A stretch of DNA of 40,305 bases, taken from contig DASXUJ010000081.1 of the NCBI GenBank assembly GCA_036504895.1, positions 1 through 40,305 on the forward strand, in the 5' to 3' direction. The DNA comes from Syntrophorhabdaceae bacterium. Its GTDB lineage: Bacteria > Desulfobacterota > Syntrophorhabdia > Syntrophorhabdales > Syntrophorhabdaceae. Below are positions 1-40,305 of the stretch, piece by piece. A program made the translations under genes and the position numbers. The notes under the pieces are model-generated. The model saw only the letters and a list, made by a program, of their open reading frames with translations, had not been told where the DNA came from and did no database searches. Position 1 is the first letter of the stretch, and each line of letters opens with the position of its first letter.

Positions 1-446
1 GTGCACATTGAAATACCCGCTAATTTCGCCACCGCGTATGGTTCGTTCGTCGGCTCGAGCCTGCCTGTCCAGAGATAGCTCTCCTTCATAGGCTGCGGAC
101 ACTCACGGGGATAGACGCATGAGCTGGAGAAAAAGAGGAGCTTTTTCACTCCATTCTTCCATGCGGCATGAATGAGGTTGCATTCTATCTGGAGGTTGAG
201 ATAAATGAACTCGGCCCTGTAGACGTTGTTCGCCATGATTCCACCGACACGGGCGGCGGCAATGAAGATGTAGTCGGGCCTCTGCCTTTGCATGAATTCT
301 TCGACCCGGTCCTGGCGCGTCAGATCCAGCTCTTCTGAAGTCCGAAACAGGAGGTTATCGAATCCATGTTGTCGGAGTGTTCTCACCACGGCCGATCCGA
401 CCATGCCCCGGTGTCCTGCCACATAAATCTTATCGCTCAGCTCCAT
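1..446 (-). CDS. fcl: GDP-L-fucose synthase, N-terminal part (cut by window edge)
   Basis: The first 148 residues of a short-chain-dehydrogenase-type GDP-L-fucose synthase (GDP-4-keto-6-deoxymannose 3,5-epimerase/4-reductase) are present; the gene runs off the left edge. The Rossmann glycine motif GHRGMVG lies at residues 11-17, the family signature SSSCVYP near residue 107, and the catalytic Tyr and Lys in [12 protein letters not shown] near residues 136-140. The family makes GDP-L-fucose from GDP-4-keto-6-deoxymannose with NADPH, in the cytoplasm. The ATG at 446-444 is preceded by AGGG ten bases upstream. It is the last visible gene of a leftward operon, 89 bases after the epimerase gene. 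A GDP-mannose 4,6-dehydratase, its usual partner, is not in the window. Confidence 0.93.
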
Positions 447-535
447 CCGAATTTCCCTCTCATCTCCCCTCCGTCAGATCCGCACCGAGGCGGCAGACAG
501 GTCCTCAAATCTCCCCCACACCACCGCGGCATCGG

Positions 536-1561
536 TCATTGTGCATAGAGTATCTTTTGCCACTCGATGGTCCGGGCCAGTCCTTCGTCGAGGGAGAGAT
601 ATTCTTCTTTTCCGAATTCTTCTCTCGCCTTTGCCATATCGAGCCGGACGTCTTCGGGCGTACCGGCCAACTGCCTCGTTTCATCAGGGAAGACCACGGG
701 CACCCGAAGATACTCGCCGATCCTGACCGCCAACTCCCGGACAGTGGTCCTCGAAATACCGCCCACGTTATATACAGGCTCCCTTCCCTTAAGCAGGATG
801 TTCCACATTAGCTCCACCGCATCGGAGACGTAGCAATAGGTCCTGCCCGCTTCGCCATGGTCGAGCAGCGTAATAGTCCCCTTCAGGGCCTTCTCGATAA
901 AGGCATTCAACACCCGCCCGTCGCCTTTGCCCGTCCCCGGTCCGTAGGCCAGGGAGAGCCGGGCCGACGCCGCGTCTACCCCGCTTTGTCTGTAGGCCCC
1001 GCATATGGCCTCGCCGCACCTCTTTGATTCTATGTAACAGGCCCTAGGGTGGGTGGGAGTGGTGGTCCCTATGTCCGGCTCCCGATAAGGAATATTCGGG
1101 GAGCCGCTGTAGACCTCGCTTGTACTTACAAAAAGAAGCTTTCCGCGAGGGGCCAGTTTTTGAAAAAGGGCAAAGAGGGCCGAAGTATTTATCTGAATCG
1201 TCTTTACCGGGTTATCCAAAAACCTGCCGGGTTGAGCATAACCGGCCGAGTGAATAATATAGTCGGCCTTCGGAAGCCCTTCGGGAACCCCGGCATCCGT
1301 CAGGTCTCCCCGGAATATCCTGCCTCCGGCGCGCTCTATAATCTCCGCAAGGTAAGCCGGGGGCCGAGACTGCATGGCTGCGGTGAGCTCGTACCGGCCC
1401 TTCCCTGATGAGGCGAGATATGCGAGGCTTGCAAGCAGATGCACCCCCACGAGACCGGACGCGCCCGTAATGAGTATGCGTGAGCCGTCCAACTTTCCGA
1501 GGTCTGCGCGGGAGCATATCCTTTCCCCGTCCTCCATGATGAGATCCTGCAGCTTATCCAT
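536..1561 (-). CDS. NAD-dependent nucleotide-sugar epimerase/dehydratase
   Basis: A 341-residue extended short-chain dehydrogenase. The NAD-binding motif GASGLVG is at residues 33-39, the STSEVY strand carrying the catalytic Ser/Thr near 146-151, and the YxxxK pair at Tyr176/Lys180. RLSLAYGPG and the late YVSDAVE segment match the family that includes UDP-glucuronate decarboxylase and dTDP-glucose 4,6-dehydratase; the exact sugar cannot be read from sequence. About 20 residues precede the Rossmann fold, a little more than in typical members. Its start overlaps the end of the transketolase C-terminal gene by eight bases, so the two are probably translationally coupled. It likely modifies a nucleotide sugar for a surface or flagellar glycan (inference from neighbours). 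Confidence 0.88.
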   Translation of the reverse strand: MDKLQDLIMEDGERICSRADLGKLDGSRILITGASGLVGVHLLASLAYLASSGKGRYELTAAMQSRPPAYLAEIIERAGGRIFRGDLTDAGVPEGLPKADYIIHSAGYAQPGRFLDNPVKTIQINTSALFALFQKLAPRGKLLFVSTSEVYSGSPNIPYREPDIGTTTPTHPRACYIESKRCGEAICGAYRQSGVDAASARLSLAYGPGTGKGDGRVLNAFIEKALKGTITLLDHGEAGRTYCYVSDAVELMWNILLKGREPVYNVGGISRTTVRELAVRIGEYLRVPVVFPDETRQLAGTPEDVRLDMAKAREEFGKEEYLSLDEGLARTIEWQKILYAQ

Positions 1562-2441
1562 CGATGAGGTCCTCCAGTCTTTCCCTGATGTGCTCCGGCG
1601 TCAAACCGACGGCTTTATCGTGATCTTCCGCAGTGCCGTAATTGGTAAGAAACGCCCTGGGAACGCCGATACAGTCGAGAGAAACTTTTCCGGGCCCCAG
1701 CGCTTCCCAGATGGAACGGGTCATCGTTCCCTGATAAAAGGGCTCTACCACGAGGACTTTCCCGGAATGCGCGTTTTGCCGCAATGTTTCGCTGTCAAAG
1801 GGAGATACCGTGGTATAATAGAGCACCGTCGCGTCCAACCCCGAAACTGCCTCCATAACGGCGTCGAGCACGGGCCCGATGGCCACCACGGTTGCCTGCC
1901 CCCCTCGACGGATGACGGTCGCCCTCCCGAACAGCACCTCATGACCCACGCGGTTCTCCCTTTCGCTCAGGCGATAGTAGGTGGGATGTCCGTTTGCATA
2001 GGCCTCCCTGAAGAGGCGGTCGAATTCGGAAGAGGTCCCCGGCGCCACGATCTCCATGCCCGGAATATTCATGAGGAGACCCGCATCCGCAGGGCAATGG
2101 TGGGTGCATCCGAGGGCGGCGTAATCATAGGAAGCCCCCACACTGATAAAATTGCCTCCCAACCCCTGATAGCAGAAATCGATCTTCAGCTGCTCCGCGC
2201 TTCGCTCCACGATAAAGGGGGCAATGGTATGAAATACGGGAATGAGCCCCGAGATGGCAAGGCCCGCCGCCGCGCTCACGGTCGCCTGTTCGAGGATACC
2301 CATATTGTAGGCCCTCTCGGGGAAGCGCTCGAAGGCGTTGCGAAAGCCCCAGACGCCGATATCTCCAAGGAGGAGCACGAGCCTCTCGTCGGTTTCCAGA
2401 ATGGAGGAAACCGTTTCCACCAATTGTCCGCGCATGTTCAT
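1554..2441 (-). CDS. Transketolase, C-terminal (pyrimidine-binding) subunit
   Basis: A 295-residue half-transketolase containing the pyrimidine-binding domain and the C-terminal domain. The conserved glutamate that activates the thiamine diphosphate aminopyrimidine is Glu51 in NMGILEQA. The segment GASYDYAALGCTHHCPAD (near 102-119) matches the transketolase/1-deoxyxylulose-5-phosphate synthase superfamily. It should pair with the TPP-binding half encoded just upstream, whose stop codon overlaps this start by four bases (ATGA). Split transketolases inside sugar-nucleotide clusters are known and generally taken to make an unusual sugar rather than to serve the pentose phosphate pathway; that role is inferred here from the epimerase and fucose synthase downstream. 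Confidence 0.9.
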   Translation of the reverse strand: MNMRGQLVETVSSILETDERLVLLLGDIGVWGFRNAFERFPERAYNMGILEQATVSAAAGLAISGLIPVFHTIAPFIVERSAEQLKIDFCYQGLGGNFISVGASYDYAALGCTHHCPADAGLLMNIPGMEIVAPGTSSEFDRLFREAYANGHPTYYRLSERENRVGHEVLFGRATVIRRGGQATVVAIGPVLDAVMEAVSGLDATVLYYTTVSPFDSETLRQNAHSGKVLVVEPFYQGTMTRSIWEALGPGKVSLDCIGVPRAFLTNYGTAEDHDKAVGLTPEHIRERLEDLIDG

Positions 2442-3220
2442 GAAAGCTCCCTCAACATCGTCTCGAGCTCTTCTTCCGTAGGGAACCGGTGATGCCAGGC
2501 GGGCTCGTTTTCCATCATCGCGCAGCCGTGTCCCTTGGTCGTCTCTGCGATGACCGCCGTAGGCGAGGAGACGCTCAGGGCGTCGAATGCCCGAAAAAGG
2601 GCTTCATGGTCGTGACCGTCCACCACCCTCGCCTCCCAGCCGAAGGATCTGAACTTATCCGCCACATCTCCGAGCCCCAGGTGACGGTCTGTCGAATGGT
2701 TGTAATCGATTATGCAACAAAGGTTGGTGAGCCCGTGATGGGATGCCAGAAGGGCCGCCTCCCACACCGAGCCTTCATTTGCCTCTCCGTCGCCTATAAG
2801 GGTATAGACACGCCCCGCCTTCCTCTGGATCCGGAGCCCCAGGGCGAGTCCGACCCCCATTGGAAATCCGTGGCCCAAAGAGCCTGTCGACGCCTCGACA
2901 CCGGGAACTTTGTTCCGGTCGAGGTGGCCGCCCAGGGGACTCTCATAACCGGCAAAGCCCTCGATGAGGGAGGGAGGGAAAAAGCCTCTCTCGGCGAGCA
3001 CCGCGTATAAAGCCAGGGAACCATGTCCTTTACTCAGGATAAACCAATCTTTCTCGGAACCTGCTCCGTTCCGGGCATCACACGCCATGACCCTGTCGTA
3101 GAGAACCCAGAGGATATCCAGAATGGAAAAAGCGCTGGGGATATGGCCCTCCCGCGCCCGGGCCGACATTTGGAGTATCATCCGCTTCATTCCCCTGACG
3201 ATGCGGTGAGGGTCGCTCAT
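2438..3220 (-). CDS. Transketolase, N-terminal (TPP-binding) subunit
   Basis: A 260-residue TPP-binding half of transketolase. The thiamine diphosphate/Mg motif runs from GDGE (143-146) to Asn174; LSKGHGSLALYAVLAERGF (62-80) and GSLGHGFPMGVGLALG (113-128) are family signatures. The frame is open to an ATG at 3289, but I place the start at the ATG at 3220-3218 because GGGAG lies just upstream and family similarity begins there; the extra 23 residues look unconserved. First gene of a tightly packed leftward operon (overlaps of 4 and 8 bases with the next junctions). Together with the following gene it should form one active transketolase-like enzyme transferring a two-carbon unit. Confidence 0.9.
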   Translation of the reverse strand: MSDPHRIVRGMKRMILQMSARAREGHIPSAFSILDILWVLYDRVMACDARNGAGSEKDWFILSKGHGSLALYAVLAERGFFPPSLIEGFAGYESPLGGHLDRNKVPGVEASTGSLGHGFPMGVGLALGLRIQRKAGRVYTLIGDGEANEGSVWEAALLASHHGLTNLCCIIDYNHSTDRHLGLGDVADKFRSFGWEARVVDGHDHEALFRAFDALSVSSPTAVIAETTKGHGCAMMENEPAWHHRFPTEEELETMLRELS

Positions 3221-3286
3221 CTTTTCTCCCGTGTCGCTTCTTGCCGCCGGTCCGTCTCCTGCAATTTCTACCTCTCGGAATGGATT

Positions 3287-3314
3287 CATATAAAAGGCAA
3301 TGATGGAGACTCAA
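3287..3314 (-). promoter_or_regulatory. Candidate sigma-70 promoter of the sugar operon
   Basis: On the minus strand TTGAGT (3314-3309) and TATATG (3292-3287) are 16 bases apart, with 66 bases between the -10 box and the chosen start of the transketolase gene. Each box matches consensus at four of six positions, so this is a weak call supported mainly by position. Confidence 0.3.
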
Positions 3315-3472
3315 TTATGCAACGAACATGCCACACCCCTTTCCTGCTCTGTTCCGATAGCTTCAGGAACAAGGACGGAGGCTATTTTCAATCCCGTCGG
3401 CCCATGTCGCCGAAGATCTTTAAGGGGCTCCCATATTTGTCTGAAAAAGTGCTTCTCCAGCGGTCTCGCGCT

Positions 3473-3507
3473 CTAATGACGTCATATTATTGGCTAAGTG
3501 TCATTAG
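3473..3507. promoter_or_regulatory. Operator-like dyad between divergent operons
   Basis: CTAATGAC (3473-3480) is repeated in perfect inverted orientation as GTCATTAG (3500-3507), 19 bases apart. The left arm is also part of a perfect 10-base palindrome, ATGACGTCAT (3476-3485). It lies in the 458-base stretch between the divergent sugar operon and the TPR glycosyltransferase; I see no gene in that stretch, only this dyad and two weak promoter candidates. A regulator-binding site is the simplest reading, but no regulator is identified. Confidence 0.4.
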
Positions 3508-3609
3508 TCCCACGGGCCGGAGCATCCATCCGGCGGCGAAGAAGGGAGTAAAGGCGAGTGCGGCTCCCGTTGCCCCGGGTTGGGTGAAGGTGCGGTATGG
3601 ACGCTGTGC

Positions 3610-3625
3610 TGGTATGGTCTGTGCA
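3610..3625 (+). promoter_or_regulatory. Weak sigma-54-like promoter before the TPR glycosyltransferase
   Basis: TGGTATGGTCTGTGCA has the GG and GC dinucleotides exactly ten bases apart, as sigma-54 requires, but differs from TGGCACG-N4-TTGCA at three positions. It is 53 bases upstream of the chosen start at 3679. The match is poorer than the two other sigma-54 sites in the window and may be chance. Confidence 0.28.
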
Positions 3626-3678
3626 TGGGATATATCAATGAGGCCTATGGAGCGATCAATGAAAGGGGAGAGGAACAG

Positions 3679-5808
3679 ATGGCAGATCCGGCACATGACC
3701 TGAATGTGGCGATTCAGCACCAGATGAGGGGCGAACTTGAAGAGGCCGAGGCCATCTATCGTGCCATATTGCGGGAGGAGCCTCAAAACCGCGACGCCTT
3801 TCACCTGCTCGGCGTAGCTGCCTATCAGGGGAGGCGTTATAATCAGGCTATCGAGCTTATCAGTACCGCCATAGCAATCGATAAATCGAATCCCGCCTTT
3901 TTTTGCAACCTCGGCCTCGCCTATGCGGGCACCGGAGATTACGACCTTGCCATCACGCACTTTCAGGAGGCCCTGAGATTATATGAGCCTTATCCGGAGG
4001 CGCACAACAATCTGGGAAATATCTATAAAGAGCAGGGAAGGCTGGAAGAGGCGGCGCAGTCGTATCAACAGGCCCTCTCTTTCAGGCCCGAATCACCCGA
4101 AACCCTCTACAACCTCGGTTCCATCTTCCAGGAAGAAGGCAAAGTCGCCGAAGCCATGGAGTGCTACCAAAAGGCCCTGGCCCTTATGCCGCAGTCTGCG
4201 GAAATCTGCAGCAACCTCTCAGTCCTTTATAAGGATACAGGTGATTATGAAATGGCCGCGGAGTACGCCTTCCGGGCCATAGAGCTCAAGCCCGGCTACC
4301 TGGATGGATATCTGAACCTTGGCCTTATCTTTAAAACGGTGGGGCTAAGCGAGAAGGCGATCTCCTTTTATGACCAGGCCCTCGCAATCTCTCCCGGCTC
4401 CATAGAGGCCTTATGGGGCAGGTGCATGGCCCTGATCCCCATTCTTTATGATTCGAACGGGGAAATCCTGAAGAGGCGAAACAGTTACCGGGACAGCCTT
4501 CACGAGCTCAACCGTCTCATCACCCTCGACACGAAAGAAAATATCGATGTGGCCGCGCGCCTTGCAGGCGCCGCTCAGCCCTTCTACCTCCCCTACCAGG
4601 GGCGGGTCGACAAGGTCCTCCAGTCCGCCTACGGAAATCTAGTCAGCCGCATTCAAGCCGCACGATATCCTGAGACTTCCGGGGCCATGCGGCTCCGGCG
4701 TCATGCCGCCAAAGAGAAGATACGGGTCGGCATCGTTTCGGGGTTCTTCTATTACCATTCGAACTGGAAAATACCGATCAAGGGGTGGGTTGAGAATATC
4801 GACAGGAGCAGGTTCTCCCTCTACGGGTATTATACGGGTTATATGAATGACGACGTGACGGCGACGGCGCGGGTATCCTTTGACCGGTTCGTGGAAGGAA
4901 CCCACTCTTTCAGGGTCCTCCGGGATGCAATATTATCCGATTCCATCGACGTATTGATCTATCCGGAGATAGGCATGGACGCGATGACGGTCCGGCTCGC
5001 GGCCCTCAGGCTCGCCCCGGTTCAGTGCACGTCATGGGGCCATCCTAATACTTCGGGGCTTCCCACCATAGACTACTTTCTGAGCAGCGACCTCATGGAG
5101 CCCGAAGAAGGGGAGGACCACTATTCGGAGGAGCTGGTCCGCCTGCCCAATCTTTCGATACATTATACCCCCATCTCAAGGGGCGCCTCCTCCCTCACCC
5201 GCGCCGATTTCGGCCTTCCGGAAGAAAAGGTGGTCTACTTCTGCGCCCAGTCCCTTTTCAAATACCTGCCCCAATATGATGACCTTTTCCCTCGAATTGC
5301 GCGGGAAGCAGGGGAGTGCAGGTTTGTTTTTCTTTCATATAAAAGGTCGAAGGAGCTTACCGAACGCTTTCTTGCGCGTATCGAGAGGGCTTTTAGCAAG
5401 TATTCGATCGATTGCAGCACCCATGTCGTCATGCTCCCCCAGTTGGACCCTCTGCGTTATCACGCGATGAACAGATTGTCCGACGTGTTTCTCGACAGCA
5501 TCGGTTGGTCCGGCTGCAACACAACTCTCGAGGCCATTGAGTGCGACCTCCCGGTGGTGACCCTCCCCGGCAATCTTATGCGGGGCAGGCACACTTATGG
5601 CATAATGAAAATGATGGGGGTAACGGATACTATCGCGGAAACCGAGGATGAGTACGTCGAATGTGCGGTAAGACTGGGCACGGACAGGTCGCTCAGGGAC
5701 CGCGTGAGGACTGCCTTTAGTCAACGCAAACAATATCTCTATTATGATACCGAGCCCGTAAAGGCACTCGAAGTCTTTCTGAAAAAAACGACGGGCCGGC
5801 TGCCCTAA
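3679..5808 (+). CDS. TPR protein with O-GlcNAc-transferase-like (GT41/SPINDLY) domain
   Basis: A 709-residue protein. Residues ~1-270 hold about seven 34-residue tetratricopeptide repeats (for example EAHNNLGNIYKEQGRLEEAA and ETLYNLGSIFQEEGKVAEAM). The C-terminal half has the GT41 signatures: QCTSWGHPNTSGLPTIDYF and the nucleotide-binding stretch DSIGWSGCNTTLEAIECDLP followed by VTLPGNLMRGR. Such enzymes transfer a sugar from a nucleotide donor to Ser, Thr or Asn of proteins in the cytoplasm, the repeats holding the acceptor. The ATG at 3679 is chosen because GGGGAGAGG stands just upstream; the frame opens earlier at 3580. With the sugar operon on one side and flagellin genes on the other, a flagellin glycosyltransferase is plausible (inference). 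No signal peptide or membrane segment. Confidence 0.87.
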   Translation: MADPAHDLNVAIQHQMRGELEEAEAIYRAILREEPQNRDAFHLLGVAAYQGRRYNQAIELISTAIAIDKSNPAFFCNLGLAYAGTGDYDLAITHFQEALRLYEPYPEAHNNLGNIYKEQGRLEEAAQSYQQALSFRPESPETLYNLGSIFQEEGKVAEAMECYQKALALMPQSAEICSNLSVLYKDTGDYEMAAEYAFRAIELKPGYLDGYLNLGLIFKTVGLSEKAISFYDQALAISPGSIEALWGRCMALIPILYDSNGEILKRRNSYRDSLHELNRLITLDTKENIDVAARLAGAAQPFYLPYQGRVDKVLQSAYGNLVSRIQAARYPETSGAMRLRRHAAKEKIRVGIVSGFFYYHSNWKIPIKGWVENIDRSRFSLYGYYTGYMNDDVTATARVSFDRFVEGTHSFRVLRDAILSDSIDVLIYPEIGMDAMTVRLAALRLAPVQCTSWGHPNTSGLPTIDYFLSSDLMEPEEGEDHYSEELVRLPNLSIHYTPISRGASSLTRADFGLPEEKVVYFCAQSLFKYLPQYDDLFPRIAREAGECRFVFLSYKRSKELTERFLARIERAFSKYSIDCSTHVVMLPQLDPLRYHAMNRLSDVFLDSIGWSGCNTTLEAIECDLPVVTLPGNLMRGRHTYGIMKMMGVTDTIAETEDEYVECAVRLGTDRSLRDRVRTAFSQRKQYLYYDTEPVKALEVFLKKTTGRLP

Positions 5809-5853
5809 GGCATCTCTCCACACCAACTTTTCCACATAACCCGGTAAGCCTCT

Positions 5854-6222
5854 TCAAGGCTGCGGGTAAATATCGCGAAACTCCAGGGCCTTTATATAAT
5901 GGGAGACGGCCTCTTCGTGCCTTCCCGCCGATTTCAGTGCATTCCCCATATTATCGTGGCATGAGGCGACCCCAGGGCCAGGGTGAATGGCCCGACCGAT
6001 CAAATCGATAGCGATGTGATGTCTGCCTACCTGATAGGCAAGACCCCGAGAAGATGAAGGGCGTCGCTGTCAGTTGGGGTCGGTTTTCAGAATAGTCCGA
6101 TAGAGCGCCTCCGCCTCCGGAAGCTGCCCCATCCGGTGATGGCCCAGGGCTTTTTCGAGGAGGTCATCAACGTTGACCCCGCGACCCCTTATCTCGTTTT
6201 TCGCCTCCTCTTTTGAATCCAT
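5854..6222 (-). pseudogene. Decayed TPR protein fragment
   Basis: A 50-codon frame starts at the ATG at 6222-6220 behind GGGGAG and encodes a TPR beginning (EKALGHHRMGQLPEAEALYR), then stops at 6070. Similarity continues past the stop: a shifted frame gives DALHLLGV, and a shift back gives LAYQVGRHHIAIDLIGRAI and MGNALKSAGRHEEAVSHY, ending at TGA 5856-5854. These are the same repeat phrases as in the neighbouring TPR glycosyltransferase (FHLLGVAAYQGRRYNQAIELI). I read it as the N-terminal remnant of a second TPR gene with two indels; assembly errors could mimic this. It fills most of the 616-base gap between the glycosyltransferase and fliS. Confidence 0.7.
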
Positions 6223-6352
6223 CTTTACTCCCCAGGATCTTAATCGTACGCCCCTGAAAAAAAGCGGGGAATTCATGTTGCATAGTACCTGATGCAACAA
6301 CGATACCGGAACTATATTGAAATATCTCAAGGGAGGGTTTGATGGACAAAAT

Positions 6353-6380
6353 GCCACCGGGACCCGCTGAACCCGGTGGC
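6353..6380 (-). terminator. Rho-independent-like terminator after fliS
   Basis: A perfect 9-base stem, GCCACCGGG (6353-6361) with CCCGGTGGC (6372-6380), and a 10-base loop, followed on the minus strand by ATTTTGT. It lies 45 bases past the fliS stop, which fits the end of the flaG-fliD-fliS unit. Confidence 0.7.
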
Positions 6381-6424
6381 CAACTTATTGTCAATATGTA
6401 GTGTCTATGGACTGAGGTAAGTTC

Positions 6425-6874
6425 TCACACGGTACGATGGGAGAAGGGTATGCTATTTTTTTGAGCAGAGTTCTCCGGGGAATTCCCCTGGACCTTTCCC
6501 TTCGTTTCCTTCTCGTAGGCAGCCTTAAAGCCTTCATCCAACTGCACCAGAATAGCCTTACATTCCTCCAGCACCGTCATGTCATGAGTGATGTGGACGC
6601 TCTTCAGCCTTTTTGTCAGGTAATGGTACAGGTCGGAAAGGTTTTTCGCGACCTCTCCCTGGGACATGTCCAGTGAAGAATCGAGAATATCGAGTACCGT
6701 CGTAAGTTTGGTAAGCTCGTCGTACTTTTTCTCGAAATTCTTCCTGTCGATGGCGCCTTTCACCATATCGATCTTATCGAGCATTGACTGGTAAACCTTG
6801 AGGAGAATTCTCGGTTTGTTGTCCGAGTCCACACTGGTATCTGCCGCAGAATATGCCGTATACGGGTTATTCAT
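6425..6874 (-). CDS. fliS: Flagellar export chaperone FliS
   Basis: 149 residues. FliS is a cytoplasmic four-helix chaperone that binds the C-terminus of flagellin and prevents premature polymerisation before export. The N-terminal NPYTAYSAADTSVDSDNKPRIL matches the family's N-P-Y...Y...V pattern, and the KVYQSMLDKIDMVKGAI and LYHYLTKRL helices are typical. The last 25 residues or so are low-complexity and not part of the fold. It follows fliD by 35 bases and is the last gene before the terminator at 6353-6380. Confidence 0.93.
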   Translation of the reverse strand: MNNPYTAYSAADTSVDSDNKPRILLKVYQSMLDKIDMVKGAIDRKNFEKKYDELTKLTTVLDILDSSLDMSQGEVAKNLSDLYHYLTKRLKSVHITHDMTVLEECKAILVQLDEGFKAAYEKETKGKVQGNSPENSAQKNSIPFSHRTV

Positions 6875-6909
6875 GAATTTGCTTGCCTCCCAACAGAAAA
6901 ACGTGTCAA

Positions 6910-8631
6910 CTACTGATTCATCTTGTTCATGATGCTCGCTTGCTGGGTGAGCCAGCTTTTCGTGCTGTTACTCGTGTTTATAAGCTGTTCCAATGCGTTG
7001 AACCTCGCCTCCATCACTACCCTCTCCCTCTCATACCGGGCTTCCAGGTCGGAAATGCGAGTATCGATGCCATCCATCTCGCTCTGGAGAGTTTTGGTGA
7101 GTGCCACGAGTGTTCCCGATGCGGGATCGACGTAGCCGTTGAGGCTGGTATAGAGTTTATCGCTCAGGTTCTTGAGGACCCCTGTGGTCTCTTCGCTGTT
7201 TGTCGACATGGCGCTGGAGAGTTTGTCCGTATCCACACTGAGGGTGCCATTCTTTGCATAGGTGATGCCTATGGAGGAGGCATTGGTGAAAGTGGAATTT
7301 CCGGTCACGGTGGAGAATACGGCATTCGAGATATTCCTCTTCACCTGAGCGAGGGTGCTATCCCCGAACAAGGGGTTTTGATCTGAGGCGCCGGCGCTAT
7401 CGGAGTTCTTGAACGTATTTTGGCTGCTGATATGAGAGATCACATTATTGATGGCCGATACCAGGGTAGATGCATTGGTTGAGATCTGGGATGTATTCTG
7501 GGTAATGGCCAGCTCTACCGGTTTCCCCTCGTTTGTGCCCGTAAGGTTGAGGGTCACCCCCGTGATCGCACTCGTTACAGAGTTGGAGGAGGACGTCATG
7601 TCATAACCGTCGATGGAAAGCATGGCATCCTGACCGGTCCTTAAGGTAGTCGTCGAAACGGCTTTGACCACGCCGAGGGTTTCGAGAATATTATTGCTGT
7701 CCGTCAGGTCGGTCACTGCCGTGCCGGTAAGTTTCAACTGCTTTTTCGCCGTCCCGTTTACCGTCACGGTCTCGACCGAAGCGGTCACGCCCGCGGGAGC
7801 GGCCGCATTGATATTGTCGGCAATGTTCTGAAGCGAATCCGTGGCGAGATTGACGGCTACATCCGTGCCTTTTATGTTTATGGTACCGCTCTGGGCGGAA
7901 GAGAGGCCGAGAAGGCTTCCCACGGTGCCCGTGGAATTTGAATAGCTGTCGCTCAAGGCATCGGGGCCGGATGGATGGGCGAGTTGTGTCGTCGCCGTAT
8001 GGAGCTTCAGGGATTCAAGGAGGTCCGCTGAGCCGCCATTCTTGATCGATATGCCCGCTGAGCCCGTGTTGTTCGATTCAAGAGAAAGCCTGAATTCCGT
8101 GCCGGACACCTGGAGGACGGTAGCGGTCACGCCTGTATTGGAGTTATTTATTTTGGTGGCTACGTCCGTGAGCGTATAGTCCGTGCCCAGTGAGACTGCC
8201 TTGCCGTTGATAACCAGATCTCCCGAGAGGTTGAGGGCATCCGTCTTGGAAGCGAAGGCGCCGCTCGAAATCTTCTCCGCCTTGGCGAGCTGGGAAACTT
8301 CAATCGAATATTTGCCGGCCCCGCTTACCGTGGTCCCCACGACGGCGCTCAAGATACTTGACGCGGTAATAGACGAATCAGTCGATGTAAGGGAGGGGCT
8401 GTAGACGTTGTATCCTTTCGCCTTATTGAGTTTGTTGCTGTCAATATAGTCCGTAAGGGCCGAGAGCTTGGTATTGAAGGCCTGCCACGCGGAAAGCTTT
8501 GCGGAGTACTTGTTTTTACTCTCCGTAAGAGGGTTTTCGGTTGCAGACTTTTCCGCATTGATGAGCGAGTCGATAAGGGCCGACCAGTTCGTGTTGCTCA
8601 CAAGTCCCGACATCGATACGGTTCCGGACAT
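6910..8631 (-). CDS. fliD: Flagellar filament cap protein FliD
   Basis: 573 residues. FliD forms the pentameric cap at the filament tip that folds flagellin subunits into place; it is exported by the flagellar type III system and has no signal peptide. The N-terminal SMSGLVSNTNWSALIDSLINAEK and the C-terminal coiled-coil region (TRISDLEARYERERVVMEARFNALEQLI...) match FliD_N and FliD_C. It is longer than many FliD proteins (about 450-480) because of a central insertion: residues ~218-323 form a flagellin-IN-like module also found in FlgK of this window. AGGAGG stands upstream of the ATG at 8631. It follows flaG by two bases. Confidence 0.94.
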   Translation of the reverse strand: MSGTVSMSGLVSNTNWSALIDSLINAEKSATENPLTESKNKYSAKLSAWQAFNTKLSALTDYIDSNKLNKAKGYNVYSPSLTSTDSSITASSILSAVVGTTVSGAGKYSIEVSQLAKAEKISSGAFASKTDALNLSGDLVINGKAVSLGTDYTLTDVATKINNSNTGVTATVLQVSGTEFRLSLESNNTGSAGISIKNGGSADLLESLKLHTATTQLAHPSGPDALSDSYSNSTGTVGSLLGLSSAQSGTINIKGTDVAVNLATDSLQNIADNINAAAPAGVTASVETVTVNGTAKKQLKLTGTAVTDLTDSNNILETLGVVKAVSTTTLRTGQDAMLSIDGYDMTSSSNSVTSAITGVTLNLTGTNEGKPVELAITQNTSQISTNASTLVSAINNVISHISSQNTFKNSDSAGASDQNPLFGDSTLAQVKRNISNAVFSTVTGNSTFTNASSIGITYAKNGTLSVDTDKLSSAMSTNSEETTGVLKNLSDKLYTSLNGYVDPASGTLVALTKTLQSEMDGIDTRISDLEARYERERVVMEARFNALEQLINTSNSTKSWLTQQASIMNKMNQ

Positions 8632-8633
8632 TG

Positions 8634-8975
8634 CTATAACCTCCTGTTTATCATCAGTCCCAGCATCTGGTCGAAGTTTTTCACGAATGAAACGAATTCG
8701 GCGGAAGGGATCTGCCTGGTCACTTCGCCGGTTTCGGCGTTCGAGACAGTCACTACTACCTTGTCGATATCGCGGTCATAGTGCATGCTCACCTGCTCCC
8801 TCGAGCCGGATTCCTTTATCGTCTCTTCTATCTTCTTCAAAAGCTCTTCACTTATTTTAACCTCTTCGGCGGCCGTATCCTGCGCCGCGGCCACTTTTCG
8901 AGCCTCTTTTATCTTTGGCGCCGAATTTGCCGTAATATCAAATTCCGAAATCCCGTTCTTCGTGTCCACTATCAT
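8634..8975 (-). CDS. flaG: FlaG family flagellar protein
   Basis: 113 residues. The C-terminal half has the FlaG pattern: amphipathic helix EEVKISEELLKKIEETIKE, then SMHYDRDIDKVVVTVSNAETGEVTRQIPS and a closing helix. FlaG proteins influence filament length in several bacteria; the molecular role is poorly known. First gene of the flaG-fliD-fliS unit, separated from fliC by a strong hairpin, so it is either driven by readthrough from fliC or by a promoter I could not identify. GAGGTG precedes the ATG at 8975. Confidence 0.88.
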   Translation of the reverse strand: MIVDTKNGISEFDITANSAPKIKEARKVAAAQDTAAEEVKISEELLKKIEETIKESGSREQVSMHYDRDIDKVVVTVSNAETGEVTRQIPSAEFVSFVKNFDQMLGLMINRRL

Positions 8976-8995
8976 GGCGCACCTCTAAGTAAGAC

Positions 8996-9020
8996 GCCCC
9001 CTCCCGCGAAGGGAGGGGGC
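8996..9020 (-). terminator. Strong hairpin between fliC and flaG
   Basis: A perfect 10-base GC-rich stem (GCCCCCTCCC with GGGAGGGGGC) and a 5-base loop starts 17 bases after the fliC stop. On the minus strand it is followed by GTCTTACTT, a poor U-tract, so it may be a leaky terminator or an mRNA-end stabiliser that gives more fliC than flaG-fliD-fliS message. Confidence 0.6.
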
Positions 9021-9037
9021 TCTCATTTTATCCCTCT

Positions 9038-10153
9038 TTAGCCTTTCAGGAGAGAGAGTACCTGCTGCGGTATCGAGTTCGCCTGAGCCAACATTGCGAC
9101 GCCCGACTGCTGCAGGATCTGGGCCTTCGTAAAGGTTGCCATTTCCTTCGCGAAATCCGCGTCTTTAATCGTCGATATAGACGAGTCGATGTTCTCACTC
9201 ATGGTCGAAAGGTTCGCCACGTGGTAGCTGATCTGGTTCATGGCGGCGCCCAACTTACCACGCTCGGTGGTGAGGTTGCCGACGGCGGCGTCGATCTTGT
9301 CCATGTATGCCTGGGCGTTCGCCTTGGAGCTGATGTCTCCGGAAAGGGCCAGAACCGAGCCGTTGGTGCTGTAGCTCAGGATACCGGCACTGATCTGGTT
9401 CTCCACCAGATTCGTGTCGCCAACCTGATAGGTGAAGTTCGAAGAGCCGTTGGTCAGGGTGAAGTTACCCGAACCCTGAACGAGGGCGGAGTTGACCGTC
9501 ACCTTGATGCCGAAGTTGGTGAAATTTGCCACTCCGCTTGTACCCACGCCCGTGAGTCCCGATACCGTCACCGTCTGGGTGTTGCCGCCCACGTTGAGGG
9601 TCAGGGTCGCAGCGCCGGCCGCGATATTCGCGGAGGTGAGGGTGACCGTACCGGTTGTCGCGGTGGAGCCGCTTACGTCGAAGGCCTGGAAGCCGGCTGC
9701 CGCCGTGAGGCTGCCCGTGTAGGTGCCGGACGTGGTCGATCCCTGGAGGAGGTTCGTGGTGCCGTACCGGGTGTTGAGCGCGATTTTTCCGATTTCGACT
9801 TCCAGGTTGCTTCTCTCTGTATCGAGAGCCACACGGTCGGTGGTGTTGTCAGAAGCCGACTGGGTTGCGATCTCTTTGAGCCTGGTTAAGATATTGGAGA
9901 TCTGGTCAATACCACCTTCTGCCGTCTGCAACATGGAGAGCGCCTGGTTGCCATTGTCGATTGACTTGGTCATGGAAACTGATTTTACGCTCAGCTTCGT
10001 CGCGATGGCGATGCCTGCCGCGTCATCCGAGGCCTTGTTGATCTTGAAACCACTTGACAGTCTCTCGAGGGACTTTGCCTGCTCAGATCCTGAAATTCCC
10101 AGCCATCTCTGTGTGTTTAATGAAGAAACGTTCGTGTTAACTCTAAAAGCCAT
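9038..10153 (-). CDS. fliC: Flagellin FliC
   Basis: 371 residues, the filament subunit. Both conserved coiled-coil ends are clear: SLERLSSGFKINKASDDAAG near residues 28-47 and, at the C-terminus, a D0 helix ending AQANSIPQQVLSLLKG. The variable surface domain (about 140-280) is short and rich in Thr, Ser, Gly and Asn, a possible substrate for O-glycosylation. The gene stands alone behind a good FliA promoter (10260-10286) with a ~100-base leader that has CsrA-type sites. AGGAGG is six bases before the ATG. Only one flagellin gene lies in the window. Confidence 0.97.
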   Translation of the reverse strand: MAFRVNTNVSSLNTQRWLGISGSEQAKSLERLSSGFKINKASDDAAGIAIATKLSVKSVSMTKSIDNGNQALSMLQTAEGGIDQISNILTRLKEIATQSASDNTTDRVALDTERSNLEVEIGKIALNTRYGTTNLLQGSTTSGTYTGSLTAAAGFQAFDVSGSTATTGTVTLTSANIAAGAATLTLNVGGNTQTVTVSGLTGVGTSGVANFTNFGIKVTVNSALVQGSGNFTLTNGSSNFTYQVGDTNLVENQISAGILSYSTNGSVLALSGDISSKANAQAYMDKIDAAVGNLTTERGKLGAAMNQISYHVANLSTMSENIDSSISTIKDADFAKEMATFTKAQILQQSGVAMLAQANSIPQQVLSLLKG

Positions 10154-10159
10154 GGTAAA

Positions 10160-10165
10160 CCTCCT
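10160..10165 (-). promoter_or_regulatory. fliC Shine-Dalgarno overlapping a CsrA-type GGA site
   Basis: AGGAGG, six bases before the fliC ATG, lies in AACAGGAGGTT, which resembles the CsrA recognition core (A-N-GGA). CsrA bound here would block ribosomes directly. It is the counterpart of the second, start-proximal CsrA site in Bacillus hag mRNA (established for that gene; inferred here). Confidence 0.55.
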
Positions 10166-10210
10166 GTTATTTTTTATCGGGCATCATGCCCTTTTTTTCG
10201 GGATAAGAAA

Positions 10211-10228
10211 GGTGTATCCTTCAACACC
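10211..10228 (-). promoter_or_regulatory. CsrA-binding-type hairpin in the fliC leader
   Basis: On the transcript GGTGTTGAAGGATACACC folds into a 5-base stem (GGTGT/ACACC) with AAGGA in its 8-base loop, the classical presentation for CsrA. It is ~45 bases upstream of the Shine-Dalgarno. A near-perfect palindrome, GGGCATgATGCCC (10179-10191), lies between the two sites. Confidence 0.6.
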
Positions 10229-10259
10229 TCCTTTCTTTTCTATCCCTTTCTAAACTCTA

Positions 10260-10286
10260 TTATCGTCACCCCTGCGTCAAACTTAA
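10260..10286 (-). promoter_or_regulatory. FliA (sigma-28) promoter of fliC
   Basis: TTAAGTTT-N11-GACGATAA on the minus strand matches the FliA consensus TAAAGTTT-N11-GCCGATAA at 14 of 16 positions with exact spacing. The -35 box overlaps the stop codon of the upstream glycosyltransferase gene. The start point would be near 10253, giving a leader of about 100 bases. Confidence 0.85.
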
Positions 10287-11758
10287 GAGTTTATTTGGAG
10301 CAACCCCGATATGGCGGACCCGAACATCCCGCCCGCCTTCGCCTCTCCCGCAGCAGCCAGCGATTCCTTCACCTGATCGAGCCCCTCGGGAAAAGGCTCG
10401 CCCCTCAGGGACAGTCCCTTTCTGATGAGGGAGTAGTCGCGGGTGATCCCCGAAGCGTCGAGCTTCATACAATGGATAAAGAAAATGCCGCAGAGCGCCT
10501 CGAGATCGGTCTCCTTGAGGCCGTTGAGCGCCTCGTACTCCTCTGCCGCACGATCGAAATCATTGCACTTTATAAGAAGGAGGAAGAGCCGCTTTCGCAG
10601 GAACCCCTTGTCCTCTATCCTCGCAAGTCCTTCCCTGCATACCCTGATCGCCCCTTCGATGTCCCCCCGCCTCTCCTTCGCCAGGGAAAGGTAGTGGCAT
10701 GCCTCGTCATTTCCGGGGTCTTCTTCGAGGGAACGGGTAAAACACTGCTCCGCACGCACCGCATCGCCGGCGAAAAGCGCCGATACGCCCAGGCATTTGT
10801 TCAGGTTGAGCCGCATCACCTTCGTATCGAGGGGCATTATCTCCCGGTCGAAGGTCACATCCTTTAATGGGAGGAGCACTCTGTAGGCGTCTTCGTAATT
10901 CCCTAGCTTGAAAAGGACCTCTCCCAGGGTGAATGCCACGAGTGGGGGCGAATCGAGAAGACCGACCCATTTCCGGAGGAGGGACAGGGCCTCCTGCTCC
11001 CTGTGGAGCCTGCAGAGAGCCGCCGCCATATCGACTACCGTAACGGAGAGCATGTCCCGGTAGGTTCCCGGATTTGCGATTTCGAGGACCTTCCTCATCT
11101 GCTTCAGCGCTTCCTCGTCTTCCTCGAGCCCTCTCAGCGCGCGCGCCAGGAAAACGAGGGCGAGAATGTTCTCCGGGTTCTCTTCGAGCTCCCTTTCATT
11201 CATCGCCTTGTTTCGGAGAAATTTCTCTCTGAGGATCTCGGCGGTAGAGTACCCGAAATGGGAAATCCTCGCACCGCAGTGGGTGAACCTTACTCCCCTG
11301 CCGGCGCAAGAGGCGTATATCTGCTCGTGGACTTTTCCCTCAAAGGCGATGCCTTTGAGGTTCGGGAAGATACGGAGCTGGGCGAACTCGGTGGTCCCGC
11401 CCACGGAATTGCTCACAACCCTCAGGTAAACCCCGGTGCCCGGATTCTTTCTCAGGTGCTCCTTTATGGGGCCATGGTCCTCTACAGCGACCTCGTCGTC
11501 TCCGTCGAGCCACAGGATATACTCCATCGTTGCATGTTTCAGCGATTCGTTACGGGCCGCCGAGAAGTCGTCGCACCATGGAAAGTCAAAGGTTTTCGCC
11601 CCATAGCTTAGGGCTATCTCTTTAGTCCTGTCCGAAGAGCCCGTGTCAACGACGATGACTTCGTCCGCAAGACCTTGGATGGACGAAAGCACCCTTGGAA
11701 GGTTCACCTCTTCATTCTTCACTACCATGCACACCGAAATGGTAGGAGAGCCCGACAT
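10283..11758 (-). CDS. GT2-family glycosyltransferase with TPR-like C-terminal repeats
   Basis: 491 residues. The N-terminal ~220 residues are a GT-A fold glycosyltransferase: ISVCMVVKNEEVNLPRVL, VVDTGSSDRT near 37-45 and the metal/nucleotide-binding LDGDDE at 84-89. The rest is helical with TPR-like repeats (ALVFLARALRGLEEDEEALKQM, ACHYLSLAKERRGDIEGAI). No membrane segment, so it acts in the cytoplasm. Its ATG overlaps the fliW stop by one base (TAATG), which makes it part of the flg-csrA-fliW operon, and the next gene is fliC. A flagellin-modifying transferase is the best guess (inference); the sugar and acceptor are unknown. Confidence 0.83.
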   Translation of the reverse strand: MSGSPTISVCMVVKNEEVNLPRVLSSIQGLADEVIVVDTGSSDRTKEIALSYGAKTFDFPWCDDFSAARNESLKHATMEYILWLDGDDEVAVEDHGPIKEHLRKNPGTGVYLRVVSNSVGGTTEFAQLRIFPNLKGIAFEGKVHEQIYASCAGRGVRFTHCGARISHFGYSTAEILREKFLRNKAMNERELEENPENILALVFLARALRGLEEDEEALKQMRKVLEIANPGTYRDMLSVTVVDMAAALCRLHREQEALSLLRKWVGLLDSPPLVAFTLGEVLFKLGNYEDAYRVLLPLKDVTFDREIMPLDTKVMRLNLNKCLGVSALFAGDAVRAEQCFTRSLEEDPGNDEACHYLSLAKERRGDIEGAIRVCREGLARIEDKGFLRKRLFLLLIKCNDFDRAAEEYEALNGLKETDLEALCGIFFIHCMKLDASGITRDYSLIRKGLSLRGEPFPEGLDQVKESLAAAGEAKAGGMFGSAISGLLQINS

Positions 11759-12147
11759 TAGCCCGCCTTTTTCACGACGAAAGGCACCGCCACTCCGTAT
11801 GCCTCACTCTGTAAAATTGTTTGCACGAAGGTGCCGGCCTTCGTATTTATAATGACCGGCGACCTGAGATTGACATAGAGCGCCTCCCCATCGACCCGGA
11901 CCACGCACAGGACCGCGATATCCTCCATGGCATTGCCTGAAGGGAAAAGGTCTTTCAAGACGGCGTCATCGATCTCGAAAGAATAGTCGTCCACTACATG
12001 ATAGGGATTCACCACCACAAAGGTGAGGGGTGCTTCGCTGCACGTGAGGAGCCTGAAAGGCGAGCCCTCTCCGATGGGGTCCTCCATCACATACTTTTCA
12101 AACTGCTCGAATCCTATTAGTTTTCCTTTCAGATTGACCTCACTCAC
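11758..12147 (-). CDS. fliW: Flagellar assembly factor FliW
   Basis: 129 residues. FliW binds flagellin and is an allosteric antagonist of CsrA: when flagellin is retained in the cytoplasm FliW is sequestered and CsrA shuts off flagellin translation. The phrases GLLTCSEAPLTFVVVNPYHVV-like (present as FRLLTCSEAPLTFVVVNPYHVV) and the C-terminal LRSPVIINTKAGTFVQTIL are family hallmarks (N..AP...N..rk..Q...). Starts inside the end of csrA (8-base overlap) and is coupled to the downstream glycosyltransferase. Confidence 0.95.
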   Translation of the reverse strand: MSEVNLKGKLIGFEQFEKYVMEDPIGEGSPFRLLTCSEAPLTFVVVNPYHVVDDYSFEIDDAVLKDLFPSGNAMEDIAVLCVVRVDGEALYVNLRSPVIINTKAGTFVQTILQSEAYGVAVPFVVKKAG

Positions 12148-12376
12148 TGTGCTCCCCTAGGAATTTCTTTAGTTTTTCCATATTTTCAAGGGCCGAGAGT
12201 TTATTCGCCCCTTTCACCTCCAGGAAGAGCTCTTCCCTGATAATGGCGCAGCCCTTCGGCGCTTCGATGCCGATCCTTATTTTTCCTTTATCGACTTCGA
12301 TGACGACAATACGGATGTCCCCGTCTTTGCCTTTTATTACTATGCCTTCATTTTTCTTACGGGAGAGTACGAGCAT
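12140..12376 (-). CDS. csrA: Carbon storage/translation regulator CsrA
   Basis: 78 residues, a homodimeric RNA-binding protein that represses translation at GGA sites. MLVLSRKKNEGIVI and IRIGIEAPKG are the classical N-terminal and central strands; Arg47 in IIREEL corresponds to the RNA-contacting Arg44 of E. coli CsrA. The C-terminal extension (after ~62) is longer than in E. coli, as common in CsrA proteins that work with FliW. It is 12 bases downstream of flgL and overlaps fliW. Confidence 0.97.
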   Translation of the reverse strand: MLVLSRKKNEGIVIKGKDGDIRIVVIEVDKGKIRIGIEAPKGCAIIREELFLEVKGANKLSALENMEKLKKFLGEHSE

Positions 12377-12388
12377 AATCTTACCGGC

Positions 12389-13285
12389 TTAGAATTTAAG
12401 GTAATTGAGGATGTTGAGAGATTGCATCTTCCCCATAACGGTAAGGGCCGTCTCATACGCGGTGGAGAGGAGATTATAATCACTCAGGGCCGAAATCATG
12501 TCCACGTCCATGAGCTTCGAGATATTCGTCTGGAGCTGTAATGTATTGTCGCCCGTGAGGGATCCAAGATTTTCTATATTCCTGGAATAGGTACCGATAT
12601 AGGAAAGGTTATTGGAGGTGAGGTTCACCGCCGCGTCGACCGTATCCAGAGAATGCTGGATGCCTGTCCGATCATTATTTATAAGGGCTGTCCTCATATC
12701 TTTGAGGGCGGTAAATATGTCCGCTGTGCCCGAACCGAAGACTTTATTTCCCGCCATACCCAGGTTGACTGTCTGGCCTGCCGCCACGTTCACCTGCGGT
12801 ACGTCGGATGTCCCGTTGTAAGTAACCGTATAAGTGGCCTTATCCAGCGTGAAGGGCGGTAAATCCGTCTTTTTCCCCCCGAAGATATACGTGCCGCTAA
12901 TGCTCGAGTTACCGATTGTGACGAGCTGCTCCATCATCCCTTCAACCTCTGATACCGCCGATTTCCTGGTTTCGGCGTCTACCGTGTCCGACGCCATGTT
13001 GACGGCAAGCTGCTTGGCCTGGGTCAGCACGTCCGCGATGTTGGTCTCTGCCGTTTCCCACATCCCGCTCAAGGTAGTCAGCCTGTCCAGGGTCTTCACA
13101 TACTGCTCGTTCCTGCCCTGCTGCGCCGTAAGCTGAATATACTGCGACGTTCCCACGGGATCGTCGGAAGGGGCGAGGATCTTCTTCTGAGAAGAGACCT
13201 GGTCCTGATTCCTTTGCAGTTTCTTTTGAAGGGTGAGTACGCTGTTTTTAAACGACTCGAACTTGTAATTATCGGTCACTCTCAT
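12389..13285 (-). CDS. flgL: Hook-filament junction protein FlgL (HAP3)
   Basis: 298 residues. Flagellin-like ends: N-terminal helix NYKFESFKNSVLTLQKKLQRNQDQVSSQKKI-type sequence followed by LAPSDDPVGTSQYIQL, and C-terminal DMISALSDYNLLSTAYETALTVMGKMQ. FlgL joins FlgK to the filament and is exported by the flagellar type III system. Starts inside the flgK stop (ATGA overlap), and csrA follows by 12 bases. Confidence 0.94.
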   Translation of the reverse strand: MRVTDNYKFESFKNSVLTLQKKLQRNQDQVSSQKKILAPSDDPVGTSQYIQLTAQQGRNEQYVKTLDRLTTLSGMWETAETNIADVLTQAKQLAVNMASDTVDAETRKSAVSEVEGMMEQLVTIGNSSISGTYIFGGKKTDLPPFTLDKATYTVTYNGTSDVPQVNVAAGQTVNLGMAGNKVFGSGTADIFTALKDMRTALINNDRTGIQHSLDTVDAAVNLTSNNLSYIGTYSRNIENLGSLTGDNTLQLQTNISKLMDVDMISALSDYNLLSTAYETALTVMGKMQSLNILNYLKF

Positions 13286-15003
13286 GATTTCACCGAGATA
13301 AGGGTCTGAAGAAGCTCGTCCGCCACCGTAAAAAGCTTGGCGCTTGCCTGGTAGGCATATTGGAATTTTATAAGGTTCGCCATCTCCTCGTCGAGGGAGA
13401 CTCCCGATACGCTCTCCCGCTGGCCCGTAAGCACCGCCATGGTACTCGTGTTGTACTGCGTCGCATTCTGGGCGTCCTGGGCGACCTGGCCTGCGTAATT
13501 CACCATGGAAGAGGTGAAATCGGTGAGGGTCGACGAGCGGGTGACCACGCCGAGGGTCTGGAGTACGTTATTTTGATCTTTAAAGTCTGCGGCATCTACA
13601 TTAGTGACCTTCAGGGCATATTGGGTGACGCCGTTTACCGTGCTTGCGGCAATCGACGCGGTGACTCCCGTGGCGCCCGCCGCATTGATCCTGTCACGGA
13701 TATCGGTCAGGCTATCCGAAGCGAGGTCTATGGCCACATTCCTGAATGTCCCGTCCATGCCTCTTATCTGAACCGTGCCGCTCCATGCGGAGCTGAGACC
13801 GACGAGTCCTGTCATGACCGTAGTGGCGCTCGAAAAGGTATCGCTCAGGGCATCGGCGCCCGATATGTGGACGAGCTGCTGCGTCCCGAGAAGCTTTTTG
13901 TCGGCGAGAGAGGCCATCCTCATTGCAATGTCGTTATCCGTGGGGTTATTGACGGGGTCGGAGCTGGCGCCAATGAGGTTAGGATTATTTACGATCGAAG
14001 TCGCAACCTGAATATCGGCCGCACCCGTGCCTTGAAAGAAGCTCGTCGTATTCGATACACCGCCGCTTGTGGCCGTCCACTTCACGTTATCGATGAGGCT
14101 ATTGGCCAGATCATTAAGATCACCGACGAACGCAGGGGCGTAACTATCCCGTATGTCGACCAATGCCTTGAGCTTGCCCCCTCCGAGTCCCGCGCTGACA
14201 TCGGTCTGTACGCCGTTTCCATCGTTCCACATAATCTTCGAATAGCCCGTGAGGGGATTCTGGGCCGTGGAGAGTTGCCATGCAGTCCCGTTCTCGACGA
14301 GTGGCCTGCCGTCCGCGGTAAGGACGGTCGTCCTCCCGTACCTGTCGTCGAAGGCCTGAATATCCATTTTCTGGGAAAGCTGGTTCAGGAGGTCCGCCTT
14401 CTGGTCCTGGTATGAATTGGTGTTGGACGAGGCGCCCGAGCTCTGAATAATGAGCTTGTTTATGGCGGCAATTGAAGACAGGATGGTATTGACGCTGTCG
14501 ACTTCCGATCCTATCTGATCGTTTACCTCGCTCTGCACCCCCTTCAGGTCCGTGTACAGGGTCTTGATCGTCTGGGCCACCGACTCCCCCTGGGACTCGA
14601 GGGTCTGCTTGAGGCCCGTATCGCTCGGATCCGCCGATAAGCTCTCCCAGTCGTTGAAATAGGCGGTGATATTGCCCGTAAGGTTCGAGTTATCCTCGTT
14701 GAGGAACTGCTGAATCCTGTCGAGGTAGGTGGAGAGTACCGTCTGCTCCTGGAGATCGGAATTTTTTGACTGGATGGAGCTTTCGAGGTATTTGTCGTAA
14801 TACCGCTTGACGTCCTTGATCGTGACTCCGTCTCCAAGCAACCCCACGGGAGACGGAACAGGCCTCTGCTCCACCAGGACCGCTTCTTCCCGGGCGTAGC
14901 CTGCCGTATTTACGTTTGAGATATTATTCGAGGTGACCTGGATGGAGGTCTGGGTCGCCGCGAGGGAACCCTTCGCGATATTGAGTATGGAGAAAATACT
15001 CAA
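13282..15003 (-). CDS. flgK: Hook-filament junction protein FlgK (HAP1)
   Basis: 573 residues. The rod/hook N-terminal motif ATQTSIQVTSNNISNVNTAGYAR and the C-terminal SLDEEMANLIKFQYAYQASAKLFTVADELLQTLI are diagnostic. It sits between the hook and FlgL. Residues ~377-487 carry an inserted module very like one in FliD of this window (DALSDTFSS..., GLSSAWSGTVQIRG, INAAGATGVTAS, TVNGVTQYALKV, NNVLQTLGVV), the flagellin-IN type of domain. The start follows flgN by one base. Confidence 0.95.
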   Translation of the reverse strand: MSIFSILNIAKGSLAATQTSIQVTSNNISNVNTAGYAREEAVLVEQRPVPSPVGLLGDGVTIKDVKRYYDKYLESSIQSKNSDLQEQTVLSTYLDRIQQFLNEDNSNLTGNITAYFNDWESLSADPSDTGLKQTLESQGESVAQTIKTLYTDLKGVQSEVNDQIGSEVDSVNTILSSIAAINKLIIQSSGASSNTNSYQDQKADLLNQLSQKMDIQAFDDRYGRTTVLTADGRPLVENGTAWQLSTAQNPLTGYSKIMWNDGNGVQTDVSAGLGGGKLKALVDIRDSYAPAFVGDLNDLANSLIDNVKWTATSGGVSNTTSFFQGTGAADIQVATSIVNNPNLIGASSDPVNNPTDNDIAMRMASLADKKLLGTQQLVHISGADALSDTFSSATTVMTGLVGLSSAWSGTVQIRGMDGTFRNVAIDLASDSLTDIRDRINAAGATGVTASIAASTVNGVTQYALKVTNVDAADFKDQNNVLQTLGVVTRSSTLTDFTSSMVNYAGQVAQDAQNATQYNTSTMAVLTGQRESVSGVSLDEEMANLIKFQYAYQASAKLFTVADELLQTLISVKS

Positions 15004-15004
15004 C

Positions 15005-15433
15005 TCAGACGCTCCTTGAAAGGACCATCGATATCCTCTCTTTTTTCTTGCCGTAGGAGGTTCTGTTGAGAAGGCCCACGATGTTCTCGATCGAAGATTT
15101 CACGTGGTCCACGGAGAAGGAGAGGAGCTTCATATTTCTGTCGATGCCGTTTCTCACATCTTTTATCGTGTGGTTCATCTCCGTGCACAGGGACCGCCAT
15201 GTCTTCCCGCCGACCGTGGTCTCGGGGTCGATGTCGCCCGTGAGAAGGGTGTCCTTCTCGCGCTTGAGATATTCGAGCTTCTTGAGGATCTCCTCCTTAT
15301 GGTTGTTCTCGGCCACGATGCCTTCAAGAGAGAAGGAGATGATCGCGTCATGCTCCCCTCTCAGCACCGTGGAGAACTCCCTGAGGAGGCCCAGTTCTTT
15401 GTGCGTGATCTCGAAGACCAGTTCTTCTTTCAT
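15005..15433 (-). CDS. flgN: Flagellar chaperone FlgN
   Basis: 142 residues, mostly helical with heptad-like spacing (LKKLEYLKREKDTLL), matching FlgN, the cytoplasmic chaperone for the junction proteins FlgK and FlgL. Sequence conservation in this family is low, so the call rests on size, predicted helicity and position directly between flgM and flgK, the usual order flgM-flgN-flgK-flgL. Confidence 0.82.
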   Translation of the reverse strand: MKEELVFEITHKELGLLREFSTVLRGEHDAIISFSLEGIVAENNHKEEILKKLEYLKREKDTLLTGDIDPETTVGGKTWRSLCTEMNHTIKDVRNGIDRNMKLLSFSVDHVKSSIENIVGLLNRTSYGKKKERISMVLSRSV

Positions 15434-15435
15434 GG

Positions 15436-15738
15436 CTACAGGATCTCATCCAGGAGCTGGCTCTTGAGAATGCTCCTCGCCACGAGCTGGCCCTTTACAT
15501 TGTACGTCCCCGCCGCGACCTCCGACTGGATCCGCTCCACCTTCTCCTGTCTCACGTCCGGAGCGGCCTTCACCCGGTCCGCAATCCGCTGGATCTCTTC
15601 TTTCCTGCCCGACAGCTCGACCTTGTCGGCCGTGCTCCCGTCTACCTTGCCGTCAACCCCTTTTTCTTTCGTGGTTTTGACCTGATTGGTCTTCACGAGA
15701 GAATCAAGCATACCGGTTTTCGTATCATTAATTTTCAT
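15436..15738 (-). CDS. flgM: Anti-sigma-28 factor FlgM
   Basis: 100 residues. The C-terminal half, with KVELSGRKEEIQRIADRVKAAPDVR, VERIQSEVAAGTYNVKGQLVARSIL, is the FlgM sigma-binding region; the N-terminal half is disordered and Lys/Asp rich. FlgM holds FliA until the hook-basal body is finished and then leaves through the flagellum. There are two ATGs in tandem; the second (15738) is chosen because AGGAGG is six bases before it and only three before the first. FliA promoters in this window supply its targets; fliA itself is outside. Confidence 0.92.
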   Translation of the reverse strand: MKINDTKTGMLDSLVKTNQVKTTKEKGVDGKVDGSTADKVELSGRKEEIQRIADRVKAAPDVRQEKVERIQSEVAAGTYNVKGQLVARSILKSQLLDEIL

Positions 15739-15757
15739 CATCCACCTCCTGCTCTAC

Positions 15758-16069
15758 TTATTCCTTATTATCGCGCAATTCGGCTGAAACTTTAGTATTT
15801 TCCGCCCTCACCCCGTACTTCATCAGCATTTCTTTTATCCCCACCCCTTTTTTGGCAAGATAATCACCCAGTTTTTCATACATTATCGACATGGTGGTCT
15901 CTTCCCTGTAGCTTTTTTTCGTGAGACGGGTCGTTTTATCCATCTCTTTGAGCATGGACGTGATGAAATGGGACTCGAAATCGCGGCCTATCTTTTCCAA
16001 CTGCTTGGCTTCCCTTGTCTTGAGAAGGTCGTTATAGCCCGAAGTGTTGTCAACCGATATATTTGCCAT
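15758..16069 (-). CDS. flgJ: FlgJ-type rod-binding protein lacking the hydrolase domain
   Basis: 103 residues equivalent to the N-terminal rod-binding domain of FlgJ: QLEKIGRDFESHFITSMLKEMDKTT and REETTMSIMYEKLGDYLAKKGVGI. Enteric FlgJ (about 310 residues) has a second, peptidoglycan-hydrolysing domain that is absent here; the protein ends soon after the rod-binding part. Single-domain FlgJ is common in deltaproteobacteria, where a separate enzyme must open the wall. Such an enzyme may be the gene at 21465. Three bases downstream of flgJ's start is the end of flgI. Confidence 0.92.
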   Translation of the reverse strand: MANISVDNTSGYNDLLKTREAKQLEKIGRDFESHFITSMLKEMDKTTRLTKKSYREETTMSIMYEKLGDYLAKKGVGIKEMLMKYGVRAENTKVSAELRDNKE

Positions 16070-16072
16070 ACC

Positions 16073-17251
16073 TTATATTACCTCCAGCTCGGCATGCAGC
16101 GCGCCTGCCGCCTTGATAGTCTGTAAAATGGTGATCATATCCCTCGGGGTGACGCCGATGGCGTTTAAGGCTTTCACGAGCTCCCGTATGGTCACCCCTC
16201 CTTCCACGACCACGAATTTGGCCTTTTCCTCTTCCACCTTGATTTTCGTATCCGGGGTGACGACCGTGCGGCCCGCGGCGAAGGGCATGGGCTGGCTCAC
16301 CCTCGCGTCTTCCTTGATCTGCACGCTTATGTTCCCGTGGGCTATTGCCACTGTCGCGATCGTCACATTCTCGCCTATCACGACCGTACCGTTCTTCTCA
16401 TCCACCACGATCTTCGCCTGGCTGTCCGGCTTGATCTGGAGGTTTTCGACGATGGAGACGAACTTTACCGGGTTTGCCCTGAATTCCTCGGGGGTGGTAA
16501 TCACGATCGTGCCTCCGTCTTTCGCCGCGGCAGCCCCTTCGAATTCCGAATTCACCCGCTCGACGATCCGCCGCGTGTTGGTGAAATCAGGCGACTTGAG
16601 AGAGATGGTGAGGGTTTCGAGCCGGTAGTCTCCGTAGTTGATCTCCTTCTCCACCGCGAGCCCATTGGCGATCCTTCCCACGGTGGGATGGTTCTTGGTA
16701 ACGGACGCGCCCTGGCCGCTCGCGAGAAAACCGCCTACCACAATGGGGCCCTGGGCCACACCGTAGACGTCGCCGTCCGCGCCCTTAAGGGGCGTGAGCA
16801 CGAGAACGCCGCCCTCGATGCTCGTGGCGTCGCCGATGGAGGAGACGACTACATCGATCCTGTTCCCTACTTTTGCAAAGGGAGGCAGGTCCGCGGTCAC
16901 CATCACGGCGGCGATGTTCTTCACCTTCGTGTTCAGCGGGTCGACCCTGATCCCCATTTTCTCGAGCATGTTGGAGAGGGATTGGGTGGTGAAGATGGTC
17001 TGCACCTTATCGCCCGTTCCCTTAAGTCCGATGACGAGGCCATAGCCGATAAGCTGGTTTGTCCTGACCCCGCTTATGGCGCCGATATCTTTTATCCTGG
17101 CTGCTCCTGCCGGCCCTGCGGCCGGAACCAAGAACATGAGGGCGAGGAGAAGAAGAAGGAGGAGGTATCTACGCGACAGGCCGCCTATTCCGCCATTGAC
17201 GCTCGTGGAGCCTTTTTCCGTTTCCGTCATCTCTCTTGCGTCCTTTCTCAT
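16073..17251 (-). CDS. flgI: Flagellar P-ring protein FlgI
   Basis: 392 residues. A Sec signal peptide with a long leucine-rich core (residues ~30-50, ending AGPAGAAR) precedes the mature start RIKDIGAISGVRTNQLIGYGLVIGLKGTGD, the FlgI hallmark. FlgI forms the periplasmic P ring around the rod. The signal region is long if the first ATG (17251) is used; the ATG at 17230 has an equally good AAAGGA site and may be the true start. Between flgH and flgJ. Confidence 0.95.
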   Translation of the reverse strand: MRKDAREMTETEKGSTSVNGGIGGLSRRYLLLLLLLALMFLVPAAGPAGAARIKDIGAISGVRTNQLIGYGLVIGLKGTGDKVQTIFTTQSLSNMLEKMGIRVDPLNTKVKNIAAVMVTADLPPFAKVGNRIDVVVSSIGDATSIEGGVLVLTPLKGADGDVYGVAQGPIVVGGFLASGQGASVTKNHPTVGRIANGLAVEKEINYGDYRLETLTISLKSPDFTNTRRIVERVNSEFEGAAAAKDGGTIVITTPEEFRANPVKFVSIVENLQIKPDSQAKIVVDEKNGTVVIGENVTIATVAIAHGNISVQIKEDARVSQPMPFAAGRTVVTPDTKIKVEEEKAKFVVVEGGVTIRELVKALNAIGVTPRDMITILQTIKAAGALHAELEVI

Positions 17252-17272
17252 GACTGCTGTCCTCTTCCCATT

Positions 17273-17980
17273 TCAGAACGGCCACACGAGATCCATAACT
17301 CTCGTAAGCCATCCCGGTCTCTGTTTTTCGCCTACTACGCCTATGCCCGTGTAAATCACTTTCGCGTCGGCAACCTGGGTGGAGAGGACGGAGTTGTCAT
17401 AGGCGATATCTCTCGGTCTCACGACACCCTGGAGGAGTATCTCTTTTTTCTCGTTATTCACGTAGAGCTCGCGCTTCCCCTCTATCGCGAGATTTCCGCT
17501 GGGGAGCACGTCTACTACTTTCGCAGAGATGGTGGCGCTCAGGGTCCCGCTCCTCGTGGTCTTGCCGGAGCCGGAAAAATCATTCTGCGTGTTGGCATTT
17601 ATAAGTGCCGAAGGAATGACGTAGGGGTGGGTGTTCGGGTATTTCGTCTCCCATCCGAAATAATTGGATATACCCGCATTCACGGTAGTTTTTTTGGTGG
17701 TATCCGTGGCCGCCTGCTCGGAAGCCTGGGATGTCTCCACAATATTTATGGTGATGATGTCGCCGATGCTCTTTGCCCTCTGGTCCACATAAAAGGTATT
17801 CGATACCTGCTCCCCTCTCCAGATGGTCCCCGGCGCCTTGGGGGCGTTGGGCCGCGCATATTTGTACGTATTGTCGACCACGAAGGGCTCGCTCTTTATT
17901 TTCGACACCTCCATCTGGGCGACCGTATTGCAGCCCGTTGCCGCGAAGAGGATGATCATAAGAGAGTATAAGGTCTTCAT
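17273..17980 (-). CDS. flgH: Flagellar L-ring lipoprotein FlgH
   Basis: 235 residues. A short signal peptide ends in a lipobox-like AATGC with the lipidated Cys at residue 17. IGDIITINIVETSQASEQAATDT and GNLAIEGKRELYVNNEKKEILLQGVVRPRDIAYDNSVLSTQVADAKVIYTG-type sequence are FlgH signatures. FlgH forms the outer-membrane L ring. Follows flgA by 10 bases. Confidence 0.96.
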   Translation of the reverse strand: MKTLYSLMIILFAATGCNTVAQMEVSKIKSEPFVVDNTYKYARPNAPKAPGTIWRGEQVSNTFYVDQRAKSIGDIITINIVETSQASEQAATDTTKKTTVNAGISNYFGWETKYPNTHPYVIPSALINANTQNDFSGSGKTTRSGTLSATISAKVVDVLPSGNLAIEGKRELYVNNEKKEILLQGVVRPRDIAYDNSVLSTQVADAKVIYTGIGVVGEKQRPGWLTRVMDLVWPF

Positions 17981-17990
17981 GTCCGACTCC

Positions 17991-18737
17991 TTAGAATTCT
18001 ACGGTCACGAGATTTTCACCCGTGACCCTGCCGAGTATCTCTTTTCCCGAGGTGATGTTCTTCACCCGGACTGTCTCTCCCATCTTACCCCTGTCGAGGG
18101 CCTTGCCGTTTGCATGGATGAGGAGCCTGGGATTTTCCGCGACGATGCTTACCAGGTCCCCGCTCTTTACCAGGATCTGGTCCTCCAGCACCTGGGGGGT
18201 GATGATCGTCCCTGGGGCGAGGTCCTTCTTCAGCTTCTTGCCCACCACTTCATTCCGGGAAGAAGGATAGATCACGGCGCCCGTGAGAAAAGTCTCCTTT
18301 TCCGCCAGGTTTTCCGCTTTCACGAGATCACCCCTCTTGCCCTCCTGCTTCAGCACGAAAAGTACCTTCTTCTTGTATACCCGGAATGCCACATAGAGGT
18401 TCCTTTCCTTCACGTCTTTGCCTTCGATCTCGACGAGGCAGAGGCCGTCGCCCTGGCCGTCGGGCACTTTCGTGAAATTTATGCCCTTCACTTTTATTTT
18501 CCCCTTGGCAAAGGCGGGTATGTTGTTGAACTTGATCTGGATCTCTTCCCCGTTACCGTAAAAATCCCGTATGAAGCTCGTGAGTCGCTTCTCCACGGCC
18601 GGTATCTCCTCCGAAAAGGCCGGAGCTGACAAGACAAGGGATAAGCAGACGAGGGCCGCACCGAAAACGAAGGGGGCTATTGCCGTCTGAAAAACTCGCC
18701 CCCCAATCATATTCTCCGGACCTCCCCGTCTCATCAC
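17991..18737 (-). CDS. flgA: P-ring assembly chaperone FlgA
   Basis: 248 residues. An N-terminal signal peptide (hydrophobic stretch ~20-40, ending APAFSEEIP) directs it to the periplasm, where FlgA assists FlgI polymerisation. The C-terminal SAF-like domain is evident: GDLVKAENLAEKETF, LAPGTIITPQVLEDQILVKSGDLVSIVAENPRLLIHANGKALDRGKMGETVRVKN-type pattern, ending VTGENLVTVEF. Lies between flgG and flgH, the common deltaproteobacterial order. Confidence 0.94.
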   Translation of the reverse strand: MMRRGGPENMIGGRVFQTAIAPFVFGAALVCLSLVLSAPAFSEEIPAVEKRLTSFIRDFYGNGEEIQIKFNNIPAFAKGKIKVKGINFTKVPDGQGDGLCLVEIEGKDVKERNLYVAFRVYKKKVLFVLKQEGKRGDLVKAENLAEKETFLTGAVIYPSSRNEVVGKKLKKDLAPGTIITPQVLEDQILVKSGDLVSIVAENPRLLIHANGKALDRGKMGETVRVKNITSGKEILGRVTGENLVTVEF

Positions 18738-18741
18738 TTTT

Positions 18742-19530
18742 TTATCTCCTTACGTTGTTCGCGATCTGGAGCATCTCGTCGGCGGCCTGTATGGCTTTGG
18801 AGTTTACTTCATAGGCCCTCTGACCGATGATAAGGTTGATCATTTCCTGCATGATATTCACATTCGACATTTCCAGGAACCCCTGGAGCAACGTTCCCAT
18901 GCCGTTTGTTCCCGGCTGTCCGAGTACAGGGGCGCCGCTCGCATCGGTCTGCTGAAAAAGGCTCTTGCCGGTCGCGGTAAGGCCCGTGGCGTTGGGGAAG
19001 CTGGCAAGCTCGATCTTTCCGATCTGCTGCAGTGCAGACTGTCCCTGGGTCTGGACCGAAACGGTGCCGTCGGCGCCTATCGCCGTCTTTATAGTATTGT
19101 TCGGGATAGTGATATTCGGAGTAATGAGATAACCGTCGGACGTGCAGAGCCTGCCTTCGGAATCTTTTTTCAGGGCCCCTGCCCTTGTGTAGGCAAGGGT
19201 ACCGTCAGGCATGGTGATCTGCATGAAACCGGCGCCCTCGATGGCGATATCCGTTTCATTATCGGTCTGCTGAAAGTCTCCCTGGATGAAGACCTTCTGG
19301 ACCGCCGAAAGCATGGCGCCGTGGCCGATCTGAATGCCTGTGGGAATCTGGTTGCCGGCGTCGTTCTTGGTCCCCTGGAGCCTGATGGTCTGGTAAATGA
19401 GGTCCTGGAAGTCGGCCCGGCTCTTCTTGTAGCCCACGGTATTTACGTTCGCTATGTTATTGGCGATCACATCAAGATTGACCTGCTGCACGTTCATGCC
19501 GGTTCCCGATGTCCATAATGCTCTGATCAT
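18742..19530 (-). CDS. flgG: Distal rod protein FlgG
   Basis: 262 residues, the family's usual length. N-terminal MIRALWTSGTGMNVQQ followed by NNIANVNTVGYKKSRADFQDL, and C-terminal EMSNVNIMQEMINLIIGQRAYEVNSKAIQAADEML, are diagnostic for FlgG. It forms the distal rod that passes through the P and L rings. Follows flgF by nine bases. Confidence 0.97.
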   Translation of the reverse strand: MIRALWTSGTGMNVQQVNLDVIANNIANVNTVGYKKSRADFQDLIYQTIRLQGTKNDAGNQIPTGIQIGHGAMLSAVQKVFIQGDFQQTDNETDIAIEGAGFMQITMPDGTLAYTRAGALKKDSEGRLCTSDGYLITPNITIPNNTIKTAIGADGTVSVQTQGQSALQQIGKIELASFPNATGLTATGKSLFQQTDASGAPVLGQPGTNGMGTLLQGFLEMSNVNIMQEMINLIIGQRAYEVNSKAIQAADEMLQIANNVRR

Positions 19531-19539
19531 ATATTCCTC

Positions 19540-20274
19540 CTATTTCACTACATCCAGGAGCTTTGCCATTACATCGCCCAAAGCCTGGTCAACTTTCGAA
19601 TATGATTCAAATGCCCTCATGGCAGTCATCATGTCGACCATCTCGGTCATGACATTGACGTTGGAAGCTTCGTAATAACCCGACCTTACCGTCATTTTAA
19701 CGGGAACCGTCTCTTCCGCCGCAGGATTCGTATTGATAAAAGAACTTTTCCCCTGGTTTCTGAGGCTCGACTTATCCTTGAAATCGACGATCTTGAGCTG
19801 GCCGGCCTGTTGCCTGTCCACGTATATGGCGCCGTCTTCCGCGACCATGATCTCCTTGCCGTCAAGGATTATGTCTCCTCCCGTCTGCCCGATTACGGCG
19901 TTTCCGTCCATGGTGACGAGCCTCTTATTCGGATCGAGACTGAACTGTCCGTTGCGTGTGTAGAGGGTCTCTCCACTGCGGCCCTTGATCGCAAAGAAGC
20001 CGCTTCCCTGTATGGCAACGTCGAGCCTGTTGTCCGTCTCGATCATCGAGCCTTCCCCGAAATAGACATGGGTATCGATATCCCCTAAAGTAGTGTGAGG
20101 CAGGGTAATCGATGCGTTTCCCTGGGTTTCGGTTTCGTCACTCGCCATCTGGAAGGAAGGCCGCGACGACTTGTACCCCGCGGTGGAGGCGTTGGCCAGA
20201 TTGTTTGTAATGGCTTCCATCCGTCTCTGGATCGAATATTTTCCGGGAAGAGTGATAAATACACTGTTTAGCAT
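19540..20274 (-). CDS. flgF: Proximal rod protein FlgF
   Basis: 244 residues. Rod/hook family N-terminus (MEAITNNLANASTAGYKSSRPSF) and C-terminus (YYEASNVNVMTEMVDMMTAMRAFESYSKVDQALGDVMAKL). Shorter than FlgG and placed before it, which fits FlgF. The ATG at 20274 has AGGT upstream. A strong sigma-54 promoter match sits 24 bases before the start, making flgF the first gene of the rod-ring-junction operon. Confidence 0.93.
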   Translation of the reverse strand: MLNSVFITLPGKYSIQRRMEAITNNLANASTAGYKSSRPSFQMASDETETQGNASITLPHTTLGDIDTHVYFGEGSMIETDNRLDVAIQGSGFFAIKGRSGETLYTRNGQFSLDPNKRLVTMDGNAVIGQTGGDIILDGKEIMVAEDGAIYVDRQQAGQLKIVDFKDKSSLRNQGKSSFINTNPAAEETVPVKMTVRSGYYEASNVNVMTEMVDMMTAMRAFESYSKVDQALGDVMAKLLDVVK

Positions 20275-20297
20275 GGTGACCTCATGGCATGTTATCG

Positions 20298-20313
20298 TGC
20301 AAAGCTTATGCCA
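20298..20313 (-). promoter_or_regulatory. Sigma-54 promoter of the flgF operon
   Basis: TGGCATAAGCTTTGCA on the minus strand has GG and GC exactly ten bases apart and differs from TGGCACG-N4-TTGCA only at the two least conserved positions. The start point would be near 20287, leaving a leader of about 13 bases with AGGT before the flgF ATG. Confidence 0.8.
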
Positions 20314-20398
20314 AGGGCAATTTTCTTTACATATAGGGGAAAAGCAAAAAATGAATGGAAATAAAAGGCGGAAATATTTTCCTAGGTGGGCAAACTTT

Positions 20399-20623
20399 TC
20401 ATATGGTTATATCGATCTTTCCCTCTTCGCCGCCCGGCGAACCGCGGTTGCCCGAATGAGCGGCGGTATCGTCCGGCGGCGTTTCTTTCCTGGAATCGTC
20501 TTCTTTTTTGTGGTGGTCGTGTTTCGGTTTTCTGAATAGACTTACCCTCTCTTTGGAGATCGACAGCTTCCTGTCCAAGGCGGTGACCTGGCTCAATAGG
20601 TTGGTATCGAATCCGTCGCTCAT
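20399..20623 (-). CDS. Small unknown protein between cheW and flgF
   Basis: 74 residues, not recognised. The N-terminal half (LLSQVTALDRKLSISKERVSLF) is probably helical; the second half is charged and low-complexity (KPKHDHHKKEDD, then Gly/Pro-rich), likely disordered. AAGGAG lies ten bases before the ATG at 20623, 20 bases after the cheW stop, so it looks translated and co-transcribed with cheW. The ATTCA-containing gap to flgF (20275-20398) holds the sigma-54 promoter. A small flagellar or chemotaxis accessory protein is possible, but no function can be assigned. Confidence 0.6.
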   Translation of the reverse strand: MSDGFDTNLLSQVTALDRKLSISKERVSLFRKPKHDHHKKEDDSRKETPPDDTAAHSGNRGSPGGEEGKIDITI

Positions 20624-20643
20624 CTATTCAGCGCTCCTTCCGC

Positions 20644-21111
20644 TTAATTGTTCTCTATCGACTCGAGCTCCTTTCTGTCAGGAGACGAGAAGACCTTCTT
20701 AAGCTCCAGGAGAATGAGAAGCCTGTTGTCCAGCTTGCCCACTCCCTCGATATATTCCGATTCGATACCTGCCACGATGGATGGCGGAGGCTCTATGGTG
20801 CTCCCGGGGATCCTCAGTACTTCGGAGACGGAGTCGACGATAAAACCGAGCACGAGCCCGTCGAGCTCGACCACGATTATTCTCGTCGCTTTGTCGTACA
20901 TTCCGTTCCTGAAGCCGAGCCTTTTCCTCAAGTCTACTATAGGTATGATTTTCCCCCGCAGATTGATGACCCCCTCAATGAATGTGGGAGCATTGGGGAT
21001 TTTCGTAATATTCATCATCCTGTTGATCTCCTGGACCTTCAGGATATCCACCCCGAATTCTTCGTTCTCCAGCTTGAATGTGACCAGTTGCAATATCTTG
21101 CCGTCTTCCAT
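20644..21111 (-). CDS. cheW: Chemotaxis coupling protein CheW (first copy)
   Basis: 155 residues. CheW links receptors to the CheA kinase. LVTFKLENEEFGVDILKVQEINRM at the start, INLRGKIIPIVDLRKRLGF at residues ~49-67 and LGFIVDSVSEVLRIPGSTIEPPP are the standard CheW signatures. First gene of a short leftward unit with the small gene at 20399, facing the muramidase gene across a 353-base promoter region. A FliA-like promoter lies ~60 bases upstream. Confidence 0.95.
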   Translation of the reverse strand: MEDGKILQLVTFKLENEEFGVDILKVQEINRMMNITKIPNAPTFIEGVINLRGKIIPIVDLRKRLGFRNGMYDKATRIIVVELDGLVLGFIVDSVSEVLRIPGSTIEPPPSIVAGIESEYIEGVGKLDNRLLILLELKKVFSSPDRKELESIENN

Positions 21112-21170
21112 TATCTGCCTCCTTTGGCTTGGCCGGGATATCCGGAAATGCCTTGTTTTCTACAGAGTAA

Positions 21171-21197
21171 TAATCGCGCGGAAAAAAAAAAACTTAA
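21171..21197 (-). promoter_or_regulatory. FliA-like promoter of cheW
   Basis: TTAAGTTT-N11-CGCGATTA on the minus strand: the -35 is identical to that of fliC and the spacing is exact; the -10 keeps the central CGAT but matches only five of eight positions. Most of the spacer is a run of T. The gene-free 21112-21464 stretch holds this site and the sigma-54 site on the other strand. Confidence 0.5.
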
Positions 21198-21409
21198 GCG
21201 AATAATGAGAAAAGGGAAAAGAAAAGGTGAGAGAAGGTGGCCCGGTGACTACCGGAGTGTCAAATTTTTGTCGCCGCGCCTCAAAGACGCCTCTTTCATG
21301 CCTTCCTTTGTCCTTTCCGTTGCCGCGGAACCGATCGTCAAAGAGGCAGTGCCTTTCTTATGCCTCTATATATAATGGAGAAAATCACGCCTCCCTGCCG
21401 GGGCCTTCA

Positions 21410-21425
21410 TGGCATTGATATTGCA
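21410..21425 (+). promoter_or_regulatory. Sigma-54 promoter of the muramidase-like gene
   Basis: TGGCATTGATATTGCA has GG and GC exactly ten bases apart and matches the sigma-54 consensus almost as well as the flgF site, with the same TGGCAT...TTGCA ends. The start point would be near 21436, 29 bases before the ATG at 21465. Confidence 0.78.
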
Positions 21426-21464
21426 GCCCTTCCCTATACATATTTTTCTTCAAAGGGAGTGCCT

Positions 21465-22163
21465 ATGGCATCTTACATGGACATTATCAACGCCACCATG
21501 CAGTATCAGAAAACGAGCCTCGAAAGAAGGGGCGGCCACGGACAGGGCACGCAGGGGATCTCTTTCGAAACCATCCTGAGTCAGTCGATGGATCCGTGGA
21601 AGATTGAGGGCACTGTTTCCCCTGCCGTCTCCCAGAGTCCCATTTCACCCGCGGAGCTCGAGGATGAGCTGAAATTCAAGGAATGCCTTAAATTTGTACT
21701 GGGTCAGGAGGGGAATAAATTTGTAAGCGACGATGGGGGCAAAGAATCGTCCCGGTACGGTATCCTTCAGTCTACTGCAAAATATCTGGGTTACAAAGGA
21801 GATGTGAAGAACATCACCCGCCCGGAAGTGGAGAAGCTTTATAAAAAGATATGGGACAAATCCGGGGCCAAGGGCCTCGACCTGCCCATGGCGCTTGTCC
21901 ATTTCGATACCTTCGTCAACAGCCCCGCCTCTGCAAGGAAATTACTCAAGAAATCGGAAGGCAATCTCGAAAATTACATTAAATCGAGGGAGCAGCGTTA
22001 TACCCGCCTCGCGGAAGCGAGACCCGAGGCATACGGGAAGTACCTCAAGGGGTGGAAAAACAGGATAAACAGTCTGAAAAATGTGGTTGCCCAGTACAAC
22101 AAGCAAAATATTATGGCAGCCGCCGGGGCGTACGGCGTCAGGGGCTCAGGAAAACTTGCGTGA
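21465..22163 (+). CDS. GH108-like muramidase (candidate flagellar peptidoglycan hydrolase)
   Basis: 233 residues. Residues ~70-170 resemble the glycoside hydrolase 108 fold: a catalytic-type Glu in LGQEGNKFVSDDGGKESSRYGI (family pattern EGG...D.GG.T.yGI), then a helical part with PEVEKLYKKIWDKSGAKGLDLPMALVHFDTFVNSP. The N-terminal 60 residues are unconserved and there is no signal peptide, so export through the flagellar type III channel is possible (inference). The ATG at 21465 is chosen for AGGGAG just upstream; the frame is open further 5'. The gene sits alone behind a sigma-54 promoter, divergent from the rod operon. Confidence 0.72.
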   Translation: MASYMDIINATMQYQKTSLERRGGHGQGTQGISFETILSQSMDPWKIEGTVSPAVSQSPISPAELEDELKFKECLKFVLGQEGNKFVSDDGGKESSRYGILQSTAKYLGYKGDVKNITRPEVEKLYKKIWDKSGAKGLDLPMALVHFDTFVNSPASARKLLKKSEGNLENYIKSREQRYTRLAEARPEAYGKYLKGWKNRINSLKNVVAQYNKQNIMAAAGAYGVRGSGKLA

Positions 22164-22306
22164 CCCCTCTGCCCGGTCAGTTACCCCCGCCCCGTGTGTC
22201 ATCGCAACCGCCGATCTTGAGCCTGCAAATGCGTTCTCAGCACATTCGGACAGGCTTTTTGCCCTTATTCTTATTACATCTGCCCCATGTAAAAGAAAAG
22301 GGCCAT

Positions 22307-22333
22307 TTAAGTTTCTATTCCATCTCACGACAA
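22307..22333 (+). promoter_or_regulatory. FliA-like promoter of cheY-cheX
   Basis: TTAAGTTT-N11-CACGACAA: the same -35 word and spacing as the fliC promoter, with a -10 matching five of eight positions (CGA and final AA kept). It lies 47 bases before the cheY start. Apart from this, 22164-22380 shows nothing recognisable. Confidence 0.45.
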
Positions 22334-22380
22334 TTATATGAGATGAATGGTTTCACAGCTCATTTAACAGGAGGGAGAAT

Positions 22381-22758
22381 ATGAAAGTCCTCGTCGTGGA
22401 CGATTTCGCAACAATGAGAAAAATTATCAAGAACGTGCTGAAGCAGATCGAAATTGAGGACGTGCTGGAAGCGGAGAGCGGAAAACATGCCTTATCGGTT
22501 CTCAAGGGGGATGATGCGGTCGATCTGATCATCAGCGACTGGATCATGCCCGAGATGACAGGCATCGAATTCCTGAAGGCATGCAAAAGCGATGATGCAT
22601 TCAAGGGCATCCCTTTCATTATGGTCACCGCGGAAGCCCAGAAAGATAACATCATGGAAGCAATTAAATCCGGAGTAGACAACTATATTGTAAAACCCTT
22701 CACCCCCGATAAGTTAAAGGATGCGATCGACAAAGCAAGAGCGAGGGCGGGTAAGTAG
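22381..22758 (+). CDS. cheY: Chemotaxis response regulator CheY
   Basis: 125 residues, a stand-alone receiver domain. Acidic pocket Asp7/Asp8, phosphorylated Asp53 (SDWIMPEM), Thr83 (MVTAEA) and Lys105 (YIVKPF) are all present. Phospho-CheY binds the flagellar switch. AGGAGGGAG precedes the ATG. Followed after 30 bases by cheX, its phosphatase. Confidence 0.96.
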   Translation: MKVLVVDDFATMRKIIKNVLKQIEIEDVLEAESGKHALSVLKGDDAVDLIISDWIMPEMTGIEFLKACKSDDAFKGIPFIMVTAEAQKDNIMEAIKSGVDNYIVKPFTPDKLKDAIDKARARAGK

Positions 22759-22788
22759 CTCTCGATATCGTAGAATGGAGGACACAAG

Positions 22789-23274
22789 ATGGACGTAAAA
22801 TTCATAAACCCCTTCGTGTTGGCAGCTCAGACCGTATTTAAAACAATGCTGGGACTGGACACGAATATGGGGAAACCCATACTAAAAGATGTGAGGGCCA
22901 CCTCCGGCGACGTGACCGGCATTATGGGGCTGGTGGGCGACAGAAAGGGCACCATCGCGATCAGCTTCAGGGAAGCGGGCGCCATGTTTGTCTTCAAGAC
23001 CCTGGTAGGGGACGAAGAGTGCACGAAAATAGGCCCCGAGGTCGTCGATTCGATCGGTGAGCTGACCAATATCATCTCCGGTCAGGCCCGCAAGGAATTC
23101 GAAAAAACCGGCATAAACCTTAAAGCGGCAATCCCTATGGTTGTGGTCGGCCACAATGTGGAGCTGAACTTCATTACCAAGATCCCCATCATCTCCCTTC
23201 CCTTTTATTTCCCCATCAGCAGTAATGGAGACGGAGAGAAGGAAGTAATGTTTCTCGATTTCTCTTTCGAATAA
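22789..23274 (+). CDS. cheX: CheY-P phosphatase CheX
   Basis: 161 residues. The CheC/CheX/FliY phosphatase motif is seen once, in EVVDSIGELTNIISGQARKEF, with catalytic Glu91 and Asn94, as in CheX. CheX dephosphorylates CheY-P and so resets the motor signal; the pairing with cheY in one operon fits. AATGGAGGACA stands before the ATG. The protein lacks CheC's second motif. Confidence 0.93.
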   Translation: MDVKFINPFVLAAQTVFKTMLGLDTNMGKPILKDVRATSGDVTGIMGLVGDRKGTIAISFREAGAMFVFKTLVGDEECTKIGPEVVDSIGELTNIISGQARKEFEKTGINLKAAIPMVVVGHNVELNFITKIPIISLPFYFPISSNGDGEKEVMFLDFSFE

Positions 23275-23441
23275 AAGAGCGTGCAGCCGGCGGAGGCGCA
23301 TTTTCACCGGCATGGAGGAAGATGGAGCGGGTGCCGCAATATGAGAACTCCGGAAAAGAGCCGAGGGGGAACCGCGGTCCACTTCGGAGCATCCTTTCCT
23401 TCTCCGATGCCTTTTTGCGCGTAAGAGCCGCGGTACGTTGA

Positions 23442-23471
23442 TTGACAGGGACGGCGGGGATGGTCTACTAT
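23442..23471 (+). promoter_or_regulatory. Sigma-70 promoter of the hybrid kinase gene
   Basis: A perfect -35 box TTGACA (23442-23447) and TACTAT (23466-23471) with an 18-base spacer. The start point would be near 23479, some 65 bases before the kinase gene. This suggests housekeeping expression, unlike the motility genes around it. Confidence 0.6.
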
Positions 23472-23544
23472 ATAGCCCGTATCTCTTGCCGGTCTTGCCA
23501 TCTATGCAGGGTTCCTCCGCAAAAAAACCGCAAAGTTTTCACGT

Positions 23545-26500
23545 GTGACCCTTCGTGAACGGATGAGACATGGCTTGATACGACTTGGAGGAGTACGCAC
23601 ATTGTGGCCCCGGTTTAAGGTTCAGAAATTCAGTACCCGCCTCATGCTCATCACCCTTGCCTCCGGTCTCATACCTATCATTATCTTTGCGGTGCTGGCG
23701 CAGTTCTGCGGGACCCGGTTTCATCGTGAGATGAACGGGACTCTTGCCCGCCTCAACACGGAAGAATGGGTGCGCACCGAAAAAGTCCTGCGCACCATGG
23801 CGGAAGACTCCATCCGGGAGAGAACGGCCCACGCCGTTCTCCAGATCGACATGCATCTCAAGGCCCATCCTCAGCTGACCCTCAAAGACCTTGAAAAGAA
23901 GGAGGAATTCCGGCAGATGGCCACACAGCCGGTGGGCCGTACCGGAAACCTGTACCTCGTCGAAACCGAGACCGGCGTCATCCGCTTCCATAAAGACAGA
24001 TCGATTGAGAATAAAGACCTCCGCACCCTTGCCGGGGAATTCCCCCTGGCATGGTCGATCTTAAAGCCCTTCGGGAAGGATCTCCCCCTGGGAGGTTATT
24101 ACGATCGGGCCGGGCCCGGCGGCGAAATGGCCCAAAAATACCTGTGCTCTATACCTCTTGACAGGAGAACTGCGGACGGGACTGCCCTGAGTGTAGTTGC
24201 ATCGGCCTATGTGAACGAATTCATCCACCCGATTGAGACAGTCCGCGACATTCAGGAAGATACGGAGTCCGCCCTGAGAATCACGATAAACGGGCTTTTA
24301 CGCTCTTTTATGACTATGGCCATGGTAATTATGGCCATAGGGGTTCTTATCGCACTGGTCATCGCGCGCTGGTCGGGTCTCTATTTCTCCCGGACGATCG
24401 TGGCGCTCAGGACCGCGACGGAAGAGGTAAACCAGGGTAATTTCGCGGTAAAGGTGGAGTCATCCGTGTCAGGCGAGGTGGGGGACCTTGTCCGCAACTT
24501 CAATACCATGGTGACCACCCTTGCATCCACTACCGTATCGAAAGAGCTGCTTGAAGAGAGCGAATATAGGTTCAGGACCCTGGCGGAGACCACCTCATCG
24601 GGCATACTGATATTCCGGGACCTTCTCCTCGTCTATGCAAACCCGGCGGCACAGCGCATCACGGGGATCTCTTCGACGACGATGGCCTCCCTTAAATTTT
24701 GGGAGATCGCATATCCCGATTATCAACAGGCCCTGAGGGACGCGTGGAATCAGCAGCTTTCCGGGGGTCCCACGCCCCATGAAGGCATGGAGATACGTCT
24801 TCTTGACGGAGAGGAGGGAGAAAAATGGGCGGAAGCGTCCGTAGGCGCCATGGTGCTCGACGGGATTTCCGCCGGGATAATCACGATTTCGGACGTTACG
24901 GAAAGGAAACAGGCCAGGTCACGGCTCAGTGAATCGGAAGAACGTTACAGGGTGGCTATCGAAAATTCAGGAGACGCCGTCGCCATCCTGCAGGGCGACC
25001 TCCATGTCTACGTGAACCGCAGATACCTTGAGATCTATGGGTATGAGGGGTACGAGGAGATTATCGGCAAACCTTCTTCCATGGTTATCTCTTCGCAAGA
25101 CAGGGACCGGGTCGGCACGCTCAACCGACAAAGACAGAATGGAGAGGCAGCGCCTTCGCGCTACGCATTCAAAGGCCTGAGAAAAGATGGCGAGCTCATC
25201 GACATTGAAGCCTCGGCAGTGGGCATCACTTATGGCGGCTTGCCTGCGTCCCTCGCATACCTGAGGGATATCACCGAGCGGACGAGGGCGGAAGAGGCCC
25301 TCCTGACGGAGCGCAGGAAATTCGAGCTGCTCATTGAAAGGGCCCCTTTCGGAATGGTGATCGCAGGCAAGGACGGCCGTTTTCAGTACGTCAATCCCCG
25401 ATTCACCCAGCTCTTCGGCTACAGTCTCGTCGATATCCCCGATTCATCCGCCTGGGCGCAAAACGCGTTCCCTGATGATGGCTACCGTAAAAAAGCGGCC
25501 GGCCTTTGGATGAAGGTCATCGAATCAGGCGAAATGCCCCCGGAGACCCTCTCCGTCACGTGCAGGGACGGGAGCGTGAAGATGATCAATTTTCAGACCC
25601 TGGAGTTGGAGACGGGCGATGTCTTTACTACCTGTGAGGATATGACCGAAGTCGTGCACGCTCATATTGCCCTCAGAGAAAAGGAAGAGGAGTATCGAAA
25701 TATCATAGAAACCTCTCTTGTGGGTATTTATGTGATACAGGACGGCGTTTTCAAGTTCGTGAACCATAAGTTCTCCGAAATGCACAATGTGGCGTGGGAG
25801 GAGGTGGTCGACAAGGCGGACCCCTTCTACAAGGTCCACCCCGAGGACAGGGAGATCGTAAGTTCCCAGCTTCAAAAGAGACTCACGGGAGAGATGGAGT
25901 CCGCGGAATACGAATTCAGAATAGTCCTCGATGGCGGAGAGATGAAGACCCTCAAGGTTCTGGGCGCCGTCTCCACCTACAAAGGCCGCCCCGCAATAGT
26001 AGGCACTGCCCTCGATATAAGCAAGGAAAAGATCCTGGAACGCCAGCTTCGGGAGTCCCAAAGACTCGAAACCGTGGGAAGGCTTGCGGGAGGCATTGCC
26101 CATGACTTCAATAACGTGCTCAACATCATCCTCGGAAACGCCCAGCTCGCCAAGGGCCATATCCCCGCGGAACACAAGGTCGCTCATTACTGTTCTTCCA
26201 TTGAGAACGCGGTGTTCCGGGCGGCCGATTTCGTCAAACAACTCCTCGCCTTCAGCCGGCAGCAGCTTCTCGAGCTGAAGGTGGTCGACCTCAACGAAAC
26301 CCTTGCCCGTTTTACCGGCATGGTGGGCAGGGTGATAGGGGAGAATATCGATATGCGGGTTATTACCGGCCCGTCGCTGCCTTCCGTGAAGGTGGATGTG
26401 GGTCAGATAGATCAGATACTGCTCAATCTCGTAATCAATGCCCGTGATTCCATGGCCGAAGGAGGAGAGATCGTCATCGAGACCGGCTCCCGGACCTTAA

Positions 26501-27174
26501 ACTCCGATTATTGCCGGTTTCATCCGGAGAGCAGGCCGGGGGAATACGTGGTCCTCTCCATTACGGACACGGGTACAGGCATGGACCAGGAGACCCTGGG
26601 AAGGATATTCGAGCCTTTCTTTACGAAAAAAGGCGTGGGCACCGGGCTCGGCCTCTCGGTGGTATACGGCATCGTGAAGCAGCACAACGGATTTATCAAC
26701 GTATATAGCGAGCCCGGCAAGGGGACCACTTTCAAAATCTATCTCCCCTCCGCCACGGAAGGGGTAAGACAGGAAGAGCCCTTGTCGCGGGCCGTGGGGA
26801 AAGGAGGGGGCGAGACCGTGCTCGTGGTCGAAGACGAGGACCCTCTCCGCAATATTGCCGCGGAAGTCCTGGAAAGCTTAGGGTATCGGGTCATCACCGC
26901 GGCAAACGGCGAGGAGGCGATCGATATCTTCCGGGAACGGCATGGTCAGATCGATCTCGCCCTCATAGACGTGGTAATGCCGAGAATAGGCGGTCGGGAA
27001 ACGTATGAGGCGATGAAGAAGATCAAACCCGCCCTCCGCGCCCTCTTTATGACCGGGTATAGCTTAAACGGCATCCATACAAATTTTATCCTCGAACAGG
27101 GCATAGACGCGATACAAAAGCCTTATTCCTTCGAAGAGCTGGCGGACAAGATACGGGAGATACTGGACAGGTAG
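23545..27174 (+). CDS. Membrane-bound hybrid histidine kinase with four PAS domains
   Basis: 1209 residues. Membrane segments at ~33-54 and ~254-275 enclose a periplasmic sensor region (~55-253); HAMP follows at ~277-330. Four PAS domains come next (~342-455, 465-580, 585-700, 708-825), then HisKA with the phospho-accepting His853 in GGIAHDFNNVLNIILG, an ATPase domain (NLVINARDS; DTGTGMD; GTGLGLSVVYG) and a C-terminal receiver with Asp1142 (LALIDVVMP). The HDFNN box is typical of PAS-rich kinases in deltaproteobacteria. The start is uncertain: GTG at 23545 or ATG at 23563, neither with a good ribosome site. It has its own promoter; the sensed signal and partner are unknown. Confidence 0.9.
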   Translation: MTLRERMRHGLIRLGGVRTLWPRFKVQKFSTRLMLITLASGLIPIIIFAVLAQFCGTRFHREMNGTLARLNTEEWVRTEKVLRTMAEDSIRERTAHAVLQIDMHLKAHPQLTLKDLEKKEEFRQMATQPVGRTGNLYLVETETGVIRFHKDRSIENKDLRTLAGEFPLAWSILKPFGKDLPLGGYYDRAGPGGEMAQKYLCSIPLDRRTADGTALSVVASAYVNEFIHPIETVRDIQEDTESALRITINGLLRSFMTMAMVIMAIGVLIALVIARWSGLYFSRTIVALRTATEEVNQGNFAVKVESSVSGEVGDLVRNFNTMVTTLASTTVSKELLEESEYRFRTLAETTSSGILIFRDLLLVYANPAAQRITGISSTTMASLKFWEIAYPDYQQALRDAWNQQLSGGPTPHEGMEIRLLDGEEGEKWAEASVGAMVLDGISAGIITISDVTERKQARSRLSESEERYRVAIENSGDAVAILQGDLHVYVNRRYLEIYGYEGYEEIIGKPSSMVISSQDRDRVGTLNRQRQNGEAAPSRYAFKGLRKDGELIDIEASAVGITYGGLPASLAYLRDITERTRAEEALLTERRKFELLIERAPFGMVIAGKDGRFQYVNPRFTQLFGYSLVDIPDSSAWAQNAFPDDGYRKKAAGLWMKVIESGEMPPETLSVTCRDGSVKMINFQTLELETGDVFTTCEDMTEVVHAHIALREKEEEYRNIIETSLVGIYVIQDGVFKFVNHKFSEMHNVAWEEVVDKADPFYKVHPEDREIVSSQLQKRLTGEMESAEYEFRIVLDGGEMKTLKVLGAVSTYKGRPAIVGTALDISKEKILERQLRESQRLETVGRLAGGIAHDFNNVLNIILGNAQLAKGHIPAEHKVAHYCSSIENAVFRAADFVKQLLAFSRQQLLELKVVDLNETLARFTGMVGRVIGENIDMRVITGPSLPSVKVDVGQIDQILLNLVINARDSMAEGGEIVIETGSRTLNSDYCRFHPESRPGEYVVLSITDTGTGMDQETLGRIFEPFFTKKGVGTGLGLSVVYGIVKQHNGFINVYSEPGKGTTFKIYLPSATEGVRQEEPLSRAVGKGGGETVLVVEDEDPLRNIAAEVLESLGYRVITAANGEEAIDIFRERHGQIDLALIDVVMPRIGGRETYEAMKKIKPALRALFMTGYSLNGIHTNFILEQGIDAIQKPYSFEELADKIREILDR

Positions 27175-27201
27175 GCCACGCCCCCCCCCTCGCCCCTCCT
27201 T

Positions 27202-27447
27202 TTGTTCGACCAGGTGATCCAGCAGAACGCATCGGGAATGGAGCAGGTCCTCGACCTCCGAAGAGCTCGCCAGTCAGGCGGAACAGCTCCAGGAGACCGT
27301 CGCGTCCTCCCGGCCCGTACCAAATCTCCGGTCCAGTCATCCATTGCCGGCCCCCACAAAGCCGGCGGCGCGAATCCGAAAGGCGTCGCCCTCCTCAACC
27401 TGAGCCAGTGGAAAGACCCTCTGGATGATGAATTTGAGAGATTCTGA
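27202..27447 (+). pseudogene. C-terminal remnant of a methyl-accepting chemotaxis protein
   Basis: Three fragments of a typical MCP tail are seen in order: FDQVIQQNASGMEQ in one frame, STSEELASQAEQLQETVA in a second, then GVALLNLSQWKDPLDDEFERF back in the first, ending at TGA 27445-27447. The receptor, membrane and most signalling parts are missing. The short frame happens to stay open, but its middle is out of register with the family. Position directly before a cheW gene is the usual mcp-cheW order. I find nothing else in the 358 bases between kinase and cheW. Confidence 0.78.
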
Positions 27448-27532
27448 CATAGAGTCACCATGGCGGTTTAAGAAAACCGCTCCGCTGACGACCATATAAC
27501 TAGGAGTGATTAAGGCTTTAAGGAGGCAACTT

Positions 27533-28054
27533 ATGAGCGTACCGGGTATCATCGAAACGAGACAGTACCTCACCTTCAACCTGGGTGATGAATCCTTTGC
27601 CCTCGATGTGGCGAATGTGAGGGAGATCCTCGAGTTTACCAGCGTCACCAAGGTGCCCCAGACACCCGAATTTATGAGGGGAGTGATAAACCTGAGGGGC
27701 AGCGTGGTGCCGGTAATGGATATGCGCGTGAAATTCAATCTCGCCGTGGGGGAAAAGACCGTCCACACCTGCATCATAGTGGTGGAAGTCACTATCGGCG
27801 AGGAGACGACCGTTCTCGGGGCCCTCGTCGATTCCGTACAGGAAGTGTTCGAGCTGGAGCCAGGCCAGATAGAGCCCGCCCCGAAAATAGGCACGGGACT
27901 CAAGACGGATTTTATCAAAGGCATGGGTAAGCGTGACGACCGGTTCATCATCATCCTCGACATCGACCGCCTTTTCTCCGAAGAGGAGCTGCTGATGACC
28001 GACGCTATAGGAGAAAAAACCGCCGAGGAGCGAAGCGAAGCGGTGAACCAGTAG
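27533..28054 (+). CDS. cheW: Chemotaxis coupling protein CheW (second copy)
   Basis: 173 residues. YLTFNLGDESFALDVANVREILEF, GVINLRGSVVPVMDMRVKFNL and LGALVDSVQEVFELEPGQIEPAP are CheW signatures. It is clearly distinct from the other CheW in the window (different C-terminal tail of ~20 residues rich in Glu). AGGAGG six bases before the ATG at 27533 decides the start. It follows the MCP remnant and precedes a repeat island and cheR-cheD-cheB. Confidence 0.95.
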   Translation: MSVPGIIETRQYLTFNLGDESFALDVANVREILEFTSVTKVPQTPEFMRGVINLRGSVVPVMDMRVKFNLAVGEKTVHTCIIVVEVTIGEETTVLGALVDSVQEVFELEPGQIEPAPKIGTGLKTDFIKGMGKRDDRFIIILDIDRLFSEEELLMTDAIGEKTAEERSEAVNQ

Positions 28055-28062
28055 AAGCGAGT

Positions 28063-28127
28063 GATGCGTTCATGTGTGTGAAGCGTATGATGCGTTGGGG
28101 CGTGTGAAGCGTGTACGCGTAATGCGT
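28063..28127. repeat. Degenerate GCGT-centred short repeats
   Basis: Two 26-base units start with GATGCGTT (28063 and 28089) and contain TGTGAAGCGT. Over 28066-28127 the word GCGT occurs seven times, the last six at spacings of 7-9 bases. No coding frame of note. Similar AAAAGCGT words recur at 32581-32605 and 32742-32749. Confidence 0.6.
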
Positions 28128-28151
28128 GTGTCACTTTTCAATAGCTGTAAA

Positions 28152-28303
28152 GCCTGCGACACGCAAGAACATTTATGCGTGATCGAGAATGAACTACAAA
28201 GGAGAAATTTCCCCGCGCGTGTAGCTCGCACCGCGACCGCGACCAACAGTGGGCGCTTTAAGCGGGGGAGGCTCAGTCGGCTTTTGCCGGCTGAGGGGGC
28301 GAC
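28152..28303. repeat. Tandem repeat, copy 1
   Basis: First copy of an imperfect direct repeat whose second copy is 28319-28447. Both begin GC(C/A)TGCGA(C/T)ACGC, continue with AACATTTA, AGGAGAA and CCCGCGCGTGTAGCTCGCACCGCGA, in that order, and end in an identical 40-base block (28264-28303). That block contains the hairpin CTCAGTCGGC-TTTT-GCCGGCTGAG (one T-G wobble). This copy carries about 21 extra bases after the CCGCGA word. Confidence 0.75.
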
Positions 28304-28318
28304 ACCAGTTAAAAGTGA

Positions 28319-28447
28319 GCATGCGATACGCGGTAACATTTACGTGTGGCGCAGAACGAACGAGAGGAGAATCTATCCCGCGCGTGTAGCTCGCACCGCG
28401 AGCGCGAGGGGGAGGCTCAGTCGGCTTTTGCCGGCTGAGGGGGCGAC
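28319..28447. repeat. Tandem repeat, copy 2
   Basis: Second copy, offset by 167 bases from the first at its left end. The 40-base terminal block (28408-28447) is identical to that of copy 1. Together the copies fill most of the 451-base gap between cheW and cheR; they show no terminal inverted repeats or open frame that would mark an insertion sequence. Confidence 0.75.
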
Positions 28448-28455
28448 GTGAGCCC

Positions 28456-28486
28456 CTATTATAGTGCGAGTGAGTCCCTATAATAG
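28456..28486. repeat. Inverted repeat upstream of cheR
   Basis: CTATTATAG (28456-28464) and CTATAATAG (28478-28486) are exact inverted complements, 13 bases apart, 20 bases before the first possible cheR start. CTATAATAG also contains a perfect TATAAT, so the dyad could combine a -10 box and an operator; no matching -35 box is evident. Confidence 0.45.
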
Positions 28487-28505
28487 CAGGACACAGTCCC
28501 TTTAA

Positions 28506-29381
28506 ATGACCATGGAACGAGCTCGAACCGCCCCTCCGGGCACAGTCGTGATGACTTCTCGGGATTTTTCCCGTCTGGCCAGGTTTATCCATGGGGAGTG
28601 CGGCATCAAGGTTACGGATGCCAAGAAGCCGATGCTTGAGGCCCGGCTGCAGAAAAGGTTGAGAAAGCTGGGATTGAACTCTTTCTCCCGCTATTGTGAC
28701 TACCTCTTCAGCCCCCGGGGCATGGAGGAAGAGCTCTCATTCATGATCAACGAAGTGAGCACGAATAAGACCGATTTTTTCCGGGAGCCGAACCATTTTC
28801 ATATCCTCGTCGAATCGGTTTTGCCGTCACTTATGAGTACCAGGGGATCGGGCACTCGAAAGAGGCTTACCGTGTGGAGCGCAGGGTGCTCGAGCGGTGA
28901 GGAGCCTTATACCCTCGCCATGGTGCTCAAGGATTTCGCAGAGCGCCTTGAAGGATCCGGCTTCGCCTTCCTCATTCTCGCCACCGATATCTCGACGAGC
29001 GTCTTGAAGAAAGCGGAGGACGCGGTCTACAATGAGGAGCGGGTCGCTCCTATTCCGTATGAGATGAAAAGGAAGTACCTGCTGAGAAGCAGGGACAAAT
29101 CGAAGCAGGAGTACCGCGTGGCGCCGGAGCTCCGTTCTCTCGTCAGGTTCCGGAGGCTCAACTTCATGGACAACAATTTTGGCTTTAGAGAGCAGGTCGA
29201 TATAATTTTTTGCAGAAACGTCATTATCTATTTCGATAAACCGACTCAGGAAAAACTGCTTACCCAATTCTGCCGCATTCTCTCACCCGGGGGCTTTATC
29301 TTTATGGGCCATTCGGAGACCCTTTTCGGCATGGATGTACCTCTTGTGTCCGTGGCTCCCACAGTATATAAGAAAATATGA
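28506..29381 (+). CDS. cheR: Chemotaxis protein methyltransferase CheR
   Basis: Up to 291 residues. CheR adds methyl groups from S-adenosylmethionine to receptor glutamates. N-terminal helical domain (FSRLARFIHGECGI...), the family motif NEVSTNKTDFFREPNHF at ~82-98, and the SAM-binding loop VWSAGCSSGEEPYTLAM at ~123-139; IIFCRNVIIYFDK is also typical. The start is unsure: ATG at 28506 or 28551 (the second places MTSRDF at the conserved beginning); neither has a clear ribosome site. Its stop overlaps cheD (ATGA). Confidence 0.95.
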   Translation: MTMERARTAPPGTVVMTSRDFSRLARFIHGECGIKVTDAKKPMLEARLQKRLRKLGLNSFSRYCDYLFSPRGMEEELSFMINEVSTNKTDFFREPNHFHILVESVLPSLMSTRGSGTRKRLTVWSAGCSSGEEPYTLAMVLKDFAERLEGSGFAFLILATDISTSVLKKAEDAVYNEERVAPIPYEMKRKYLLRSRDKSKQEYRVAPELRSLVRFRRLNFMDNNFGFREQVDIIFCRNVIIYFDKPTQEKLLTQFCRILSPGGFIFMGHSETLFGMDVPLVSVAPTVYKKI

Positions 29382-29914
29382 GGGTTGCCCCCAATCCCCT
29401 GTCCAAAATTTATCTGAAGCCGGGAGAGCTTGTCGTGGCAACCGAACCCACCATTGTCTCGACCGTATTGGGGTCCTGCATATCGGTCACCATGTACCAC
29501 CCGCGCTTCAGGATAGGGGTCATGTGCCATGCCATGCTGCCGAAAGGAGAGGCTGCCTCCGGTCCGGCTGCCTTCCGCTATGCGGACCTCTCGATCCTGT
29601 ACATGGTGGATTGGTTTACGACAAGGGGCATCAAACGGAACGAGATCGAGGTAAAGCTCTTCGGCGGCTCCGACGTCCTTACTTCTATAAGCGGAGACGG
29701 GGCGCCGGCCACGGTGGGCGCCCAGAATGTACGTGTAGCCCTCGAGACGATAAAAAAGGAAAAACTGATGCTTTTGGCCGAGGACGTACGAGGTGAAGCG
29801 GGCAGAAAGATACTCTTCGATACCCATACAGGGCATATCCTCCTGAAACGCATCAGAAAAACGGAGTTAAACGGAGTATTCAATGAAGAAGATCAAAGTC
29901 CTTATAGTAGATGA
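29378..29914 (+). CDS. cheD: Chemoreceptor glutamine deamidase CheD
   Basis: 178 residues. CheD deamidates receptor glutamines and partners with CheC/CheX-type phosphatases. Catalytic Cys34 in [10 protein letters not shown] and His51 in GVMCHAMLP are present, as is FGGSDVL further on. The last ~10 residues are dictated by a 32-base overlap with cheB and are not conserved. Coupled to cheR by a 4-base overlap. Confidence 0.95.
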
Positions 29915-30947
29915 TTCGGCGGTAGTCCGGCAGGCGCTTGAGGAAGTCCTCTCATCCGATCCTGCCATCGAAGTAATGGCCACCGCCCGGGACCCCTTTA
30001 TCGCAGCGGAGAGGATCAGGGAAGAAGTGCCGGACGTGATAACCCTCGACATCGAGATGCCCCGTATGGACGGCATAACTTTTCTCCAGAAACTTATGAG
30101 TCAGCACCCTATCCCCGTGGTCATCTGCTCGAGCCTCACCGGCTCCCGCTCCGAAACCGCTCTTAAAGCTCTTGAATACGGGGCGGCGGACATCATAGAG
30201 AAACCGAGGCTTGGGGTCAAGCAGTTTCTCGAGGAGTCGAAGGTCTTCATCTGCGATGCGGTAAAGGCCGCGCGCCTTGCCCATGTGAAGAAGGTCGCAC
30301 CCAGGACGCTCCACGTCGCGCCCAAGCTTACGGCGGATGCGGTGATAGAAAAGCCTTCTTCAAAGGCCATGATCCAGACTACGGACAAGGTTGTAGTGGT
30401 GGGCGCTTCCACGGGAGGCACCGAGGCCCTCAAGTCCTTTCTCGAAGCCCTGCCTCTCGATGCGCCCGGGATGGTCATCGTCCAGCATATGCCCGAAACC
30501 TTTACCGCCGCCTTCGCACGCAGGCTCGACAGCAGTTGCCGCATCACGGTAAAGGAAGCGGAAAACGACGATACGGTGGTAAGAGGGCGGGCGCTCATCG
30601 CACCGGGCAACCGGCATACCCTTCTCAAAAGGAGCGGGGCACGCTATTACGTGGAGGTCAGAGAAGGCCCCCTCGTATGCCGCCACAGGCCCTCCGTTGA
30701 CGTACTTTTCCGCTCGGCCGCCCGCTATGCGGGGAAAAATGCGGTGGGCGTCATCATGACGGGTATGGGTGACGACGGCGCAAGGGGTATGCGCGAGCTG
30801 AAGGATGCAGGCTCCTTCAATATCGCCCAGGACGAAGACTCATGTGTGGTCTTCGGTATGCCGAAGGAAGCGATAAAATTTGGCGGCGTCGACCGCACCC
30901 TTCCCCTGGAGGCCATAGCGAGGGAAGTGGTAAAGCTCTGCTGCTGA
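29883..30947 (+). CDS. cheB: Chemotaxis methylesterase CheB
   Basis: 354 residues. N-terminal receiver with Asp10/Asp11 and phospho-acceptor Asp56 (TLDIEMP), linker ~125-165, and the methylesterase/deamidase domain with the catalytic triad Ser176 (GASTGG), His202 (IVQHMP) and Asp298 (MTGMGDDG). Phospho-CheB removes methyl groups added by CheR. GGAG stands before the ATG inside cheD. Last gene of cheR-cheD-cheB; a T-rich hairpin follows at 31010-31040. Confidence 0.97.
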
Positions 30948-31009
30948 AGGGAAGGGATAGCGCCGGGGCGCACCGCGTCCGTCGCACCTTCACCTTTATT
31001 GTCTCCCTG

Positions 31010-31040
31010 GGTCCCTCCTTCGGAAGGGAGCCTTCTTTTT
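31010..31040 (+). terminator. Rho-independent-like terminator after cheB
   Basis: GGTCCCTCC pairs with GGAAGGGAGCC around a TTCG-type loop (one mismatch and one bulge), followed by TTCTTTTT. It lies 63 bases after the cheB stop and before the NtrC-type gene, so that gene probably has its own promoter (a TATAAT at 31066-31071 without a good -35). Confidence 0.6.
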
Positions 31041-31110
31041 GGTCGGCAAAAGGTATGAAAAAGTGTATAATGGATGAACTGAAATCCAATGGCGCAAGGT
31101 ATGACTTCTT

Positions 31111-32571
31111 ATGAGTGACAGCGCGACTGAAAGCGCGGCAAAGGGCAAGATAATAATCGTTGAGGATGAGGAGAGCATCCTCAACATGCTCACCGAATTC
31201 CTCGTTGCCAATGGCTACACGGTAGACCCCTTCCTTGAAAGCAGAAAGGCCCTGCCCGCCCTCAAAAACAATCATTACCAGGTCCTCATCACGGACCTGA
31301 TGATGCCCCGGATAGACGGCCTTCAACTCATAAATTTCGTGCAGAAGGAATTCCTCGATACCCTCGGCATCGTCATCACGGGATACGGAAGCCTCGAGAC
31401 CGCGATCACCGCCATGAGGTGCGGCGCCTTCGATTATCTCCTCAAGCCCTTTAAATTCGAGGAGGTCCTCGCCTCCGTCGATTCCGCCATGTACTATTAC
31501 AGGCTGATGAAGAGCGAGAATATCCCGAAAGGCCTCACCCTGAAGGCGAACCTCCTGAGAAAGTTTTCGGAAAGCAAGCTTATCCGGGAAAATACGATGC
31601 TCCGAAACTGCCTCAAGGATAAATACAGGTTCGAGAACATCATAGGCATCAGCTTCCCCATCCAGAAGGTTTTCGAGCTCATAGAGAAAGTCGCGGATAC
31701 GAACGCCACGGTACTGGTGACCGGCGAAAGCGGCGTGGGCAAAGAGCTCGTTGCCCGGGCAATTCATTACAATTCATCCAAGAAAGATAATCCCCTGGTA
31801 GTGGTCAATTGCGGGGCCATCCCCGAAAGCCTTCTCGAGAGCGAGCTTTTCGGTTATGAAAAAGGCGCATTCACCGGGGCCGTGAGCACGAGGTTCGGAC
31901 GCTTCGAGCTGGCCAACGGCGGCTCCATTTTTCTCGACGAGATCGGCGACATGAGCTTTAACCTCCAGGTCAAGCTCCTCCGGGTGCTCCAGGAGAAGAC
32001 CTTCGAAAGGATCGGCGGCTCGAAGAGCATCAAAGTCGACCTGAGGATCATCGCGGCGACAAACCGAAAGCTTGAAGATCTCGTGGCGGAGGGGAAGTTC
32101 AGGGAAGACCTTTATTACCGGCTCAATGTGGTTCCCATCCATATTCCGCCGCTCAGAGAACGAATGCAGGATGTCCCGCTCCTCTTCAGCTATTTCCTCG
32201 AGCGGTCCAACCAGATCAATAACGCGTCAATAGAAGGATTCAGCGAAGAAGCGATGAGCGTCCTCATGGAGTACGGTTATCCAGGAAACGTGAGAGAGCT
32301 TCAAAACCTGGTGGAGAGGCTGGTAGTCCTGAAGAAAACCGGCTATATCGATATCGACGATCTCCCTGAGAAGTTCTACTCATGCAAGAAGGAAGTCCCC
32401 CCGCAGCTCGCAATAGAGAAGGGATATGACTCCCTGGTCTCCGAGTTCGAGAAGACCCTCATCCTCCAGGCCCTCAACGAGACCAAAGGCGTAAAAAGCA
32501 GGGCAGCCCAGATGCTGAGCATGAACAGGACCACCCTGATCGAGAAGATGAAGAGGCTCGGCCTCGACTAG
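31111..32571 (+). CDS. NtrC-family sigma-54-dependent response regulator
   Basis: 486 residues. Receiver domain with phospho-acceptor Asp62 (ITDLMMPRIDG), AAA+ domain with Walker A GESGVGKE at 205-212, the sigma-54-contacting GAFTGA at 252-257, FLDEIGDM and the arginine-finger region, and a C-terminal Fis-type helix-turn-helix (VKSRAAQMLSMNRTTLIEKMKRLGL). All elements for activating sigma-54 RNA polymerase are intact. Placed beside che genes and in a window with two good sigma-54 flagellar promoters, it may be an FlrC/FleR-like flagellar activator (inference). No cognate kinase is adjacent; the hybrid kinase at 23545 is one candidate. Confidence 0.93.
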   Translation: MSDSATESAAKGKIIIVEDEESILNMLTEFLVANGYTVDPFLESRKALPALKNNHYQVLITDLMMPRIDGLQLINFVQKEFLDTLGIVITGYGSLETAITAMRCGAFDYLLKPFKFEEVLASVDSAMYYYRLMKSENIPKGLTLKANLLRKFSESKLIRENTMLRNCLKDKYRFENIIGISFPIQKVFELIEKVADTNATVLVTGESGVGKELVARAIHYNSSKKDNPLVVVNCGAIPESLLESELFGYEKGAFTGAVSTRFGRFELANGGSIFLDEIGDMSFNLQVKLLRVLQEKTFERIGGSKSIKVDLRIIAATNRKLEDLVAEGKFREDLYYRLNVVPIHIPPLRERMQDVPLLFSYFLERSNQINNASIEGFSEEAMSVLMEYGYPGNVRELQNLVERLVVLKKTGYIDIDDLPEKFYSCKKEVPPQLAIEKGYDSLVSEFEKTLILQALNETKGVKSRAAQMLSMNRTTLIEKMKRLGLD

Positions 32572-32883
32572 CTCAATCCGTCAAAAGCGTACTCTCAAAA
32601 GCGTAAATCAAAGACATAAAGTCGTGTAAGTCGTGGGGCCACCGCAATTTGGCAGGCGGCCCATATGCGCCGCCATGGTCCGCTCCAGCCCTCCTGCGTA
32701 TGCATCTTCTTAATGCGGTAGCCGCAAAAGGCTCTCAGCGTAAAAGCGTGGGGTATAGTCCGTATACCCTCTTCTCCCGAGATAGGACGCGTCTCACTCC
32801 TTAAACCTGCTACTCAATCGGGACAACCCGAAACAGTGGCAGGTGCGATTCGACCGCAGCTACCAATGCCGCTGAGAATCGGT
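32572..32883. other. Gene-free stretch with short repeats
   Basis: No convincing gene. TCAAAAGCGTA occurs twice (32581-32591, 32595-32605) and AAAAGCGT once more at 32742-32749. A small hairpin, GGCGGC-N8-GCCGCC (32655-32674), lacks a T-tract. The boundary between motility genes and the accessory flavoprotein set falls here. Confidence 0.5.
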
Positions 32884-32912
32884 TTGCAAAATCCCGGATG
32901 AGTGCAAATAAT
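32884..32912 (+). promoter_or_regulatory. Sigma-70-like promoter of the flavoprotein operon
   Basis: TTGCAA-N17-AATAAT, with the -10 box overlapping a perfect 12-base palindrome AATTAATTAATT (32910-32921), a possible repressor site at the start point. The predicted start near 32919 leaves a 17-base leader to the ATG at 32936. Confidence 0.5.
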
Positions 32913-32935
32913 TAATTAATTGATTACGGTGATCT

Positions 32936-35566
32936 ATGGGGACGTGGCATGACTACGATCTGATCGTTATCGGCGCCGGTATCGGCGGCTTCGTTTCTGC
33001 GGTGACGGCAAACAGCCTCGGGAAGCATGTGGCGGTGGTCGAGAAGCGAAGGACCGGCGGTAACTGCACCAACTTCACGTGCATACCCAGCAAAGCCCTC
33101 ATCCGCTTGAGCCACTTGAGCCGGGAAACGGCCTCTCTCGATCGCCTCGGACTTCGGGTGAAGTGCCCGGGTGGTATCGACACCGAAGGAGTCATGGCAC
33201 GAATCCGGTCCGTCGTTCAGAAGGCGTACGAGAAAGACCTCCCGGATACGTTTGAGCGGATAGGCATCCATATGCTCTCGGGGACGGCAGCGTTTGCCGA
33301 CAACCATCACATCGAAGTGGACGGACGGGTCCTTTCTGCAGAAAAGTTCATTATCGCCGTTGGCACCCGTCCCCTGGTTCCTCCCATCGACGGTCTCGCG
33401 GGCATCGATTATCTGACGAACGAGACCCTCTATGAGCTTGACTCCCTGCCCGGCTCGCTCGTGATCCTCGGCGGCGGTGTCGATGGGATCGAGTACGCGT
33501 CGGCCTTCGGACGGCTCGGTGTAACGACTACCGTAGTGGAAATGGCGACCCGTCTTATACCCACGGCAGACAGGGAGATAACGACCCATCTGCTGCGCGC
33601 GTTGCGAGCTGACGGGATCAACCTGATTACCGGCGCGAAAGCGAAGAGTCTTTCAAGGGAAGAGGACGGCGTGGCGCTCATGTACGAGGACGAAAGGGGG
33701 CAACCAGGAAAGGTCCTGGCAGACCGGGTGCTCGTGGCGATCGGAAGAAAACCCGACCTGGAGGGATTGTCTCTTGAGAAGGCGGGGGTGAAATATACCG
33801 CCAGAGGGATCATCGCGGATGACAAGCTCCGGACTTCCGCTCCGAACATATATGGCTGCGGCGACATTGTCGGTCCCTTTCAACTGGCGTCCACGGCGGA
33901 GTACCATGGTATGATCGCCGCGACGAATGCGATGCTTCCTATTAAGCGGCGCGTCGATTACCACAACAACGTGTATGTCATATTCACGGACCCTCCGCTG
34001 GCATACCTTGGCCTTACGGAAGAGGAAGCCCACGCAAAATACGGACATGAGCTACAGGTATACAGGTTCGACTACACGAATATGCGCCGCGCCCTGGTAG
34101 ACGGGGAAGAGGTAGGAATGGCCAAGTTCCTTTGCGATGGCCGGGGACGGCTCGTGGGCGCCCACATCCTCGGTGAAGCCGCGAGCGAGGTCATCCACGA
34201 GGCACAGGTGATTAAGGCCATGCATCGACCCTTACACAAGCTGCATAACGTGACCCATGCGTACCCGACTTATGCTCAAGCCCTTGTGGGCCGGGCGAGT
34301 CAACTGGCCTACCTTGACAGGATGGCGGGCAACGTCTTTGTAAGGACGGTCCTCCGGCTGCTGCCCGGGTATGCCAACCGGTTGAATCTTGCGAGGGACC
34401 GATTGGCCGAGACGCCTCCCATGCCGTCGGACGGGAAACCGGCGACGTCCCATCCTGTTATCGGTATCAAAACTGTTGCGGATGGCAAGGTATGGGTCGT
34501 ATCTTTGCCGGTTGAGCTATTGGATCATGGGGAAGAATCCTTACTCGCGTCCCTGGGCAAGGATTCGAAGGGGCCCGAATCGATCGCGCTGGACTGGTCT
34601 CAGGTCCGGCGAATGAACGGGTTGGGGGCCGGCATGCTCGTGAAGGTCATTGCCCGTGCCAGGCGGAAGGGGCAGCGCCTGGTCGCGTTCGGGTTGGCAG
34701 AAGGCCTTAAGGATGTCCTCGAGGTGACGGAACTGGATCAGGCCATCGAGGTCTTTCCAAGCGAGTTCGGTGCCCTTTCGGCCCTCGGTGTTGATTTCCA
34801 GGGAACTCCGCCTGAGGAGCCGTTTCACGCGGGCATCACGGTGGACACGCACTACTGGGCAAAACCCACGGACTCGCTGATCGTTCCCTTAGCGCTGAAA
34901 AAGGCGCGGAACCTCAACGTAAATGGTCGCCGCCCTGTGGGTCCGGTCAATGGTTTCGGCCAATTGTGGCAAAAAACCTATTGGCTCCATGTGAGCGATC
35001 CCGAGATCACCCCTGAGTACGCTATCGCATGCCTCAAGCACAACTTTCCCGGCTTCCAGCCGTCATACAACCATTTTTTTCCGTCCCCGGCGGGTATCGT
35101 GGCAGGCGAGATCGTCCTCCTTCACTCATCTACGCCGGGAGGACCGCTTTCCACGGGAGTAATGGTGCTCTATGCCGACGACAGGTCGTTCACGTTCTGC
35201 TGCCCGAAGGGACATCCGGAATCCGGGTTTGTGTCGTTCAGCGCCTTCGAGGCGGAGGGGAAGACCATAGTGCAAATAATGGGCCTGGCGCGCGCCAGTG
35301 ACCCGATCTATGAAATTGCGTTTCACCTTGTCGGGTCGAAAATCCAGGCGAGGATATGGGCCCACGTGCTCGCGTCACTGGCCGCCTATCTTGGAGTACC
35401 GGCCTCGATCGCTTCCGAGACCATTTGCGTGGATCACTCGAGACAATGGCGGCAGTTCGGGAACGTCTGGTACAACGCCCAGGTCAGGACGTTGGCGCAC
35501 GAGCCTGTGCGGTGGCTCGGAGCTTTAGTGGGAGGTGTCCGTGAAGCGCAGGTCCGTTCAGTCTGA
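32936..35566 (+). CDS. FAD disulfide-oxidoreductase-like protein fused to STAS and DUF1990-like domains
   Basis: 876 residues in three parts. Residues 1-~470 are a dihydrolipoamide dehydrogenase/mercuric reductase-type flavoprotein: GAGIGG (13-18), redox Cys44 and Cys49 (GGNCTNFTCIPSKAL), a second nucleotide motif GGGVDGIEYA, and YGCGDIVG. The C-terminal catalytic His-Glu pair is altered (THAYPTYAQAL: Tyr and Gln instead), as partly in MerA. Residues ~505-613 resemble a STAS domain, but the phosphorylatable Ser is missing (RRMNGLGAGML). Residues ~625-876 resemble DUF1990 (FCCPKGHPESGFVSF). I know no named protein with this order; the substrate is unknown. It overlaps the next gene by 26 bases. 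Confidence 0.75.
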   Translation: MGTWHDYDLIVIGAGIGGFVSAVTANSLGKHVAVVEKRRTGGNCTNFTCIPSKALIRLSHLSRETASLDRLGLRVKCPGGIDTEGVMARIRSVVQKAYEKDLPDTFERIGIHMLSGTAAFADNHHIEVDGRVLSAEKFIIAVGTRPLVPPIDGLAGIDYLTNETLYELDSLPGSLVILGGGVDGIEYASAFGRLGVTTTVVEMATRLIPTADREITTHLLRALRADGINLITGAKAKSLSREEDGVALMYEDERGQPGKVLADRVLVAIGRKPDLEGLSLEKAGVKYTARGIIADDKLRTSAPNIYGCGDIVGPFQLASTAEYHGMIAATNAMLPIKRRVDYHNNVYVIFTDPPLAYLGLTEEEAHAKYGHELQVYRFDYTNMRRALVDGEEVGMAKFLCDGRGRLVGAHILGEAASEVIHEAQVIKAMHRPLHKLHNVTHAYPTYAQALVGRASQLAYLDRMAGNVFVRTVLRLLPGYANRLNLARDRLAETPPMPSDGKPATSHPVIGIKTVADGKVWVVSLPVELLDHGEESLLASLGKDSKGPESIALDWSQVRRMNGLGAGMLVKVIARARRKGQRLVAFGLAEGLKDVLEVTELDQAIEVFPSEFGALSALGVDFQGTPPEEPFHAGITVDTHYWAKPTDSLIVPLALKKARNLNVNGRRPVGPVNGFGQLWQKTYWLHVSDPEITPEYAIACLKHNFPGFQPSYNHFFPSPAGIVAGEIVLLHSSTPGGPLSTGVMVLYADDRSFTFCCPKGHPESGFVSFSAFEAEGKTIVQIMGLARASDPIYEIAFHLVGSKIQARIWAHVLASLAAYLGVPASIASETICVDHSRQWRQFGNVWYNAQVRTLAHEPVRWLGALVGGVREAQVRSV

Positions 35567-37007
35567 CCGTGAATACGATGCCGTTGTGGTCGGCTCCGGG
35601 CCCAATGGTCTCGCCGCGGCGGTGACCATCGCGCAGGCAGGGCGGTCCGTATTGCTTATCGAAGCCAAAGAGACCATCGGCGGCGGGACGCGCACTCAGG
35701 AGCTCACCCTTCCCGGGTTCCACCACGACGTCTGCGCGGCAATACATCCTCTGGCGCTCGCCTCCCCGTTCTTCCGTTTCCTGGATCTTTCCTCTCGTGG
35801 CCTCGAGTGGATTCAGCCGCCCATCCCCCTCGCCCACCCGCTGGATGACGATCACGCCGTATTATTGGAGCGTTCATTGGACAAGACGGCGGAAGGCCTC
35901 GGCCCTGATGCCGGCCCCTATCGCCAACTCTTTGGCCCCATGGTCGGAAAGTGGGACGAACTTGTGGCCGATCTGTTAAGACCGCTTGGTCCTCCGCGCC
36001 ATCCCCTCTCACTCATGCATTTTGCGCCCCGCGCCGTGCGGTCTGCAACGGCCCTCGGCGAAAGATGGTTTAAGGGCGTGAGGGCCCGAGCCCTCTTTGC
36101 GGGGAACGCGGCTCATTCGGTTCTGCCCTTGCAACATCTGTCGAGCGCCGCCTTCGGGCTTATGCTCGGCATATTGGGCCATGCAGTCGGGTGGCCGATC
36201 GCGAAGGGAGGCTCAAGGGCTATCGCAGATGCTCTCGCTTCCTGCTTCACCTCTCTTGGCGGCGTAATCAGAACCGGGATGCCCGTTTCATCTCTCGATG
36301 ATCTGCCAAAGGCAGGCGCTCTACTGTTCGACATTGCCCCTGAGCGCCTTGCCGGCATCGCCGGGGAGCGTTTCCCTGTCGGCTATCGCGACCGTCTGAA
36401 GTCGCAGCGCCATGGGCCCGGGGTCTTCAAGGTGGACTGGGCCCTCAAGGGACCCATACCATGGAGGGACCCGAATTGCGCGCGGGCAGGCACGCTTCAC
36501 GTGGGAGGCGGCCCGAAGGAGATCGCGCAGGCAGAGCAGGATGTCTGGCGAGGAGTGCCTGCCGGGAAACCATTCGTCCTTCTGACGCAGCCCAGTCTCT
36601 TCGATCCGGGCCGGGCGCCTGCCGGCACGCATACCGCCTGGGCGTACTGTCACGTTCCCAATGGGTGCAAGGTCGATATGACGGAACGGATTGAGGCCCA
36701 GATAGAACGATTCGCCCCGGGTTTTCATGATATGATTATAGCGAAGCACATCATGTCGCCGGCCGATATGGAGGAGTATAATCCGAACTATATCGGGGGA
36801 GAAATAGTCGGGGGCGTGCAGGATTTTTGGCAGCTTTTTGTGCGGCCCTTCGGGAGATGGAGGGCCTATTCAACGCCGGCCGAAGGCATCTACATCTGTT
36901 CGGCCTCGATGCCTCCGGGCGCCGGTGTCCACGGGATGTGCGGCTACCTCGCCGCAATAAGGGCGCTCGGTGATGTCCTTGGCTTCAGTCCCGGCCGGCC
37001 TCATTAA
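35541..37007 (+). CDS. Phytoene-dehydrogenase-like FAD oxidoreductase
   Basis: 488 residues. The FAD motif GSGPNGLAAAVTIAQAGRSVLLIEAKETIGGGTRT near residues 18-52 and the C-terminal FAD-contacting stretch STPAEGIYICSASMPPGAGVHGMCGYLAA are those of the carotenoid desaturase/CrtI-like family. I place the start at GTG 35541 because GGAGG is five bases upstream; the frame opens six bases earlier. It overlaps the end of the FAD-STAS fusion gene by 26 bases and the YbgA-like gene starts 10 bases after its stop, so the three form an operon. No phytoene synthase is nearby, so a carotenoid substrate is not established. Confidence 0.85.
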   Translation: MKRRSVQSDREYDAVVVGSGPNGLAAAVTIAQAGRSVLLIEAKETIGGGTRTQELTLPGFHHDVCAAIHPLALASPFFRFLDLSSRGLEWIQPPIPLAHPLDDDHAVLLERSLDKTAEGLGPDAGPYRQLFGPMVGKWDELVADLLRPLGPPRHPLSLMHFAPRAVRSATALGERWFKGVRARALFAGNAAHSVLPLQHLSSAAFGLMLGILGHAVGWPIAKGGSRAIADALASCFTSLGGVIRTGMPVSSLDDLPKAGALLFDIAPERLAGIAGERFPVGYRDRLKSQRHGPGVFKVDWALKGPIPWRDPNCARAGTLHVGGGPKEIAQAEQDVWRGVPAGKPFVLLTQPSLFDPGRAPAGTHTAWAYCHVPNGCKVDMTERIEAQIERFAPGFHDMIIAKHIMSPADMEEYNPNYIGGEIVGGVQDFWQLFVRPFGRWRAYSTPAEGIYICSASMPPGAGVHGMCGYLAAIRALGDVLGFSPGRPH

Positions 37008-37017
37008 GGGGATAGTC

Positions 37018-37965
37018 ATGGAAAAAATCAAGATAGGGATCAGCACGTGTCTTTTGGGAGAGAAGGTCCGCTATGACGGGGGCCACAAGCTTGACAGGTA
37101 CATTACGGAAACGCTCGGTCAGTACTTCGATTACGTTCCCGTCTGTCCGGAAGTCGAATACGGCCTTCCTATCCCAAGGGAGGCCCTGCGCCTTGTGGGA
37201 GATCCGGTCTCACCCCGCCTCGTTACGGTCCGTACCCGTGTAGATCATACCAATGGTATGCTCGGTTGGGCAGAGCGGAAGTTGGGTGAATTGGAGGGCG
37301 AAGAACTTTGCGGCTTCATCTTCAAAAGTCGGTCCCCCAGCTCCGGCCTGAAGGGGGTAAAGGTGTATACGGACTCAGGGATGCCGAGCCACAGTGGGGC
37401 AGGTATCTTTGCCGCCGCATTTACCCGGCGGAATCCCCTGATCCCCGTCACGGACGATGGCAGGCTCCACGATCCATCCCTGAGGGAAACGTTCATCGAT
37501 GCGGTATTTGTGTACGCGCGCTGGCAGGACTTGCGTAAGAAAGGTGGAAAGATCAAAGACCTGATCGATTTTCATACAGACATGAAGCTCCTCATCCTGG
37601 CCCACAGCCCCAAGCACTACGGCATGCTGGGGCGACTGGTCGCCGGGGCAGGCGAGTACGAGCCCGAGGAACTCCGGATGTCGTACGTCAATCTTCTTAT
37701 GGAATCGCTCCGCCTCGAGGCTACCCCCCGAAAGAATACCAATGTGCTCCTCCATGGAATGGGCTATTTCAAGAAGCAGCTTACTTCCGATGAAAAGGCG
37801 GAACTGCTTGAGATCATCGGGGCCTATCACGATGGGTATGTCCCCCTCATCGTGCCGATCACTCTCATGAACCACTACGCCCGCAAATACGGGGAGCTCT
37901 ACTTAAAACGGCAGTACTACTTCAATCCCTACCCTGTCGAGCTCATGTTAAGAAACCATGCGTAG
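37018..37965 (+). CDS. DUF523 and DUF1722 (YbgA-type) protein
   Basis: 315 residues. The N-terminal DUF523 part has ISTCLLGEKVRYDGGHK, VCPEVEYGLPIPREALRL and FKSRSPSSGLKGVKVY, including conserved cysteines; the C-terminal DUF1722 part has LLILAHSPKHYGMLGRLVAG and the basic/aromatic end YARKYGELYLKRQYYFNPYP. The biochemical function is not established; in several bacteria the gene is next to photolyase genes and is induced by light. AGGGGA before the ATG at 37018 decides the start, although the frame extends further upstream. Confidence 0.9.
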   Translation: MEKIKIGISTCLLGEKVRYDGGHKLDRYITETLGQYFDYVPVCPEVEYGLPIPREALRLVGDPVSPRLVTVRTRVDHTNGMLGWAERKLGELEGEELCGFIFKSRSPSSGLKGVKVYTDSGMPSHSGAGIFAAAFTRRNPLIPVTDDGRLHDPSLRETFIDAVFVYARWQDLRKKGGKIKDLIDFHTDMKLLILAHSPKHYGMLGRLVAGAGEYEPEELRMSYVNLLMESLRLEATPRKNTNVLLHGMGYFKKQLTSDEKAELLEIIGAYHDGYVPLIVPITLMNHYARKYGELYLKRQYYFNPYPVELMLRNHA

Positions 37966-38061
37966 CTGCCACAAGGCTTCGGGCATCCTTATAACTTGAA
38001 CGAATGCTACTTCTTCTTTGCCGGGAGGATCGCGCGGAAGACGCTGCAGATAATCGCGACG

Positions 38062-38580
38062 CTATTGGTCCTGATTGACATATATCAGTTTGCCGGTGTC
38101 AAAGCCCAATGCGGTTGCTTTTGCGATGACCGCCTCCTTTATGCTTTCCTTTATTTGCGGACTTCTGGCCAGAAGCCATAAGTATGATTTGTCGGGGCCG
38201 CATACAAGTGAATACTGATAGTTTTCATGGTCAAGTTCAAATACGACATATGCGCCGTAAAAGGGGCCAAAGAAAGAAACCTTCAGGTAACCTTGATCTG
38301 GTCCTCCGACAAAATAGGCCTTGCCTTCTGCCTCCTTCCACTTGTTTTGTTTTACGGAATACCCGCGATTTATCACTCTCACCCCGCCATCGTTCCGAAG
38401 GCTGTAATCTGCAGTTACCCGAGTTAAACCTCTCTCGAAAGAGTGGTCCAGTCGCGCAATCTCGTACCACTTTCCAAGATATCTTTCCAAGTTGAAATTA
38501 TCAACCGGTCTTACATTCGCGGGTATTCCAACGCACCCCGGGAATAATAAAGCCGCCAGGAAAATAAACAATTTTTTCAT
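38062..38580 (-). CDS. blc: Bacterial lipocalin (Blc-type lipoprotein)
   Basis: 172 residues. A signal peptide (KKLFIFLAALLFPGC) ends at a likely lipidated Cys16; the lipocalin G-x-W motif is YLGKWYEIARLDHSFERGL, followed by VTADYSLRNDGGVRVINRGY and the closing WLLARSPQIKESI. Outer-membrane lipocalins bind lysophospholipids or other lipids and are stress-induced. I choose the ATG at 38580 for AAGGA upstream and a normal signal peptide; the frame opens earlier at 38637. Convergent with the YbgA-like gene. Confidence 0.9.
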   Translation of the reverse strand: MKKLFIFLAALLFPGCVGIPANVRPVDNFNLERYLGKWYEIARLDHSFERGLTRVTADYSLRNDGGVRVINRGYSVKQNKWKEAEGKAYFVGGPDQGYLKVSFFGPFYGAYVVFELDHENYQYSLVCGPDKSYLWLLARSPQIKESIKEAVIAKATALGFDTGKLIYVNQDQ

Positions 38581-38608
38581 TTCTGTTTTGTCCTTAAAAG
38601 CTAAGGAA

Positions 38609-38636
38609 AATATAATACAATCATTAGCGTTGTCCA
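38609..38636 (-). promoter_or_regulatory. Sigma-70 promoter of the lipocalin gene
   Basis: TGGACA-N16-TATATT on the minus strand, each box five of six to consensus, 28 bases before the chosen ATG. It also argues against the upstream alternative start, which would lie inside the promoter. Confidence 0.5.
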
Positions 38637-38728
38637 CTTCCGTCGCGTTTGATCCTCGTCAGATAAGGCCTCTTGCCCTCACAACTCTTGAGGATACACG
38701 ATAGGACATGGAAAGAGAGAAGTGGGTA

Positions 38729-38756
38729 TTGAAAAATCCGTTACATGAGTTATAAT
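38729..38756 (+). promoter_or_regulatory. Sigma-70 promoter of the PPOX-fold gene
   Basis: TTGAAA-N16-TATAAT with a perfect -10 box. The start point near 38763 leaves a leader of about 59 bases to the ATG at 38822. Confidence 0.55.
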
Positions 38757-38821
38757 GGGTGCAAATCGAAGTGTAACATCAAAGCCTTCATAGAGCAGAT
38801 ACAGGCTTTATAATAGGCAAT

Positions 38822-39331
38822 ATGAAAGGAACCGCCAAAGATATGAGGGCGAGAAAAGAACAGATACCCGTCACTACCAGTAAGGGGACCGCAGCAATAC
38901 CGGAGCGGCTCAAGGCGTTCGATGCAAAGGAGTATTTCGGGGTCCTCGCTACCGACGACGGGGGTCAACCCTACACGTCACTTATCTCCTATGCCCTCTC
39001 GCCGGACCTGAAAAGGGTTATTTTCGCAACCCCAAAGGGTACGCGCAAATATAGCAATATTTTACATTCAGCCCAAGTCGCCATCCTCATCGACAACCGC
39101 TCCAAAGGCAAGAACAGGGTGCTGGAGACGGAAGCAATGACCATTCTGGGAGCCGCAAAGCGAATCAGGAAAGGTAAGACATGGGAGGAATTTGCAGGGA
39201 TACTCATGAGGAAACATCCCGACCTCGAGGGATTTCTGAATGCCCCCACGACTGCCCTTATCGCGGTAGAGATCATCCGGTGCATCCATGTGGGTAGTTT
39301 TCAGACCCTCTCAGTGTGGGACTGCCAATAA
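38822..39331 (+). CDS. Pyridoxamine 5'-phosphate oxidase-fold protein
   Basis: 169 residues. A split-barrel flavin-binding fold: KEYFGVLATDDGGQPYTSLISYALSPDLKRVIFAT (about 37-71), KYSNILHSAQVAILID (76-91) and an alanine/basic segment with LGAAKRI. Such proteins bind FMN, F420 or haem; which one cannot be told. The ATG at 38822 has only AGG upstream; ATG 38843 with AAAGGA is an alternative start. It stands alone behind a sigma-70 promoter at the end of the stress-like gene set. Confidence 0.8.
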   Translation: MKGTAKDMRARKEQIPVTTSKGTAAIPERLKAFDAKEYFGVLATDDGGQPYTSLISYALSPDLKRVIFATPKGTRKYSNILHSAQVAILIDNRSKGKNRVLETEAMTILGAAKRIRKGKTWEEFAGILMRKHPDLEGFLNAPTTALIAVEIIRCIHVGSFQTLSVWDCQ

Positions 39332-39547
39332 ATCGGGACTTCAATCGCAATCTGTATCTGATCAGCTTTAACTCGCATTGCGGTCTGTACATACTTCCAC
39401 GGCCGGACGATCCCGCGAAAAAGTTGATTACGCAAGAAGTATGATTCCTCTTTATAAATGGTAAGAGATAGAAAACGCGGAGAAGCTCTCTTGCAGTGGA
39501 CCAGAGGGACATAATTATATAGTTGAATCCGTGGATCTGCCGGGCTA

Positions 39548-39574
39548 GTTATTTCGTGATCACTGAGAAATAAC
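39548..39574. repeat. Nested palindrome near the transposase remnant
   Basis: GTTATTTC (39548-39555) and GAAATAAC (39567-39574) form a perfect 8-base inverted repeat; between them lies another perfect palindrome GTGATCAC (39556-39563). It sits 32 bases before the remnant's left edge, inside the 274 bases after the PPOX gene that hold nothing else recognisable. Terminator, operator and insertion-end are all possible. Confidence 0.4.
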
Positions 39575-39605
39575 TCTCTTTCGACGATTGCGAAATTTTT
39601 ATTTA

Positions 39606-39980
39606 AGTTTTTAAGAGCGTCCCTGCAGGTGTTCCCTTGCCCTCACCATCATGCTGGAGGTGGGCCACATCGACCGATTCTCCGAGGTCGGTCATTACGC
39701 CTCCTATCGCAGGTGCGTCGAGAGCATACGACGATCCAATGAAAAGAAGACGGGAGAGGGAAACAGGAAGAATGGGAATAAGTATCTCTCCTGGGCCTAT
39801 GTAGAGGCGGCCAATTTTGCGAAGAGGTCCTATCCTGCCATCACACGGTACTATACGAAAAAGGCCGCCACGACAAATAACAATGTCGCAATCAAGGCGG
39901 TAAGCCATAAGCTCGCGCGGGCATCATATTACGTATTACGGGACCAGGCGGTCTTCGATGAGAAAAAGCTTTTCGGGTGA
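39606..39980 (+). pseudogene. IS110-family transposase, C-terminal remnant
   Basis: Only the C-terminal transposase domain is left. One frame gives KSVPAGV (family: the SVPGVG segment), then a shift leads into LALTIMLEVGHIDRFSEVGHYASYRR, EGNRKNGNKYLSWAYVEAANFA and AIKAVSHKLARASYYVLRDQ, stopping at TGA 39978-39980. The N-terminal DEDD catalytic domain is absent, so the copy is dead. IS110 elements move with an RNA-guided (bridge RNA) recombinase; here only the protein's tail and its downstream flank remain. Confidence 0.82.
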
Positions 39981-40011
39981 GAGATAGGGGAAGGAAACTA
40001 TTGTATGGGGT

Positions 40012-40035
40012 TGGCTCATAACCAGGAGATTTGAT
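40012..40035 (+). repeat. Direct repeat downstream of the IS110 remnant, copy 1
   Basis: TGGCTCATAACCAGGAGATTTGAT matches the copy at 40096-40119 at 22 of 24 positions. It lies 32 bases after the transposase stop. The rest of 39981-40305 holds no gene that I can support. Confidence 0.7.
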
Positions 40036-40095
40036 TAGGCTCCTTCCCCGCCATCCGATGCCGTATCTGCCCTTGCCGCGAGCCTTCTTAAGGGG

Positions 40096-40119
40096 TGGCT
40101 TATAACCACGAGATTTGAT
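40096..40119 (+). repeat. Direct repeat downstream of the IS110 remnant, copy 2
   Basis: TGGCTTATAACCACGAGATTTGAT, 84 bases after copy 1. Within each copy TGGCT(C/T)ATAACCA can form a small hairpin (TGG/CCA). Their origin, insertion-sequence end or host, cannot be settled from this window. Confidence 0.7.
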
Positions 40120-40305
40120 CCTACTGGACACGGCAGGGAACCGACGATTTTCTGGGTCTCTTACGACAGGGGTTCTCTTAAAGAACCTTGATCCTGATGG
40201 GTGACTGGTGAGATCGGCATGAACCGGTCGAAACCGAGCGAACGAAGACGCGGGCGCAGAGAGGAAAAGGATGGCAAGAAACCTATCGTTTTGTGGTATT
40301 ACACT

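Follow-up and report, generated by a model that had tools for sequence, protein, structure and literature searches.

A disulfide reductase-STAS-DUF1990-like fusion encoded beside a CrtO/PYROXD2-like flavoprotein gene in a Syntrophorhabdaceae bacterium: a candidate rewired partner-switching module

The window analysed here is a 40,305-nt stretch of DNA from a Syntrophorhabdaceae bacterium. On its plus strand, an open reading frame at 32936-35566 (876 codons, no internal stops) encodes an 876-aa fusion of a disulfide reductase, a STAS domain and a DUF1990-like domain, as defined by the reading frame, Pfam, AlphaFold and eight relatives. The full-length AlphaFold model had a pLDDT of 92.5 and a pTM of 0.87, with every domain modelled confidently within one chain. 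The sequence-only reading had proposed three domains of three families in this chain, and Pfam, the matches of the relatives and the model agreed on that point. Residues 505-876 were checked for a match to a single known family; two families (STAS and DUF1990) were found, which ruled out a single domain family for this part. Across 395 genomes of the phylum, both fused and unfused forms were found. A full-length homologue (63% identity) was present in a genome of another family of the same order (G039, whose contig is locus L065). The triple fusion recurred in eight loci besides the window (L064, L065, L066, L071, L072, L074, L075 and L137), with 51-62% identity over the chain. Because a full-length homologue and the same fusion recur in other genomes, the fusion is not an assembly artefact. 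The rival view that it arose by faulty assembly or annotation has eight further contigs against it and is virtually impossible. STAS and DUF1990 were also found as neighbouring separate genes in other loci. For the combination of the three domains in one chain, or for such a module, a search of open papers revealed no published description, in line with the earlier statement that the architecture matches no named protein.

The N-terminal part of the fusion (residues 7-451; 32954-34288, plus strand) is a class-I FAD/NAD disulfide reductase. Pfam matches to Pyr_redox_2 (residues 7-325, E 3e-55, 188.1 bits) and Pyr_redox_dim (residues 348-451, E 6e-24, 84.9 bits) were both above the curated cut-offs. 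The redox-active pair Cys44 and Cys49 (CTNFTC; 33065-33082, plus strand) had been noticed earlier, and alignment bore it out: the CxxxxC pair was present in each fusion readable at that site. The C-terminal His-Glu dyad (34256-34279, plus strand) had been described as missing, which was half right. His441, in HAYPTYAQ, was invariant, and the usual Glu partner was replaced by Gln448 across all fusions. Glu202 ends the second Rossmann motif, which suggests a preference of the reductase for NADH over NADPH. The solved structures nearest to the full-length model were MerA and lipoamide dehydrogenase (Z 43), in a fold search that was dominated by the reductase domain and is informative for this domain alone. 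The window protein shares the fold, the FAD and NAD motifs, Cys44/Cys49 and His441 with the mercuric reductase/dihydrolipoyl dehydrogenase family (PRK06370-like). It differs from that family in Gln448 and the long C-terminal fusion, and its scores were below all NCBIfam equivalog cut-offs shown (MerA, 356 bits vs 454; lipoamide_DH, 357 vs 409).

An unfused reductase paralogue, 43% identical, is encoded elsewhere in the window genome. In a reductase tree calculated without L072, whose N-terminus was masked, the fused reductases formed one clade (support 100/100) beside the type of this paralogue. Reductase genes also lie near four separate-gene operons (L101, L124, L125 and L134); they fell in a different clade, so that the fused reductase was judged not to derive from them.

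The STAS domain (residues 516-610; 34481-34765, plus strand) matched PF01740 with E 4.9e-7 and 29.9 bits (gathering score 22.6), and all 18 relatives matched it too. In the alignment with relatives, Gly562 (34619-34621, plus strand) takes the place of the phosphoserine used in partner switching, so that the site reads N-G-L-G instead of N-S-[ST]-G. Thus, the earlier description of a STAS-like domain without its phosphoserine was upheld. The switch serine was found in 56/56 stand-alone STAS proteins (N-S-x-G) from loci with a kinase/phosphatase gene, in 12/36 STAS-DUF1990 fusions and in 0/8 triple-fused relatives; these counts come from related loci in which the pattern, like the architecture, tracks phylogeny and do not amount to a test on independent samples. 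A SpoIIE/HATPase_c_2 gene of the operon type was absent from the triple-fusion loci, including the window, and was present in 29 others. Because 12 of the 36 two-part fusions keep the serine and HATPase_c_2 matches are numerous elsewhere in the window genome, remote phosphorylation of other module members is possible.

The third domain (34832-35473, plus strand; core residues 675-822) is a divergent DUF1990-like domain with a confidently predicted SRPBCC/START helix-grip fold. Residues 615-876 of the window protein by themselves gave no Pfam or NCBIfam match. Among relatives, 14/18 matched DUF1990 (PF09348), and the gathering score of 23 was exceeded by copies in the genomes of L124 (37.7 bits) and L106 (24.2 bits). 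Alignment with a clear DUF1990 protein by hhalign (E 3e-5, probability 73) paired the GHPE-G motif and the long last helix of both. The AlphaFold model of the domain alone had a pLDDT of 91. Its best helix-grip match was 5wox (Z 12.1, rmsd 2.9, 138 residues), many SRPBCC structures scored Z > 10, and Foldseek matched it to helix-grip proteins with E 9e-6. These findings support the original DUF1990-like, SRPBCC-type assignment. The window domain shares a homologous core with PF09348, from which it differs in being undetected alone, in its fusion to STAS and in its longer N- and C-terminal parts. A PDB sequence search with the C-terminal part of the protein revealed weak STAS matches and one chance-level match, and the domain was absent from the plasmids of PLSDB. 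Among the helix-grip proteins matched are ARO/CYC enzymes, hydroxynitrile lyase, and norcoclaurine and lachrymatory factor synthases. Six polar residues of the domain are invariant (N29, K48, H128, R154, D157 and Q172 in A3 numbering). Because SRPBCC folds include enzymes, the domain may be catalytic. Elsewhere, single ORFs of L113 (221-1942) and L134 (7182-8762) contain a tandem pair of DUF1990-like domains.

The next gene (35541-37007, plus strand; the start may be GTG 35535) encodes an FAD flavoprotein assigned from NCBIfam and conserved adjacency as CrtO-like; we take it to be PYROXD2-like as well. The likelier start is GTG 35541, 5 nt past a Shine-Dalgarno-like GGGAGG, which gives a 26-bp overlap with the fusion gene. 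The best NCBIfam matches were CrtO (E 2e-33, 115.6 bits vs cut-off 1000) and crtI_fam (E 6e-16, 58.2 bits vs cut-off 238). The neighbour thus shares the FAD fold of the amine-oxidase/CrtI superfamily with CrtO/PYROXD2-type flavoproteins; it scores far under both cut-offs, and its genome has no carotenoid precursor synthase. A PDB sequence search with it returned matches to the FAD motif alone. The flavoprotein gene was present in 69/80 loci, always on the same strand as the module, nearly always immediately downstream, and mostly overlapping it or less than 100 bp away; two of the 11 loci without it stop at a contig edge. The gene had been read as CrtI-like and coupled by overlap. Its adjacency is conserved; the overlap itself is not conserved across loci, and the scores are nearer CrtO than CrtI. 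The fusion and its neighbour may share one hydrophobic substrate. Downstream, at 36970-38637, a DUF523-DUF1722 gene overlaps the end of the flavoprotein gene and is followed by a convergent lipocalin gene; in L065, the pair is likewise followed by a related lipocalin gene (8022-8588, minus strand).

A scan of GTDB genomes yielded 127 loci, 80 of which were retained. They fell into three architecture classes. Separate STAS, STAS, DUF1990 and flavoprotein genes were found mainly in Chloroflexota outside Dehalococcoidia and in Rubrobacteraceae or other Actinomycetota. STAS-DUF1990 fusions without reductase occurred in Dehalococcoidia and many Deltaproteobacteria. The triple fusion was found in Deltaproteobacteria, including Desulfomonile and Syntrophaceae bins, and in one Dehalococcoidia bin (L072). 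Alternative phylum labels such as Myxococcota were set aside for bins named 'Deltaproteobacteria bacterium'. L098 (labelled Pleurocapsa) and L114 (labelled Gracilibacteria) nested within Chloroflexota and are probably mis-binned. The DUF1990-like and flavoprotein trees both grouped the window genes with other triple fusions and broadly agreed on the three-class division. In the DUF1990-like tree, five Dehalococcoidia genes without reductase nested among the triple fusions, a position that implies either a loss of the reductase or two gains. Because the trees were midpoint-rooted, the order of fusion versus splitting, and of gain versus loss, is an interpretation of them. STAS-DUF1990 appears to be the older fused unit, wider in distribution than the triple fusion, so that the junction would not be new, and evolution probably ran from separate genes through two-part to three-part fusions. 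In seven Deltaproteobacteria loci of the STAS-DUF1990 class (L077, L078, L085, L086, L088, L091 and L126), a PPDK_N/PEP-utiliser gene was observed, mostly just upstream. In L117 (1182-6019), from a Verrucomicrobiota bin, the STAS-DUF1990 gene is divergent from an mlaFEDC-like operon (Mla lipid transport), and a flavoprotein gene was not seen within 1.25 kb downstream. This placement beside an Mla operon was seen in one bin and is not general.

In the separate-gene operons of other Chloroflexota and Rubrobacteraceae, the gene order is SpoIIE-phosphatase/RsbW-type kinase, STAS, STAS, DUF1990 and CrtO/PYROXD2-like flavoprotein. The first gene (GAF-SpoIIE-HATPase_c_2) lies upstream of the STAS genes in 29 loci, and this SpoIIE-type gene matches SiaA weakly. 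These operons share STAS proteins with intact serine, a HATPase_c_2 kinase and a SpoIIE phosphatase with the SpoIIAA/SpoIIAB/SpoIIE and RsbV/RsbW/RsbU systems, from which they differ in having kinase and phosphatase in a single chain and in adding a DUF1990 protein and a flavoprotein. The window, in contrast to those systems, has neither switch gene nor serine, and its STAS domain is fused to DUF1990 and the reductase. The known outputs of STAS partner switching are mainly sigma factors, with a few others. A precedent for an enzyme as the target of a STAS-family partner, in place of a sigma factor, is the SiaC-SiaD pair (PMC8457831). For the module, we propose the logic of SiaABCD of Pseudomonas, in which the switch protein acts on an enzyme; the effector in SiaABCD, however, is a diguanylate cyclase, and that system has no flavoprotein or SRPBCC domain. 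Runs of related membrane-protein genes flank the SpoIIE-STAS-DUF1990 operons of L106 (10222-16480) and L124 (10430-15558), with relatives in 22 loci; they gave one weak HisKA_7TM score, and a kinase domain was absent in those tested.

The separate, two-part and three-part forms across the 80 loci make up a Rosetta-stone series, which ties STAS to DUF1990 as its partner and shows the flavoprotein constantly in their company. STAS and DUF1990 proteins are accordingly predicted to bind each other. The best explanation, to which we assign about an even chance, is that the fusion is a rewired partner-switching effector module, in which STAS is locked to its effector, the reductase is built in and a hydrophobic ligand is shared with the neighbouring flavoprotein. 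In the separate-gene form, the phosphatase/kinase fusion would switch the two small STAS proteins through serine phosphorylation, and these would act on the DUF1990/SRPBCC ligand-pocket protein and the flavoprotein of their own operon. In Dehalococcoidia and Deltaproteobacteria, STAS would have been joined to its target DUF1990; with no kinase/phosphatase gene at the locus and the serine mostly lost, it may now serve permanently for docking. The window's lineage would have added a MerA/lipoamide-dehydrogenase-type reductase in front of STAS-DUF1990. Electrons would pass from NADH through FAD to Cys44/Cys49 and on to the ligand or a partner, whose redox state the reductase would set. The DUF1990 pocket would hold the ligand, probably hydrophobic, and the neighbouring flavoprotein would dock on the STAS/DUF1990 half and oxidise or reduce it. 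Candidate ligands are a quinone, a polyprenoid or a membrane lipid.

The fusion may instead be a multidomain biosynthetic enzyme, with a catalytic SRPBCC domain, the flavoproteins as successive redox steps and STAS as a spacer. Enzymes among the helix-grip matches and the invariant polar residues are consistent with this, and catalysis of the cyclase/lyase type might then resemble that of aromatase/cyclases or hydroxynitrile lyase. Retention of STAS in nearly all lineages, with the switch serine beside a phosphatase/kinase gene, argues for regulation, and a biosynthetic cluster with recurrent tailoring genes was not found around the loci; we regard the biosynthetic reading as rather unlikely. 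About equally doubtful is a light/oxygen stress cassette against photo-oxidative or lipid damage, which would repair or modify damaged membrane lipids or quinones with electrons donated by the reductase. Near the module, a DNA photolyase is encoded in 6 loci, a DUF1365-CMAS lipid methyltransferase in 5, an amine-oxidase-like flavoprotein in 3 and PNPOx-like proteins in 12 plus the window, and in the window and L065 a lipocalin gene accompanies the pair. Photolyase and CFA synthase of Vibrio cholerae are induced by blue light (PMC5241685), which fits the repair reading. The photolyase, DUF1365-CMAS, amine-oxidase-like and PNPOx neighbours, however, were found mainly in two-part loci and show co-location only; those of the triple fusions were limited to lipocalin, DUF523-DUF1722 and PNPOx (window) or complex I-like genes (L064 and L074). 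In some two-part loci, the photolyase, DUF1365-CMAS and PNPOx neighbours hint at a light or oxygen stress link that is not general.

Carotenoid desaturation or ketolation by the neighbour, with the fusion carrying or reducing the carotenoid, is consistent with CrtO and the crtI family as the best NCBIfam matches of the neighbour. However, the scores are far below the curated cut-offs of both. Squalene/phytoene synthase (SQS_PSY) was absent from the window genome (G000, 100% complete) and from 3/4 other fusion genomes examined. Because the window genome has no such synthase, an endogenous carotenoid is an unlikely substrate or ligand, and the carotenoid reading as a whole is very improbable. 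A broader proposal, which we consider speculative and put well below the rewired effector module, is that partner switching acts directly on redox flavoenzymes through a ligand-sensing SRPBCC domain, which would make this a signalling class so far undescribed. A lipid or quinone would be sensed in the DUF1990 pocket, STAS would relay the signal and the flavoprotein would be the output, with the triple fusion as a kinase-free, redox-wired version. If this were true, the separate-gene operons, in which SRPBCC is paired with a PP2C-type phosphatase, would offer a bacterial parallel to the logic of the plant PYR/PYL-PP2C hormone receptors, by analogy and not by homology.

The loci combine STAS partner switching, an SRPBCC domain and a CrtO/PYROXD2-like flavoprotein in one conserved operon, spread through many uncultured Chloroflexota, Actinomycetota and Deltaproteobacteria, and point to an undescribed control of flavin enzymes by protein partner switching. 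The series of separate, two-part and three-part forms names likely binding partners and is a testable entry to DUF1990 and PYROXD2-type flavoproteins, both poorly understood. Human PYROXD2 belongs to this flavoprotein type; it is a disease gene, and little is known of what it does (PMC8777681).

Elsewhere in the window, the spacer between cheW and cheR (28040-28600) contains repeats: a 40-nt sequence occurs twice without mismatch, at 28264 and 28408, and the two members of a 43-nt pair are 88% identical. The ORFs of this spacer appear spurious.
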